Assembly: GCA_020912385.1 (NCBI GenBank)
Contig: CP087208.1
Span: 1,488,001 to 1,552,000, forward strand
Origin: Neofusicoccum parvum
Lineage: Eukaryota; Ascomycota; Dothideomycetes; Botryosphaeriales; Botryosphaeriaceae
DNA: 64,000 nucleotides
Direction: 5' to 3'
Each line of letters opens with the position of its first letter. Positions within the stretch are counted from its first letter, which is position 1. Made by a program: the position numbers and the translations under genes. Shown here in pieces: positions 1 to 64,000 of the stretch. The notes below the pieces were generated by a model, which did not search any database, was not told the DNA's origin, and saw nothing but the letters and a program-made list of their open reading frames with translations.

Positions 1-36
1 CCGCACATTCATTACATCACCAACAACACTCCAAAC

Positions 37-838
37 ATGAAGTTCACCTACGCCGCTCTCGCCGCTGGCCTGGCTAGCCTCGCCAGCGCGCAGTCGCTCG
101 CCATTCCCGCCCGTGTTGGCGCTGTCAACACCATCAACAAGCCAATTGAGATCGACGGCCCTCGCGACTTCGGCAACGCCGAGTACACCCGTGGCATGAA
201 GTGCGTGCCCAACCCGAAGGACACGGGCAGCAACAACGCTGTCTTTGTCCTGAAGCCGGGCGCGGCTATTTCCAATGTCATCATTGGCGCCGATTCCTGG
301 GAGGGTATCCACTGTCTGGGCTCTTGCACCATTACGAACGTCTGGTTCCGCGACGTCTGCGAAGGTAAGTCGATTTCCAATCCGTCCTCCACCTGCGCCA
401 GGACGGCTGCTAACCAACATTACAGATGCTATTTCCGCCCTCGGGCCGGGCAAGGTCACCATCAACGGCGGCGGCGCCCAGGACGCCCAGGACAAGATCA
501 TCCAGGCCAACGGCAAGGGCCTCACCATCGAGGTCAACCGCTTCACGGCTCTCAGGAGCGGTAAGCTCATCCGCAGCTGCGGCGACTGCACCGGCAACGG
601 CGGCCCGCGTAACTTCATCCTCAACAACGTCAGGGCCTACGGCATGACCTCCGCTCTCGTCGGCATCAACTCCAACTACGGCGACTCCGCCACCATCACC
701 AACACCTGCGGCAGCGGCAAGAAGGTCTGCCAGGACTACCTCGGCGTCGAGAAGGGCAAGGGCAAGAGCGACGAGGTTGCCACTACCCACAAGTGCCTCG
801 GACCCCAGGGAAAGCTTACCTCCATCCCTGCCTGCTAA
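37..838 (+). CDS. Secreted pectate lyase, PL3 family (two exons)
   Basis: Predicted extracellular pectate lyase that cleaves de-esterified pectin by beta-elimination. Exons are 37-364 and 426-838, separated by a 61-base intron (GTAAGT donor, TTACAG acceptor); the joined frame gives 246 aa, the usual size for compact fungal PL3 enzymes. Residues 1 to about 19 form a signal peptide ending in ASAQ. The mature part shows the repetitive beta-helix pattern of PL3, with family motifs GADSWEGIHC, CTITNVWFRDVCED and GGGAQDAQDKIIQ, and paired cysteines in RSCGDCTGNGG. The intron falls inside the VCED motif. The ATG lies 36 bases from the window edge, so the promoter is outside. A long open frame on the other strand is only a shadow of the GC-rich codons. 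Family identification is from recognised motifs, and activity is inferred. Confidence 0.93.
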
Positions 839-2231
839 ACGCCCGGCCATTGATGGCGCGGATTGACATGGAGCCTGATCACCTCTGAACATTTCCGGCG
901 GCCAAAAATTCCACTCAGATAGCATTTTCACTGCATAGACGGCGGCGCATTGGTTGTATATAGAATGTTTGGATAGAATTACATTAGACTTGCATATCTT
1001 GGCTAGGCTGTTGCACAAGTGAGAATAACGACCTGACAGATATTCGGACTTAATATAATAGAGAAAGCCTTTCAATAGCAAATAATGTCGCTTAAGAATC
1101 AACAAGCTTGAATCTTAAGACGATTGTGAGTGGGCAACCGTACTGTGCGGAGAGACCTGAAGATTGTCTTTCTCTAATTGTGACTTTTACAATCGGTGGC
1201 CTTCAAATGTTGAGTTCTACACAGATTCTACTCTCGTATGGCCTGTAGGTTTCGCTTCTCTGGTGTTGTGCTAGCCTTGTGAGAATGTTGCGTCAAATTT
1301 GAACGGAACGTGCGGAACAAAAACGTTAACGTTAGAAGGCACCGACGATAGCAACGACTTAAAACCATGTAACTAGATATCCCCAAAGTTAGCATTTCTT
1401 CACGCCTGGAAATACCGCCAAGTCAACGGAACAGTATCAGATGCCGGGGGCTGGACGAAAGGCATCACCGTCTCTTCCACAGACGCGACATGCATGGACG
1501 ATAGCTATATTTCTTTCAAAATTGTTCCATCGTACCACGCTGAGTTCCACGCAATGGGGTCTGAGCAACGGCAAGGCTTTCTGCTGGGATCTTTGCACGT
1601 CGACTGGCTCCGTGCGACAGCTGCTGCTGCACCAACATATCAAAAGTTTTCGATATCATGGCCAACGCCGGTAAAAACTACCTCGGGATCGTTAACGGCA
1701 GTCCGGCAGTTGCGGGCACGGATGTGTTGCTGAAACATGGCGAGCAGCATGCAGGCGCTATGCGCGTCACCGGTGAGCCCCTCCATTCTTCTTCCGGCCA
1801 GGGCCCTAGCTTGTGTCCTCGCATATCTAAGCGCACGCCCTCATGTTCGTCTCACCCATTGGCGGGACTGCAACCCCGACTATTAGCTTAGGTAACGATT
1901 CAGCTGGTTGATGGAGGCTGTGGGCATTGGTATGCGGCGTCAGAGTTCAATTGTTGGCTCGTCTGGGCTAGTTGCACATTGTGTCTCAGCAAATTCTCCA
2001 TGTTTGTCAGCCTTGCTGCATCTGACGTGCAGCGTTCTCTGGTTATCCGGGGATTATTGGTCGCCATGCATGCGGCCAAGATCCACAATGGTCTGCAACC
2101 TATTTGTCACCAGTGTTGCCTGCTCAGCCTCGCGGTCGCAAAAAAACTTTGAAAGATTTTCTTATCTTCTCTCGCTGCCTCGTGTTACCTCTGCACTTCC
2201 AATGTTGAGGACTTGAATGATTCAGTCTACC
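839..2231. other. Intergenic region with possible decayed coding at 1400-1890
   Basis: I find no intact gene here. Between about 1400 and 1890 three short overlapping plus-strand frames (77-79 codons) look mildly protein-like, for example one reading KYRQVNGTVSD and one reading MANAGKNYLGIV. They change frame without convincing introns and match no family I recognise. They may be remnants of a gene or chance frames. The remainder is AT-rich and featureless. Confidence 0.4.
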
Positions 2232-5200
2232 ATGAAACTGAAACTCCGTTGCCTGGAAGCAACGGACACAAACTTTCGTTCCCGGACAAAACTGGATGCA
2301 AGGGTTGTCGAGGTCAACCCAGATCACAACTTGCACGACATCTTCAGCCCGCTACACGGTACGTGAATTTTGCAATCTAAACTTTCTCGGTAGAAATTTC
2401 TGACGAAATCAGATTGCGAAAGGCCTCAGAGGCTTATATTGAAAAGGCAGCACGACATCAAGTCTTTGTCTCTCGATGATGACGTTGAGATCCCCAGATC
2501 TCATAGGCTTATTAAGGTTGTCGAAGAGCCTTCGGATTTCTTCAATGGGAAAATTAATCTCGACGACTCCTTTGAGCGATTTCGAGACCTACAGCTGGCG
2601 AAGGCATCGATCCTCGCCAACTTGGAACCCCGGGAAACAACCCCGTCTGAGGCTCTTCTTATCGATGGAAATTTAGAAATTCGGTTCAAGAGAACAATGT
2701 AAGCAAGCGGAAAATGGAGGGCTTAAGTGTTAATCTTGATGAATCTGTAGCCGCATCCCTGATGATGGGAGGTTACATCCTCTTCCAGGACGAGCCTTCG
2801 GGTCATTCCCGCTATACAATGACCGTACATTCAGCCGCATTCCGCCTTCCGAGATGGCATCACAGGGTGGAATATTCTTCCCAATGTGGCCTCGCGAAGC
2901 ATTATGGATTGAGTTCAAAGTGCTCGAGAACTCTGACGGCGGCAGTCCGAATGAGTACGCCGTTCGATTAAATTTGGGCGGGGTGAACGCCATCAGCGGG
3001 CGGTCAATTTTTGATAATTCGCCATCGTTCTCCATTCTCCGCAATGAGCTCCTCACTAAATGTTCAACCGTTGCGAAGTGGGAAGCGGATATACTGTTGA
3101 GAGGCAGGTAAGTGGTAAGGAGGCAATCGGGGGCATACAGATCGAAGTCATTCCGCGCGTTAGAGAAACATACGACGACATACGTTTTGTCATGCCCCAC
3201 TTTGGCAAATTCCATTTTCAAACGAGTCCACGAAGTCTGGGGATCCCGATTGGAGCCACTGTTCCCATGGCATGGAATTTTATTTCTCGAAAACCGAAGG
3301 TTGCCGACTTCCTAAGCGACTTCGAACTTGTGGCCGGAGACAGTGACTTTGTTTTAGAGGTATGTCAGAGCAAGAAGCAATCCCTTGTGGAAATAGTCTC
3401 ATAGGTCTAAGGCTTCATACGACCACACCCTCGAGGAAACCATTCGAACTGCTGAAATGAATATTGGAAAGCATCCATTTGATCACCAGATGGAATCATC
3501 CGGCGTCTACGGGAAAGATACGCATCTTTCGCAACGTCCACTGCAATATGTGCGCCTCAATGATCCACCTGTACCTAGTGTTCACAAACTTCCTGACAGT
3601 GAACAGCCTGGCATGATCAGCAAAACAACGGAAAGAAGAGTCGATCCTCTCCTTAGTGCTAACTCACACCGGCAACTGAACCACCAACTCGGCAACGTGA
3701 CGGGTCCTGTTCGTCGCACATTCTTCGGATGGTCTTTCTATAAGATCTACGAGCCTGGTACTAGGGCCTCGTGGTCCAGCTACCGTAAAATGATACTCCC
3801 GCATTCCCAAAACGAGCTGGTGAGAATTGTTCATCGAAATACGACTGCTTCTGGTAAAGGTGGCTTGTTCGAGCAGTACAACGCGCTGAAGAGCATGAAG
3901 CAGCGCACGTTAGTGGATGGATTATTTGAAGAAGTAATTGGCGAGGAGAGGAACCAGGAGGCAGAGTGGACTTTGGCTTGTATAGAACAAATTTTGGGTA
4001 AGGGACAAAGAAGGGGAATAGGTTACGTAAAAGAGGTCCGGGAGATGAGAGTGATATTGAGAAGAGGACCTAGAAGAGGTATGGTGTGCACTGGAAATTG
4101 GGGAAATGATGGACTACCCGGTGAGGTGATTGATTTGTATGCGCCCACGGCCATGGCTCGTGATGCTTATGTTGTCACTCAGCCATTTCATGGCGGGTTG
4201 CCCGGGGAGGTCATCGATTTCGATAATCCCCGGGTGGACCGTAATGGTGGAGCCCTTCCACTAGATTGTATGAGCGATGATGGTACTGAAGATGAAACCC
4301 TATCGCTAGATTTTATGATGGATGATGATACTGAAGGTGGAGCAGCAGAAGAGCCATTTGGAGGACGTGGTGGAATGGCGAGGATGGGGGCTCATGGCGG
4401 ACTACAGGGTGGTGTTGGTGCACATATGAATCCAGGAGGAGGGCTTGCTATGGGAGGTGGCATGAACCCAGGAGGAGGATATGCTGTTGGAGGGAGAACG
4501 AATGCAGGAAGAGGCTGTGGAGGAGGAATATATTCCATGGAAAGCGGTATGAAACCACAACAGCACCTTCCAGCTAGTGGTCCCTACAGGGGAGCAAATA
4601 CGCTTCCTCCTCCACCTCTAGCACAATCGGGACTAGGAAAGGAACCTAAGCCAGAGGAACAGCCCAAAGAAGGCGACTACGAGCTCCCCCATCAGCCCTC
4701 AATCCATAACATCAACATCATCAACCCGCCCAACAAAGGGGCCCGCGACAAGAAAGCGAATCGCCCTCACCGTAACCACCACGACCGCTACTACAACAGA
4801 AACAGCGACGAGGACGACGAGTGGTACAAGACACCTGGATCCTACATCTCCCCCGACGAAAGTACTAGTAGCGCAACCGACGCCGATGTTCGTAAGAAGA
4901 TACACCGCCACAGAGGATAATTTGCGAAAATGATGGGCATCGCGGCTGGAGGAAAGCTTGCTCAGCCTATCATGCCTGCAGAGCCAATCGTTAGTAAAGA
5001 GTGGGACAAAGCTCGAACAAGGCTCATCAACATTCATATCGTTGATTCCAGCTCGTTCGAAGCCCTCACTAATATTGTCGCGCCGCCAACTCCAATAACC
5101 GCTAAGGCTTATGCAGAAGCTGGGTATCCATTCTTTCAGTTTGATGAGGATCCAAATCAGAGACTGGGTGCTCCTGAGAATCTTCAGCGGCTACGGAGCG

Positions 5201-5588
5201 TGGCAAATCTCGACAGAGAGTTGCGAAAGGATGCCAGTGATGGTGTCATGGTTAATCCATCAATTCCGAAATCATGCTCGCGTTGCTCTGATAGACTGTG
5301 TGACTGCGTGTAATACTCCTTCCTATATTCACATTTTCTGATTGAGCTGACTATTGAAATTGTAGTATTCGCCCATGCAACCACCAAGTTTGCAGAACTT
5401 GTGCCGACTCTGCGCGAAATGGACACTGTCCGGTATGTGATTTGGAAATTATGCGCATAGCACACTACGCCGCTCCTATGAATATTCATAGCAAGGAAAG
5501 ATTGAAGGGTATAAATGTGGATGTTATGATGCTTAAGGTTCAAGATAGACGTACAGAATTTAGGTCTCTGGAGAAGACGCAACTGTGA
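2232..5588 (+). pseudogene. Broken gene of a fungal family with ubiquitin-like N-terminus and RING-like C-terminus
   Basis: Pieces in order match a conserved, functionally uncharacterised fungal family: a ubiquitin-like start at 2232 (MKLKLRCLEATD), a core with FPLYNDRTFSR and GGIFFPMWPREALW, the SGYTVERQVSGKEAIGGIQ segment, a glycine-rich middle (4370-4530), GIAAGGKL, and a C-terminal RING-like set of Cys/His pairs (CSRCSDRLCDC, then RPCNHQVCRTC and CPVC). Good introns occur at 2699-2750 and 5310-5365, and the tail runs to a TGA at 5586-5588. Lesions: a frame change near 2475; loss of about 30 conserved residues plus a frame change near 3000-3060; and an in-frame TAA at 4918-4920 just before GIAAGGKL that no intron removes. 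The TAA could come from CAA by a C-to-T change. The long open stretch 3457-4917 argues that decay is recent. Alternatively, two or three shortened genes are expressed separately. Confidence 0.68.
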
Positions 5589-5742
5589 CCTATGGGCATA
5601 GCAAGGATCCTTGAACACAATGCAAATGAGCTAGAAAATTATCTATCTGCGTTCCGATATGATTCATAGCCCGTGTTCTCTATAAATTGAAGTACGATTC
5701 AAGAGTTAAAAATATTGAGATTGGCGTGGCGCCCGAACAATA

Positions 5743-7521
5743 TCATTGGTCATCGGCTTCGTCATCCTTGTAGTCTTCCAGCTCCTTCAAAATCAGTGAA
5801 TACTCCTCGAAATCATTTTCTGCACGCCAAATCAGGTTTGAAAACTGCCCATCATTCTCAAGCCGTCTTCTAAAGCCCCGACGAGCATTCACGGATGGCA
5901 TTTTCGAGATGTGAACGTTGAGCCTGCGAAAGCATTTGAGGAATTCCTTCGAGTACTCTTGTCTCGAACCGGAATCCAGTGGTAAAAGGGACGATAATCT
6001 GATGGTCCACTCCCCTGGTGTGGGGTCTTTTTCGATGCCTCCGTGCCCTTCGAACAAATGTAACCATCAGCCTTTGAATCGAAAAGTGACACATATACCT
6101 CGGACTCACCGGAATCATGCAGACTTGCCATCCTCACAATGATAGCCATTTCTGCGTGTTTCTGAAATTTCAGAAGCTCTGTGATGGTGTCCCTGTATCC
6201 ACTAGCATGCTTCGAGTCAAACTTGACCATAGTAGAATGGTCTGCGGAGAGAGGAAACTTCTTTTCGTCCTTCTCTGGGAGTTGAAGCAGTGCGGAGTCT
6301 GAGACCACAGCGGTGATATATTCACCCTTGCGCTTCCATCTTCCATCTTCGCAATCCTGTATCGTATCGGTAAGAACGTCTGTCGCTGTAGTGCAGGAAC
6401 GACGTGACTTACAAATACGAGTCGACGTGTCATTTGTGTCTCATAGAAGCTGACGATCTTTCGACCCTGGATGATATTCTTGAAGTTATCCAGATCCGCG
6501 GCAAGTGCGTCCGAGTTGCTTTTGATCTGGTCAAGCAACCCGTGCCGAGGGTGATCATCGCTATTGAGGAGCTGCCGGATGTCGTCGACAACTAGACCTT
6601 TGTGAGGCGTACCAAAGAATAGTATGCCATAAGTTGCCAAGTAGAACATCTTGCTATACGTGTCGCCTAAAATGACAGCTTTGACAAGACTCTATAGTGA
6701 ATTTTAGCCAAACACTTTGGTGGAGATCGCGAATACTTACGTGCGCCAGGACGATTCCGCCAAAGCTATGAGCAATAAAGAACAGCGGCCGCCGAGTTTC
6801 CTGTATTTTGTCAACGATTTGGTGTACAGAATTCAGGCTACTACGGACCTCATCAGTCGTTCGAATTTTCCTGATCTCCTTCATGAAATCTCTTCCATAA
6901 TCGAGGATTCTCTCGAGACCGTGACTCTCACCGATCAGTTTAGAGTCATAACCGTAGGTCATCACCCGACAGTTTGGAAGATCTTTCGAGAGAAATTCCC
7001 GCAACCACATTCGTGAAAGAGATCCCTTGCCTCTCCATGAGCCGTAAGCGTGCCCGTCGAGACCCGTGATTGCAACAACACTATGAAATTTAGCCAGATA
7101 TTCCAGGTTCAGGACTGAAATTATCATACTCGGCAGCGATCGGCCGCGACGGGGTGTAGAGCTGGGTAAAGCCGAAGAAATTGCAATCAAATGCGATATC
7201 AGCCTCGCCAAATTCGAACTCCAACTGTCCTCGGGAATCCTTGAGTAGCGGGGAGAGGAATGCAGGAACGCCTCCGCGGAAGTCTACCAGGCCGACTTTC
7301 TCGTCACTGTTCCCCGGTGAGCTGTAGCAGAGAGGGACTATCCCAACCGTAAATGATATCTTTGATGCCTCTTCTCCGTGAAGTTCAGACTGAATCAATT
7401 CGAACAGGGCTGATCTCAGCTCGTCGTCGCCACGTCCGTCGATAGGTATCCCATGCACACGGAAGACGAAAGATTTACCTTTCCGAGTGGTAGAGCCACG
7501 TTCTGTAGAGGGAGCACTCAT
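5743..7521 (-). CDS. SERAC1-like alpha/beta hydrolase, stand-alone
   Basis: Five exons on the minus strand (7521-7130, 7080-6741, 6691-6413, 6356-6110, 6047-5743) join to an exact 520-codon frame. Introns are 49, 49, 56 and 62 bases, all GT-AG. The start is the ATG at 7521 (MSAPSTER); upstream in-frame codons lack an ATG. The fold is the lipase-like domain common at the N-terminus of fungal NLR-like proteins: VVAITGLDGHAYGSW (oxyanion region), FFIAHSFGGIVLAHV with the nucleophile Ser in a G-X-S-X-G-like AHSFGG, FFGTPHKG, and LPLSADHSTMVKF around the likely catalytic His. No NACHT, ankyrin or WD repeat follows; the protein ends in an acidic tail (DEADDQ). Substrate is unknown. The catalytic class is well supported; a role in non-self response is only inferred from family context. 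Confidence 0.85.
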
Positions 7522-8107
7522 GTTAGCCGCGAGTTGTTGTGCGAAGTAGGGTGGTGACAGTGACGAGGCCAAAGAGGTCTGCTTACGCCAAGAGGATTAT
7601 GCAACAACCCTGGTGGATTGATAGTCAAGCGAGCTTGGTGGGGACCAATCTTCATGTGACAGCTATCTTCCATCCTTGCCATGTGGTCTCGCGACGCCGT
7701 GCACCTGCCTGACTGGCCCTGCTTGCGTGAAGCCAAGAGGTGAGCCGTGTTCGACGCAGTCTGCCAAATGATATAGAGAGAAGAAAACAAATGAATCATT
7801 CACTCAGATCAAAACAGACACGACCTTCAAAGGATTCATGGGAATTCAAAACCTCGTGCGCAATATTCACCAAGCCCGTTCTTTCTCACAGCTTAATTAA
7901 TCTAATCAGTATTGCGACTTTGCGAGACATCTCCATTGCACCAAATCCAATTTTGACAGGAACTGATCTCCATATTCAATGAAAATCAACGAATCCAGCA
8001 GGTGACCCAATGCCTCCGGAAACCAACGGGATTAAGGCGGTTGTAAAGTATAGCCATGCTCGGCGAAGAGGCATGGAAATAGAATTTCCCTACTTTATAT
8101 AGACGAC
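7522..8107. other. Intergenic spacer between two minus-strand genes
   Basis: This holds the 5' flank of the hydrolase gene (start at 7521) and the 3' flank of the glycosyltransferase gene (stop at 8108). Only short, unconvincing open frames occur, and I see no repeat or RNA gene. Confidence 0.5.
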
Positions 8108-10517
8108 TCACGCTGTGACAGTGACAACAGTCATCCTTCTACCACCTCCCTCGTATGCGAAACTGGCACCGTGACTGACAGAACATGATTCTGTTTCTTC
8201 AAGTCGTAAGACAACCTTTACCGCATTCTCATCTTCGGTGATCTTTAGGTGGCGCTTTGCAAAGTATCGTGCGTATTTGAAGATGGACCAGTAACAGGAG
8301 ACGACGTTAACAAGTGTGAGAGCGCACTTGTACGGGATCTACTTGTTTTAGTGATTGGACATGCCGTGAGGGAAACTTCTGGTCTTACGTAGTAGAAAAG
8401 AAGAACAGTCCATGAAACGCATTGCTTTCGTAAGCGGAGATGGATTTCATTGAATATCAGAACGTTGACAAAGTAGATGACAACAGTTGCAGCAAGAAGG
8501 TAGCCACAGAAAGCGGGGCGGACGATGAAAGATATAGGCAACATAAATGGTGCCAAAAGATAGAGCAAGGATTCGTAGACCTTTTCCAGTGTAAGCAGCG
8601 CTGCGGTATGAAAGACTGGAAGATCCCATGGGTGAACTGTACGTACCTCTTGGAAAACGAAAAGTTTGGCGCCGATCTCCCACCAGCCCAGCTTCCAGCT
8701 GCTGAAGATGTATGCCATGTTATACCAGATGCCAGCAACGAAGAAGAAGTTCCACCTCATGAACCTCTGCTTGAAGACAGTCATCTCCCCAAAGCCACCT
8801 CGACTTCCGCCTTTCCTGTTCCAGAAGATTGCAGAAGGTGTTTCGGTTTCGACGAATATTGATGTGCACATGATAATACGTCCACCGAGGGAGCGGCAAC
8901 TGTCTCCGAAGAACCAATCCTCGGACACTGAAAACCCAGGATGATCGTGGAAGGTGCGAATAAAGAACTCACGGTCCCAGAGAGAGATGGCTCCATGGGG
9001 GAAGGTAGCAGAGCCAACCTTTCCAGCAAACGCTCGTTGCAACCCGGAGAGTTTGTACTCCAAGTCTTGGGCTCTGTTGCGAGAAGCATTAGCCCGATCG
9101 GTTCCGCGTATACTTTGAAAAGATGAGAAAAGACTTACTGCTGACAAAAACTTCCCTTTGATGAATCAGGGCCCACCGACTTAATCGTATAGCCGATACA
9201 TTTGACCCTCTCGGTCAGCCTCTCAGCAACTACCGGGAAGTTTGGTGGCAGTGCGCAGTCGTCATCGATCAGCAAAACATTCTTAAACTCCTTCGCCGCA
9301 AAGGAGCCCACGAACTGGGCCACGATCTTTGAACCAACTGGGCACCACACATGGTTAACTCCATAAGGCCTGCACACTTCCTCGGTATTGTCCAGGGGTG
9401 TTTGCGAGTTTCCATTGGCTATGACGAAGATGTGCGACGGTGGAAAGGTTTTTAAGGCGGCATCGAGCGTATTGGCAATGAGACTGGCTGACTTGTAGCA
9501 TGGGATGAGTAATGCAGTGTCTTTGACGCCGGGGATATCCTTGATATCGATGCCATGTCGAGCAGGAGGCTCCTTTTCGAAGAATATCAATAACGGCAAG
9601 AAAGCATACCTGGGAAGATCAGCTGCCTGCATCCTCACGAGGGACGCTACTTACACAGTTGCGATTCCAATTGTGATCGAGAAGGTCCAAGGCACTACGA
9701 ACTTGTGGGAAACAACCCAGTAAAGCCAGTAGACACTGCCTTTCCAGAGAGGGACACCCACGAAGACGAAATAAACAAGTGCCAGAGCCAGTGTGTACAT
9801 GGTGTACTCGAAAAGGAGCTGGACCCATCTTTGCCGCTGTAGCGCAGCCCCGCGGCCCTTGGCATTTTGGTATAGATCCCACACGCTGGAGCGGCGGATT
9901 GAGTTTCGCACATTGCGCGCACGCTGCTGAATGGTGGGTGGCATGGCGGGTGGTCCCTGCTTTTCGGACTGGTCGATGCCATCGGTCTGGACTGCCTCGC
10001 GGAAAGAGATGCGATGTGAATCTTTCGTGGTGGACCTGGTTATCGAGGAGCTGGCTCCAAATGAGTAGTCATTGAACTTGGGATGGAAGGAGATCCTTTT
10101 CTGCCCCCCATCTGGCACGGCAAAGGTGACTTGCTCGTCGGGCGGCACGCTGCTGATTGGCCGCGGCTTGCCGTGGTTCTGGGCCGGCTTCTCAGACGAG
10201 CCAAAGCTGGCATTCCCTGAGAAGGATGGTTGTTGTTGTTCCGTTATGGCTGGTATGCTCCGCTTCCTGGGCTGTTGGTCTTGTTGAGGACGGTTGATTG
10301 CGCCAGTTGCTATGCTCGAGGCACGTCTGCGGTTTGCAATGGCCTCTGAATGAGGAATGCCTTGAACCGGCCGGGAGCCTGCAATCGAAGACCATCTTGT
10401 GTGCTCGGGATTTCTTCGGGTAAGCGGGACGCGTAGCAAACTCGCTGGCAGGACAACATCTTGGAGGACGACATCTTCGGCAACATCGCCGGGTGCAGAG
10501 GGGCCGTTGGACTCCAT
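8108..10517 (-). CDS. Membrane glycosyltransferase family 2 (hyphal surface-growth GT2 type)
   Basis: Five exons (10517-9655, 9609-9139, 9073-8647, 8580-8389, 8338-8108) join to an exact 727-codon frame; introns are 45, 65, 66 and 50 bases. The 66-base intron is divisible by three and keeps the frame open, and the last intron hides the true end, which runs past 8245 to a TGA at 8108-8110. The N-terminal 230 residues are basic and Ser-rich (probably cytosolic). Two membrane segments follow, then a processive GT2 domain: LLIPCYKSA, the DDD metal motif in VLLIDDDCALP, SEDWFFG, and the QRFMRW product-binding motif. Several C-terminal membrane helices close the protein. It resembles fungal type 2 glycosyltransferases reported to be needed for hyphal growth on solid surfaces and for plant infection. 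The sugar product is unknown. Confidence 0.9.
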
Positions 10518-11453
10518 ATTGGCTCAGAAGCCTGTTGGCACGTGGGAAATCGTAGCAGTTACGACGCATGAGAGACATTTTAAGTACGACCGCCTTGCTA
10601 TGATAGAAGGATGTGTTTCTGCTAGCTTCAGCCAATACCGGCGGCGAGCGGCGACTCCGTTCCCACTAAAACCCAGTCTAACCTGAATAGCCTCCAACTA
10701 TCCATCCCTGACGTTGTTTCTACCCCGCGATGCAAGGGAGAGCAAAAATGATGCGGAAGCCTCCGTATCGTTCGTTCTGGACTGTCCATTATAGATGCGT
10801 GAACCACTCGGCGAGTAGCTCTTAGCTGGTGAAAGCCTCCACATCTTACGAATCAGTCCCGTTGCAGTCTACACACCATCTTGGCCACCGTATTAGTGCC
10901 GCGCCATCAGCCACAGCGTCGTCATCAACAAATGCGTTGCACAGTATTGGCAAGAAGACACTTGACATGCATCGTCTAGGAAAAGGTGTCAGGCTTGGAA
11001 TTACTTGCGGGCATGATGATACCACCCCAACTGTGATCGTCTCAGGGGGTTTCAACACTAAATCTTCTCAAAGAGGACCCTTGGTGCCAAACGGTCTCAA
11101 AAATGCCAATAAGGGTGGAATATCTCTCGCTCCCGGAGCCACTAAAACGCCAGGTCCTTTGACGATCTATTCACTCTAAGGCGCACCTTCTCGGTTTTTG
11201 AGCTGGTTTACCTGGCACAGCAGTTCCTCGTGGATATGCGTCAGCCGAAGCATGGTTCCAGCATCAAAGTAAATATTACATTAATTTATCAGCGTCGTGA
11301 TTGACAAGAAAAGTACATGTGTACAATATCGCCGTGTGGTATGCTAAATACTCTAGGCCAACAACGGTTAAGGAAACCAAGTAGTGTCCCTCCTCCCTTG
11401 CTACAGACTTCGCCCTTTTTCGGGATGTCGACCGGTACAATGCAGGTCTCCAT
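10518..11453. other. Intergenic region upstream of the GT2 gene
   Basis: Contains the GT2 promoter side and the 3' flank of the secreted-protein gene ending at 11454. A 116-codon plus-strand frame (10829-11179) lacks an ATG start and any family resemblance, so I do not call it. Confidence 0.45.
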
Positions 11454-12131
11454 CTACCTTGTCCAACAACCGTTGATGTTGGCAAACAGGGTGGTAATGG
11501 CATGAGCACCGCAGGTGGTCATACCCGCCACGACGGCGGGGGTGGCGATGCCCGCGGTGGATGCCATGGCCGCGTAGGCGGCGGCGGCACAAACACCAAT
11601 CTCCGAAACCGCTGCTGCGCCGTACGCGATGGCACATGCGCGGCAGTTACCCGGGTGAGTGGCACCAGAGCAGCTGCTGATGAAGGACTTGACCTTGGTG
11701 TTGGCTTTGTCCTTGTCGCTGGTGTCGTCCGCCTCAATAACCGGGTTCGTGGCGCGGCTCTGGAGATTGGGCTCGGCGCTTGCGGTGTCATTGGCGAGGT
11801 AAGCCTCCAGGTCCAGGTCTCCGTAGCAGCGAATGGTGGGGAACATTGATCCGAGCTCGTTCTCGAGGGCACCGCAGTAGTCGGAGCGGATGGAAGCCAG
11901 AGACGCGTCAACGGTGTAGTTGCCCTCGGCGTCCGCTAGAGAGCACTGAATTCCAGGAAGGACAAAATCAATATGCTGACTGACGCCCTTCCAGAGCTCC
12001 TGGATGTGGTCAGGCTGCAGGACCAGGGCGCGGTATGCGTCAAAGTCGAGAGATTCGTTACGAGGGTGGATGGACATTGCCGTGGCAGCGCCGGCAGTCA
12101 GGAGGCCAAGAGAGAGGGTAGCAAGACGCAT
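11454..12131 (-). CDS. Secreted protein with cysteine-bearing, Ala/Gly-rich hydrophobic C-terminus
   Basis: Single-exon frame of 225 aa starting at the ATG at 12131 (MRLATLSLGLL). Residues 1-18 are a signal peptide. The middle (about 25-150) is an acidic, soluble, mostly helical-looking segment with a few cysteines (GIQCSLAD, SDYCGAL, TIRCYGD). The last 60-70 residues form a small hydrophobic module rich in Ala and Gly with regularly placed cysteines (CSGATHPGNCRACAIAYG, VCAAAAYAAMAS, MTTCGAHAI, NGCW). I do not recognise a named domain. The layout (secretion signal, polar region, disulfide-laced hydrophobic helices) could suit a membrane-active or cell-surface protein, but that is inference only. 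A TATA-like GGTTTTATA stretch lies upstream near 12260 (read on the minus strand as TATAAAACC). Confidence 0.75.
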   Translation of the reverse strand: MRLATLSLGLLTAGAATAMSIHPRNESLDFDAYRALVLQPDHIQELWKGVSQHIDFVLPGIQCSLADAEGNYTVDASLASIRSDYCGALENELGSMFPTIRCYGDLDLEAYLANDTASAEPNLQSRATNPVIEADDTSDKDKANTKVKSFISSCSGATHPGNCRACAIAYGAAAVSEIGVCAAAAYAAMASTAGIATPAVVAGMTTCGAHAITTLFANINGCWTR

Positions 12132-13274
12132 GTTGACAGGTATAAACGAATGGCTGACCCAAAAATGTAAAGAAAGCCCGATGAACTTCGATGAGATGAA
12201 GTTGGAGAGAGAATGTGGTTGTTGAACTTTGAAGACAGAAGGAGTTCGCGCAGTTGGTTTTATACCCATTTATGCCCATCTTCCTCTGCCTGTGGAACGC
12301 TACATGTCATCAGATCGACTATCCATTCGGAAAAATCGGAAATTCTCTGAGGTTCACCTGCTGCGAAGGTCAACACCATGTATCATGGCATCGAGTGTTG
12401 AGTCAGATGCGAGGGAGTATCGCGGCCACAAAAGGAAAGGCTCTTGTCTGGAAATTGGAGAGTGTACCGTTCCTCAGACCTCTCCCAAAGCCGTGCAGTA
12501 ATAGGCGAGCGGCGGATGTGTGGACGAGTCGGGCCTCGGAAGGGAAGACCGAATTCTCGCATAAAGTGGCCCCTGCTCGACAAACGCGGACGTGCATACG
12601 GAGCCGCGAGCGTTGGATTAACAATGTGCCCAACCACGTCGCGAGACGTTTTCGTGTATGACAGAAAGCTCCTTACTCGGACCAATCGCAGTCTGGTGAC
12701 AAAAACGCTCCAATCTTACACAGACCATCTTCTTCCAGGCCACCCACGAGTTAGCGCGATAAACTTATCTCCAATAAGCTTGGTGTACGAAGCTTGGCTC
12801 TTGCTTGTGTTGAGTCTTAGTTCTACGGCGAGACTGCGACTCCAAGAGGAAAAGAGCTACAAAGCGCAGGCCTCTATGGAGCAATTTGTACTACTCAGGA
12901 ACTCGTGTACTGCCTCACCGTTTCTTGAGACATTTCAGTATATTGACACGTGGGACTGGAAATATCCGTCTAGTCCGTCGGTACACAGCATCAATAGTTG
13001 CCTCTGTTCTCCGGGGTCATCTCAGGGACAACGGCAACGACAAAACACTATTCCACTGGGGCACAGACGCCGAATTCAGTCCGATGGTCTGACGCCCTGT
13101 GATGAAGCCGGCCTGCTCGTTCGATGATGGTAGAGCTGAAGTGTTTGAACAGCGTATAAATATCACGATGCTCGTAGGCCAACCACCACTTCTCACTCAT
13201 CAGCTCATTCACCAACTCCTCTAACCACTACTTCATCGTACGTTTTGCACACCGCATCACCACCTCAATACACC
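12132..13274. other. Intergenic region, divergent promoters
   Basis: The two small secreted-protein genes point away from each other across this stretch. A 227-codon plus-strand open frame (12444-13127) has no signal, domain or coding-like composition that I can see, and I treat it as chance. A TATAAATA box for the right-hand gene is annotated separately. Confidence 0.5.
13155..13162 (+). promoter_or_regulatory. TATA box of the 102-aa secreted protein gene
   Basis: TATAAATA lies 113 bases before the ATG at 13275. A CA-rich leader follows, as is common for strongly expressed fungal secreted-protein genes. Confidence 0.55.
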
Positions 13275-13756
13275 ATGCAATTCTCCGCTACTCTCCTCGC
13301 ACTTACGGCCGTCGCCGCCACCCAGTAAGTCAATATACTCCTCACTTTCGCACCGAGTGTTTGTTCTGTATCTAATGAAAACAGCTTCGGCTTTGCTGCT
13401 GCACGCCAGCATGCCCACTGTGCCTGCCAGGCTGCCAGTGGCGGTGAGGTTGATGCCGTCGTGACCGCTATGGTCGTTCAGTACAACCCCAACAAGTGGG
13501 AACTCGGTTCGTTCTACACATGCGGAGAAAGAAAGATTTATTAGATTTGCTAATGCCTGAGCTGCAGCATCAACCCCATCAACTTTGGAGCAGGGCGCTC
13601 ACTTCGCCGGAACCTATGTATGTCTTTACCATGGTGTATTAATTGTGGATGTACTGATGATTTGTCCAGGCGATCCCCAAGAGTGGCAGTATTGATGGAG
13701 ATGACTTCTACAACCAATGCAAGGAGTACGGTGCTGCCGACTCTACCTGCTTCTAA
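13275..13756 (+). CDS. Small secreted cysteine-containing protein (102 aa, four exons)
   Basis: Exons 13275-13324, 13385-13506, 13568-13617 and 13670-13756 join to an exact 102-codon frame. Introns are 60, 61 and 52 bases, with donors GTAAGT, GTTCGT and GTATGT. The start MQFSATLLALTAVAA is a classic signal peptide. The mature protein of about 85 residues has CACQAASGG near its start and QCKEYG and STCF at its end, so four cysteines could form two disulfides. The density of introns in so short a gene and the TATA box 113 bases upstream support a real gene. No domain is recognised; size and secretion make it an effector-like candidate, which is inference. Confidence 0.82.
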
Positions 13757-14146
13757 ACCTATCTTCACCTTCTATATTGAGGTTTTCCCTATTCCAGTAG
13801 GATTCCCTCGACTACCAGGGCGTTGTCCTTTCTTCTGTAATAGTTTAGCTTGAGCCTACAAGCTTAATATAATCTTTGAAAAGCCCCTTGCAGACCCAGA
13901 ACCACTTAATTATCATATCTAGCCGGAAGGCTCGTGATGACTTCGCCTAGTACGAACTTCGTTCTTAGCTCCCAAAGTATGGCCAAACAGCTGGCAAGTC
14001 CTGCAACGCTCGGGTGAATCTACACGTTAGTAACCTGGCAATTTTCCTTGCGAATGCTAGTTTAAGTGCATTACATATACGTATTATTGGCCATGATTTC
14101 GCACATAGACTACATTTCCCATTGAAGCTCTGTAGTATTCTCTGAG
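13757..14146. other. Intergenic, convergent gene ends
   Basis: Three-prime flanks of the small secreted protein (plus) and the tyrosinase (minus). I see nothing else in it. Confidence 0.5.
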
Positions 14147-15322
14147 CTATACGTACTCAGCACAAATCACATTACCTCCGAGGTCCATAACCTCCCCGAC
14201 AGTGACATTGGGAATAAGGCTGGCCATCCAAAGATTGTGATTCAGTGTAGTCACGTTCCCATCATCACCAAAATAGTCCGTCATGGATGCTGGAGGAGAA
14301 GTGAAGTTGTTGACAGACAGGAAGTCTTCGGTGGGGATGTTCTCGCCGGCCATGTCGTAAAGGCGGCTGGGCAAGTCGGCCGACTGCCACTCCCACCACA
14401 GCCTGTCTAGATTTGCATGATGCAGAAAGAAGATGCTGTCTTCATGTGTGTCAGTAATGGCATCACGCAGCGTGCAAGCTTGGACTTACCTCCGGGGCTC
14501 AGAATTGCATCCTGCATGGTTCCGCCGACTCCCGCATGCGCAGATCCGTGTGGCTGTGTGGCCCAGCAGTCCCAGGCGACGGAGTAGTTCGTCATGGCGA
14601 AGCACCCATCCAAGTACGTCTGGTTTGCACCGTAGAAAGTCTTCACATTGAAGTCGCGGCTGAGGCAGTACGGAGTGTTGTTGCTTGCGGGTGAGATGTT
14701 CAGGGTCAGGTTGGCCAAGGGCCCATCGGCAACGCAGTTGTCGTCCCCAACGCCATTACCACCAAAGCCCGTATCTGCGTCCCATACGACAGAATTGGTG
14801 ATATTGTCTGCATCGTCGACTTCGTACCAATAACTACAATCTGTAAGTTGGGGGTGTGGCGATGCAAGCGGCTCACTTACGGCTGGTATCCGGTGTAATT
14901 ACACTCGGTCCGCAAGAGGTGTTCATGGAGATGAACGTAATAGCGATGCCACGGAAGGAAGGCGCCCTAGCCGAATAAGTATCTTGTTGTGTTCCCATTG
15001 CCCTTGTACTCACCACACCATGGATTACGTTGGACTGCACAACGTGGACCCAGTGAAGCTCATCCCATCTGTTCTTTGCGCCATCTAGACCAGACTTAGG
15101 CGGAGATGACATTAAACACAGTTCTGCGTCAATATATTCGTGTTTCTCGGTAGTGGTGAGATTGTGCCTGACTCTCATTAGCTCAGCACATTTTCGTGTT
15201 TTCCACAATGCTTACCATGCTTTGCGTTGCGCTTTTGTTCCACAAATCTCACTCTTTTTCGTCAAATGAGACGCAGTAATCAGGGATGCAGAGAGTACCA
15301 GACCAACAATTTGCTTTAGCAT
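14147..15322 (-). CDS. Secreted tyrosinase, copy 1
   Basis: Five exons (15322-15216, 15167-15014, 14966-14881, 14833-14490, 14439-14147) with introns of 47-50 bases join to an exact 327-codon frame. Signal peptide MLKQIVGLVLSASLITA. The common central domain is clear: TTTEKHEYIDAELCL, VHVVQSNVIHG and FLPWHRYYVHLHE carry the CuA histidines; GSAHAGVGG and FFLHHANLDRLWWEWQ carry the CuB histidines. The oxidation of mono- or diphenols by a type 3 dicopper centre is established for the family. Oddity: the motif normally read PYWDW is PYWYEVDD here. No C-terminal extension is present, so this is the short secreted class rather than melanin-type long tyrosinase. A second tyrosinase lies 6 kb away on the opposite strand. 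Confidence 0.9.
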
Positions 15323-16505
15323 CATGTTGATTGTTTTCTAGCCAGATTGTTGCAGGAACGAGTCGAGACCTCAGCTTCCCCTTATATATCAATCTATCGT
15401 GAACTGAAGAGCACCGCCGCGAGCGACGCGTAACTGTGTTCGAGTACACGGAAAGACGGCATGTTGTTGTCTCTACCCCTATTCCAAAGTTCGATGAACA
15501 GCCACTCACTTGCACAGTAGAAAGTGCGAAAGGTCCCAGCGCAACAAAAAGCTTGCTCCTGCTTCGGAACAGTGCAAGAAAACCCTCGGTAGCTGTTAAT
15601 CCAATAGAAACTCGACAAAAGAGCGGCAGGGTCACCAAGCATCCTTGAATCAACTGCCGAGAACAAAGCCAATTCGAACGCGCGTTTGAATGACGTGCCA
15701 TTGCACAGGTCAAGTAAAACTCGGCATATAAGCTGTGATCTTATCCCGAAACTGTGAGCAATAGTCTTGGCAAGTTTCTTAGCGTCCCTCCTAGAGTGGG
15801 TGGTGCGCCGTACACCGTATAAGTTACAGTATATGGTAAAGCGGCCACTCGGACACAACGCGGCTACTGACGTGGACAGCTTCTGAAAATTTCCGCTTTC
15901 ACCGAGAAGTCGGCAATTTGCCAACCAGGAGCATCCAGTCAGGCTTGTTAATGCATTTATGTAGCAGACGGTGTTTTAGCTACGCACTACTTCTACTTAC
16001 AGTCGACTGTCTCTACAACGACAATAAAGAATCTACGCCTGATATCAATGGAGACTTTGATCTTTGATCTTCCAATCAACATGAATTGTTTTCAAAGCCT
16101 GTGACCGGTGCCCCTGATCTGCGCTCAACATCTCTGCCATACGGAGCATGCGCACCCGCTGGGTATGCATACGGTACACCGCCTTTGATGAACGCGTCAT
16201 TGTCGTTTTTCGATGCTACTGTCGTCGTTCTGGAACTCTGAGTTTCGTTTCTTTGCACCACATACATCTCAGATCTTCCCGTGCTTCCGGTCCGAACTTC
16301 CAATACGGTCTAGAGGCTTACGTTTTTTACAATGCATCCTTGCTCATTGGTAGTCTGATTTGAGGGACGGCGGTGATTTCTGGCGTAACACAAAGGCGCT
16401 GAGCAATCATATAAGAGGAGTTTCGTGTACTGCAGTCGCCCTCCATCAGCACAGCATCGCTTCCATCAAGAATTTCGCTTCTTTAAAACCGCCCTATACT
16501 TCAAA
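15323..16505. other. Intergenic, divergent promoters of tyrosinase 1 and the dioxygenase relic
   Basis: A 176-codon minus-strand frame at 15394-15924 overlaps the tyrosinase 1 promoter and shows no domain or splice pattern, so I do not call it. No repeats are seen. Confidence 0.45.
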
Positions 16506-17306
16506 ATGGTCAACAACAAGGTCATCGGCGCCGCTGCGCTCTATCCTGACCTTTGCCGCCACCGAGGTCATGGCCCATCCCGGTCACAACCACAAGGCGG
16601 AGGCCCTTGAGCGCAGGTCCGCCGTAGCAAACATGAGCAGGCGTTCTCTTGCCCATTGTCAGGACAAGCTGGCGGCTCGTGGTTTGGATGTTAAGAATGT
16701 CCAGCGTCGCCAGGCTATGGCTCAGCAGCTTCGCAAGGGTGCTTTGGCGAAGCGTGACTTTGACACGGTTCTGAACACGACTCACCACTCGACCCTTACG
16801 GGAATCACTCCCAACATCGATCCGAGCACGCTGTTTGTTGGCAACAACTCCTGCGTTCTCGCTCCTGAGACCACTGAAGGCCCTTACTGTAAGCCTCCGG
16901 ATCTATGACAGTTAATTGTTAGCTGACAAGCTCCAAGACATTGTTGGAGAGCTGTTCCGCTCCAACGTCACTGATGACATGGCCGGTATCCCGCTTTACA
17001 TGGACATTCAGCTGATCAACACGAACACCTGCGAGCCTCTCGAGGGCGTTGCTCTGGACTTCTGGTGGGTCTCTCTCTTGTACAGCAATATTCAGTGACT
17101 AATCAATCTCCCACAGGCACTGCAATGCTACTAGTGTCTACTCCGGCGTCTCCGCCAGTGGCAACGGCAACTCTGACACTGATACTGCTAACCTCAACGC
17201 CACCTACGGCCGCGGCATTCAGGCCACCGACATTGAGGGTGCTCTGCAGTTCCAGTCCATTTTCCCGGGTCACTACATGTCTCGTAAATCTCATTCGTGG
17301 CCGTGA
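16506..17306 (+). pseudogene. Decayed secreted intradiol ring-cleavage dioxygenase-like gene
   Basis: The coding pattern matches fungal secreted intradiol dioxygenase-like proteins: a signal sequence, MAHPGHNH, RRQAMAQQLRKG, NNSCVLAPETTEGPY, IPLYMDIQLINTNTCEPL, FWHCNATSVYSG and FQSIFPGHY. Apparent introns are 16889-16922 (34 bases, unusually short) and 17065-17116. Two lesions: the ATG at 16506 and the HPGHNH frame are out of register by one base within the signal peptide (near 16545), and after PGHY the sequence becomes MSRKSHSW and stops at a TGA (17304-17306). The metal-binding His pair and the rest of the domain are therefore lost. Intact relatives are well over 300 aa. It probably once acted extracellularly on catechol-type aromatics beside the two tyrosinases. 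Confidence 0.78.
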
Positions 17307-17938
17307 AACCGCCATGATCTACGTTCTAATTGATTAACCCTCGCCGTAAATGAACCTAATCGCGTCTCGCAAAGCCGGCCAAATCTTCTGTTTCTCAAGC
17401 CAGGCAACCCCAATTCCAAGAGTGATGAGCGTTATTGTCGAACTGTGGGTGGACCTCAGGTCCTGAACTGTGTGAGGTCAGAAGAAAGAACTGAATTTCT
17501 GACTGTGTACTTCTGCCTGTCTCCCAAGAGAGAGGCCGGTAGGCTTGCTTATATATGTGAGTGATAGCTACATAACCGAGGATACTAAAGATCCGAGAAA
17601 GAGTGCCGATGCGGGGTTGGACACTAAGGAGTGCTGCTGCCTAAAGGATAGAATATTCGAGATAAAGGGGATGCCTGAGGTAGTAAGGCAAGAAAGTCTG
17701 ACATAAGGGAAAAAGAGTGCTGCCTAAAGCAGGGGATTCTGGTTGACAGTTATTGATATGAAAGTCCCGAAAAAGGCGCCGATTGATGTTTTGTCAAGGC
17801 CAAAGATTGGCATACTAAAAATACTCTGCCAATACCGAAAATTTGTAAGAATTCAACTTAGACTTGGAGAGAATATTAAAGGTACTTACCACTATCAGGC
17901 TAGCTGGGGCGAAAACAAGCGCAATCACTGATATCATC
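17307..17938. repeat. Gene-free stretch with degenerate direct repeats
   Basis: No gene. Short motifs recur imperfectly, such as GAGTGCTGCTGCCTAAAG near 17630 and GAGTGCTGCCTAAAG near 17716, and AAGATCCGAGAAAGAGTGCC near 17588 against AAGTCCCGAAAAAGGCGCC near 17762. This suggests an old, diverged duplication of roughly 90-175 bases. Origin unknown. Confidence 0.4.
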
Positions 17939-18862
17939 TTAGATTGCGATATTTCTTTGTGTGCGATTAGGTTCATAATCTTGGAGCAAGTCAGCTTTCC
18001 GCTGGGTTAATTTGAGCTGATGACGGACGAGGTTTATCTGAACCTGGACACGATCTTTCAGACCTGCAATCTGGGTTTTGCGGCTTCTAGTGAGTCCAAT
18101 TTCGAACAAAATATTGTCCAGGTTAGGCTGCCGGTAGAAGTCGCCTGTGTTGCTACCACAGGCAGTTCTGCAGTCCGGATGAGCCTCTTCATTCATGAGT
18201 TGTAAGAGAAACTCCCAGACTTCGATCTCGAACTGAACTGTGCGATCGATGAAGGTGAGGGCATTGTGACACAAGTGAAGAATATTCATCGTATCAAGGA
18301 AATTATCGGGCCACCGGATAAGAGTCCTGTGGGGATCATTCCAGGGTGTTGACAGGGTCTGTACTTCGGCTCCCAGAATCTCATCATCTCTGACTCGACG
18401 ATTATGCTCCGAGCTGTGACCACACTCCTTCGTGAGCGTAATGAGGATTGTGATAACTTTGTGCCATTCTGGCATACCCTTTTGGCTGCTTTCTAGAATT
18501 TGCACCAGTCTGGTAAGATCTTTCAACTCATCGTCGAAGAGAAGACAGTGTATGGAAGAAATGGACGAGTCATGCAATGCAACTCGAATAGTACAGAAAA
18601 TCTCCCTGACAGGTGCCTTGGGAGTGGAGAATAGAATGTCTATCGGGCGTGTGTTAGAATGGTTTTTATTGAAGAACTGAGCAGGTAAGCGTACGTAGAA
18701 CTTTCTCTCCATCATTCTGTTCTACGAATAGAGCGATGACTCTATGGATTGAAGAAATAACTTCCTCAACTTTGTCATGAAAGCGTAAAGTGTCTGTAAT
18801 CTGGTGGAAGATGTCCCTCTCTACAGTGAGGCTCCGTAGCGTGCCGTTTCCTGTGCCGGCGC
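17939..18862 (-). CDS. Hypothetical protein, N-terminus unresolved
   Basis: Two exons are clear on the minus strand: upstream from about 18862 to 18695, then 18639-17939 after a 55-base GTACGC-to-ATAG intron. The junction keeps frame (EKVL then HILFSTPKAPVREI). The product is acidic and helical, with segments such as DIFHQITDTLRF, EEVISSIHRVIALFVEQ, IRWPDNFLDTMNILHLC and FEIEVWEFLLQLMNEE, and a basic Arg/Lys-rich tail. No start codon is obvious upstream: a TAA interrupts the frame just before 18862, so at least one more 5' exon or a truncation must be assumed. I do not recognise the family. The pattern resembles helical N-terminal regions of fungal multidomain proteins, but this is only an impression. 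Confidence 0.45.
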
Positions 18863-20155
18863 TTCGGCTTTGTTAATGGCGCTTCTATTAGAATCTCGAG
18901 CACCGCTTACATGAGAGTGAACGTGGATTCCTTGTTTAGTTCATTGGGAGTCTGTTATTTTCATGAGTCAGTGATAAGAAGACCGCAGGTTTGTACGTGT
19001 TCTTACCGAGACGAATCGAGCCACGTCCAAGGGGCCGTACCAGTCTCCGCGGAGTTCTCCTACGTCATTAACGACTATACAATAAAGCAGAATGTGAGCC
19101 TTACGGGACGTCAAAGGTGCCCTAGCGCAATAGAGACGGGTCTTCGTGGATTGCTTGTCTGCAAAGTTTACTTCCTATGATAGATTAGCGACATTGAAGG
19201 CTAGACTCATATGCATTGTACTCGCACGCACAATTTTATCATCTGCCATCTTATCTATGTCGATAGCGACTACTATGCATGTGAAAAATGTCTTCTTTGA
19301 TATTTGAATGATGTCGAAGTGTTTGAAATAACTACGACTTGGGAGTATGGGCCAGCTGCGCATTTATACAGCGGAGTGGAATTCTAGTTTCAGCTTGATC
19401 AACAATCATGCTGTCAGCTTGGTCCCAGACTCCATAGACTAATGCCGTCATATTTTGGCCAAAACGGTGCAGATGCATGCGGGGAAACGGGTAAGGCTGC
19501 AAGTGTGCGGAAGGGATCAATGCGGCGTTTCGCTAATGGAGGCGGATGTCGAATCACTTTAGCAGACGTCATGCTGTACAACCATGAATTACCGTCGGCG
19601 AACCGTAGCCCGCCACATCTCAGCTGGACCCTGTGCTCAGATATCATATTACTTTAGGAGCCCAAAGCTGGTATAGAGTACCCGTAGGACTGCGCATGCC
19701 GCAATCGTATCTATGTACGGCCAAGCGAGTCGTTTGTCGGTATTTCGCTCGTACCGCTGCATTGGGTCTGGGCGTGAACACAACAGCACAAGGAGCACAA
19801 CCCTGAAAGTTTTCCTCACGAAGACCTTTGATCATTCTATTATGGAAAAAGTGGGAATAGTATGTTTACGTGCAATTATAGGAGCTGCTTAGAGCTTAGA
19901 AGTACAGGCCGTGAGCATAAGACATTCTTGATCGATATCCCGGTGCGGCATAGCGCAGCTGAAGGGAAATGGTCTGGCATTAACATCTAGGTCCTGGGTC
20001 AGTAACTGCGAAGTGGGTACCGAGTGCGGCGCAGACAAAAAGGTTCCGCATCTCTATAAATCTGTAGCAAATTACGTCATTGTATATTAGTCCATCTATA
20101 GTTAGCGCAAGAGGAGGCTATATAAGGGCACCTCCCCAACCCTCCTCTCAACAAT

Positions 20156-20456
20156 ATGCCAACTTTCTCACTACTTTGCAAGATCATCCACTTTGCTACA
20201 AAATCAGCGACTCGGAATGAATGTTATGGGAGAGAGCGAGTCTCCCTTGCACCACTACTACCAAACAAGATGGTTTCTAGAATCGGACTCTTGCTCAAAG
20301 AGCTCAACACTACGGCAAGCAAAATGGAAGACGGCACCATTCCGGAGTCGGCGAGGGTGGCTGCGCTATAAATAGCAATAAAGCTCGTGGCAGCTCTGGA
20401 GAAGCTAGAAGATGCTGTTTTAAAACTTGCGTACAGCGTACGGTACCTCTTATAAG
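20156..20456 (+). pseudogene. Possible relic of an O-methyltransferase-like N-terminus
   Basis: After an ATG-led stretch, the frame reading MVSRIGLLLKELNT continues to ESARVAAL, meets a TAA at about 20369, and continues coding-like as IAIKLVAALEKLEDAVLKLAYS before a second stop. The spacing recalls the helical N-terminal region of fungal O-methyltransferases, but no catalytic part follows. An upstream TATATAAG (about 20118) suggests it once had a promoter. Low confidence: it could also be a short chance frame. Confidence 0.22.
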
Positions 20457-20532
20457 CCATGATAACATGTTCTAATTGCGTCATCTAGCCTGTGATCTGT
20501 ATATTTTCTATGTCGTATAATACATAGCGACC

Positions 20533-20607
20533 GAATGGTAGACTGTGTCAATATAGAACACAAGACTGAGTGTATCCCGATTCCCACTAAACGTTAGTCT
20601 ACCATTC
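20533..20607. repeat. 12-base perfect inverted repeat (stem 20533-20544 / 20596-20607)
   Basis: GAATGGTAGACT is followed 51 bases later by its exact reverse complement AGTCTACCATTC. The intervening DNA is AT-rich and noncoding. It could be the end of a small inverted-repeat transposon relic or a hairpin-forming site. Confidence 0.5.
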
Positions 20608-21245
20608 CATTTTAAAGAAAAGGGTAGTAATTAAGAGATATTCTATTCACTTCGGACAACCTCTAGATGCGCCACGCCAACAAGAGCGACGCAATAAGGA
20701 TATGAATAAGCAGCACTACGCTGACAAAGGCAGCCAAGTAAGATTTAACTGCTTTTAGTGCCGTCAAATCGGGCTGAAAAGATTTCGGCGGTGGCTACTA
20801 TATTAGTAAATTGCACGGACTTCTTTGTCGTTAAAATCGCGTAAAGTCGGCATTCGAAACCTCTCTACTACGTAGTACCAAGCAAAGTTACGAGACTTGG
20901 CTCTAAAGGGGTTGGTCTGGCTTGAAGAATTAGCATTCGGTCCGAACGCGCTTTAGCGGAGGACACATTTAATCTATATACGGGTTTCAACGGTCAGTCT
21001 CCACCGAGGAATCGTGAACATGCCGCATACTACCGCATATCTCCGTAGACGCTTCACCATGACTCAAATGCCCAACAAACCTACGGTACGGATATGAACG
21101 GCAAAACTGTTACCTACGCGTAGCGAGGAAGACCAAGACAATGAACTGTGCGTTTTAGAGGTCTTGCTCGACTTAGACCGTACAAAGCAACATCCGCTGA
21201 GTTTGATATCGAGAATACTACTCAAATGTCCTGTATAGGACATCC

Positions 21246-21395
21246 AATACACTTGTATAGCGATTATTAAGACCCTACGGCTCGGAGAAAAAAGCTAGAA
21301 TCTTGGCACATGTCCGTCCATATGCACTTGTGCAGCGATGGCTAAGACCCTGCGGCTTAGAAGAAATAATCTAGAATCTTGGCATAGGACTCGCA
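21246..21395 (+). repeat. 75-base tandem duplication upstream of tyrosinase 2
   Basis: Two adjacent units share CACTTGT...AGCGAT...TAAGACCCT.CGGCT and CTAGAATCTTGGCA at a spacing of 75 bases (first CACTTG at 21250, second at 21325). Differences are mostly transitions (A for G, T for C). The second unit ends about 115 bases before the tyrosinase 2 ATG. Confidence 0.55.
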
Positions 21396-21422
21396 GGATT
21401 CGGATGCCTCGGAGGAGACTGA

Positions 21423-21430
21423 TATATAAA
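21423..21430 (+). promoter_or_regulatory. TATA box of tyrosinase 2
   Basis: TATATAAA lies 81 bases upstream of the ATG at 21511. A pyrimidine-rich leader with a CAACAACAGAAG stretch follows. Confidence 0.6.
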
Positions 21431-21510
21431 AGACAGCATCATCCAGGTTCTTTCTAAAACTTCAACAACAGAAGACACAGCATCCGCTTCTCTTCTAAGC
21501 ATACTTGATC

Positions 21511-22727
21511 ATGTATTCCTTCCGGAATACCTCGGTTTTCGCTTTTTTAGCTCTGGCTCTCTCGTGGTTAGTCGACTGCGCTGGATCTAATGCGTTGATC
21601 GTTCGGAAGGAATGGTAAGTCACGTTCGTACTATCTACGTGTGTCTCGCGCTGACAAGGTATCAGGAGATCTCTCACTGCCGGAGAAAAATCGTCCTATA
21701 TTAATGCCGTGAAGTGCATGCTACAAAAGCCACCTATCACGTCAAACACTACACTTCCTGGAGTTCAGAACCGGTTTGAAGATTTTCTGGGAGACCATAT
21801 CCTTCAGGCAAACTTCACGCATTTTGTTGTAAGATCATAGTCGCAACCATTCAATCGAGCCTCCACTAATATGTTTTTCCGTAAGGGACATTTCTACCCT
21901 TGGCATCGTCTATTAGTTTGGGCGTACGAGCGAGAAATTCGAGCGTGTGGCTTTGATGGAGGGCAACCATACTGGGATTGGTCTCTCGATGCCAACTCGA
22001 CCGAAGACTTCCTCAACTCGGAGATATTCGACCACGACTCAGGTTTTGGCGGGAATGGCGCGTACGTTGCTGGCACTGAAGAAGACCCTGAGCCGGGAAT
22101 TCCAATAACAGCGGCTGGAATTCCAGTCGACATATCCGATCGTAGTGGAGGCGGATGCGTCACCGATGGACCATTTGCGAATATGACTATCCACCTAGGC
22201 CCAGGGACTAACGTAGAGTTCTACGAGTGGTGCGTGCGGCGGGACTTCGTACCGTCGCAGTTCCTAGCCTGTGCCAATTCCACTTCGGTGGCTACGGCGA
22301 TGAATTACCCCAATTTTGGGTTATTCAGCCGTGAGAGCGAGATCTTAGCACACGGTGCCGGTCATATCAGCATCGGCGGGCTTTACGGCGTTCTGACAGA
22401 CTTTTGGGCAAGTCGTAAGTGATACCACCTTGTTTAAAGATAAAACATTGGGGCTCATTACTCATAGCTGGAGATCCACTCTTCTACCTTCATCATGCCA
22501 ACATGGATCGACTCTGGTCGTCATGGCAGTCAAGAAACTTTTCCTCACGACTGACGGATATATCTGGCCCCTTGATACCTAATGACTGGTTGAATGAGAA
22601 CGGAGGCAACGTAACGCTGGATGATACCGTCCACGTGGGCGCCGCCACGGATTTAACGAGGTCTGTTAGAGAACTCATGGATATTAGTCAACCCACATTG
22701 GGTTATATCTACGAGGATCTTTATTAG
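21511..22727 (+). CDS. Secreted tyrosinase, copy 2
   Basis: Exons 21511-21614, 21666-21828, 21886-22414 and 22468-22727 join to an exact 351-codon frame; introns are 51, 57 and 53 bases. Signal peptide MYSFRNTSVFAFLALALSW, cleaved near DCAGS. The tyrosinase central domain is complete: FEDFLGDHILQANFTH and GHFYPWHRLLVWAYERE (CuA), GGQPYWDWSLDA, AHGAGHISIGG, and PGDPLFYLHHANMDRLWSSW (CuB). Unlike copy 1 it keeps the canonical PYWDW motif. Intron positions near the KEW and SPGD/PGD motifs correspond to those in copy 1, so the two are related by an old duplication. It is oriented away from copy 1. Likely an extracellular phenol oxidase, substrate unknown. Confidence 0.92.
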
Positions 22728-23448
22728 ATTCTAATAGTAATGCACTCTAGGTTTCAAGTAATCTTTATCTTACTGCTTAATTTGTTCAAGTCCTGCAGGG
22801 CCTTACCGAGAATGAGGGCGAAGCCGTAGCTTAAGAAGAAGACAAGATTTGGGAGGCGCAGAGCACATATCCATGGCACCTCCAAAAAGAAAGCACTCTA
22901 CATGCTAGAGGAATGCACGGATCTATCCACTGTCATTATCGCCTACTATGGCTTTGTGCAATTTTGTTCTCGTACTATGTGCCCGAGCATTGAAGTCTGT
23001 CTGATTTTACGGTTTCTCAGTCGAGCAGCCTCATCTAGAAGGCGGGGCCTCCGGGCGTCACTCTCCCTCTGTAGCATTCGATCGCAGTCACGCTGGGAGT
23101 TCTCGGCCTCGCTACAGGCGGAAGGAGTTGGCCAGTTGGGAGGATTGCGCCACGGACTGAAAGCGGTGTTGTGTGCGATAAAAACAAAACCATCACGACA
23201 CTCACCACAGCCACAGCCACTCAAGAAACCTCCACTGGTTGCCAGTCGCCCAGTCACCTGCTGCACACTTTGATGTTCCGAGTTCTATGTGAAATGCTTG
23301 AGATACAAGGGCCTAAGACATGTACATCTATTGATCGGCGTATCTCGAGTTCAAGCCGGACCCAGGTATTTCCTCATTCATTCATACACTTCGTACTTTT
23401 CTGTCCATGACCCCAGCAGCTTCACACCAAAAATTAATCACAAATGTT
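22728..23448. other. Intergenic, convergent gene ends
   Basis: Three-prime flanks of tyrosinase 2 and the carboxylesterase. Short open frames on both strands around 22900-23270 show no domain, and I see no repeat or RNA gene. Confidence 0.5.
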
Positions 23449-25238
23449 TCAACGGGAGAATTCCAGGGCCGTATGGTCGATAAAATCAAAAGCCTCTGTC
23501 CTGAACGTATCCGCTTCCAGGTGAGGACCAGGATCCGCACGGAACACCAGATTGACCGGCCCATGAGTCGAGTATGTCGGCCAAGACTCCTTAAATCCCG
23601 CCACTGCACATAATTAGCCTGCAATAAAACATGAGAGGGATCTCATAGAGTATCGTGGAACATACCATGGTGGTTGTTGGGCGAGTGAGAGTTCACAAAG
23701 CTGATCCACATGGAGCTCATCAGCTCCGCGAGGCCATCAAACTTCTTCCGCAGCTCCGAGTCCACCGCAAACGGGTCACTCTCGTAACCCATGCCCTGCG
23801 TGTTGCGGAAGACGAAGGCGACTTCCTGGAAGTGCGTCGCACCCAGTGTGACGGGGTCGATCCCGCCGGGCACGGTGTCGAAGCGGTAGCTGTAGGCCGG
23901 CAGCCCCGAGTCGGCCCATGTCCGGGCGGCGATCCGGCGACCGGCGCTGAGCATGGCGTCGCCGATCACGAGGGATGTCTTGCCGTAGAGGGAGCCGTAC
24001 GGCAGGCCCGGGTCGGGCGACACGGTGCCCAGATTCTCCGCCGGGTGCGACACAGCCTCCTGGTAGAGCTTGTCGAAGCGGTGCAGTGTGCCGTTGGAGA
24101 GGAGCTGGCCGTCGTTGATGTTTTCGATCGCCTCGTAGAATTCTGCTGTTGTGTTGACCCCGATGGTTGAGAGCACGGGGAGAATTATGGTGCCCTCGTT
24201 CGTGTTCGCCCCGATGAGCAGGGGGGCCTTGACGAACTTACCCTGGTGGAGTAGCTTGGAGGTGAAGTCGGGGATGAGGCCGCCGTCGACCATGGGGGTC
24301 CAGAGGTGCTGCTTGAACACTGGGTCGAACTTGTCGGCGGGTACGGTTCTCAGGCACGCCAAGGTGTCATTCGCGCCAGCGCAGCCGGTGGCTTTCAAGG
24401 CTGCGTCGTACTGCTGTTCACGGATCGCAGCCGAAGAGAGAGCCTTATAGAAGAACGGGCCGCCACTTTCCGCGATGGCGGCGCTGAAAAGCTGGTCATC
24501 GCGGCCTCCATGTGCCAGAAGGTGGAAGCCGACAGAGGCAGCCCCAGCAGACTCTCCTGAGATGGTAACGCGAGCTGGGTCTCCGCCAAAGGCGTGGATG
24601 TTCTCCTGGATCCAAGCCAGAACCATCCTCTGGTCGTGCAGGCCGAGGTTCTCGTTTCCTTCCGCTTCAATGGCGGGGCCTGCGAGGAAACCGAAACCCG
24701 CGACGCGGTAGTTGAAGCTGACCATGATCATCGGCGTCTCCTTCTCGACCGAAGTGTTCACAAGGAACGACATGTTGTACCGCTGGTCTCCGCTGCCGCC
24801 TTCGGTGAACCCACCGCCGTAGATCCACACGAGTACGGGGAGAGAGTCACTCGGCTTGGTGCCGGCAGGGCGGACAACGTTGACGGTGAGGCAGTCTTCG
24901 TCCATTGTGTACGTGATGTTGGGTTGGTCATAGGCTGGAAGGTTCAGAGAGTAGCCTTTACAGAAAGGCCCGTAGTTTTGGGCAGCCTTGACGCCATCCC
25001 ACTTGCTGCTCAAGGGAGCAGCTCTCCGGAAGCGGCGATCTCCGGTTGGAGGCAGAGCGTAGGGTATACCGAGGAAGAAATCTTGCTGATAGGCCTCACT
25101 GTAAGTGCCCTTGAGAGTTCCGTTCTGGACTGTTACAGTGGGCGCTGCACCAGGTGGATGATGAAAGGTAGACGTGGGGTGAGAAAAGGATAGCCCTGTC
25201 CAGGGGGCAAGAGCCAGGAGACATCTGAGCAAATGCAT
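23449..25238 (-). CDS. Secreted carboxylesterase type B / lipase
   Basis: Two exons (25238-23666 and 23603-23449) with a 62-base intron join to an exact 575-codon frame; the large frame alone would wrongly end at 23643 and miss 51 C-terminal codons. Signal peptide MHLLRCLLALAPWTGLSFS. Type B motifs: GTLKGTYSEAYQQDFFLGIPYA, EDCLTVNVVRP, YGGGFTEGG (oxyanion hole), the nucleophile elbow TISGESAGAASVG, and a C-terminal SWPTYSTHGPVNLVF that matches the usual end of the family. The N-glycosylation-type sequences NIT and NMS are frequent. Hydrolyses carboxylic esters outside the cell; substrate unknown. A TATAAAAG lies 58 bases upstream. It borders the retrotransposon insertion, which lies 445 bases upstream of its start. 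Confidence 0.92.
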
Positions 25239-25682
25239 ACTGAGACTTCACAAGATGAATATTGGATAGCTTGCAGTGGAAAGATGCATGAAGACCTTTT
25301 ATAATGAAATGCCTTCGGTGTAGCCTTGCCATCACATTCCATTTGGAAAAAGACAAAACAATTTCAATTCCCTCATGACCTCTTTCAACCTTTCACACAC
25401 TTGTGTCTAGGACTTTCAGATCAAAAATATGCTCATCAGGCAAGCTATCAGGCGACCGGTTGGAACCGGGGCGTTGGCATGCTGATGGTGAAAAAGGCCT
25501 CTTTGTGGCGATGTCACGGTGTGCGACAGCATCCATGCCTTGATGGACATTCCTGAATATTACCCTCAGTCTCAGTGGTCAGCAATAAACTATTTGTCTT
25601 CTTCAAGACTATTGGCCCGAATAATGGGAGCGTGTCACACTTTTGGCGCAGTGAATTCATTTAGTCGACTTCACATCACATC
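25239..25682. other. Carboxylesterase promoter region up to the transposon
   Basis: Contains the carboxylesterase TATA box; no gene of its own. The retroelement target-site copy begins at 25683. Confidence 0.5.
25296..25303 (-). promoter_or_regulatory. TATA box of the carboxylesterase gene
   Basis: Read on the minus strand as TATAAAAG, 58 bases before the ATG at 25238. Confidence 0.6.
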
Positions 25683-25687
25683 CTGAC
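25683..25687 (+). repeat. Target-site duplication, left copy (CTGAC)
   Basis: CTGAC directly precedes the 5' LTR and is repeated at 33611-33615 directly after the 3' LTR. A 5-base duplication is usual for Ty3/Gypsy integrases. Confidence 0.9.
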
Positions 25688-25792
25688 TGTTACGGCGCAG
25701 CCTTCACAGGCAGAGAGTTGAGGATCAACCCGACGGAACAGCGAGAAGTCGGAAGGCACAAAAGATCCGAGGTCACAAGACTCCTCACGTGA

Positions 25793-25814
25793 GACAGCAC
25801 GTGCGCCCCACTTG
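25793..25814 (+). promoter_or_regulatory. Paired CACGTG palindromes in LTR U3
   Basis: TCACGTGA (about 25786-25793) and GCACGTGC (about 25798-25805) are two 8-base perfect palindromes 4 bases apart, both with the E-box core CACGTG bound by bHLH-type regulators. A third CACGTG occurs near 26022. They precede the tandem repeats and TATA box and are present in both LTRs. A regulatory role is inferred. Confidence 0.5.
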
Positions 25815-25893
25815 TGCCCTCAATAAACGGCACGCCAACTTGTGCCCTCAAGTAACGGCACGCTCAGCGGTGCCCTTGAGGGACGGCACCACC
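25810..25893 (+). repeat. Three 28-base tandem repeats in LTR U3
   Basis: Units starting at 25810, 25838 and 25866 share the pattern ACTTGTGCCCTCAA..AACGGCACGC; the third is the most diverged. They end about 25 bases before the TATA box, the usual place for transcription-factor arrays in LTR promoters. The same array is in the 3' LTR. Confidence 0.75.
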
Positions 25894-25916
25894 AGATTGT
25901 TACAACTTTCCTACAG

Positions 25917-25924
25917 TATATAAG
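25917..25924 (+). promoter_or_regulatory. LTR TATA box
   Basis: TATATAAG in the LTR. A start site about 30-40 bases downstream would put the 5' end of the RNA near 25956, where GTGGTCAA matches the PBS. Confidence 0.7.
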
Positions 25925-26143
25925 CACACTCACTTAGCTAGATACTTGACCCTTCGTGGTCAACTTCGATAATCAATCTACACCATTGATTAGTAACACG
26001 GCCTTCGCACGCAGTGCTCAGTCACGTGTATTCGTTCACACTTGTTCTCTCCCCCTACCTTGTACCCACTCAAGGTAAACCCTACACGGCTTACCACCCT
26101 CTTTGGTGTTTGATCCTTAGGGGCAGAGGCCCGCCGTTACACT

Positions 26144-26151
26144 TTGACCAC
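26144..26151 (+). other. Putative self-priming primer binding site
   Basis: TTGACCAC begins 2 bases after the LTR and is the exact complement of GTGGTCAA at 25956-25963, the expected 5' end of the RNA. No tRNA-like TGG start is seen after the LTR. Self-priming is established for the Tf1/sushi group and used by many fungal chromoviruses; only 8 bases match here, so the call is tentative. Confidence 0.5.
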
Positions 26152-26220
26152 CATCCTTGCAAGGAAGGGTAAGAGAACATCGGGTAAGGTATCACCCCCT
26201 AACGAGTTTAGGAAACAGCA

Positions 26221-28194
26221 ATGAGTACGGTCAACATGGAGGACGTCAGCGCAGGACAGGATCGTCCAGCGATTCCTCAGACACCGGCTCAGGAGGCCGC
26301 TCAGCCTGCTCACCAGGAGCAAACGGAGCCTACCATGAGAGAACTCATGCAGATGATCCAGGAGCTGCGAGTCGAGAACCGCATCCTGAAGAACCGACAG
26401 GATCAGGCCACCGGGCCAGATGCCGCAAAGAAACCATCCGCCCAGGTCAAGGTGCCAAAGCCGGACCTTTACCATGGAGAGCGTACCAAGACGCAAAGCT
26501 TCCTCATGCAGTTGGAGGACTACCTACATTTCGCCAAAGGACAGTTCGGCAACGACGCAGACAAGGTTCGCTACGCTAGCACCTTCCTCCGAGGAGCAGC
26601 AGAGAAGTGGTTCAGACCATATAAAAGAGAGACTCAGGAGAAGCCGCATTGGCAATGGTCGCCTCAGACCCAGGCCATCTTCTCCGACTACAGGACCTTC
26701 GCCAAGCAGCTCCAGGAAGCGTTCAACGCGATTGACGAGGCCAAGCGTGCCAACCAAATCCTCTTCAGGATTCAGCAGAAGAAGTCAGTACTCGACTACA
26801 CGGCTGAATTCCAGGAAGCCGCCTACGTCGCAGGAGAACACTCGGACTACACACTCAGACAGCTGTACTACCGAGGCCTAAAGGACGAAATCAAAGAGGC
26901 TATGTCTTACCACGACGAACCCGAAACGCTCTCGGAACTAGTCCGCCTAGCCACCGATATGGATAGGAGGCGCACCAACAGGTGGTTCGAGAAGAAGGGT
27001 GGCTACCAAGCAAACACGAACAAGCCACGCCGCGAACGTACCACGCTGGAAGGAGGAGACGCCATGGCTCTCGACGCCGCCAACCGTCAGGACAAGAAAA
27101 AGGATAACAAGGGCCGGAACAACTACAACAAGAAGCCTAAAGGCCCGAATCCGAACTGGACAGACGAACAGAAGCAACGCTACAAGGATCGACTCTGCAT
27201 TACCTGCGGTAGCGACAAGCATTTCTCGCCTACGTGCCCGCAGAACCCTCGCAGGAAAGAAGGGAAGCAGACCTCAAGCGCTCAACGCGAAGCATCGGCC
27301 GTATCTCGCCAGGAGGACCACGACGCGCTAAGCTGGACGGCCTGCTTCAATGACGACTGTCAAACCCATCAAAGCGACAAAGACGCTACAGGATGGTACC
27401 CGAAGAAGCCAAGAGGCATCGCCATGCTTACCAGGAACGAGGAAGTACTCGACCTCGACGATATCATCGAGTCATTCCCGCACGACGACGAGATCGTCAA
27501 CAGTGAGAATGGCGAATTCTACGATAGTACAGAAGCCGAAGAAGACAGCTCCGACGAAAAGGACCTCGCACAAGTGGAGGAGAGCCCATTGGCAGGCGCT
27601 ATTAATAGGCTCCTTGAGAAAGTAGAGGAACACGGCATCATCGCTAAGATTCCCTTCCACCACGGCGAGTCGGAGCAAGGCATTTGGATCCCAGACAACC
27701 AGCCAGGACTCGCGTTAGTCACCTGGCAGGTACAGGAGGATCAGCTGTGGGAGACGCGTGTCTATGAGGATCGTCACACGGAGACAGACGAAGTCACTCC
27801 TGAAGATAATCTAGCGACCCAGAGGACACTCGCCCAAGAGGAAGAAAGGGCAAGGATGTTTCCTAGTATGGAAATAGCTGTTCCAGGCCTTAAGTGGAAA
27901 GCCCTTCGACAGATCCCAAGGCCGAGTCACCAGATCCTCCCAGAAGACGACGAACGCCTCAACCCCCGGCATAAGAAGCATCGGCAGATTGCATGGATCT
28001 CATGCATCGACCATCAGTGCAGGACGCACAGGCGTCAGAAGAATGAAAACCATTGGTTTCCGGTACGCGTACAGCAAGATGGGACGCACCGAGCTATCGA
28101 AGAATGGGAAATAGAGGGATGGGGACCAAGCGGATGGACTCGCAGCAACCTCTTCCTACTCTGGGAAGGCCAAAGGCACCAGTCAAAAAACTAG
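26221..28194 (+). CDS. gag: Retrotransposon Gag with CCHC zinc knuckle
   Basis: A 657-codon frame starting MSTVNMEDV. Residues about 85-270 hold the capsid-like retrotransposon Gag region (LYHGERTKTQSFLMQLEDYL, FNAIDEAKRANQILFRIQQ, YYRGLKDEIKEAM). A basic linker leads to a CCHC zinc knuckle CITCGSDKHFSPTC near residues 326-339, spaced C-X2-C-X4-H-X4-C. The extended C-terminal half, about 300 residues, holds an acidic segment and two related motifs of the form W-X2-C-X4-C-X2-H-X(7-8)-W (around residues 371-390 and 590-610). The stop TAG at 28192-28194 sits directly on the frameshift site. Packages element RNA into virus-like particles (family knowledge). Confidence 0.93.
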   Translation: MSTVNMEDVSAGQDRPAIPQTPAQEAAQPAHQEQTEPTMRELMQMIQELRVENRILKNRQDQATGPDAAKKPSAQVKVPKPDLYHGERTKTQSFLMQLEDYLHFAKGQFGNDADKVRYASTFLRGAAEKWFRPYKRETQEKPHWQWSPQTQAIFSDYRTFAKQLQEAFNAIDEAKRANQILFRIQQKKSVLDYTAEFQEAAYVAGEHSDYTLRQLYYRGLKDEIKEAMSYHDEPETLSELVRLATDMDRRRTNRWFEKKGGYQANTNKPRRERTTLEGGDAMALDAANRQDKKKDNKGRNNYNKKPKGPNPNWTDEQKQRYKDRLCITCGSDKHFSPTCPQNPRRKEGKQTSSAQREASAVSRQEDHDALSWTACFNDDCQTHQSDKDATGWYPKKPRGIAMLTRNEEVLDLDDIIESFPHDDEIVNSENGEFYDSTEAEEDSSDEKDLAQVEESPLAGAINRLLEKVEEHGIIAKIPFHHGESEQGIWIPDNQPGLALVTWQVQEDQLWETRVYEDRHTETDEVTPEDNLATQRTLAQEEERARMFPSMEIAVPGLKWKALRQIPRPSHQILPEDDERLNPRHKKHRQIAWISCIDHQCRTHRRQKNENHWFPVRVQQDGTHRAIEEWEIEGWGPSGWTRSNLFLLWEGQRHQSKN

Positions 28195-28243
28195 ACGGCC
28201 CTGCAGCCAAGGGACAACAGCAGGGGCCGCAGTCTAGGTCCCT
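28185..28243 (+). promoter_or_regulatory. Programmed -1 ribosomal frameshift signal (slippery heptamer plus pseudoknot)
   Basis: The heptamer A AAA AAC (28185-28191) lies in phase with Gag codons (AAA, AAC) and is followed at once by the Gag stop TAG. After a 4-base spacer, stem 1 pairs 28196-28204 with 28220-28229 (9 pairs, one bulged G at 28223). The loop segment AGGGAC (28210-28215) is the exact complement of GTCCCT (28238-28243), giving a 6-pair stem 2 and an H-type pseudoknot with connecting loops of 5, 4 and 8 bases. The same heptamer is a known retroviral -1 site. Pol continues in the -1 frame, which is open from 28053. Confidence 0.82.
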
Positions 28244-31200
28244 CAATATGGTATCACGCACCTCGAACACGGAAGCTCTCACCGGACCAAACCTATGGAA
28301 ACAATTCAAGACACAAGGGACACTTAACGGAGTGTCTATCAGGATCCTGATCGATACAGGATCATGCGGGAACTTCATTCACAACGAGCTTGTACAGAAA
28401 ATGAACATCCCCTACCGTAAGAAACAGGAGCCCTACCCTCTTAGCGGGTTTGATGGCTCCCAAGCAGCCTATGGAGAAGGCTGGGTAAATATAGAAACGG
28501 AGGAAGCAACCCTCCAGATAGGGAACCATCAGGAACGGATTTCCCTCGACGTCCAACGCGTCCCCGGGCATGATATCATTCTAGGAATGCCCTGGATTAG
28601 GACACAGAAACCAATCTTCGACTTTGGAAGAGGAGACTCCATCATCTTTCAAGAGGACCTTGAAAACCTCTTACGAAAACAAGGGCTGGAGAAAGAAAAC
28701 GGGTTGTTAGACACCCTAAGGAAACTCCTAGCAGCATCAACACGGGAAGTAGCCAGTGTAAGGCCTGAATGTGGCAACTGTGTAGGCAACTCCGACAGTG
28801 GTATAAGTCAGGACCAGGACTGCGACGCAGGTAGCGAAGCCTCCTCGGTAAAATGCAGCCCATCGGCAGGAATAAGCCCTACTGAGCGAAACGATACCCC
28901 CACTGGTACGGTCAACCAGGATAGCATAAGACCCAGCGACGGCAACATCAACGGCCACCTCGAGGACGGAATAAGCCAGAACCAGGACAGCAACGAGGCC
29001 TCCTCGGTAAAATGCAACACCTCGAGCGGAGTAAGACCAACCCAGACCGACACTTCTCAGGAACCAGAAGTACAACACACGACACGAAGGACTACGAGGA
29101 AGCGGCGTAAGGCTAAAAGTAAGGCTTCGCGTAAGCAATTAGCAGCCCTAGAACCTCAAATCGACGTCCAGATAATCTCAGGAGAGGCATTCAAGCGTAT
29201 GAGACGCCAAAGACATCAGGTCTGCCTTATGTACATCAAACCCTCACAGGCAGTGCAGCAACGAGCACTGGCTAAGGCCCAAAGAGAAAGGCTAAAGAAT
29301 GAGGACACTCCCGCTCCTCTAGGAGGAGATGATCCCGCGAGGGTCGTAAAGGGACAACACGGCAGTCTAGAAATATGGAACAACCCGTATGGATATCCTC
29401 CGATACCCGAAATGGAAACGGTACCCAGCGAGTACTGGGATCTACAGGCCGTTTGCCAGGAAAGAGGAAAAGAAGACTTGCCTAAGCATCAGCCGTGGGA
29501 CCACGAAATCCCACTTAAGCCAGGCACGAAACCAGCCTACAAGCCCATCTACTCCTTATCAGAAAAGGAGATGACAGCACTCAGGGACTACATCGAGAAG
29601 AACCTCGAACGAGGATATATCCGACCTTCAACGTCATCAGCCGGATACCCAATCCTCTTTGTCCCGAAGAAGAACGGCAAGCTACGCCTATGTGTCGATT
29701 ACCGACAGCTAAACGACATCACGATCAAGAACCGGTACCCTCTCCCTCGCATCGACGAGCTCCAGGACAAGTTAAGGAAAGCAAAGTACTTCACGAAGCT
29801 GGACCTCCGGGACGGATACCATCTGGTTAGGATTAAAGAAGGGGAAGAATGGAAAACAGCCTTTAGAACGAGGCTAGGACTCTACGAGTACACGGTAATG
29901 CCATTTGGGCTTACCAACGCTCCGGCAACATTCCAGAATCTCGTCAACGACACACTACGAGAATACCTGGATATCTTCTGTATGGCTTATCTCGACGACA
30001 TCCTCATCTTTTCGGAAACCCTTGAGGAACACAAGAAGCATGTCAGAAAGGTCCTAGAAGCCCTCCAAGCAAAGAACCTCTCTATCGCACCCGAGAAGTG
30101 CGAATGGCACGTCCAGAGGACAGAATTCTTAGGCTTTATTATCACCCCAGGTCACGTCGGCATGGACGACTCGAAACTGGATTCTATTAGGGAATGGCCA
30201 GTACCACGAACAATCAAGGAAGTACAGTCCTTCCTAGGATTCGCGAACTTCTACAGGAAGTTCATCTGGAACTACTCCGGAGTTACGGAACCTTTAACTA
30301 GGCTTACGCGAAAGGAGCATGGCTTTAAATGGGAAGACGATCAGCAACGGGCATTTGACTCGCTCAAACGGATGTTTTGCGAAGCCCCAGTACTCGGGAT
30401 ATACGACCCCGATAAGCCCACCGAAGTGGAAACTGATGCGTCAGGATTCGCCCTTGGAGCATGTCTCAGCCAGCCTGATGAAGAAGGCAGATGGCACCCA
30501 GTCGCGTTCTACTCACGGAAGTTCACCCCGGCAGAGCTCAACTACGACATTCACGATAAAGAGCTTCTGGCCATTGTCTCAGCATTTAAGCAATGGAGAC
30601 ATTACCTCGAAGGAGCAAGCCACCAGGTGGTAGTACGCTGTGATCATCAGAATCTCACACGCTTCACCACGACCAAGGAATTGAACCGACGGCAGGTTCG
30701 CTGGTCAGAAGAAATGGCCTCCTATGACTTCAAGATCACCTACAGAAAGGGATCTGATAACGCCGCAGCTGACGCGCTCAGCCGAAGAGTGGATTATATG
30801 GAAGGAAAAACCGAGCCGCACCCTGCAATCTTTACAGCGGATAGCGATGGATCGCTTCTCCTTACCAGACAGACGCTACCTATGCTACGCATCGAGCCAA
30901 ACCCATGGCACCAGAAGATCCGAGAAGCATACGCCCAGGACTCCTTCGCGCAGGAACTTTTGACGCTTGAGGACGACCCGCGTATTGCTCGAGATAGAGA
31001 AGGAACGCTTCTCTTTAAAGGACTCATCTATGTACCAACACGGCTACGAGAAGCACTGGTAAAAGACATCCACGAAGCCCCAGCACACGGACATCAGGGC
31101 ATCGACAGGACAACAGAAAGAATCACGAGGAACTATTACTTCCCAGGACTGAGGAAAACCGTACAGCGTGTAGTCTCGCAGTGCGATCTTTGCATCAGAA

Positions 31201-33392
31201 GCAAGGCCGCGACACATGCACCTTATGGTCTCCTACAGCCGCTGGAAGCACCTAAGCGACCATGGCAGTCCATCACGTTGGACTTCGTTACCAAGTTACC
31301 TAGGTCAAAAGATCCTCTCACAGGAGTCTCGTACGACTCGATTCTCGTCTTCGTCGACCGACTTACGAAGTACGCATACTTCCTACCCTACCTCGAGGCA
31401 TCCAACGCAGAACAGCTCGCCTACACGTTCCTCCGAACCATCTTCGCGGATCATGGAATGCCGGAAGAAATGGTGTCGGACAGAGATAAGCTCATGGCCT
31501 CTGAATTCTGGCAAACAGTTATGCGCCAACTAGGAACGAAGAGCAAGCTCGCCACCACAGCACACGCGCAAACCGACGGTCAAACTGAACGAATGAACCG
31601 GACCCTTGAACAATACCTCCGCTGTTATATCAACTACCCACAGGAGAACTGGGCAGAACTGCTACCTATGGCCCAATTCGCCTACAACAGCTCCAAACAA
31701 GAATCCACGAACGAATCACCGTTCTTCGCCAATTACGGGTTTGAACCAGAAGCCTATAGGGAAACGATCCCAAGCAGAAAGCTAGCGCAAAGTGGTATCC
31801 TTAAAGCCGAGCAGCTGAAGGAACTCCATAAGGCCATCAGCCTTGACCTCGAGTACGTCCGAATCATGATGTCCAAATACTACAACAGACGGCACCAGGC
31901 GGCACCGAACCTAAAGAGGGGGGATAAGGTCTATCTCCTTAGGAAAAACATCAAGACCAAACGGCCAAACGACAAATTGGACTTCAAAAAAATTGGCCCA
32001 TTCAAGATTGAAGAGAAACTTGGAGAAGTCACCTATCAACTCAAACTGTCAAACACAAGGATGAACTCCACCTTCCACGTCTCACTGCTCGAGCCAGCAC
32101 CAGAGGACGCCAACATCCCAGAAACCCAAGAAGAAATTGTACCAGAAAACCCGGACGCCGAAGAAAAACAGTACCCAGTAGAGAAGATCCTGGACTGTAA
32201 GCGATTCGGCCATCAGCTTAAGTACCTGGTCAAATGGGAAGGATACGGGAATGAGGATAACCAGTGGATACCTAAGGACGACATACATCCAGAACTGGTC
32301 ACAGAATTTCATCGCCAGAACCCTGACCTCCCGCGAAAACGAGGCCGCCCTCGAACGAGAAGGACGGAAAACCCTCAAGAACCGCCGGATCCAGTGCGAA
32401 GGGCGACAAACGAGCAGAATCTACCAGCTCAGGAGGACGAGGAGACCTCGTACCAGTCGCGGGCTCACCGGCAGACTCGGCGGACTCAGCCGACTGCGGC
32501 GCAGCAGGACCCACCGCCTCGTGACGTGGCCGTTCTGACACGGACGGACCCTCGGAAGTCGCAGGGTCGGGAGGGCCCCCAGAAGAACCAGCAGCTTCAG
32601 CCCTCTCGAGCTCCTCCAACGATTCGAAACCCTCGCGAATCATACGAGAACGACGCGACTGAAGGAAGCGCTGCTGTTTACGTAGGCGAAGAAGCTTCTC
32701 CAACGTTGCATCCTCCTCCGCGGCGAGACGAGCCTGCTCCCGTTCCAAAGAATCCACTAAGGCTGGTTAAGAACAAACCCGAGAAGACAGAAAGGAACTT
32801 ACAACGCGAGACACCCCGAAGTGCAACATCACACCCGGTCCGACGAGCCCCCAAACAGGCAGCACAAATAGACGGGTTCTCTTGTAAAGCCACGCACTCC
32901 GACTCGTGCTCCAGGCAATTAGCACAAGGAACCATCTCGACACCCCGGAAGAGGATCTCATCCAGTAGCTCCCAGCGACGAAGGGTGACCCTATTCACCT
33001 TACAAGGGCGAAGGTTAATAGCGGAATCTTCAGCAACACGTTTCTTCGGAGGCATCGCGGAAACTTACGAGAGAAGGAACGAACTAAGCGACCTACAGGA
33101 AGATATACCAAGAAACGGAAGAATCTTCGGGCCGAAGATCCTAAAGGGGGGGGTAGTGTTACGGCGCAGCCTTCACAGGCAGAGAGTTGAGGATCAACCC
33201 GACGGAACAGCGAGAAGTCGGAAGGCACAAAAGATCCGAGGTCACAAGACTCCTCACGTGAGACAGCACGTGCGCCCCACTTGTGCCCTCAATAAACGGC
33301 ACGCCAACTTGTGCCCTCAAGTAACGGCACGCTCAGCGGTGCCCTTGAGGGACGGCACCACCAGATTGTTACAACTTTCCTACAGTATATAA
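28188..33392 (+). CDS. pol: Retrotransposon Pol (protease, RT, RNase H, integrase, chromodomain)
   Basis: Read in the -1 frame relative to Gag; the start given is where slippage would place the ribosome. In order: aspartic protease with LIDTGSCGNF (about 28350); reverse transcriptase with LRLCVDYRQLN, MPFGLTNAPATFQ and YLDD (29988-29999); RNase H with EVETDASGFALGA (about 30430) and NYDIHDKELLAI; integrase with the HHCC finger (HGHQGIDR to CDLCIRSK, about 31090-31200) and the DDE core ending in DGQTERMNRTLE (about 31580); a GPF motif (KKIGPFKIEEKLG); and a chromodomain (YPVEKILD to WIPKDDIHPEL, about 32172-32310). About 350 further codons, basic and Pro-rich, run through the antisense gene and the PPT and stop inside the 3' LTR. 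That tail probably stays open only because of coding constraint on the other strand. Confidence 0.94.
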   Translation, partial: KLDGPAAKGQQQGPQSRSLNMVSRTSNTEALTGPNLWKQFKTQGTLNGVSIRILIDTGSCGNFIHNELVQKMNIPYRKKQEPYPLSGFDGSQAAYGEGWVNIETEEATLQIGNHQERISLDVQRVPGHDIILGMPWIRTQKPIFDFGRGDSIIFQEDLENLLRKQGLEKENGLLDTLRKLLAASTREVASVRPECGNCVGNSDSGISQDQDCDAGSEASSVKCSPSAGISPTERNDTPTGTVNQDSIRPSDGNINGHLEDGISQNQDSNEASSVKCNTSSGVRPTQTDTSQEPEVQHTTRRTTRKRRKAKSKASRKQLAALEPQIDVQIISGEAFKRMRRQRHQVCLMYIKPSQAVQQRALAKAQRERLKNEDTPAPLGGDDPARVVKGQHGSLEIWNNPYGYPPIPEMETVPSEYWDLQAVCQERGKEDLPKHQPWDHEIPLKPGTKPAYKPIYSLSEKEMTALRDYIEKNLERGYIRPSTSSAGYPILFVPKKNGKLRLCVDYRQLNDITIKNRYPLPRIDELQDKLRKAKYFTKLDLRDGYHLVRIKEGEEWKTAFRTRLGLYEYTVMPFGLTNAPATFQNLVNDTLREYLDIFCMAYLDDILIFSETLEEHKKHVRKVLEALQAKNLSIAPEKCEWHVQRTEFLGFIITPGHVGMDDSKLDSIREWPVPRTIKEVQSFLGFANFYRKFIWNYSGVTEPLTRLTRKEHGFKWEDDQQRAFDSLKRMFCEAPVLGIYDPDKPTEVETDASGFALGACLSQPDEEGRWHPVAFYSRKFTPAELNYDIHDKELLAIVSAFKQWRHYLEGASHQVVVRCDHQNLTRFTTTKELNRRQVRWSEEMASYDFKITYRKGSDNAAADALSRRVDYMEGKTEPHPAIFTADSDGSLLLTRQTLPMLRIEPNPWHQKIREAYAQDSFAQELLTLEDDPRIARDREGTLLFKGLIYVPTRLREALVKDIHEAPAHGHQGIDRTTERITRNYYFPGLRKTVQRVVSQCDLCIRSKAATHAPYGLLQPLEAPKRPWQSITLDFVTKLPRSKDPLTGVSYDSILVFVDRLTKYAYFLPYLEASNAEQLAYTFLRTIFADHGMPEEMVSDRDKLMASEFWQTVMRQLGTKSKLATTAHAQTDGQTERMNRTLEQYLRCYINYPQENWAELLPMAQFAYNSSKQESTNESPFFANYGFEPEAYRETIPSRKLAQSGILKAEQLKELHKAISLDLEYVRIMMSKYYNRRHQAAPNLKRGDKVYLLRKNIKTKRPNDKLDFKKIGPFKIEEKLGEVTYQLKLSNTRMNSTFHVSLLEPAPEDANIPETQEEIVPENPDAEEKQYPVEKILDCKRFGHQLKYLVKWEGYGNEDNQWIPKDDIHPELVTEFHRQNPDLPRKRGRPRTRRTENPQEPPDPVRRATNEQNLPAQEDEETSYQSRAHRQTRRTQPTAAQQDPPPRDVAVLTRTDPRKSQGREGPQKNQQLQPSRAPPTIRNPRESYENDATEGSAAVYVGEEASPTLHPPPRRDEPAPVPKNPLRLVKNKPEKTERNLQRETPRSATSHPVRRAPKQAAQIDGFSCKATHSDSCSRQLAQGTISTPRKRISSSSSQRRRVTLFTLQGRRLIAESSATRFFGGIAETYERRNELSDLQEDIPRNGRIFGPKILKGGVVLRRSLHRQRVEDQPDGTARSRKAQKIRGHKTPHVRQHVRPTCALNKRHANLCPQVTARSAVPLRDGTTRLLQLSYSI
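32299..33055 (-). CDS. Antisense spliced gene in the retroelement: Zn2Cys6-like module plus coiled coil
   Basis: Exon 1 33055-32803 and exon 2 32756-32299 join across a 46-base intron with GTAAGT donor and TTAG acceptor to give an exact 236-codon frame from an ATG (MPPKKRVAEDSAINLRP). Residues about 43-75 contain six cysteines spaced C-X2-C-X6-C-X9-C-X2-C-X7-C, which is the Zn2Cys6 spacing, but loop 1 is acidic (LEHESE) instead of basic. A strongly charged coiled coil follows the intron (SLEREQARLAAEED, EKLLRLRKQQRFLQSRR, EELERAEAAG), then a Ser/Pro/Glu-rich tail. It starts 102 bases inside the 3' LTR and overlaps only the Pol tail and chromodomain edge. I recall similar small cysteine/coiled-coil hypothetical proteins in other fungal genomes; function unknown. 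Possibilities include a regulator of the element. Confidence 0.72.
33123..33139. repeat. 17-base near-palindrome beside the polypurine tract
   Basis: ATCTTCGG, a central G, then CCGAAGAT: a perfect 8-base inverted repeat 3 bases before the PPT. Confidence 0.6.
33143..33153 (+). other. Polypurine tract
   Basis: AAAGGGGGGGG followed by TAG and then the TG of the 3' LTR at 33157; the expected plus-strand primer of reverse transcription. Confidence 0.85.
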
Positions 33393-33610
33393 GCACACTC
33401 ACTTAGCTAGATACTTGACCCTTCGTGGTCAACTTCGATAATCAATCTACACCATTGATTAGTAACACGGCCTTCGCACGCAGTGCTCAGTCACGTGTAT
33501 TCGTTCACACTTGTTCTCTCCCCCTACCTTGTACCCACTCAAGGTAAACCCTACACGGCTTACCACCCTCTTTGGTGTTTGATCCTTAGGGGCAGAGGCC
33601 CGCCGTTACA
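33157..33610 (+). repeat. 3' LTR
   Basis: 454 bases, no difference from the 5' LTR seen on reading. Contains the end of the Pol frame (stop at 33390-33392) within U3. Confidence 0.95.
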
Positions 33611-33615
33611 CTGAC
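33611..33615 (+). repeat. Target-site duplication, right copy (CTGAC)
   Basis: Matches the left copy at 25683-25687. Confidence 0.9.
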
Positions 33616-34025
33616 ATCACAACAGGGTGGCTTGGGAATTGGTCAGCACCGCCCCTCATCAAACATCAGTTAGATTCGCAGTCGTTTCCTTTTTTGATTC
33701 CGGAACTTCGTATAGTAAGCGGCGGTATGAGCCGGCTCCTTCACAATGTGTCATCCTATGTATCAGGCGCCCCATAGGTAAGTCTTCTCAGATGTCACGA
33801 GGCGTTAATCGACATCTTGTCCGATTAGGGAGTTGCTGAAGACGTCTAACCTCTTGTGGTTAGCTATTTAGCCACGTAGAGTTGGCCCCAGTCCGCCACA
33901 ATCACACTGTGATTGACATGGGTGGTGTTGTTAGCCGAGATTCCCTGCGTTGCCGTGATGACCACCCCAATCCCGCCCATCGTCGCCACCTTTCCAAAAC
34001 GAAATAATGCTCAGTGCAGAGACCT
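33616..34025. other. Intergenic flank right of the transposon
   Basis: No gene or repeat recognised. Before the insertion this DNA was contiguous with the carboxylesterase upstream region. Confidence 0.5.
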
Positions 34026-34890
34026 TCATGGATTCATGGATTGTTCCTTACCCGTTTGGTTCTTTTGACCACCTAGCATTGGCTGAGGAAACCGGGACCG
34101 ATTCACTTTAGGCGGACTGCGGGGTCCAAGGCTCCAACCTGCCTCCAACCTGATGACCCTGGAATTTTCGATATCCACGTGCCCGTTCTGGTATCCCACG
34201 CGCATCTCTTCCAGTGGCAGTCCGTTGCGCGTGAAGCCCATGGTGTACAAGAACATGCCTGGAAGGATGCGGTTCGTCTGGACGAAGTTGCCGAACTCAT
34301 CCAAACGCACCCAGAGAAGCCAGTCAGTCTCCATCGCCTACTCATCAGTGATGTAGAAGTCACACTGGTGCGGCATCTGCTTGTCTTTCAGCCTTATAGG
34401 GGAGGGGGTGCTTACGAAGCCATCGAGGAACTCACCTCGTAGTTGTGCATCCTCTCATTCGACCTCATCGTCGTCGTAGAGAGGGCTCCGGAGCTCCACT
34501 AACACAGGCTCGAAGGCGAGGATTGCGGAAAAGTCGTCGTGCATGACTGCACTGTCGTGGCCGAGAATGACGTTCCTGCAGTCGCCCGTGGCCATGAGCA
34601 GCTGCTCCTACCGCTCGTCCGTCCCCAGGCGATAATCAAAGCGGATCCAAAGCGGCTCGATGTGGCGTTTCATCTCGCGCTCCTGGGGCGAGAGGAGGTC
34701 ATGACGTACGGCCGTAGAGGCCGGGAGAGGGGAGCCTCCTGGGACGCGAAGGCAAGGTGGACTGCGCGTTGGATGTGCGGCTGAGAGACTCCAGCGTTAG
34801 AAGGCTGCATGCCCAGAGAACCATATCAGATTGAGCTTACGCAACGGCCGCAATGACCCAGGCGTGCATAGGCAAGTCCGAAGCGGACAT
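34026..34890 (-). pseudogene. Decayed conserved fungal hypothetical gene
   Basis: The minus strand reads as a gene start (MSASDLPMHAWVIAAVA, ATG at 34890), a GTAAGC...GCAG intron, then coding-like EREMKRHIEPLWIRFDYRL, ATGDCRNVILGHDSAVMH and FSAILAFEPVLVELRSPL, and after another intron-like gap TDWLLWVRLDEFGNFVQTNRI and GYQNGHVDIENSRVIRLEA. Two in-frame stops interrupt it: TAG at 34608-34610 and TGA at 34455-34457, both after Arg/Glu contexts where CGA or CAG would be expected. The text looks like a conserved fungal protein family whose function I do not know. The end near 34080 is unclear. I cannot exclude that some stops lie in unrecognised introns. Confidence 0.55.
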
Positions 34891-35772
34891 GCTGGTCGCG
34901 GTGCGACTTCCCCGATCCTACGTCCCAATTGTCCAAAACGAAGCAATCGAAGCCTATTGTTGCGTGAGGTTTGACGGTAGGTGTAATAGGAGAGCAAAGT
35001 TAATGACTAGCGTGAAACTGCTTTGGGTGATTTTGACTGGTGGCGGCTGTTGCCTATTGAGTGGGTCTTCTTTTCGGTGATACTGGAGGATGTAGAGCCG
35101 ACCGCCGAAGCAGCGTCCCTTTTTCCTGTCTGTCGACCATCAAAAAGAGCGACATGGGTAATTGCGACCAATCAAATTTCAGGAAGACCTAATTCAACAT
35201 CGAGCAAATCTCTGGAACATTTGGAGACAGCGGTCAGCTGAAATAAGCATCTGCGGTTGACGGGGCCTATTGGTGCCTCCTATGGGTCCCAGCTTTGCTT
35301 GGCCACATTTGGGGTTGACGTAAGCCCATGAAAGGCATGGCTATAGTGGAACTTACCGGAAACAGGTCTTAACACAGAAGAAGTCTACCGGAAAGTAGAA
35401 AGTCTGAATTCTTTCTTCTGTCATTCAAGAATTCAGCAAGCTGCTTGTGCAGCAGCTTCTCGGTGAAAACTTGACAAGGCAAATGATTACGTAGCTGACT
35501 CCGGAACCTTCCGGGGCGCTATGTCGCAACTGGATCTACGGATACTGGATAGCGGTCAAGAAGAGATGGATTGCAGCCCCTGTAAACGTCGATCGCCATC
35601 CCTTGTACATGCCGACTTCCTGTTCAACGCAGACAATAAGTATTTAAGAGCTGGCATTGGCAAGAGACTACTAACTTCCATCCACATCCGCTCTATCACC
35701 TCCAATCAGAAGAACAATTCTCATCTCCAACTCTCGACAATCGTTTCGACAAACACAAACCAAATCGCCACC
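34891..35772. other. Intergenic region with a pair of hairpins
   Basis: Holds the promoter of the Kre9-like gene (a TATTTAAG at about 35641) and the two inverted repeats annotated at 35404-35458. No gene recognised. Confidence 0.5.
35404..35458. repeat. Two adjacent perfect inverted repeats
   Basis: CTGAATTCTT (35404-35413) pairs with AAGAATTCAG (35427-35436) across 13 bases; AAGCTGCT (35438-35445) pairs with AGCAGCTT (35451-35458) across 5 bases. The hairpins are one base apart in noncoding DNA about 315 bases before the Kre9-like ATG. Confidence 0.65.
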
Positions 35773-36132
35773 ATGTACTTCCCTACGACCACCCTCCTCA
35801 CTGGCATCATTGCCGGTCTCGCCGCCGTTGCCTCTGCTCAATCCGGCAACCCCATCACCGTCCCGGCCGCCAAGCAAATCAACCCGGCCGGCAAGCCTTT
35901 CGACATCAAGTGGGAGCCGACCACCGAAGGCAAGGTCAGCATTACGCTTTGGAAGGGAGCTACGACCAACCTCCAGAGCATCACCAACATCGCCGAGAAC
36001 ATCGACAACTCTGGAACCTACACGTGGACGCCGCCGAAGAGCCTGGCCAAGGCCGCCGACTACGCCTTGAAGCTTGACGCCGCTGATGGTAGCTTCCAGT
36101 ACTCTTCGCAGTTCGAGATCTCGGAGGCTTGA
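35773..36132 (+). CDS. Small secreted protein with Kre9/Knh1-type N-terminal domain
   Basis: Single-exon 119-codon gene; the ATG sits in a good context (GCCACCATGT), and an in-frame upstream extension lacks signal-like sequence. Signal peptide MYFPTTTLLTGIIAGLAAVASA. The mature part (NPITVPAAKQINPAGKPFDIKWEPTTEGKVSITL and so on) matches the Ser-Thr-rich GPI-anchored / yeast cell-wall synthesis Kre9-Knh1 N-terminal beta-sandwich. Relatives normally continue into a Ser/Thr-rich stalk and a GPI signal; here the protein ends right after the domain (FEISEA), with no anchor. It is therefore likely a soluble secreted or wall-associated protein. Function in beta-glucan assembly is only inferred from the family. 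Confidence 0.85.
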   Translation: MYFPTTTLLTGIIAGLAAVASAQSGNPITVPAAKQINPAGKPFDIKWEPTTEGKVSITLWKGATTNLQSITNIAENIDNSGTYTWTPPKSLAKAADYALKLDAADGSFQYSSQFEISEA

Positions 36133-36376
36133 TTGCTGGTAGAGTGAGGAGGCACGCTTAATCTTAAGAATGGTTGTATTGTATGGAGATACTGTAAAGC
36201 AGAATCGTATTCTCGTTATAAAATTACTAAATAGACAATTCATCTCTCTCCATTCCCAGTTTAACCGTTGTAATCACGTGCATTATTAACGTATCACGGC
36301 GCAGCCGTTGTAGAGGAAGAAAACGAGTTGAATTGAACGGCAGGTGGGGTGTAGATACGCGCCTTTAAGAGATACA

Positions 36377-36535
36377 CTAGATACGTGACACTAATAGAGC
36401 GCTCTTACTAATCTCTCTAAGTAGGGGCCCAGAAGACATAGAGTTGAGTCGATAAATGGTGCCGTCCAGGTCAAGCAGGAACCCGTCGAAATCGATTTCC
36501 CTGCGCAGGTGCTGAGAACTAGCCTCGCACGACAT
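36377..36535 (-). pseudogene. Short relic of a HAD-superfamily phosphatase
   Basis: A 52-codon minus-strand frame (ATG at 36535) contains IDFDGFLLDLDGTI, which matches HAD motif I (DXDGT). The remaining motifs and the cap domain are missing and the frame stops soon after. Probably a truncated remnant. Confidence 0.35.
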
Positions 36536-37050
36536 TTCGAACTCGGATTTCCTCTAGATGAGCACCTGTAATACAAGCTACTACCGCGTTAGAGGGTTGT
36601 TGGTATGATTTCTGGAAATGAAAACATGGTAAATGTCATACCAGGCGGTAGGTACTACATGAGCAGTCGTTCATACACATGCCTACATTTCGTCGGAAAC
36701 TCCGATTAAAACATCTTCTGCGTCTAGCCTTAAAGGTTACTCGGCGCCGAGAATCTGTTTGGCCACTGGAATAAGTCTCCGATCCGGCATGCGCTCGGGC
36801 CATTTACCCAGCATCTCAGCTCTAACCACGTCACCTAATATATAACAGACGTCCGAAGATAGATGGCTGAAGGTCGATGTTTAAGTTTCTCCAATTGAGG
36901 CGAGATCCAGACTAGGAGAAGGTCAACACAACGTCATTTCTACAAGCAGATTCTGACAGAACTCCCTTTTCAAGACGTACGACAGACCATGCCATGTCGT
37001 CTTGAACTCCGTTACAGCGCAAACTGACCAAGGCAGTAGGACCACCAGCA
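36536..37050. other. Intergenic region upstream of the aldolase
   Basis: Promoter side of the class II aldolase. Overlapping minus-strand frames at 36912-37244 are shadows of its first exon. I see nothing else. Confidence 0.5.
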
Positions 37051-38032
37051 ATGGCACAGCCCCAACTAAGCAACAATAAAACGAATGCCATCTTACGGGC
37101 AGCGGCGGATGGTGGATATGGAGTTGTGGCATCAATTGCGTATGTCTCCACATCCTCAAGCAGGTCGGGTAACTGATAATGGGTTCTGCCCTTAGCTACA
37201 ACATTGAGCATATACTTGGCTTTATCCGTGCCGCAGAAAGACAACGGTCACCACTAATAATCCAACTGTTTCCATGGGCTGTGAATTTCTCGGACGGAAT
37301 TCTCATTCATGCGGCTGCACTTGCAGCCCGGCAAGCGACTGTTCCCGTAGCGGTTCATCTCGATCACTGTCAAGACGAAAAGATGGTCAAGCAGGCTTGT
37401 GACCTACCCTTCGACTCAATCATGATCGATATGTCGCATCTCCCAAAAGAAGAGAATCTGGCCAAAACCAGGGAGCTCGTCTCTTATTGCCGGGCCAGAG
37501 ACAAAGCCACTGAGGCGGAACCAGGGCGAATAGAAGGTGGCGAAGATGGGTTGGCGGATACAGTTGATCTTTCAAGCCTCATGACTTCTGTTGCTGAAGC
37601 TCAACAATTTCTCGATGCAGGCGTAGATATTCTCGCTCCGGCTTTCGGTAATGTGCATGGAGAATACGGACCCCGAGGCATTGTTCTGGAGCATGACCGG
37701 TGAGTATGGGCGCCTTGGAATCGTGGCGGATCAAAAAAGCTAACCATACTATTTTCAGCCTTGAAGAGATCTCCCGAGTCACGTCAAAAGGTGGAGTCTT
37801 CATTGCACTGCACGGAGTCAATAGATTCCCTGCGTCTCTTACTCGGCAGCTCATAGCGACTGGAGTGACAAAGATCAACCTGAACCGCGACATCCTTGCC
37901 GTTTACTATGATCACGTGGAAAACAAGATCAACAAAGTCGCCTTCACTCAGCTGATGGAGGAGTGTGTAGATATTGTTTCGGATTCCATGGCCGCGTATA
38001 TGGATATTGTGCGATCTAGCGGGAGGGCATAG
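37051..38032 (+). CDS. Class II ketose-bisphosphate aldolase-like protein
   Basis: Exons 37051-37139, 37196-37699 and 37759-38032 join to an exact 288-codon frame; the first exon (MAQPQLSNNKTNAILRAAADGG) is easily missed because the second exon also has an early ATG. The TIM-barrel class II aldolase pattern is present: AYNIEHILGFIRAAE, HLDHCQD with the catalytic Asp and a zinc His, FGNVHGEYG and ALHGVN with the other zinc ligands, and INLNRDI. The family cleaves fructose-, tagatose- or related ketose-bisphosphates. The protein is shorter and more diverged than the glycolytic fungal enzyme, so it is probably a catabolic paralog. It lies next to an aldo-keto reductase and a 3-hydroxyacid-type dehydrogenase, which suggests sugar, polyol or sugar-acid breakdown. 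Confidence 0.86.
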
Positions 38033-38418
38033 ACTCGATATTCTCGAGCTTTTGTTCTCTTCACTAGGCTATAGATCTTAATTAGGATTCGGCGATCAAT
38101 ATCTAGAGTGCGCATTCTTAGCCAGTCGAGCCCGCCATATGCTAAGTTGAATATTCAGGCGGGGTTACGCTTCATGTCGGTCGGGATTGTCCAATCGGAG
38201 TAGTGCTGAAATCTACCCCGCTCTCTCGGAGCATCCACTGGGGAAATCGGCGCCGAACACTGACTTGGAAAACACGCTCCGCTTTCCGAAATTTCGTATT
38301 CGAGAGTCTGGCCATACGTAAAGGCTTGCATAGAGTCCTGCCTCGTCTGATAAAATGAAAGAATCCTAAGTTCGTGTCAATCCTCCTCCATCTGAATTGT
38401 CCCAGAGCAAGAACATCA
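38033..38418. other. Intergenic spacer between aldolase and aldo-keto reductase
   Basis: Contains the reductase promoter; no gene or repeat seen. Confidence 0.5.
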
Positions 38419-39529
38419 ATGTCTCAGGAACCAGAAACAGCCAATATCGCTCTCTATAAAGGAAAGACGGTCCTACTTAACACTGGACAACGGATGCCCG
38501 CTGTTGGTTTAGGGACATTCCAAGATCCCGATGAACAAGAGCACTCGGTCTACACTGCGTTGAAGTACGGCTACCGGCATATCGACACAGCCCACAAGTG
38601 TGTCTTCCTCCTACCAACCTCTTGATCTCTTTGCCGCTGCTGATCAAACTGGCCTGTAGTTACGGAACAGAAAAGCAGGTCGGCAACGGGATTAGACGCA
38701 GCGGAGTCCCAAGAGACCAGATCTTTCTAACCACGAAGCTGTGGTGCAATGCCCATCACCCCGACGACGTTGAGCCTGCGCTGGATGAATCGTTGCGAGA
38801 TCTCGGCACCGAGTATGTTGATCTATACTTGATGCATTACCCATGTTCCTTCAAGCGTGGGCCAGACTTGCTTCCATTTGATCGAAATGGAAGAATTATC
38901 CCAGACCAGACGCATTTTGTAGACACGTGGAGGGCGATGGAGACGCTTCTTGCCACTGGAAAGACACGAGGAATTGGAGTGTCCAATTTCAGTAAGATCG
39001 AGCTTGAGCAACTCCTCAAAGAGACCACCATCGTAAGTAGATCTGTCACGTTGTAGCAGGCCAAAGGCCAACCGCTTGATCCCAGGTACCGGCTATCCAC
39101 CAAATGGAGCTCCATCCATATCTTCAACAGCCGGAGTTTGTGAACTGGCACAACGAAAAAGGCGTCCGCATCACCCAGTTCAGCCCATGCGGCAACCTCA
39201 ACACGTTCTACCGAGATGTCTCGTGGGCGAAGGAGGTTGCACAAATGACTCGACTCATCGATCATACAACCCTCCACAAAATTGCGCAAAAGCATAGCAA
39301 GTCGTCTATCCAGATCGCGCTGGCTTGGGGTATTCAGAATGGGAGAAGTGTGATACCCAAAAGCACTATCGAGTGGCAGATATGTGAGAATTCAGCAGCT
39401 GACGAGCTCGTTCTGGACGGAGAAGACTTGGCAGCGATTGGAAGCATGGATCAGAAGGCGAGGTTCAATGACCCGAGTGTCAATTTTGGGTATGATTTGT
39501 ATGTGGGGTTGGATGGGAAAGAGGGTTGA
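38419..39529 (+). CDS. Aldo-keto reductase
   Basis: Exons 38419-38597, 38660-39032 and 39086-39529 (introns 62 and 53 bases) join to an exact 331-codon frame. The AKR TIM barrel is complete: MPAVGLGTFQD, GYRHIDTAHNYGTE (catalytic Asp and Tyr), FLTTKLW (Lys), YLMHYP (His), GIGVSNFS, and the NADP-binding end PKSTIEW in place of the usual IPKS. NADPH-dependent carbonyl reduction of sugars or related aldehydes is the family reaction. The insert FKRGPDLLPFDRNGRIIPDQTHFVDTW is typical of fungal sugar/glycerol-aldehyde reductases. Same strand as the aldolase, 386 bases downstream. Confidence 0.92.
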
Positions 39530-39798
39530 GGAGGTATTGTCATTCTCCACAATCATGTATCATGATCTTACCTGGAGTGGTATGGAAGTCCCATACTGAT
39601 CATAATATATGGCAAGAATTTCATAGCCTAGCGCGGAGACGAGACCTACTCGAAGGGTTCCTCGATAGTGATCATGAAGGGATTCTATATGCTAGAATCC
39701 GGGAAGAAAGTCGAACTCCTTGAAATAACCCTAAGCAGGACCGAGAATCTATCTCGTCTTCTCGCGAGCGAACCTACACTCCTCCGCCAGTGAGTGTA

Positions 39799-41168
39799 TT
39801 ACGTCCCTTCCGAGAGAGGACCGACCTGCAACTCAAAGGATTGAACGGCGGCCGATGCAATAGGCAATGGAGCACCGATACTGCTAGCCTTTGCAACTGC
39901 CTTGGCCTGAGAGGTGCGTTAGCTAGACTGAACGACACTCTACAGGTTCTTGCACTGCTTACCAGCTTAATACCGATTTGCCTGGATTCCTCAATCTCTC
40001 GCAGATACCAGGGTCCTTGCTTCATCTTAGGCGCATAACGCTTGAATTGAACGTTCCAGCCAGCAGCCCCGCAGATAATATCGAACATTTGATCGGCATT
40101 CAGTCCGACAGCCTGGGTGAATCCCTGAGACTCGGCAGTCGCAGCCAAATGCACTCCGACCATGATGTCCTCAATGTCCTGAAGACTAATGACGGCGTGT
40201 GTTGCGTCGGTCGTGGCCTTTGTCTGCTGATGGATAGCGTCTCTAGAGCGCCCAGGAAGGAAAAGACGCCAAAGAGCAGCATCGTCCATGCCTGCCCAGC
40301 CAAGGTAGACGGTGGTTTGGTAGACCTGTTCAGCCGTCGCAACAAGCGGAACAGGGAAAGACTTCTCTCCAGCAGTTCTCACAATAATGGAGGAGTCCTT
40401 CTGACTGTTGGTCATGGCAGAGTAGACAGTCTCGTCGCCTTCGAGCGCATGCGGGATGCGACTCTCCATGATCCAGCTCGCGCCCTCACCAGACTGGAGG
40501 TGATCATAAACTTGCTGAGTGTTCAACCCCGCTCTTGCCGCAAGAGCCATGACTTCGGCAACCAGAGCAATGGCAATCTCTGGAATGACTTGATGGCACA
40601 CCTTGCCGTTTGCCCCAGATCCGGTCTCGCCGTTCGATGAGTCACTCCTCTGGATTCTGTAGATCCTGGAGCCAATAGCTCGGAGTACAGGATCAGCAAG
40701 TGTCATTCCGTCGTCGGTGCCACAGGCGAAAACCGTAAGAGTGCCATCGGCGGCTCCAGAGGCGCCGCCAGACACGGGGCAGTCGAGCAAGAAAATATCG
40801 GGGCGCCCGAATTCAGTATCGAGTCTTTTCCTGACCTCCTGGCAGTAGGCTCCTGGAACTGTGGAAGAGATGATGATGGCTGCGTTCTTGGGCAATCCAT
40901 GGACCGCTCCTGTATCCTCTTGGAACAACGCAGATGTGACTTGAGCGCTGTTTATGACGATGACAAGAAACACTTTGGTATTCTGAGCGGCTTCCTTGGG
41001 GCTCGAGGTTGCAGTTCCGCCGCTTTGCACAAATCTGTCAATGAGCTGAGGAACGATATCATATCCCGAGACCGCGAAGCCCTTCTTGATGAGATTTCTA
41101 TAGAACCCGATACCCATGGCACCCAGTCCACAGACGCTGACGCGAGGCAAGGGTTTGTTGACAGACAT
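39799..41168 (-). CDS. 3-hydroxyisobutyrate / L-threonate dehydrogenase-like protein
   Basis: Two exons (41168-39963 and 39906-39799; 56-base intron) join to an exact 437-codon frame. The start MSVNKPLPRVSVCGLGAMG fits a Rossmann N-terminus with GLGAMGIGF; upstream in-frame codons lack family likeness. The beta-hydroxyacid dehydrogenase core follows: LDCPVSGGASGAADGTL, then the catalytic Lys region NGKVCHQVIPEIAI (G-X3-K), and a second helical domain repeated C-terminally (GLNADQMFDIICGAAGWN, LREIEE). The double C-terminal domain is the form seen in fungal relatives of L-threonate dehydrogenase. The reaction is probably NAD-dependent oxidation of a 3-hydroxyacid. It is convergent with the reductase, and a Zn2Cys6 regulator lies upstream of it. 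Confidence 0.9.
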
Positions 41169-42143
41169 AAATGGTGGAGAAGTCGTAGGCGAAGTTGATT
41201 GTGATGGTATAATTCTCTCAGACGAAGCTTTGGTCGTTCTGGTATATATATGTCTCTTAACTGCGGTTTCCATCGAAGTTGGTGATATTATCGCTGTTAC
41301 CATCCGAGCCCCGCATTCAAATTCCCTTTTTCCGATCTCCCGATGCTTTCCCCTCTCGGATCCGGGCCATCGTTCGTGTTCGGCACCGAGTGGACCAGCT
41401 GCCACAATGTTGCGGCCAAGGGCCTTTCCGAAGTAAACTTTCCCTGATTTTATGCTTGCTCTAAATTATGGTCGTCACTGTTTTGTTCTCTGATCATCAC
41501 CCGTTTGTCTGATGGACGGTTGAGATCCGCCCTGAGACGGAGAGGAAGGAGGGGCTCTTTTCTACCTGCGCGACTACGGTCATACGGTAGTCAAAAAAAA
41601 CCTGTTCGGATGATAGGCGATATTAGATACTCGAGCTAGCATCAAGCGCTATATGCAAGAGGTGGTATTGTAGTAACTGAATGAATGGGTTTGGCTTTAT
41701 GATGTTGGGTATTGATTGTGGTGATGGCGGTATGTTGGCTACACAGCAAAGCAGGCAATGGAGTCGAAGGGAATTCGATGGATGTACGAGGGCTGGGTCA
41801 ACCTGAATCATACCAACAGCATTCATTTTTACGGCGCATTTTCGAAAATTCACAATTCATCACATGCCGAAAGCTGATATTGAATTAATAGCAAAAGCCG
41901 CTAGACAATTCCATTGCAAAATCAACAAGTTGGCTCTATATCGACGTCCTTCATTGGAAAGGGACGCGCTTCTCCTTAGTACTCTCGAGTCACGCGTGGT
42001 GTCGGTAACAATTTGTGTCTCTCGAGTAGTCGGGCACCTTGGTAATTTCCACGACCAGCACTCTGGGACTTGACTGGTATTTATCGAAAGATCCGGATGC
42101 TGTGCTGTGTTAATGAGACCTGATCGGCGAATCTTCATGTGTA
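41169..42143. other. Intergenic region between dehydrogenase and regulator
   Basis: Promoter of the dehydrogenase (TA-repeat TATATATA near 41243 read on either strand) and 3' flank of the Zn2Cys6 gene. Short frames at 41623-42138 show no support. Confidence 0.5.
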
Positions 42144-44539
42144 CTAGCAGTTGGGTTGGAAGGCATCATCATTGTTCTGCCAACTGTTTAGATCGAATAC
42201 CAGGGATGAGGGGTTCATCATCCAGTTAGGGGTCTCCAGAAGCTGGTCCAGAGTATTTTGGCGATCGACACCATCATACCCCATGCCTGATGTTGTTGAA
42301 GGATCCCTCATGACGTTGGCTGGGAGCTGAAACTGGGCATTAGAAGTAGCTGGGTTGACAGAGCCGTAGTGGGCCGATGCTCCGTCAAGTTGGTCTTCGT
42401 AACCAAAATTAGTCGGCTCTGGCTGGATGTGGGCCGACGCCCCGGGGTGCTGCAACAAACGGACCTGTATTAATTGGTGGAAGAACCGGTCGTGGTAATC
42501 AGCGAGTATGTGGGAGATGCCTGCCACGGTGGTAAAGATTTCCCGCGCATTTGAATCATCTCGGTGTCTGGAGATCTCCAGTGCGAATATGCCTTCGAGA
42601 GGTTAGTGAAGCTCTGCAATCAAAGTGTCCGGACTTGCCAGTGAATGTCAAGGATAGAACTGTATAGTTCGTGGCCCATGTGAGGTGCCACTTGTAAGAC
42701 TCTGATTGCAAAACGAAACGCAATTGGTCCATTGCGATGGACATGACAAAGTCGATGACTTCCGAGGAAGCGCTGCTCAGGTCCTTGATTGCCACTGAAA
42801 GCTGTTGGCTCCCACTAATTCGGCCGATCGTCGCACATCCAAGGAAGATCAAGGCGTAGCGCTTCTGACCACGAAGGCTTGTTCTCTGAAACGAAGACAC
42901 GTCGTAACCACAATCTGTCGATGGTTAGTTTACTGCCCACTCATTGATCAAACAGTGGACGTGCCTGGGGAGTTGCAGGAGAACAAAGTGTCCACCCACC
43001 TTTATGGAGCCCATCCCAGTATTGGAACCATTCCTCGAACCTGACTTCCATGCGCCGCAACTGGTGTAAGCCGTTGTCCTCGAGGTCCTCTATCGAGACG
43101 ATTACGGATAAGAACTCATCTACCAGGACGTCAGCCAGGTTCTGGTGTCTCCTTGTCTAAACTTCAGACCTCTAATTTGCACTGCCTCAACCAGAGCCGC
43201 GAGTCTCATGTTGGGGGGATGAGCCCGCGCCTGGTAAGTGAAATTCGCCAGGTCAGGGGCCGAAACTTTAGCAATTCGAGACGTTCTGGCCGTCCCTATT
43301 GCAATTTCTCGCTCAATGAAGCAAAGTGCAAGCCAGACTCTCGCTCTCCGGATAACCTGGCGTTGGCATTCGGAGTGGCTGACAAGACTTGGCTGGTCAG
43401 GCATCTGCTCGTGTGACATGGCCTTATCAAGCCCGAGATCAAGGGCCATCTGTAGGGCGTGGCCGATGGCAAACCAGGTACTCTCGGAGTATGCGACCAG
43501 GAGAACCATCCCTTGTACGCTCCCGAGAGACGCTGGATGGTTGAATAAGCTCGCCACGACGAGTTCCTTGACCTCCCTTAGACATTGCTCTTGAAGCAGA
43601 GGTCGGTCAATGCAAGAGGCCAGGGTGAGTATAACAGCAAAACAGAACGGCTCACGAGAGCGCAATGTCTCAAAGCTGTCAAGGATCGGGTCGAAGATGG
43701 GAAGAAAGCTGCTTGCACTGACCATAAATCTAGGATCTCGTCAGCGACCCCAGTCCTCTTCGAAGATGAGAAATCTTACGTATTGAACAGTTTTCTTGCT
43801 TGTCGCTGATCCAGTATGCCCTTTGAGATGACGTCTTCCTGTTTAGTTTCTCTCCCAAACAAAAGCCCCGGGCGAGGGACTGAGCGCTGATCAGCACTGC
43901 AACTTCCATCGGTAAGAGTCAAGGACCGGCGGCGGAAAGAATTCCCATATTGACTCATGTTTTGCATGGCAGAAACAGGGGCTCGCAAATCGTCGGGCGT
44001 GAGTTCCGAAGGCTGGGTTGTTGGGGTGTCACGATATGCCTCAGCCTCGGCCAGAGAACTTCCCGCACTCGGAGCACTGCCTGTCACGAAGTCATGCGAT
44101 GGGGGCGGGACTGAAGCTGGGGGCAGGCTTGAATCCGCAGGAGCCGTTTGTGTAGTATTCGGTCGCGCGAGGTCGGTGGGGCTTTTCGGGTCGGTGTTTG
44201 GCTCCGTCGGGAGGCTGCCAGGCTGTCAGTGATGACAGCTTCACAGGCACCTGCTCCTCAACCCACGAACCTCCTGGCGCATACACTACCGCGCGTGATG
44301 GTTGTCTGTCTCTTACGAGATCCAACGGTGTCATATACGCATTGGATCGCATTGTCGTGGCAGCGCTGACAGGTGCAATCGTTCTTGCGCTCGCACTTCA
44401 GCTTGTGTTTTCTGCACGTTCGGCATGCCTTGAACCGTCTCCCGACATATGGATTGTACTCAATCGTGTTCTGGAATCGGGACAACGGCGTGGATTGCAT
44501 GCTCTTAGCGTCTCCAGGGCCCTGAAGCTTGCCGTGCAT
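42144..44539 (-). CDS. Zn2Cys6 fungal transcription factor
   Basis: Start MHGKLQGPGDAK at 44539; an in-frame ATG at 44647 is an alternative. Exon 1 (to 44285) carries the binuclear cluster CRTCRKHKLKCERKNDC...CQRCHDNAIQC near residues 39-67. Exon 2 is 44222-43780 and exon 3 starts at 43729 (introns 62 and 50 bases). Exon 3 opens the fungal regulatory middle homology region (FLPIFDPILDSFETL, SYSEST-like SESTWFAIGHALQMALDLGLD). Further pieces run VDEFLSVIVSIEDLEDNG, DCGYDVSSFQRTSLR, and a C-terminal Pro/Asn-rich tail ending at 42144. One join near 43140 is doubtful: the frames on either side fit only with a short 41-base intron or a one-base indel. Likely local regulator of the dehydrogenase/reductase/aldolase group, by proximity only. 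Confidence 0.85.
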
Positions 44540-46066
44540 GTCCGACCCTCCTGATGACAAGGGGACGTGATTGTGTATGTGTGGGAACGGCAAAAACCTG
44601 AATCTGGGTGGGGTGAGTTGGAGGAGCGGGGATGGGCTGGCGATCATCGGCAGAAAGATTTTCCTGAGGAACTCATCTATGGAAGTCTACGCGGGCTCCG
44701 ATTGGCAGATGACAAGCTGGCGCGTGAAACCCCATCTGAAGACGTCCACTGCCTAGTCGAGTTGTTTAATGTTAGCGAGTTGAAGATCCGCGGTCAGGAT
44801 GGGACTAACAGTACACTCAAAGGCTTCTATGATATGACATCAGGCCTCATGGCTCAAGCCGGTCTGTCATTAGACTTACCGGGTTCAACCTTCGGCGCCG
44901 ACAAGCCCCGGTCTAAGTATTCGCTGTTTACCAAATCTGGTAATCGGCGCCGAGCCGTTGCTTCGCCCCACCTCTCGGTGCTTGGAATGGCCAACATCTT
45001 GATGTCGACTGCAGCAGATAGCCTGTCGACCGACCTGTTTAAGGATCTGACGATCCGTGTTACAATCAAATGCGCAGGTATGGGTGTAGAGTACGCATAG
45101 ACTTTATCAGGGAGAAGGCAAGAGAATCGGCAGATACCTGCTTTGCGGGAGCGCATCTACATGTTCTTCGTTCTTGTTGTCACGTTATACTGCTGTTCGT
45201 CCTTCACTACTTCTCCTAGTAATATTCGAAATGATTTACAGTAAGCCTTCCAGCGCTATGTAGTCCACCATTACGCTGGTATTGCTTTCCGTTTGGCTTT
45301 CCTAGTATACCCCTTCTGGGTTTGCATGATCAAATCGTCTGTTTTTAAGACCTGTGATGGAGAGTCCGAGCTGTCGCGATATTGCAATCCCACAGCCAGA
45401 GGTGGTAGACGAAAAGCTCATTAACCTCCCGTGGATGGTCTTTGTAGAACCAGTGTCGTTGGAGCTCTTATTTTTTGAGTAGGCTACGAGTGAGGTCAGG
45501 CCTGGTAGCCCGTAGATGAGCACTCGTCAGATACACCTTGGACCGGGTGCGGTAATAAGCTTGGAGAGGACTGAGAGGTGATCGTATAGTCACGCTGCGT
45601 GGGCAACGTCGGGCCTTCGTAGAATGAAAAGAGTGCCAAGCCGAAGAACTCTATTTATTTCTCGTATTAGAAATAAATCCATCTGAATTCAGTGTCGGTA
45701 CTGCTATTTCCGTACGTGTAATAGTTCAATGGATGATCGCCGGGCAAGTGCGGCGTGCGGGGATTCTGATTGGCCAGTCCAGTCCGCAGCAGTGCTATCC
45801 CTTTGTTGACAGTGCAAGACAAAGAGTAACCATATGTACACTAATAGTAGAAGTGGAATCAAAGCCAGCCGTATATTCTGCCCGCGGTTTGTGCCTCACC
45901 GTAGCTGAGCGGCTTTCTCGACGCCTACAAGCACCATGTTCAAATGCCCCGTGAAATGACGCAATGACTAGGAATACTGTCGTCACTTTCAGTTTTCCCA
46001 AGTCAAAATCAATTGGAATGTTGGTTGGCGCGTCACACACCTTTCCTGCGCAAAACTCTGACGAAA
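44540..46066. other. Long intergenic region, divergent promoters
   Basis: Upstream of the Zn2Cys6 gene (minus) and the PHP-domain gene (plus). A 177-codon plus frame at 44567-45100 lacks homology or introns and is not called. Nothing else recognised. Confidence 0.45.
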
Positions 46067-48568
46067 ATGAAAACCCTCACAGAGCCAGAATTGCGCGAGC
46101 TCGCTGGGGATTACTCGGCACCAGAAGGCCTTTACCAACGGATCAAGTCCATGCCATTTCTGGGAACTTTGACGTGCAATGTGAACACTTTGACCGCTGG
46201 AGAATGGACAGAAGTCACTGTTGAATACACTGTCGGCGGGAGCGGGCTGGCTGATGGTGCGTGGATTAAGGGAACGTTCAAATTCTACTCCGTGAGTCTT
46301 GTTGCAAAACCAAAAGTGTAAACGCTAAGGGTCCTACAGGACTGGGCGCTCTTTCAAACATCAGATCCGACGAGAGACAACTATGTGTCGGCCGAGTATA
46401 TCCCTGCAGAGCTTCTGCCAGGCCAAGACCCGGCCACCGTGCAGGAGCTGTCCGTCCGCTTTGACCAGAAAGGCCACGAGCGACCGTTCCAAAAGGCAGT
46501 CATCATTGACATTGTCGATGGTTACCTGAATCCTGGAGACAAGATCGTGGTACGCCTTGGTGACCGCCGCTTTGGTGCACGTGGGACCCGAGCCCAAACA
46601 TTTGTCGAAGACAAGTTCCTGATGAGGTGGTACATTGATCCCGTGGGGACGTCGAGGTTTGCTGCCATCAAACCCGACATTGCCATCCCAATCGTCTCAG
46701 GACCAGTGCATCAGATAAAAGCAGTGACGCCGAGGTTGTGTAGGCCAGGAGCGGATTTCTCGGTGTATATCCACGCAGAGGATATCTGGGGAAATGCCAC
46801 GCAAAACCTCGACCACGTCACGGCTTTCCTTCGGATCATCCCGGAGGAATCTGGTGATAAGGAAGAAGCATGGAGTAGCGAGCTGCCCGTACCAGCATCA
46901 GGTTGGACTTACGCCAACTTCACAGGTCTCTCGCTTCCCGCCGAAGGCCATTACCGCATCCACGCCCGCCTTCACGACAGCCTGAACAACCAGGAGTGGA
47001 CCGCAGTAGAGCTGCTGACCATCAGCGCCGGCATCCCAGTCCCTCGCATCCTCTTCGCCGACCTCCACGTCCACTCGGACGACACCGTCGGCACCAACTC
47101 CAGCGCCTACAACTTCTCCTACGCCCAGCTCATCGCCGGCCTCGATATCATCGGCTACACGGCCAACGACTTCCACATCACCGCCGCGCGCTGGGCCACC
47201 ACGCTCAACCTGATCGCCGCCCTCAACGCCGCGCACCGCGGCCGGCTCGTCATCTTCCCGGGCACCGAGTGGTGCGGCAACAGCGCCGCGGGCGGCGACC
47301 ACAACGTCGTCTTCCTGGACGACCCGCAGACGCGCGCCCCGGAGTTCCCGCTCGACCGCCGCGGCGACGTCGCCCGCAGCTTCGAGTGGAACGAGGACAT
47401 GGGCGCGGCCGCGCAGCTCGCGCCCGGCGCCTGGCCGCTCGACGACGTCTACGCGACGTACGCGCGCGACGCGCCCGGCCACCTGCTGATCCCGCACGTC
47501 GGCGGCCGGCGGTGTAGCCTCGCATGGCACCACCCGCGCCTGGAGCGGCTGGTGGAGATCGGGTCCGCGTGGGGCCAGTTCGAGTGGTTGGTTAGGGACG
47601 CGGTGAGGAGGGGGTGGAAGATGGGCGTGTGCGCGAACAGCGACGAGCATCGTGGGCGCTGCGGTGGGGGCGTGCCTGGGACCGCGGTGTTCGGGACCAA
47701 GGGCGGGCTGACGGGTGTGCTGAGTGAGGAGCTGGAGAGGGGGGCGGTGGGGAAGGCGCTGAGGGCGCGCAGGACGTTTGCGACGAGTGGAGAGAGACTC
47801 GTAGGTCTTCTCAGGACAGAAGATGGAACGTTTTTGCAGGGGGATGAACTGGATGTCGATGCGAACAAGCCCGTAACACTGCTGTACGAAGTATATGGCT
47901 CGCGAGGGTTCTCAGAGATCCAGGCTTTTGACGCTTCGGGTTCCTTTTTTGAACGGAATCTCTGGGAGCAACGCAGAAACGGATCAAACAAGTCCGTTCT
48001 TCGAGTAACGTGGGGCGGGGCGCGGCTGTATGACCGCTACAGGGAAGCTGTCTGGGACGGAATTATCTCGATTGAGAGCGGGAGCCGTATTCAACGTATT
48101 CAGCCGTTCGGAGGAGCAACTTACAGTCCAGAAGAGGAAATAACTCTACAGGATGGAAACAGAGTCACCTTCAGCACACGGACTAGCGGCGACTCTGACG
48201 GAGTCAATCTCTTCTTCGAGGGTGACATCCCTCCCAAATCAATTCACATATCGGGCACGCTGGGAGGATACGTCAAGATTGGTAATCCACTAAGTGGAAA
48301 TCCTCATAAGCCGCAGCCGACTTTCGACACCGTTGTACATCTCGACGAGGCATCTCAGCCCGGTGGTTCCATCTACAATCTTCACGGTGGGGCTGAGTTG
48401 TTCATTCAGGTGCAAGCAGTCCCAGACCTGACACTACCGAAAGTTGTCTGTGGTAGCTTCAAAGTTGATGGAGGAGAGTCTGGGGAAGAAAGGGCGGTTT
48501 TTCTGGTAGCAAGAGAGTGGGACGGGGGAAAGGTTGTCACGAGTCCGCTTTTCCTGAAATACGTGTAG
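46067..48568 (+). CDS. PHP-domain / DUF3604-type metal-dependent protein
   Basis: Exons 46067-46291 and 46340-48568 (48-base intron) join to an exact 817-codon frame starting MKTLTEPELRELAG. The N-terminal 250 residues are beta-rich. A PHP-like metal site begins near residue 318 with FADLHVHSDDTVG, then GLDIIGYTANDFH, IFPGTEWCGN, GGDHNVVFL, HLLIPHVGGRR and CANSDEHRGR: the spread His/Asp/Glu ligands of PHP/DUF3604 phosphoesterase-like enzymes. The C-terminal 250 residues are again beta-rich. No signal peptide. DUF3604 proteins are best known in bacteria and are little studied in fungi, so substrate and role are unknown. The GC-rich catalytic part generates long antisense frames (46898-47650) that I reject. 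Confidence 0.88.
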
Positions 48569-48681
48569 GCTGTAGCAGCTGCTCTCTACCGATGCGACAT
48601 ACTCGTGCTTTAGATAGTATTACTATCGTTTTGGTTTCTGAGACTATGGTCTGAGTGGTTCATGCTCTGTAGTAAAATTGA

Positions 48682-49966
48682 TCAAGCAAGGACAGCCATT
48701 CCCTGCGCATTCTTCCCGACGCCGAGGCTCGTCAATTCAAAATGCTGAATCATCTTCCCCGATCCTTTTCCTCCGGAAACATCCAGAACCGTTACAGCAG
48801 CAGCTGTTGTGCCATTTCCTGGGGACAGAGCGTAAACGAAGTTGCCCGCCGCTTTGAGATCAATGAGCCCTGGGTCGCCGTTCGGGGACAGGTCAAGCGT
48901 CGATATGATGCTGGCATCGTCAAGACTCATCTCCACGACGTGGTTCACACCGACGTCGGTCACAAATGCGCTGCCCGTGGCCTGTGAAATGGTCGCCCAG
49001 CACGTAGCTTTCTGGTCACCGATGGCTTGCTTCGCGACGAGAGTCGCCTCATCAGTCGATCCATCCACAGACAGCACGGCACCACCGAACGACGCGTCAG
49101 TGACAAACACAGATGAGCTTCCAGGGATTATGGCAGATCCAAAAAGTACAGCTGTGCCTTGGGGCGAGCTCCGCGTATCCTGCATCGAAAGACTGGCTGC
49201 ACCTGAGCAAGCGTTCTGTTGGACCGGGAAAACAGAGAAAAAGCCTGTGTTGTTGACTGTTGGGTCACCCTTGACCGTTGTGAACAGGCGAGACTCGTCC
49301 TGAGAGAAGAAAACTTGCGACACTGTATTGGTAGGGCCGACCGGCGGAGTTGTTTGTCCAAGGTCGATCTGGCGCAGGCCGTCCATGTTCTCAAGACCAG
49401 TGGTCGAGGAGAATGAGGAGCAGGAGATGCCTGCTTTCGCGCCAGTGGACCCCACGCAGACAAGGTTGTTCCTACCTGACGCGGCAACTGTATTAGGAAA
49501 TTCACCTGGGACTGCAACGGGTTGGCCGACAATGCTGAGTTTGGTAGGATCGGACGCTGAGATGGACATCATGGTGAGGATGTTGGAACCGGCATTGACT
49601 GCAAACAGGTTCTACGCACATATTAATAATTAAACTAAGAAAGTCAGACAAGCAACGTAGACCTACCTTTCCGGCAATTGTCAACGACGATTGGCCTACC
49701 AGTGCGTCCGGGGCTGCAGTGGTGTTCGTTGCTCCGTCTATGGAATTAGATCCCGCACCACAAGTGGAAGTAACGGTCCCGTCCGAGAGAGTACCGTCTG
49801 CGGCAATAGGCACTGCAACCACTGCATTCTCCGCATCGTTGGTGAGAAAATAGATTGCACCTCCGTTGGTTTGGTGTCTTTGTTTTCGATGGGGACTCGG
49901 CGCACCCGCAGCAAGCGTGCTCAACAAAACTCCCCAAAGAAGAATGGCTGGGAGAAGGGTATACAT
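48682..49966 (-). CDS. Secreted beta-propeller protein, 3-carboxymuconate cyclase-like
   Basis: Exons 49966-49667 and 49611-48682 (55-base intron) join to an exact 409-codon frame. Signal peptide MYTLLPAILLWGVLLSTLAAG. The rest shows the repeating blades of lactonase/3-carboxymuconate cyclase-like propellers: GAIYFLTNDAENAVVAVPI, NLFAVNAGSNILTMMSI, VSQVFFSQDESRLFTTVKG, GSAFVTDVGVNHVVEMSL and NFVYALSPGNGTT. Secreted fungal members are abundant surface glycoproteins; enzyme activity is not shown for most of them. TATAAAAG on the minus strand lies 121 bases upstream. Confidence 0.85.
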
Positions 49967-50964
49967 GGTGCTGAAAAAGTAGTGTCGGTTGGTGAAAGAG
50001 AATATATTGAAAGATAATGACAAAGATCCAGCTTGTCTTTCAAAAGAATGTCTTGAACAGCCTTCTCGAGTGTGTGCCCATCACACCTTTTATACCACTA
50101 ATCATTCTAATCTTGCATTGATGGAACGAATTCCGTGCACTGGATCTGTAATGTTGCAGCAGCCGCCGAGTTTCTGGCACTCTGCTTGGGCGTTGGTGTA
50201 TTCCACTTGATGGAGGATTGATTATTCGATCAGTATTTCCTAATTCAAAAAGGCTCACCACCAGCACTGATGCAGAAAAGAGGTCGAAAGTTTGATCGAC
50301 GCGCAACTATTCCCAAAAAGGTAAGATTTGATCAGTGATCAGGAAGGAGCCATTAGGAAACATGGTATGTGTCAAGATTGGTATCAGCGTCATGTACGAG
50401 CCGAACACGACAAATATTGACAACGTGATAAGCAGCAGCCAACATTATGAAAATTCAGTTATTCGATGAGCGATTGGCTATTCTCGGTCCCAAAACCAAC
50501 AGAGGCAAGGCATGAAAGCCGGGGTGGGGGCGCCGGATCGTGGGCTCGTGAAACGTTTCTGCGCACCCTTCCAACACATTCCGTCATCCTTGCCACTTGA
50601 GTTGTCTCAAAACCTCTTCCAGATCTTTATCTTCAATATTTAGCGCAGTCTGCCAGGATGCGACGTCCGCTCGTAGTCTCATTTAACAACAACCACCTTT
50701 GTACATCAATTCAACTGCAACCACAAAATCTCCGGCTTGAGGATCTCACCAACGAAAAACTATTGAGCTCTCAGCAGAGGCTTGTCATTTGTTTTCTCAA
50801 TGAAATTCAGATTCCGTCCGCATCTTTCCAATTCAAACGGTGTGTACTTTTACTTCAAGATCGGCCACAATCTTCGCTCTTTGAAAATATATTCCAATCG
50901 TGCTTTCTATTGCCACCCTAATTGCGTTCTGGTTTACACAATATCAAAAACAATCATCTCTAAG
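49967..50964. other. Divergent promoter region between propeller and bZIP genes
   Basis: Contains the propeller TATA box (50087-50094) and, to the right, the unresolved 5' part of the bZIP gene. Plus-strand frames beginning at 50658 and 50802 may be its leader or first exon, but I could not join them. Confidence 0.45.
50087..50094 (-). promoter_or_regulatory. TATA box of the beta-propeller gene
   Basis: Read on the minus strand as TATAAAAG, 121 bases before the ATG at 49966. Confidence 0.55.
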
Positions 50965-52165
50965 ACTCTGAGCCAGACTCCGATCACCGACGAGCAGCAT
51001 CTGAGAACGCTCTGTCAAAGCGCCGGGAGCAAGTTCGAAGAGCACAACGGTATACCCATGGAAGATTTTCAGTTCTGTTGCCTACTAACTTCTATAAACT
51101 ATCTCAGAAGCCATCGTGAGCGGAAAGAAGCTTACATGAAGTCCTTGGAAATGGAGGTTCTTCAACTACGAACTAACGAAGCCAACCTCATGCAAGAGAC
51201 GAAGAGGCTTTATGCTGCCATAGAGAGACTGAAAGCAACGTTGGATCTGCATGGAATTCCACATGAAGTATCCTCTGGTGCCTCTGGTCCTGAGGATTTA
51301 TCAACCGTATCAGTCGTCACAATCACAGACTTCCATGAAGAACGTAGGATCCGCGTAAGAAAGCCGGCGCCTCATCAGATGTCGACAGACAATACTTTCT
51401 CTCCATCAGCTGGATTTTCAACGCTACATGGCCAGAAAGACGAGCTGCCCCGACAGGAGGACAATAATGCGTGGAGCTTCAAAGACAATTATCAATGTGA
51501 GTGTTGAGAATTAGTAAACGCAACTTTTGACTGATATGTTTATCTCCAGCTCCTACGAATGCTACCAGTGGTCCTGAGGACCCAATTTCGTTTAGAGAAA
51601 CTTCAACCTGCATGAGGGACCTTGATTCAACGAGTCTCGGAATCGAGTTTGTTTTGACGTGAGTAATTCCCAGGGCACAACTGATGTTTACAGTAGCTGA
51701 CAGCCCTGGCAACAAGCCTCGAAAGTCCTTGCCTCCCACATATGGAGGACAGCTTAAACGAATCATCCGCACCTCCTGGACATGCTCTTACGGCTTCCGC
51801 TCCTTTACTCTTCAGAGCTCATTACGGGCCACAGACCCCTAGACCCCCGTGCTGGGATGTGCCCAACGTGGGCTTGGACCGTCTTTTGGATCTTTCTTCA
51901 CAGTTGGAATTAGCGGAGGAGATAACACCAGTGCAAGCCTGGGATTACATCAGACGTCATGCTGCATTCAATGGGCTTGACATCGAACGACTCCGGGACC
52001 TGACGGGCAAATTACTAAAGCACGTGGAATGCCATGGGTGAGCTCCATTCAATCATCGTTGCAAGCAGTTGAACTAAATCGCGTTGCAGGTTTGGCGCAG
52101 TAATTGAACTTGACACATTTGAGAGCTTAGCACACGAAGCGATTGTAGCCGGGCGCTTTTTCTGA
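50965..52165 (+). CDS. bZIP transcription factor (5' end unresolved)
   Basis: Supported exons: from about 50965 to 51049, 51108-51496, 51550-51658, 51717-52037 and 52090-52165, all in frame. The first junction rebuilds the basic region KRREQVRRAQR-SHRERKEAYM, and the leucine zipper follows (LEMEVLQLRTNEANLMQE, KRLYAAIERLKATLDLHG). Later exons carry a conserved C-terminal domain of this fungal bZIP group: GIEFVLT, LESPCLPHMED, GHALTASAPLLF, EEITPVQAWDYIRRH, LLKHVECHG and GAVIELDTFESLAHEAI, with a stop at 52163-52165. Only with this intron set does the basic region appear; the single long frame 50782-51507 gives a wrong N-terminus. An in-frame TAA just before 50965 means a 5' exon with the ATG is still missing. 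Confidence 0.85.
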
Positions 52166-52187
52166 GCGGCTCGGTTTCACAGTGTTC

Positions 52188-53279
52188 TCACATCACCAGC
52201 TCGACAGCCTCATCCCTGATACTATAGTCAATGAGCTTCCCCGCACCAGGAACAACGGCCTCAGCAAAATTGAAATCCTGTCCCGCGCCTGAGAAGCCTG
52301 AAAACTGAGTGCGCACGTCAATAACGTTGAGCAGACCCTGACGGCTGACGTTGAATATTCCAGCCTGAGGGTCGGCAGTTTCTCCCGTCTCCGCATTCGT
52401 AGCCGCCGCATATTCCAACTCCGCGGTGCCGGTAGTAACATTAAGCTGTGCCGCTATGGCAGCAGCGGCGCAAGCCTTCTGCGATGAGTTTGCGAGCAGG
52501 CGATTGGCATTCAGCATCGAGGCAGCGAAACGGACAACAGGCTCGTGCTCGGCGCTGGATTTGTCCATCGTGGCTGTCGCAACGGTGATCGCGGACGACG
52601 AGATCGGGTTGATGAAGTCGGAGACGCGCGCGAGCACTGTTGGCGCCGAGCCGGACGGCAGGTCGGCCAGGAATTCCGTGAAAGGGTACGTCAGGAGAGA
52701 CGCGTGGCCGACCGTGCCGTTGGGTAGTTGGCCGGCCACGAGGTACTGGTAGCGTATGTTGGTGGAGCCGACGGTGAGGAATGTGTAGTCCTCGTTCAGC
52801 TGCAGGCCGTACAGGCTCAGAACCTTTCGGATGAGATACGCATAGCCGCTGACTGGGCTGTCGACCATGAGGTTCTTTCCACGGAGGTCCAGAATGCTTT
52901 CGATTCCAGGTATTGCTGCGATGACGAGGTCCGGGCCTTGGTCAAGCTGTCCGGCGACGGTGATTGACGCATTCTGGTTGAAGCGAAGATTTACAGCATT
53001 GTCAATGGTGCCGGTTAGAACATCATACGTTCCGTCTTGCAAAGAAGCATAGCCGTAGGTTGAGTTCGGGATTTGTTTGTATGTGACATTGAGTCCAGCG
53101 GCGGTGAACAGGCCCAGTTGATTGGCAATGGAGTATGTTGCTGTCTGGGTAAATGCACCGTAGCTCAGATCCGTAAGATTGGAGATGCTGCTGTTTTGTG
53201 GAGTTGTTTCGCATTGTGCTGAAACAGAATAGGTGAACGTGAAAATTGCAGAAAGAATAGAACGAGTGAACTTGCGCAT
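52188..53279 (-). CDS. Secreted NMT1/THI5-like periplasmic-binding-fold protein
   Basis: Intronless 363-codon gene starting at the ATG at 53279 (MRKFTRSILSAIFTFTYSVSA, signal peptide). The mature protein has the type 2 periplasmic-binding fold of SsuA/NMT1-like proteins: LSYGAFTQTATYSIANQLGLF, YDVLTGTIDNAVNLRF, DLRGKNLMVDSPVSGYAYLIRKVL and GHASLLTYPFTEFL. In bacteria such proteins feed ABC importers for sulfonates, nitrate or thiamine precursors; in fungi, secreted versions have no established partner. Five NXS/T sites suggest glycosylation. It stops 23 bases from the bZIP stop (convergent). The MFS transporter lies upstream on the same strand, but co-regulation is only a guess. Confidence 0.82.
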   Translation of the reverse strand: MRKFTRSILSAIFTFTYSVSAQCETTPQNSSISNLTDLSYGAFTQTATYSIANQLGLFTAAGLNVTYKQIPNSTYGYASLQDGTYDVLTGTIDNAVNLRFNQNASITVAGQLDQGPDLVIAAIPGIESILDLRGKNLMVDSPVSGYAYLIRKVLSLYGLQLNEDYTFLTVGSTNIRYQYLVAGQLPNGTVGHASLLTYPFTEFLADLPSGSAPTVLARVSDFINPISSSAITVATATMDKSSAEHEPVVRFAASMLNANRLLANSSQKACAAAAIAAQLNVTTGTAELEYAAATNAETGETADPQAGIFNVSRQGLLNVIDVRTQFSGFSGAGQDFNFAEAVVPGAGKLIDYSIRDEAVELVM

Positions 53280-53795
53280 CTTGGCGATGATAATGATGTG
53301 AAACGACGCAAAGAGGGGGCGGAAATCCCGCGGGGTTTCCGATGACAACTTATATGCCGGGCTACGGTTGAAGCATCCCCGATACGCGGAGAATTGAATG
53401 GGATGCCCGGAAGGAGCCGTAAAAATGGAGGCGTTGAATCAGCCACACAGCTAGCGTGATTGCACGGCACAGCGGGATAGGAAGGTGCGTCAGCAATAGC
53501 CCGTGTATGAGCCGTGCTGAAATGCTATCGGCTTCTTGCAACGGCGAATCCTCTATCCGATCGCGTGACAGCGGATGCGTTTCCCCTTGTAAGCCGCTGG
53601 ACACGGCACGGATGTGGCTGAAAAGTTCCACATTCACTGGCTCCTTCCGCAGGGGTACTTATTCCAATCTAGAAACCTCCGATAGGTGGCACAGATAGAC
53701 GATATAAGGTCGAGAGACTACGCATTCAATAGACCAATGAATAGCCTAACCAGTCTTTCCTCGTCTACTTTTATTTTGTCTTGAAGCAGAAGAAG
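53280..53795. other. Promoter of the NMT1-like gene
   Basis: GC-rich, with TATATAAG-like sequence on the minus strand near 53350. No gene recognised. Confidence 0.45.
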
Positions 53796-55451
53796 CTAAT
53801 CGGCATGCTCGACGACGTAGCTCTTGAACTTTCTCGCAGGAATGCGCTTGACGAACATCTCGTCAAGTTCCGCGTACGAACGCCCAGCTGTTTCCACTTG
53901 GAAAAACCAGAGGTAAACAATGCAAAGGACTGAAAAGCCGCCGAAGATGAAAGAAACCTATTACTTGTCAGCTGCCGCCTGCGTTTAGCGTAGAAGGAAT
54001 CGAGCGTACCTTGGCTCCAAGATTTGCTTTGTCCGGGTTGAAGAGATACGGCAGGACGAATGACCACATGGTGTACCAAGAGTTCTGCAGCGCCACGCCA
54101 ATCGCTACCGTCTTCACGCGAAGGCGGGATGTTGAGACCTCGGTCAGCAGGCTGTACGCGGTAGAGCCAATGGTGGCGTTGTAGAAGAAGCCGTAGACAA
54201 TCATCAGCGCAACGGCCCCAGTAATGGCGCTCGGAGTTGCTGCCGTAGCCAAGCCGCCTGTCAGCAGGAGCACTACAGTCAAGGCGGCGGTGCCGTATAA
54301 TGTCAGATTACGGCGTCCAACACGGTCGATCAGGAACCAGGAGCAGATGTTCCCGACCATGGAGACGACCTGGAGGGCGACGAACAGCTTGAAGCTCATT
54401 GCCGTGCTGTAGCCGGCCAGCTGAGCATAGTACGTGGAGTACCCGGATATGAAGATGACGCCGCTGAGTGCCTGTATGCTCAACGGAGCAATGCTGATGA
54501 TGGTGCGGCGGAGGTTGGAGCGTCGGAAACATTCCAAGTAGCTGACACCGTTGGTCTCCTGTCGGATCTGCTCAAGCGTGTTTTTGATGAGCGCCAGGCG
54601 TCTGGGGCCGTCTTTGTACCCCAAGCGCCCGAGCGAATCGAGTGCGCGGTCATCTTTGCCTTTGAGCACCAGCCACCACGGACTTTCGGGCATGAAGAAG
54701 ACGAACACGGTGGCAACAGCGGCAAAGCCGTACTGCGCGCAGAACACGGCACGATAGGCCCATCTAGTGTCGTACGTGCCTGTGCTGTTGAGGATGAGAG
54801 CTGCCGTCAGAGGACCCACAGTGTAAGCCAGGGCGATGAGACAGGTGAGAAGTCCGCGGAGCGCCAAAGGGCTGATCTCGCCAATATAGGTGGGACACAC
54901 CGACGCAAGCGTTCCCACGGCAAATCCGTTCAGAAACTTGCCGCCGAAGAACAGCTGGTTCGTCGTTGCCACAAACTCCATAGTGATAGAGGCGTAGGAA
55001 ACGGCAAGGAACAGCATGATGGTCCTTTTCCGGCCAATTGAGTCTGCAATCTGGCCTGCCATGAGAGCTCCAACAGCCGTGCTGAGGCACAGGTCAGCTC
55101 GGAACGCCCGGAAAGCTAAAGGAAATGGACATACGAGGCTACTGGTGCGCCGCTGAAAGCCGACTGCCAGTTGGCGGGGATGACATAGTCGCCGTTGTAC
55201 AAATTGCCAAAGTCCTTGCGGAACTGTGGTATGCCTATAACCGTCCCCGATGCCTGGTTCTCGAAGCTGACCAGTAGGGTGGTCCAAACGGCAAAGATGC
55301 ACCACGCGAAGGCGAGCGGCTGATGCCTGATGGCCTCTCGCTTGGAGAGGTGATGATCTTCTTGGTCGGCGAGGTGGCCCGCCTCGGCATCCGTGTCGGT
55401 GGAGTCTACGTTCTCAATATGGGCTGCAGTTTCTTCCTTTTCCGAGTCCAT
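53796..55451 (-). CDS. MFS sugar transporter
   Basis: Exons 55451-55135, 55081-54010 and 53957-53796 (53- and 52-base introns) join to an exact 516-codon frame starting MDSEKEETAAHIENVD. Twelve membrane segments are apparent. Sugar-porter signatures: GQIADSIGRKRT between helices 2 and 3, MPESPWWLVLKGK (PESPRWL type) before the central loop, DRVGRR, and the C-terminal loop VETAGRSYAELDEMF. The 5' part is cytosolic and acidic. Imports a mono- or disaccharide across the plasma membrane, probably by proton symport. Its closeness to the GH78 rhamnosidase and esterase genes fits uptake of plant-derived sugars, by context only. Confidence 0.94.
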
Positions 55452-56140
55452 GATGCAGAACGACGTGCGGATGGTGCTCAAGCAAGTTTGAAAAGAGGGT
55501 GAGAGATGGCGGCACGATGCGAAACGCGTCCCCGGCGTGGGCATCATTAAAAAGAGGGAGCTGCAGGGTGTCAAGACAGGGAGTCAAGGGAGAAGGGCCG
55601 TGAATTAGCCGCACAGGAGAGACAGCGCAGTTGTTTCCGTGTGCGGCGTTTCCGCATTCTCGTTAGTGCATGCTTTGAGGCGGGGTCCGGGGTGCGGGGA
55701 GCGGGGAACACACGGGGGTGACCATGAAGAACTCAAACCACCAGCCTGATTTTGAGGATAACCAAGCTTCTCGGGCACCCTGATCACGAATGCTGGTTCC
55801 TGTGTTTGTGGACCTGCATGTGTGGAAATGCCTCCGCCCTGACGCGTCTGTTGTCATCGAGCTCGTAGCAGGGCCTGCTGGGTCTGACATGATCAGGGGT
55901 GTGTTCATACCTCCCGCGATTATCACGTCAGTGCTCGATACTCGAAAACGGGGCACTATCCGATGGCTGGCGCAGTTAGGTAGATGAAGTGAGCCTGCGA
56001 GGAGTCTCAATGGCGTTAACTTCGTCTGCACCGCGTATGGGCTGGGTATTGTATGAATTGTCCATCTTGGGTTCATTTGGTAAGTTTATCTCGTGGGTCT
56101 CAAATATTGAATGCGAGATTTTGGAGTGACAAAGTACAGT
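55452..56140. other. Intergenic: promoter of the sugar transporter
   Basis: No gene seen; short frames at 55605-56076 are unsupported. Confidence 0.5.
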
Positions 56141-56998
56141 TTACTGGACCATTGATTTCAGCCACGCCGCAGCATCGGTGTCCCAGTTCTGAGGGTATTC
56201 CAGGTGCGCCTGAATATTGTCGCCACTTGCGCAAACCGGATCGCCATTGTTGCAGTAGTCGTGAATCTTGTGAGAGTAAAGGGTCTCAAGGATTGCGCTC
56301 TGAGTCGAGGTACGGGGGTATTTCTGGGGCACGTGAGTTGTCTGTTTCGGTACGGCATGCAAATTCGCTTACCCCAGTGGCATTGAAAGTTCCATTACCA
56401 ATGTCGAACGGTTGAAGCGGTACATGGCGCGGGTCACCATACAGAGAGATGGCAGTGACTGCATCACGTATCAGTACACTTCTAGAAGGAACAGTTTTGT
56501 GACAGACTGTGTGCGCCCAGCTGCGGCGAGACGAGCGGCTGAGTGGCGTTCCCCAGAATCCCGGACGGATCAGCACCACCTCCGACAAGAGCATCACCAA
56601 CTATCATTGCTCCCTAATTCAATTAGTTAGAAACGGCACCAGAATCTTCCGAATTGATGTACCTGAGAGTATGCAAGAAACACAATCTTCGATTCCGGGC
56701 AGCTTCCAGCATACGCACTAAGCTGCTGAGCAACTGCCTGTCTCCCTTCGAAGTAGCTTTCCGTGGAGGTCTCATCTGTGGCAGGGTAGATGATATCCTC
56801 ATAGTCGGCCCCAGGAACTGCATCGATCACGAGGTCTGCCAACGAACCAAGAGTCCCCGGATATCCTTCGGTGGTGCCGCGGGCGAGGAGGAGGTGAACA
56901 GGCGCGCAAACAGTGGCATTCCGAGCTTGGAGGGCGGCTGCATCGACGAACGGCAGAGCAGCCAGAACCGCCGCAGCGGCAAAGGAAGGAGTAATCAT
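56141..56998 (-). CDS. Cutinase-family secreted esterase (CE5)
   Basis: Exons 56998-56663, 56613-56508, 56458-56373 and 56323-56141 join to an exact 236-codon frame; the second intron uses a weak GTCTGT donor. Signal peptide MITPSFAAAAVLAALPFVDA. Cutinase fold: VHLLLARGTTEGYPG (oxyanion region), the nucleophile motif AYSQGAM (G-X-S-X-G type, formed across the first junction), SLYGDPRHV, and the Asp and His of the triad in YCNNGDPVCASG and AHLEYPQNW. Conserved cysteines (CAP, SCPES, DYC, PVC) fit two disulfides. Cleaves cutin, acetylxylan or similar polyesters outside the cell; the exact substrate cannot be told from sequence. Confidence 0.9.
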
Positions 56999-57943
56999 AC
57001 TGTGTGCAGGATCTGTCGTAGAAGTGCCGTGGAACTTCCAGTAGCTTACCAGCCGTCTATTTCAAGTCACGTCGGCCATTGCGGTGCTGTCTGGCGCTAT
57101 TACGCGGCCGAGTAACACTACACGGGAAATTGATAGAAAAGTCCCACATTAACTTGCCCCTCGGACGAGCTTTTCAGCAAACCAGGCGAAGAGGCCCCAG
57201 TTGATAATTACCGATCCTTAACTCCGCATCTCGACCGAGCTCGTTACCACCGAGCTGCCACACAATTACTCTTCCTACCAAAAATATGAAGCTTCCTTCC
57301 CGAACGGAACACGATCAGGACCCTTAGTCATTGCCGATAGTTCCCCGGACGGCTGCGACTTACCCGAGCTCAATGTTTGTGGGAAGTAAGGGAGGGCGTG
57401 GTGGCATTTCCAATAATTTTTCTTAATCCAGGCTACTTGAGTTTGCAGCTGGCTTCAGTGCGCCTCAACTGAAAATAAGTTCATAAAATTCTCTGGTATG
57501 AGCATATTTATAACATGTCGAGCTTATCAATAGTCATTCCAACGAAATATCAAAAACGAGCTCTCTTCAGCTTTACCCGCACAGCGCCTTCCCGTTCCGA
57601 CCTCGGCTTTTATCAAATCTTGCTATCAGGAGAGGCAGAACCAATTTAGTTCAACCGGCTTAATGCGTAGGCTCGAAGCATCAGACCTCATGTTGGATAC
57701 TTGTCCGGCAGTCACTGTTAGGCTGGGAGCGTATGTCCCAGATGCGGAGGTTGTAGACGTACTTATAACGGGGTAGACGGAACGGCTGTAGATGGAATTA
57801 TCGTCGAGGGCGGTGTTGTGCTATCCCCGCAGATAAATTCGCTACTGACGCTACTGACGTATTGTTTGATGCCATAAATTGGATACAGCTAAATGCGTTG
57901 TAGCCGCAGCGCACCTGCCGCAGTGATGAAATAACGGATAGCT
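56999..57943. other. Intergenic: promoter of the cutinase-family gene
   Basis: AT-rich, no gene or repeat recognised. Confidence 0.5.
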
Positions 57944-59923
57944 CTATTCCTGACACCCAGTCACCTGAACGCGCTTTTTCCCACCTCCCTCGATCACCTC
58001 CCCATCCCACTCGACGCCATCCACCATTACCGTCTCACAGCCCCCAGCAAACTCAACCCGCCCCGTCGTTCCCTCTGGAGTAACCACCGTCGCATCCAGC
58101 GTCCCATTCCCAGCAACCCACTCAACGGCAAACTCACCAACAGGACTCCTAAACCCGCTCTTCACCTCCCCCAACCCGCCCGGCAGCGGCGCAAACCTCC
58201 ACTCCCGCCACCCCACCAGCTCCAGCCCCGCCACCCTCGTCGACAGCGCTATCGTCGGGCCACTCGACCAGCTGTGGCTCATGCTCGTGTATGCCGGGTC
58301 GAAGTTGTACCCGGACGCGCCGCGGTAGTGCAGGCTGCCGTTGGCGGCCAGGCCCTCTGCGAACGTGCTGCCGGTCATGGCCGGCGATGTGAGCAGGAAG
58401 CCCCACAGGCGGCGCACGAGGCCGAGGGCGCGCGCGGGCTGCCCCGCCGCGAGGTGCGCGAGCACCTCGACGCCCGAGATGAAGGGCGAGATGACGTCGG
58501 GCAGCTCGGGCGTCACGGGCCCGATGGCGTTCCAGTTGGCGGTGAGGGCGGCGCTGAGGGCGGCGGACTGCGCGGACGTGCTGGGCAGGTTGAAGAGGAG
58601 GGCGAGGGCGTTCCCATCTTGCGGGTTAAGGGAAGTGGTGGTGTTGTCGCGGTAGAGGGAGGCGGTGGTGTCCCAGAGTTGGGTGTTGTAGGATTCTTTG
58701 AGGCGGGATGCGGCGGCGGACCAGGTTGCTGCAAGGTCAGGCTTGAGGAGGGAGGATGCGAGGGACGAGAGTGTGGTGAGGGCGTGGTAGTCGAGAGCGT
58801 TGAGGGCGCTATTATAGCCACCGGCACCCTGTCGGCCCCAGTCGTAGCGCGTGCTTTGGTTGTGCAGGCCAAGCGTGTTATTCAGGCCGGCAAGAACGAA
58901 GTCGACGCCCCGTGTGACGTTGTCCCAGTGATAGTCTACCCAGGTTTGGTCTCCGGTGTAAATGGCGTAGTTGTAGATAGAGATGAGATTCCAAGCATGG
59001 TAGGTGTCGCTCATGTTTCTCCCGTTGAACGACCTGGTGGAGGGGCCAGCGTAGGGGAACCGCCCTGTCGTGCTGTTCTGATAGTAGAACATGGTCTCGA
59101 GAGAGTTGTGAAATGCTTCCAATCCAGCCTCGCCAAGCGCAAGGAACGCCGTGCTTCCTGACAGGCCATGGTCACCAGGCCACACTGCACGGTCTCTTTT
59201 TGCTCCATCCATCAGCAGTGGGCCAGCTACTCCGTTGGTCGAGTTGTAAGCCCATCCTGGCCTGACCTGGGGTAGGAAACGACCTGTGTCGGCAGGCCCA
59301 ATGTTGGTCTGCGCAGTGTATGCTCCGGCATACCAAATTTTGGTGAGGAGCTCATCGTCAGGTGTATAGAAATACCCTGAATAGTCTTTGAGATCCCCCT
59401 GGCTGGGGGAGAATCCAATTTCAACCGTTATGTTTGAAACAATAATAGATTCTTTTGCTTTGATTGTCATGAATCGAAACCCGCCTCGGAACCTTTCTTG
59501 AGGCATCGAATAGTGTGTATCTCCGGCCGGAACGGTAACATTCAACTCTCTATCCCAGTCTTGTGTGGACACGGAACCAGTGGCGTCGTCGGAGATGGCT
59601 CTGGCGTTTAGCGGTGATTCTGCGAACGCAAGAGATAGTTGCGGTCCTGTTCCCGTCTCTGTGGCAGTTTCGAAACTGGCGAGGCCGCCCACCTCGACGC
59701 CAAAATCGAAGCTGACTTGGCCGTCTGGATTGAGAGACGTGACAAACCCATTGTCGTCGGATGTAACCACAACGTCCCCGGAGAGGGCATGAATCGAAAC
59801 AGGGCGGACAGTTCGTGATGCGGGACTGAGGATGAAGGCCTCCCAGGGACGCTGGTTCTCATTCTGACCCTCTGTGGCTGCAGAAAGTACCAGTAGAACT
59901 TGCAGCAGTGTTAATGATCTCAT
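57944..59923 (-). CDS. Secreted glycoside hydrolase family 78, alpha-L-rhamnosidase-like
   Basis: Intronless 659-codon gene starting at the ATG at 59923 (MRSLTLLQVLLVLSAATEG, signal peptide); an in-frame upstream extension has no ATG. An N-terminal beta-sandwich region is followed by a six-hairpin (alpha/alpha)6 barrel: the family motif LMDGAKRDRAVWPGDHG near residues 235-252, then SFNGRNMSDTYHAWNLISIYNYAIYTGD and RYDWGRQGAGGYNS. A C-terminal beta-domain ends with WREWRFAPLPGGLGEVKSGF. GH78 enzymes release terminal L-rhamnose from pectin side chains and glycosides. Many NXS/T sites fit secretion. A plus-strand frame of 295 codons across it is a shadow. Confidence 0.92.
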   Translation of the reverse strand: MRSLTLLQVLLVLSAATEGQNENQRPWEAFILSPASRTVRPVSIHALSGDVVVTSDDNGFVTSLNPDGQVSFDFGVEVGGLASFETATETGTGPQLSLAFAESPLNARAISDDATGSVSTQDWDRELNVTVPAGDTHYSMPQERFRGGFRFMTIKAKESIIVSNITVEIGFSPSQGDLKDYSGYFYTPDDELLTKIWYAGAYTAQTNIGPADTGRFLPQVRPGWAYNSTNGVAGPLLMDGAKRDRAVWPGDHGLSGSTAFLALGEAGLEAFHNSLETMFYYQNSTTGRFPYAGPSTRSFNGRNMSDTYHAWNLISIYNYAIYTGDQTWVDYHWDNVTRGVDFVLAGLNNTLGLHNQSTRYDWGRQGAGGYNSALNALDYHALTTLSSLASSLLKPDLAATWSAAASRLKESYNTQLWDTTASLYRDNTTTSLNPQDGNALALLFNLPSTSAQSAALSAALTANWNAIGPVTPELPDVISPFISGVEVLAHLAAGQPARALGLVRRLWGFLLTSPAMTGSTFAEGLAANGSLHYRGASGYNFDPAYTSMSHSWSSGPTIALSTRVAGLELVGWREWRFAPLPGGLGEVKSGFRSPVGEFAVEWVAGNGTLDATVVTPEGTTGRVEFAGGCETVMVDGVEWDGEVIEGGGKKRVQVTGCQE

Positions 59924-60515
59924 TTTGGGAAGCTGTGACACGAAAAAGTCAACCGCGCAGCGTTGCAGGGCGCGGATTTATATCCGAAAGACCGCACTAC
60001 GCCTATCGGAACATGTTGCCGCGAGATACTTTGCCTAGATGCGGGGAAATACGAACAATTTGCGGGGATTGCGGGGGAGACCAAAGGACAAGAAACTTGT
60101 GCGCAGAACTGGCATAGCCTCTGTTCGGCTTCGGTGTGCTGTTTCTTACCCTTTTCCGCTCGGATAACGACCTACTCTTGCCGATTTCTAAATTTCATAT
60201 ATCAGCCAACCCAACATTCTGGTTTTCCATCACGGATTCATAGCCTACAGCGATCCTACATGAACACTTTAAAATTGGAAAAAAAATTTCAACACCATCA
60301 GGTCATTATCTATCTCAAGAGATGGCTGCAACATTTACCAGCCGTTTGCTGTTAAGGTATACGCCGAGGAGTCGACTGAGCGCCACAGCGCGGTCCCTTA
60401 CTTGTTCCGTCTCTAGGCAAACATGGCTGTAGAGTCAGGCTTTTGTCAACCAAGGTCTGAACAACAATCAGGTGTAAGGATTGGATCAGTCAGGGTTGTA
60501 TTAAGGCGTAGGGGT
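59924..60515. other. Promoter region of the rhamnosidase gene
   Basis: TATAAAT on the minus strand near 59979 would serve the rhamnosidase. No gene recognised. Confidence 0.5.
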
Positions 60516-61041
60516 TTAAACTTCATTCAGTAAAATTTCACTACCTGAACCAAGTCCAGCACATTTCAGATGTTCGAAATCATTCTCCAGCGGCTGTACC
60601 ACCTCCTTCCAGAATTTTTCCCGAGCACGCTTGCTATCCAAGCCAAATTTGGAGCCCGGTTCCGGTGTCGGATACAAGCATTTGCTAATGACATTCGCGA
60701 ACCTTAGAGACGCCCAACAGAGCGATGGCAATCTCGACCGTGGTGGCGCGGTTGTGCAGCCCGCGTATCTTGAGCAGCAGCTGCGTTGCCGTGTCATTGT
60801 AGCCGGCGAAGCCGCGCTGCACGCGGATGCAGTGCGCCGCCGTCGCGCCCGCCACCAGCTGTGCATCCAGCCCGGCCTTGGTGTGCGCCAGCGTCGTCGC
60901 GCGCCTTGAAGCCGCGTCCAGCTCTGCGTGCGCGGATGCGAGCGCCTGCCGCGCTGCTTCCAGCTGGTGGTGCAGCCCCAGCACGTCCTTGGATATGCTA
61001 TTACCCCACCCGAAGGTTAAGATGATCCACTGTGTGTGCAC
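60516..61041 (-). pseudogene. Fragment of a helical protein of unknown function, frame broken
   Basis: The minus strand reads coding-like from about 60980 (LHHQLEAARQALASAHAELD, TKAGLDAQLVAGATAAHCI, YNDTATQLLLKIRGLHNRA, IAIALLGVSK), then shifts frame near 60715 into YPTPEPGSKFGLDSKRAREKFWKEVVQ and stops at 60516. An unrecognised short intron at the shift is possible. The amphipathic helical pattern resembles the C-terminal region of large helical fungal proteins, but I cannot name the family. No start or N-terminal part is present, so it looks like a truncated remnant. Confidence 0.38.
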
Positions 61042-61130
61042 GAGTGAGTCCTCTTCTTCTTTTCGGGCTTGTACTGTATATATATAGAGTTTAATAGTTA
61101 TTCGTTCTATAATATTAATAGTTATATACT

Positions 61131-61994
61131 TTATAAATCCTCACCTTCCATACAGTCTTTATGCTCTCTTATAACCCTATCTACCGCCTCAGTTACCGGC
61201 TCGTCCCCTTCTAGAAGATCAAACCATCCGCGTATATCACCCCTATCCAGCATCTCCACCGCCACAGCCGCGACGTCCGCCCTGCTCACTCTCCCCGAGA
61301 ACCTCGTCCGACCCAAGCTCACCCTCCCCGCCGGCGGCCCGTCTGTCAGCCAGCTCGGCCGCAGGCTAACGGCCTGGAAGCCGGTCCGACGAACCACCGC
61401 CGCGAGGTGCCGGTCCGCCTGCGCGCGCGCGTCCTGGATGGCCGGGAAGGCGGCGGTCTCGGCGCGGTACTCAGCATAGTCGCGGTCGTCCCACCACTGC
61501 GCGCGCCGCCGCCGGGCCGCGGGGAAGGAGATGGCGAGGAACTTGGTCGTGCTGGACTCGGCGGCGGCGCACGCGTTGATGACGTGTTTGTAGGCGTCGC
61601 GATCGACTGCGTAGACGGTGGCAGCGTCAGGGCTTACAGTGCCTATGGAGAAGAAATTGATCGATTGTCAGACTCGCTTGGGAGAGATTTGGGTGGGCAT
61701 TGGCCGCGTACCGGCGGCCCAGACGACGTAGGTCGGGCTGTGAAGGCGGAGGAGGGCGAGGGCGTCGGCGTCGGAGCGGATGTCCGCAAGGTCAACGACG
61801 GCCACGTCGAGGCTCCCCAGTGGCTGCTGCTGCCCTTCACTCTTTGCCTCTCCTGCCAAGCGAAGGATTTGCTCGTGCTGCGTGGCTTGCCGCACGACGC
61901 TGGTGACATGCCAGGAACGGGCGAGCAGCAGTGGCGTCATCACCCGCGCCGTGCGCCCGTTGCCGCCGAGGAGAAGTACACGTGGACTAGTCAT
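61131..61994 (-). CDS. NAD(P)-binding (NmrA/atypical SDR-like) protein
   Basis: Exons 61994-61712 and 61642-61131 (69-base intron) join to an exact 264-codon frame from MTSPRVLLLGGNGRTARVM. The dinucleotide motif GGNGRTA near residues 10-16 is of the NmrA / NAD(P)H-binding (atypical short-chain dehydrogenase) type. VVDLADIRS, YVVWAAGTV and the segment FQAVSLRPSWLTDGPPAGRV follow, as in this family, with a C-terminal part resembling EMLDRGDIRGWFDLLEG. A typical YXXXK pair is not clear, so it could be a redox sensor or an isomerase-like oxidoreductase. Cytosolic (no signal). Confidence 0.85.
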
Positions 61995-62923
61995 CGTGGT
62001 TGGATTAATGGTGGTTTGATGGTCGACCGATTGACACGTTCGGAGAATTCTACTGCGAGGATTCTGGATTTATAGTGAAGCGAGTGGTTTCAGAAGCTGC
62101 TTCACCTACGTGGAGATATGTTCTAATTTCCGGTATCGCCGGTCTGTCGTGACGGCGTTAACATGATCTTGGAGCTAAGGGGCAGAACGATGACGGTGTT
62201 GCTGGATGGAAATCTTGCTACGTATGCGTAAGTGTCTAACGGCCCGAGCTACAGTCCGTGTGGGCTTTTTCCGCAAGCTGTTGGTTCCCGAGGTATGGTC
62301 GTATAGGGAAAGCCAAGTGGGACGATCAGCCAACAAAGGCTGAAATACATTTTCTAAGAACAATGCCCAGCTTGGCATTATAAATGTACCGAAAAGATCT
62401 AGCGCGCATAGAAGAGTCGTTATTCGGACATTCGGAAGTGCGGATTGTCCGTCTTCCGAACGGAAGCAAGACCACTTAGAGCAAAACCACGATCAAGATT
62501 CTTGGGACTGGAGTCCGCGGAGACCGCGGACGCACCACTTCAAGGGGTTGGAGTCGTTCCATATTGAGTCTTGAACGTCTCATGCTTACCATCTTTGGAC
62601 TTGATCGTTGCTGCTTCTCTTGCAGATTTAGTAAGATCTGCCGGCAATGTGCTACAACGAGCACAGCTTTGGCCGTCCAACCTGGCATGCCATGGCTCGA
62701 CTGGAGCTAGATATGAATGTATCCAAGACACTTGGCATATACGTAGCAGCTTCTTTGTCTCACTCGGTCGTCAGGAAATATTCTTAGGATATTAGAGAAA
62801 TAGAGATCGGCTATTACGAGTATATGCCCCCAGGAAAGCTTTTAAACCTCAGCACTCGCCCTGCGGAGTCCTCTATATTGCACAACTCAACTCGATACCA
62901 CGAAAAGTCAACAGCTGGACAAA
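61995..62923. other. Divergent promoter region
   Basis: Between the NAD(P)-binding gene (minus) and the FAD monooxygenase (plus). No gene or repeat recognised. Confidence 0.5.
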
Positions 62924-64000
62924 ATGGCGACGACGACCCCGAAGATCATCATTGCTGGCGGGGGCATTACCGGCCTCTCCCTCGCGCTGATGCTGCAGGA
63001 GACAAGCGATATCGACTTTATCATCCTGGAGGCACACGATGACATACATCCTCAAGTTGGTGCAGGTATTGCGTTTACCGCTAACGCATTACGCGTGTTC
63101 GATCAGCTGGGCGTCTGTGACGATATTCTAAGCCACGCGAAGGCCCCTCTTGACACCGTGCTAGGCCTGGGCCCGGATGGAACTCCTCTTTTTGAATGGT
63201 CTGGGCTTTCGAACAAGATGATGGAACGGTACGTGGATCCTATACTTGCTCAGCGTCCGAGTGGCAACGCTAACTCCCACAAAGGTTCGGATATCCTATG
63301 GTAGCGCTTGACCGTAAGACGGTGTTGGAGGTCCTGTACAACCACGTCAAAGACAAGTCTAAGATCCTACTGAGTAAAAGAGTCGTCAGCATCTCTTCTT
63401 CGGGCGAGAAAGTCGAAGTGAAAACAGATGATGGATCATCCTATGCCGGAGATATGCTCGTCGGAGCAGATGGAATTCACAGTAAGGTCAGAAGTGAAAT
63501 GTGGAGGATGGCAAGGGAGACGGATCCCGGTTGGCTCAGGGAGGAAGAGCAAGACCGTAAGTTCCCCCCCACCTCCGCCTTGATCCCGCCTCGAGCAAGC
63601 TTTTTCCTCATCGATCGAGCCTCGTTTTCCGCTTTTCCAGTATCAACAAAAAGTCCTACCTCTTAAAGCAGGTCTCTCGTTCATTGCATCACGTTAACTG
63701 ATTATAGCCATGTCTGCCGCTAATTATTGCATGTTCGGCATATCGCGCATGAACGGTAAGATACCAGCAGGAGTCACGTGCACCTCCTTTGGCAAAGATA
63801 GGTCTATAGCTGTTCTATCAGGACACTGCAACCGAGCCTACTGGTTTTTCAACGTACCATTCGGCCAAAAGTTGTATGGCAAAGATATCCCTCGCTTCAG
63901 CAAAGAGGACCAGGAAGGATTCGCGGAGAAATATTCGGACGTTAACGTCTTCGGGGATGTCAAATTCGGAGAGTTCTATAAGAACCGTGTGCGAGCAGTG
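62924..64000 (+). CDS. FAD-dependent monooxygenase, salicylate-hydroxylase-like (cut by window end)
   Basis: Exons 62924-63228, 63285-63556 and 63708 to beyond 64000 keep one frame. Start MATTTPKIIIAGGGITGLSLALM, an N-terminal Rossmann GXGXXG (AGGGITG) for FAD. Further group A flavin monooxygenase motifs: GAGIAFTANALRVFDQLG, a DG-type motif DMLVGADGIHSKVRSEM, and DRKTVLEVLYNH. The third exon continues AANYCMFGISRMNGKIPAG and FNVPFGQKLYG, typical of fungal salicylate hydroxylase-like enzymes. The C-terminal part, with the second FAD motif, lies outside. Hydroxylates an aromatic or polyketide substrate using NAD(P)H and oxygen; substrate unknown. Confidence 0.88.

Follow-up and report, generated by a model that had tools for sequence, protein, structure and literature searches.

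The window analysed here, a stretch of 64,000 nucleotides from the genome of Neofusicoccum parvum, contains a 7.9-kb Ty3/gypsy chromovirus at positions 25688–33610 (Table 1). The identical 454-nt LTRs and the CTGAC target duplication indicate that this insertion is recent. In the window the pol frame stays open past the chromodomain and across the whole of a gene on the opposite strand, but this extension is not conserved among subfamilies, in which it ends at widely different points.

Table 1. Features of the chromovirus and its antisense gene (positions in the window)
Feature	Position	Strand	Remarks
5' LTR	25688–26141	+	454 nt; identical to 3' LTR; CTGAC target duplication at 25683–25687
Half-site array, U3 of 5' LTR	25814–25889		three GTGCC-N10-GGCAC pairs
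gag ORF	26221–28194	+	Ty3_capsid / Retrotrans_gag
pol frame	28053–33392	+	protease, RT, RNase H, integrase, chromodomain (about 32175–32316)
Antisense exon 2	32299–32756	-	coiled coil, basic KR/RPR-type motif, acidic-hydrophobic C-terminus
Predicted intron	32757–32802	-	46 nt, phase 1, GTAAGT...CTTAAC...TTAG
Antisense exon 1	32803–33055	-	253 nt; start codon and predicted six-Cys DNA-binding-like domain
Palindrome ATCTTCGG-G-CCGAAGAT	33123–33139		directly 5' of polypurine tract; compensatory changes across subfamilies
Polypurine tract	33143–33153	+	from sequence
3' LTR	33157–33610	+	U3 33157 to about 33385; TATATAA at 33386; CTGAC duplication 33611–33615
Half-site array, U3 of 3' LTR	33283–33358		GTGCC at 33283, 33311, 33339; GGCAC at 33298, 33326, 33354

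A preliminary description of the window had proposed a spliced minus-strand gene at the end of pol, and its two-exon model with a 46-nt intron was reproduced exactly at 33055–32803 and 32756–32299, giving a product of 236 codons plus stop. Read from 32802 to 32757, the intron is GTAAGT...TTCTTAACCAGCCTTAG, with splice sites predicted from the sequence. The 3' end of exon 2 overlaps the chromodomain end of pol. The product has six cysteines (C44, C47, C54, C64, C67 and C75) in the pattern CX2CX6CX9CX2CX7C, which fits the Zn2Cys6 spacing rule of CX2CX6CX5–12CX2CX6–8C. One of its loops is acidic (LEHESE), and the basic loop of a Gal4-type cluster has been lost. The start codon of the gene is preceded, 228–303 nt upstream, by the array of short repeats in the U3 of the 3' LTR.

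Is this gene particular to one copy of the element? The 3' end of the element was used as a query against the genome (44 Mb, 18 contigs), and 30 loci, among 47 matches listed, were fetched and given L numbers. An open antisense frame with the six cysteines is present in 23 of these 30, as nine different sequences; the seven loci without one are L005, L019, L021, L026, L027, L029 and L030. L020 and L022 are one copy, with an in-frame stop in exon 1 ahead of the Cys motif. Related chromoviruses of the same genome thus carry homologs on the antisense strand at their 3' ends, and the gene was found in the non-decayed subfamilies examined of this chromovirus. Homologs are also present in a second chromovirus lineage, 58–62% identical in the integrase-end/chromodomain stretch, in which all three loci fetched (L061, L062 and L063) have the gene. 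A phase-1 intron of 44–48 nt lies in the same place in all eight gene models made (the window, L006, L007, L011, L020, L023, L024 and L061), although that of L007, which has the weak donor GTCGGT, was picked by position and length. In the more distant families L064–L066, which are 34–39% identical in the integrase-end/chromodomain stretch, no antisense six-Cys frame was found in the approximately 1.7 kb after the chromodomain. The LTR of L066 begins about 150 nt past the pol match, leaving no room for an antisense gene. Capture of a host gene is not supported, as the gene is present in several subfamilies and in a second pol lineage.

The antisense gene is under selection in its own frame, and both the gene and its splice sites are conserved. 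The best pair for this comparison is L007 and L011, with dN/dS values of 0.156 (exon 1) and 0.143 (exon 2). Differences at the first, second and third antisense codon positions are 15/70, 8/69 and 35/69 in exon 1 (p 7e-7) and 12/187, 17/188 and 48/188 in exon 2 (p 4e-8). The same phase signal is seen in exon 2 between the window and L020 (p 4e-4) and between L006 and L011 (p 0.003), and is weaker in exon 1 (p 0.015 and p 0.054, respectively). Between the window and L006, L007 or L011, exon 1 gives an uninformative dN/dS of 0.63–0.75, at dS of 1.3–1.7 and amino-acid identity of 23–29%. Among 21 aligned relatives, selected for having the six-Cys domain, all six cysteines are invariant in every sequence at a mean identity of 26%.

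A frame that is open by chance, in the shadow of a conserved Pol extension, might be suspected here. In the window, the Pol frame remains open along the full length of the antisense gene, and in the window, L007 and L011 the third codon positions of exon 1 fall on those of Pol. However, the intron shifts the antisense phase relative to pol, and the fast sites of exon 2 fall on Pol second positions (48/188, as against 12/187 and 17/188), which is not what constraint on pol would produce. In addition, L006 and L020 have exon 1 in another phase relative to pol, and the Pol extension itself ends at very different points. We therefore reject a chance frame, to which we give practically no credence, on the codon phase, the dN/dS values and the conservation of intron and cysteines. 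This bears out the preliminary description, which had argued that a chance frame would not be expected to combine a start codon, splice sites in register and a metal-binding pattern: the six-Cys frame in 23/30 loci, the shared intron in 8/8 models and the invariant cysteines in 21/21 sequences all agree with it, and dN/dS and the substitution phase place the constraint in the antisense frame and not in that of Pol. Alternatively, the antisense RNA could be the functional product, exerting control through double-stranded RNA or interference, with the reading frame incidental. For fungal Gypsy elements, antisense transcripts and small RNAs directed against them have been reported (PMC3658920). 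This explanation is disfavoured by the same codon-phase, dN/dS, intron and cysteine evidence (a dN/dS of about 0.15, an excess of third-position changes in both antisense exons, invariant cysteines and a conserved intron phase), and we consider it very improbable.

Filamentous ascomycetes of several classes have homologs of the protein. Of 103 relatives collected, 39 fit the Zn2Cys6 spacing strictly and 67 fit it with a looser second spacing. One Pyricularia protein, P0063, appears by eye, from one short motif, to run on into the reverse strand of a chromodomain core. A scan of viral contigs gave five pattern matches and no relatives. Structure prediction for the family suggests a Zn2Cys6-like cluster with a long helix after it. 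The only Foldseek matches listed were PUT3 and Pho7, neither of them significant, and in a further structure comparison the top two rows were long-helix matches (KAP1 and a nuclear pore chain). A sequence search of the PDB with a single protein returned only four bicaudal-D coiled-coil matches, none significant. Ten family members or domains were compared with Pfam along with the window protein. All fell below the PF00172 (Zn_clus) gathering cut-off of 21 bits, the window protein scoring 12.3 and the best of the others 15.4, and none matched PF04195 (Transposase_28) at E up to 10. The Zn2Cys6-like module of the preliminary description stands as to its cysteine spacing and acidic loop; with the Pfam cut-off missed, the term refers to a resemblance in cysteine spacing and in predicted fold, and literal membership of Zn_clus is not claimed. 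The C-termini are acidic and hydrophobic in the ten proteins inspected. The antisense protein is probably a small zinc-cluster-like regulator, resembling a minimal Gal4-type dimer, which would bind zinc and DNA. The earlier proposal of an accessory regulator in a retrovirus-like antisense layout is partly supported, by a conserved regulator-like protein and by the likeness in layout.

Where might such a protein bind? Upstream of the TATA box in each U3 is an array of a repeated half-site, and each cassette class has its own. The window type has three GTGCC-N10-GGCAC pairs, one every 28 bp. There are seven copies of TGAGC in each of L007, L011, L016 and L057; nine of TGAAC in L006, eight of which form direct pairs that alternate in orientation; five of CAGATC in L023; seven of GAGCA in L024; three of GGCGAC in L020 and L045; and six of GGATCA in L055, an LTR whose interior is not known. 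When these seven words were counted in 13 U3s, each was concentrated in its own class, with 0–3 occurrences elsewhere, except for GGATCA, which occurs four times in L026 beside only two CAGATC of that locus's own. The array excess was scored against 300 dinucleotide shuffles. The top 5-mer was matched in at most 5 of 300 shuffles for 11 of 12 U3s, and in none for the window. The exception, L045, was matched in 101 of 300 for its 5-mer, 6 of 300 for its 6-mer and 1 of 300 for its 7-mer. Within the window's element, a 5-mer is present six times in 1 of 209 sub-windows. In class B the half-site columns are identical (30/30, 35/35 and 30/30) while the spacers match near chance (34/67, 27/62 and 40/85); this alignment was anchored on the half-sites, which inflates the contrast, although the seven copies per U3 can be counted without alignment. 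The coupling of the antisense gene to these arrays was not part of the preliminary description.

Of the two families without the gene whose LTR was located, L066 carries an array in its U3 (seven copies of CTAAG, matched in 0 of 300 shuffles), and L064 has no array excess (181 of 300 shuffles). Arrays therefore also exist without the antisense gene.

The elements were aligned in 100-nt bins, with L004 being the window's own copy. L004 and L024 are 93–100% identical from pol through the chromodomain, 36–54% over the antisense gene and U3, and 100% past the TATA box, with border bins of 81% and 70%. Likewise, L007 and L011 match L023 at 88–99% in pol, 36–60% in the middle apart from the border bins, and 97–100% at the end. 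L007 and L011 are themselves 99–100% identical over 1400 nt of pol, 89–98% in the three preceding bins and 100% at the end, and 63–76% identical from mid-exon 2 into U3. The difference between L004 and L020 is less abrupt, with exon 2 reaching 92%, and the backbone of L006 is more diverged. The antisense gene and U3 vary as one unit on a common backbone, and joint replacement of regulator-like and operator-like parts on a conserved backbone is found in L004/L024, L007/L023 and L011/L023.

Similar Cys domains also go with similar half-sites: L007 (TGAGC) with L006 (TGAAC), and L023 (GATC-based) with L024 (GAGC-based). Across seven cassettes the correlation of Cys-domain identity with array similarity is 0.50 (144 of 5040 permutations), a value that leans on the L007–L011 pair, as against -0.06 with the upstream U3 and 0.15 with pol. 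Because the gene and U3 adjoin, linkage alone yields some covariation.

We propose, with a probability of roughly 0.6, that the antisense gene encodes a self-specific Gal4-like regulator of its own element, exchanged together with its own operator array. The small, probably dimeric zinc-cluster protein would recognise the half-sites arrayed in U3 of the element's own LTRs. At the 5' LTR it would set the transcription of genomic RNA, more likely as an activator. The array in the 3' LTR, about 230–300 nt upstream of the gene's own start codon, would in addition provide autoregulation from a putative antisense promoter. As the predicted DNA-binding exon and the array lie next to each other at the 3' end of the RNA, a single recombination late in pol would move both, for example by template switching between co-packaged RNAs during reverse transcription. 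Subfamilies with nearly the same pol would thereby gain separate, self-specific regulatory circuits.

The same protein and sites might act with the opposite sign, the protein repressing the 5' LTR and limiting copy number in a control like superinfection immunity, as HBZ opposes Tax. The antisense placement, the presence of an element's own array in both LTRs and the coexistence in one genome of several cassette types with identical copies would all suit a repressor. The C-termini, however, look more activation-like, and the array is placed, as an activating sequence would be, upstream of the TATA box. C-terminal composition and array position thus tilt us slightly towards an activator, and repression seems to us an improbable though credible alternative. 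Somewhat less probable still is a nuclear factor for another step, such as integration targeting, chromatin tethering or control of host genes, with host factors binding the U3 arrays and the gene travelling with U3 as its neighbour. Retrotransposon U3 enhancers are commonly bound by host factors, the gene and U3 do adjoin, and L066 has an array without the gene. Nevertheless, the half-site words differ from subfamily to subfamily, whereas the likelier host site, CACGTG, is retained (8 of 9 U3s counted have it once or twice), and related Cys domains go with related half-sites.

Antisense genes in retrotransposons have been described before. An additional antisense gene, brtn, is present in Boty-like retrotransposons of Botrytis cinerea (Zhao et al. 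2011, Virology 417:248), and as in our elements it lies between pol and the 3' LTR of a fungal chromodomain Gypsy element. The passages on brtn make no mention of coupling to U3, though, and the comparison is by description; no relative named BRTN was among the database matches of the antisense protein. An antisense gene in a fungal element is therefore already published, but the open-licence literature searched yielded no description of an antisense zinc-cluster gene linked to U3 arrays. In plants, the TRP28 antisense ORFs of Retand and gene23 of Grande, with RIRE2, also lie between pol and the 3' LTR, and are suspected to encode a DNA-binding or nuclear protein. Retand differs in having a Transposase_28 domain protein and in being a non-chromovirus element, and the passages on these plant elements describe no cassette with U3 sites. 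The crapaud element of Podospora anserina is, like ours, a fungal chromodomain element; its U3 alone has split into 14 subfamilies while R-U5 and the interior stay alike, and the cause was left open (PMC10787394). In that paper the word 'antisense' occurs 0 times and LTR type is little associated with the interior (PMC10787394). A regulator exchanged with its operator would supply a testable cause for this puzzle of a U3 splitting into many subfamilies beside conserved R-U5 and coding regions. It would also propose a function for a protein family listed as hypothetical in fungal databases, and provide naturally occurring combinations of a zinc-cluster-like domain with its predicted target sites, through which changes of DNA specificity could be studied.

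The HBZ protein of HTLV-1 is an antisense, spliced, coiled-coil regulator of the LTR. The layout and predicted splice sites of our gene fit this likeness to an antisense coiled-coil regulator, but HBZ is a leucine-zipper protein and not a Cys cluster, and we know of no swapping of HBZ with operators. With Gal4, Put3 and Ppr1 the likeness lies in the Cys spacing, the predicted order of cluster then coiled coil, and the paired half-sites. The window protein differs from them in scoring under the Pfam cut-off, in having LEHESE for a basic loop and in being encoded by a mobile element, and its half-sites are other than CGG. In the immunity regions of lambdoid phages, a regulator is replaced along with its operators while the backbone is shared; our elements resemble these in joint regulator/operator-like replacement and differ in unrelated proteins and life cycle. 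A tentative generalisation, to which we give somewhat less than an even chance, is that fungal chromoviruses carry interchangeable regulator/operator cassettes, each made up of an antisense zinc-cluster protein and its U3 half-sites, that co-resident subfamilies with nearly the same pol maintain separate, self-specific transcription circuits, as a eukaryotic retrotransposon's analogue of phage heteroimmunity, and that this explains U3-only diversification such as that of crapaud. If so, LTR retrotransposons have evolved swappable regulator/operator modules like those of temperate phages, which set compatibility groups among nearly identical elements.

Beside the polypurine tract lies a short palindrome (see table), which was compared across 8 copies of the element, one for each type and with copy L007 left out. 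Both sides have changed in 3 of its 7 pairs, pairing is kept in 91% of the 56 cells, and the covariation score was matched by none of 500 shuffles. The pair changes and the shuffle result together argue that the palindrome is a conserved candidate hairpin or dimer site. Within the U3, CACGTG occurs once or twice in 8 of the 9 U3s counted, being absent from that of L006; it lies 5' of the variable half-site array and is perhaps a constant, putative host-factor site.

Features of the window's element and of locus L066
Feature	Position	Location or strand	Observation
Gag	window 26221-28194		weak WCCH motif (PF03716) match, 21.2 bits
Palindrome	window 33123-33139	just 5' of polypurine tract	covariation across copies
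CACGTG region	window 33157-33278 and equivalent part of other U3s	upstream of variable array	
L066 U3 array	locus 253-490	reverse strand of locus	seven CTAAG/CTTAG

The Gag score lies slightly under the cut-off of 22.4 bits. Copies L005, L016, L019, L021, L027, L029 and L030 carry in-frame stops that fall within or close to the chromodomain or the first antisense exon and look like repeat-induced point mutation; these copies coexist with identical fresh ones.

In a second chromovirus lineage the antisense gene is carried by L061, L062 and L063. The predicted intron of L061 is 48 nt, a multiple of three, and stop-free, so the antisense frame is also open when unspliced. In the more distant chromovirus family L066 the space for the antisense gene is missing, yet the U3 holds its seven CTAAG/CTTAG words.
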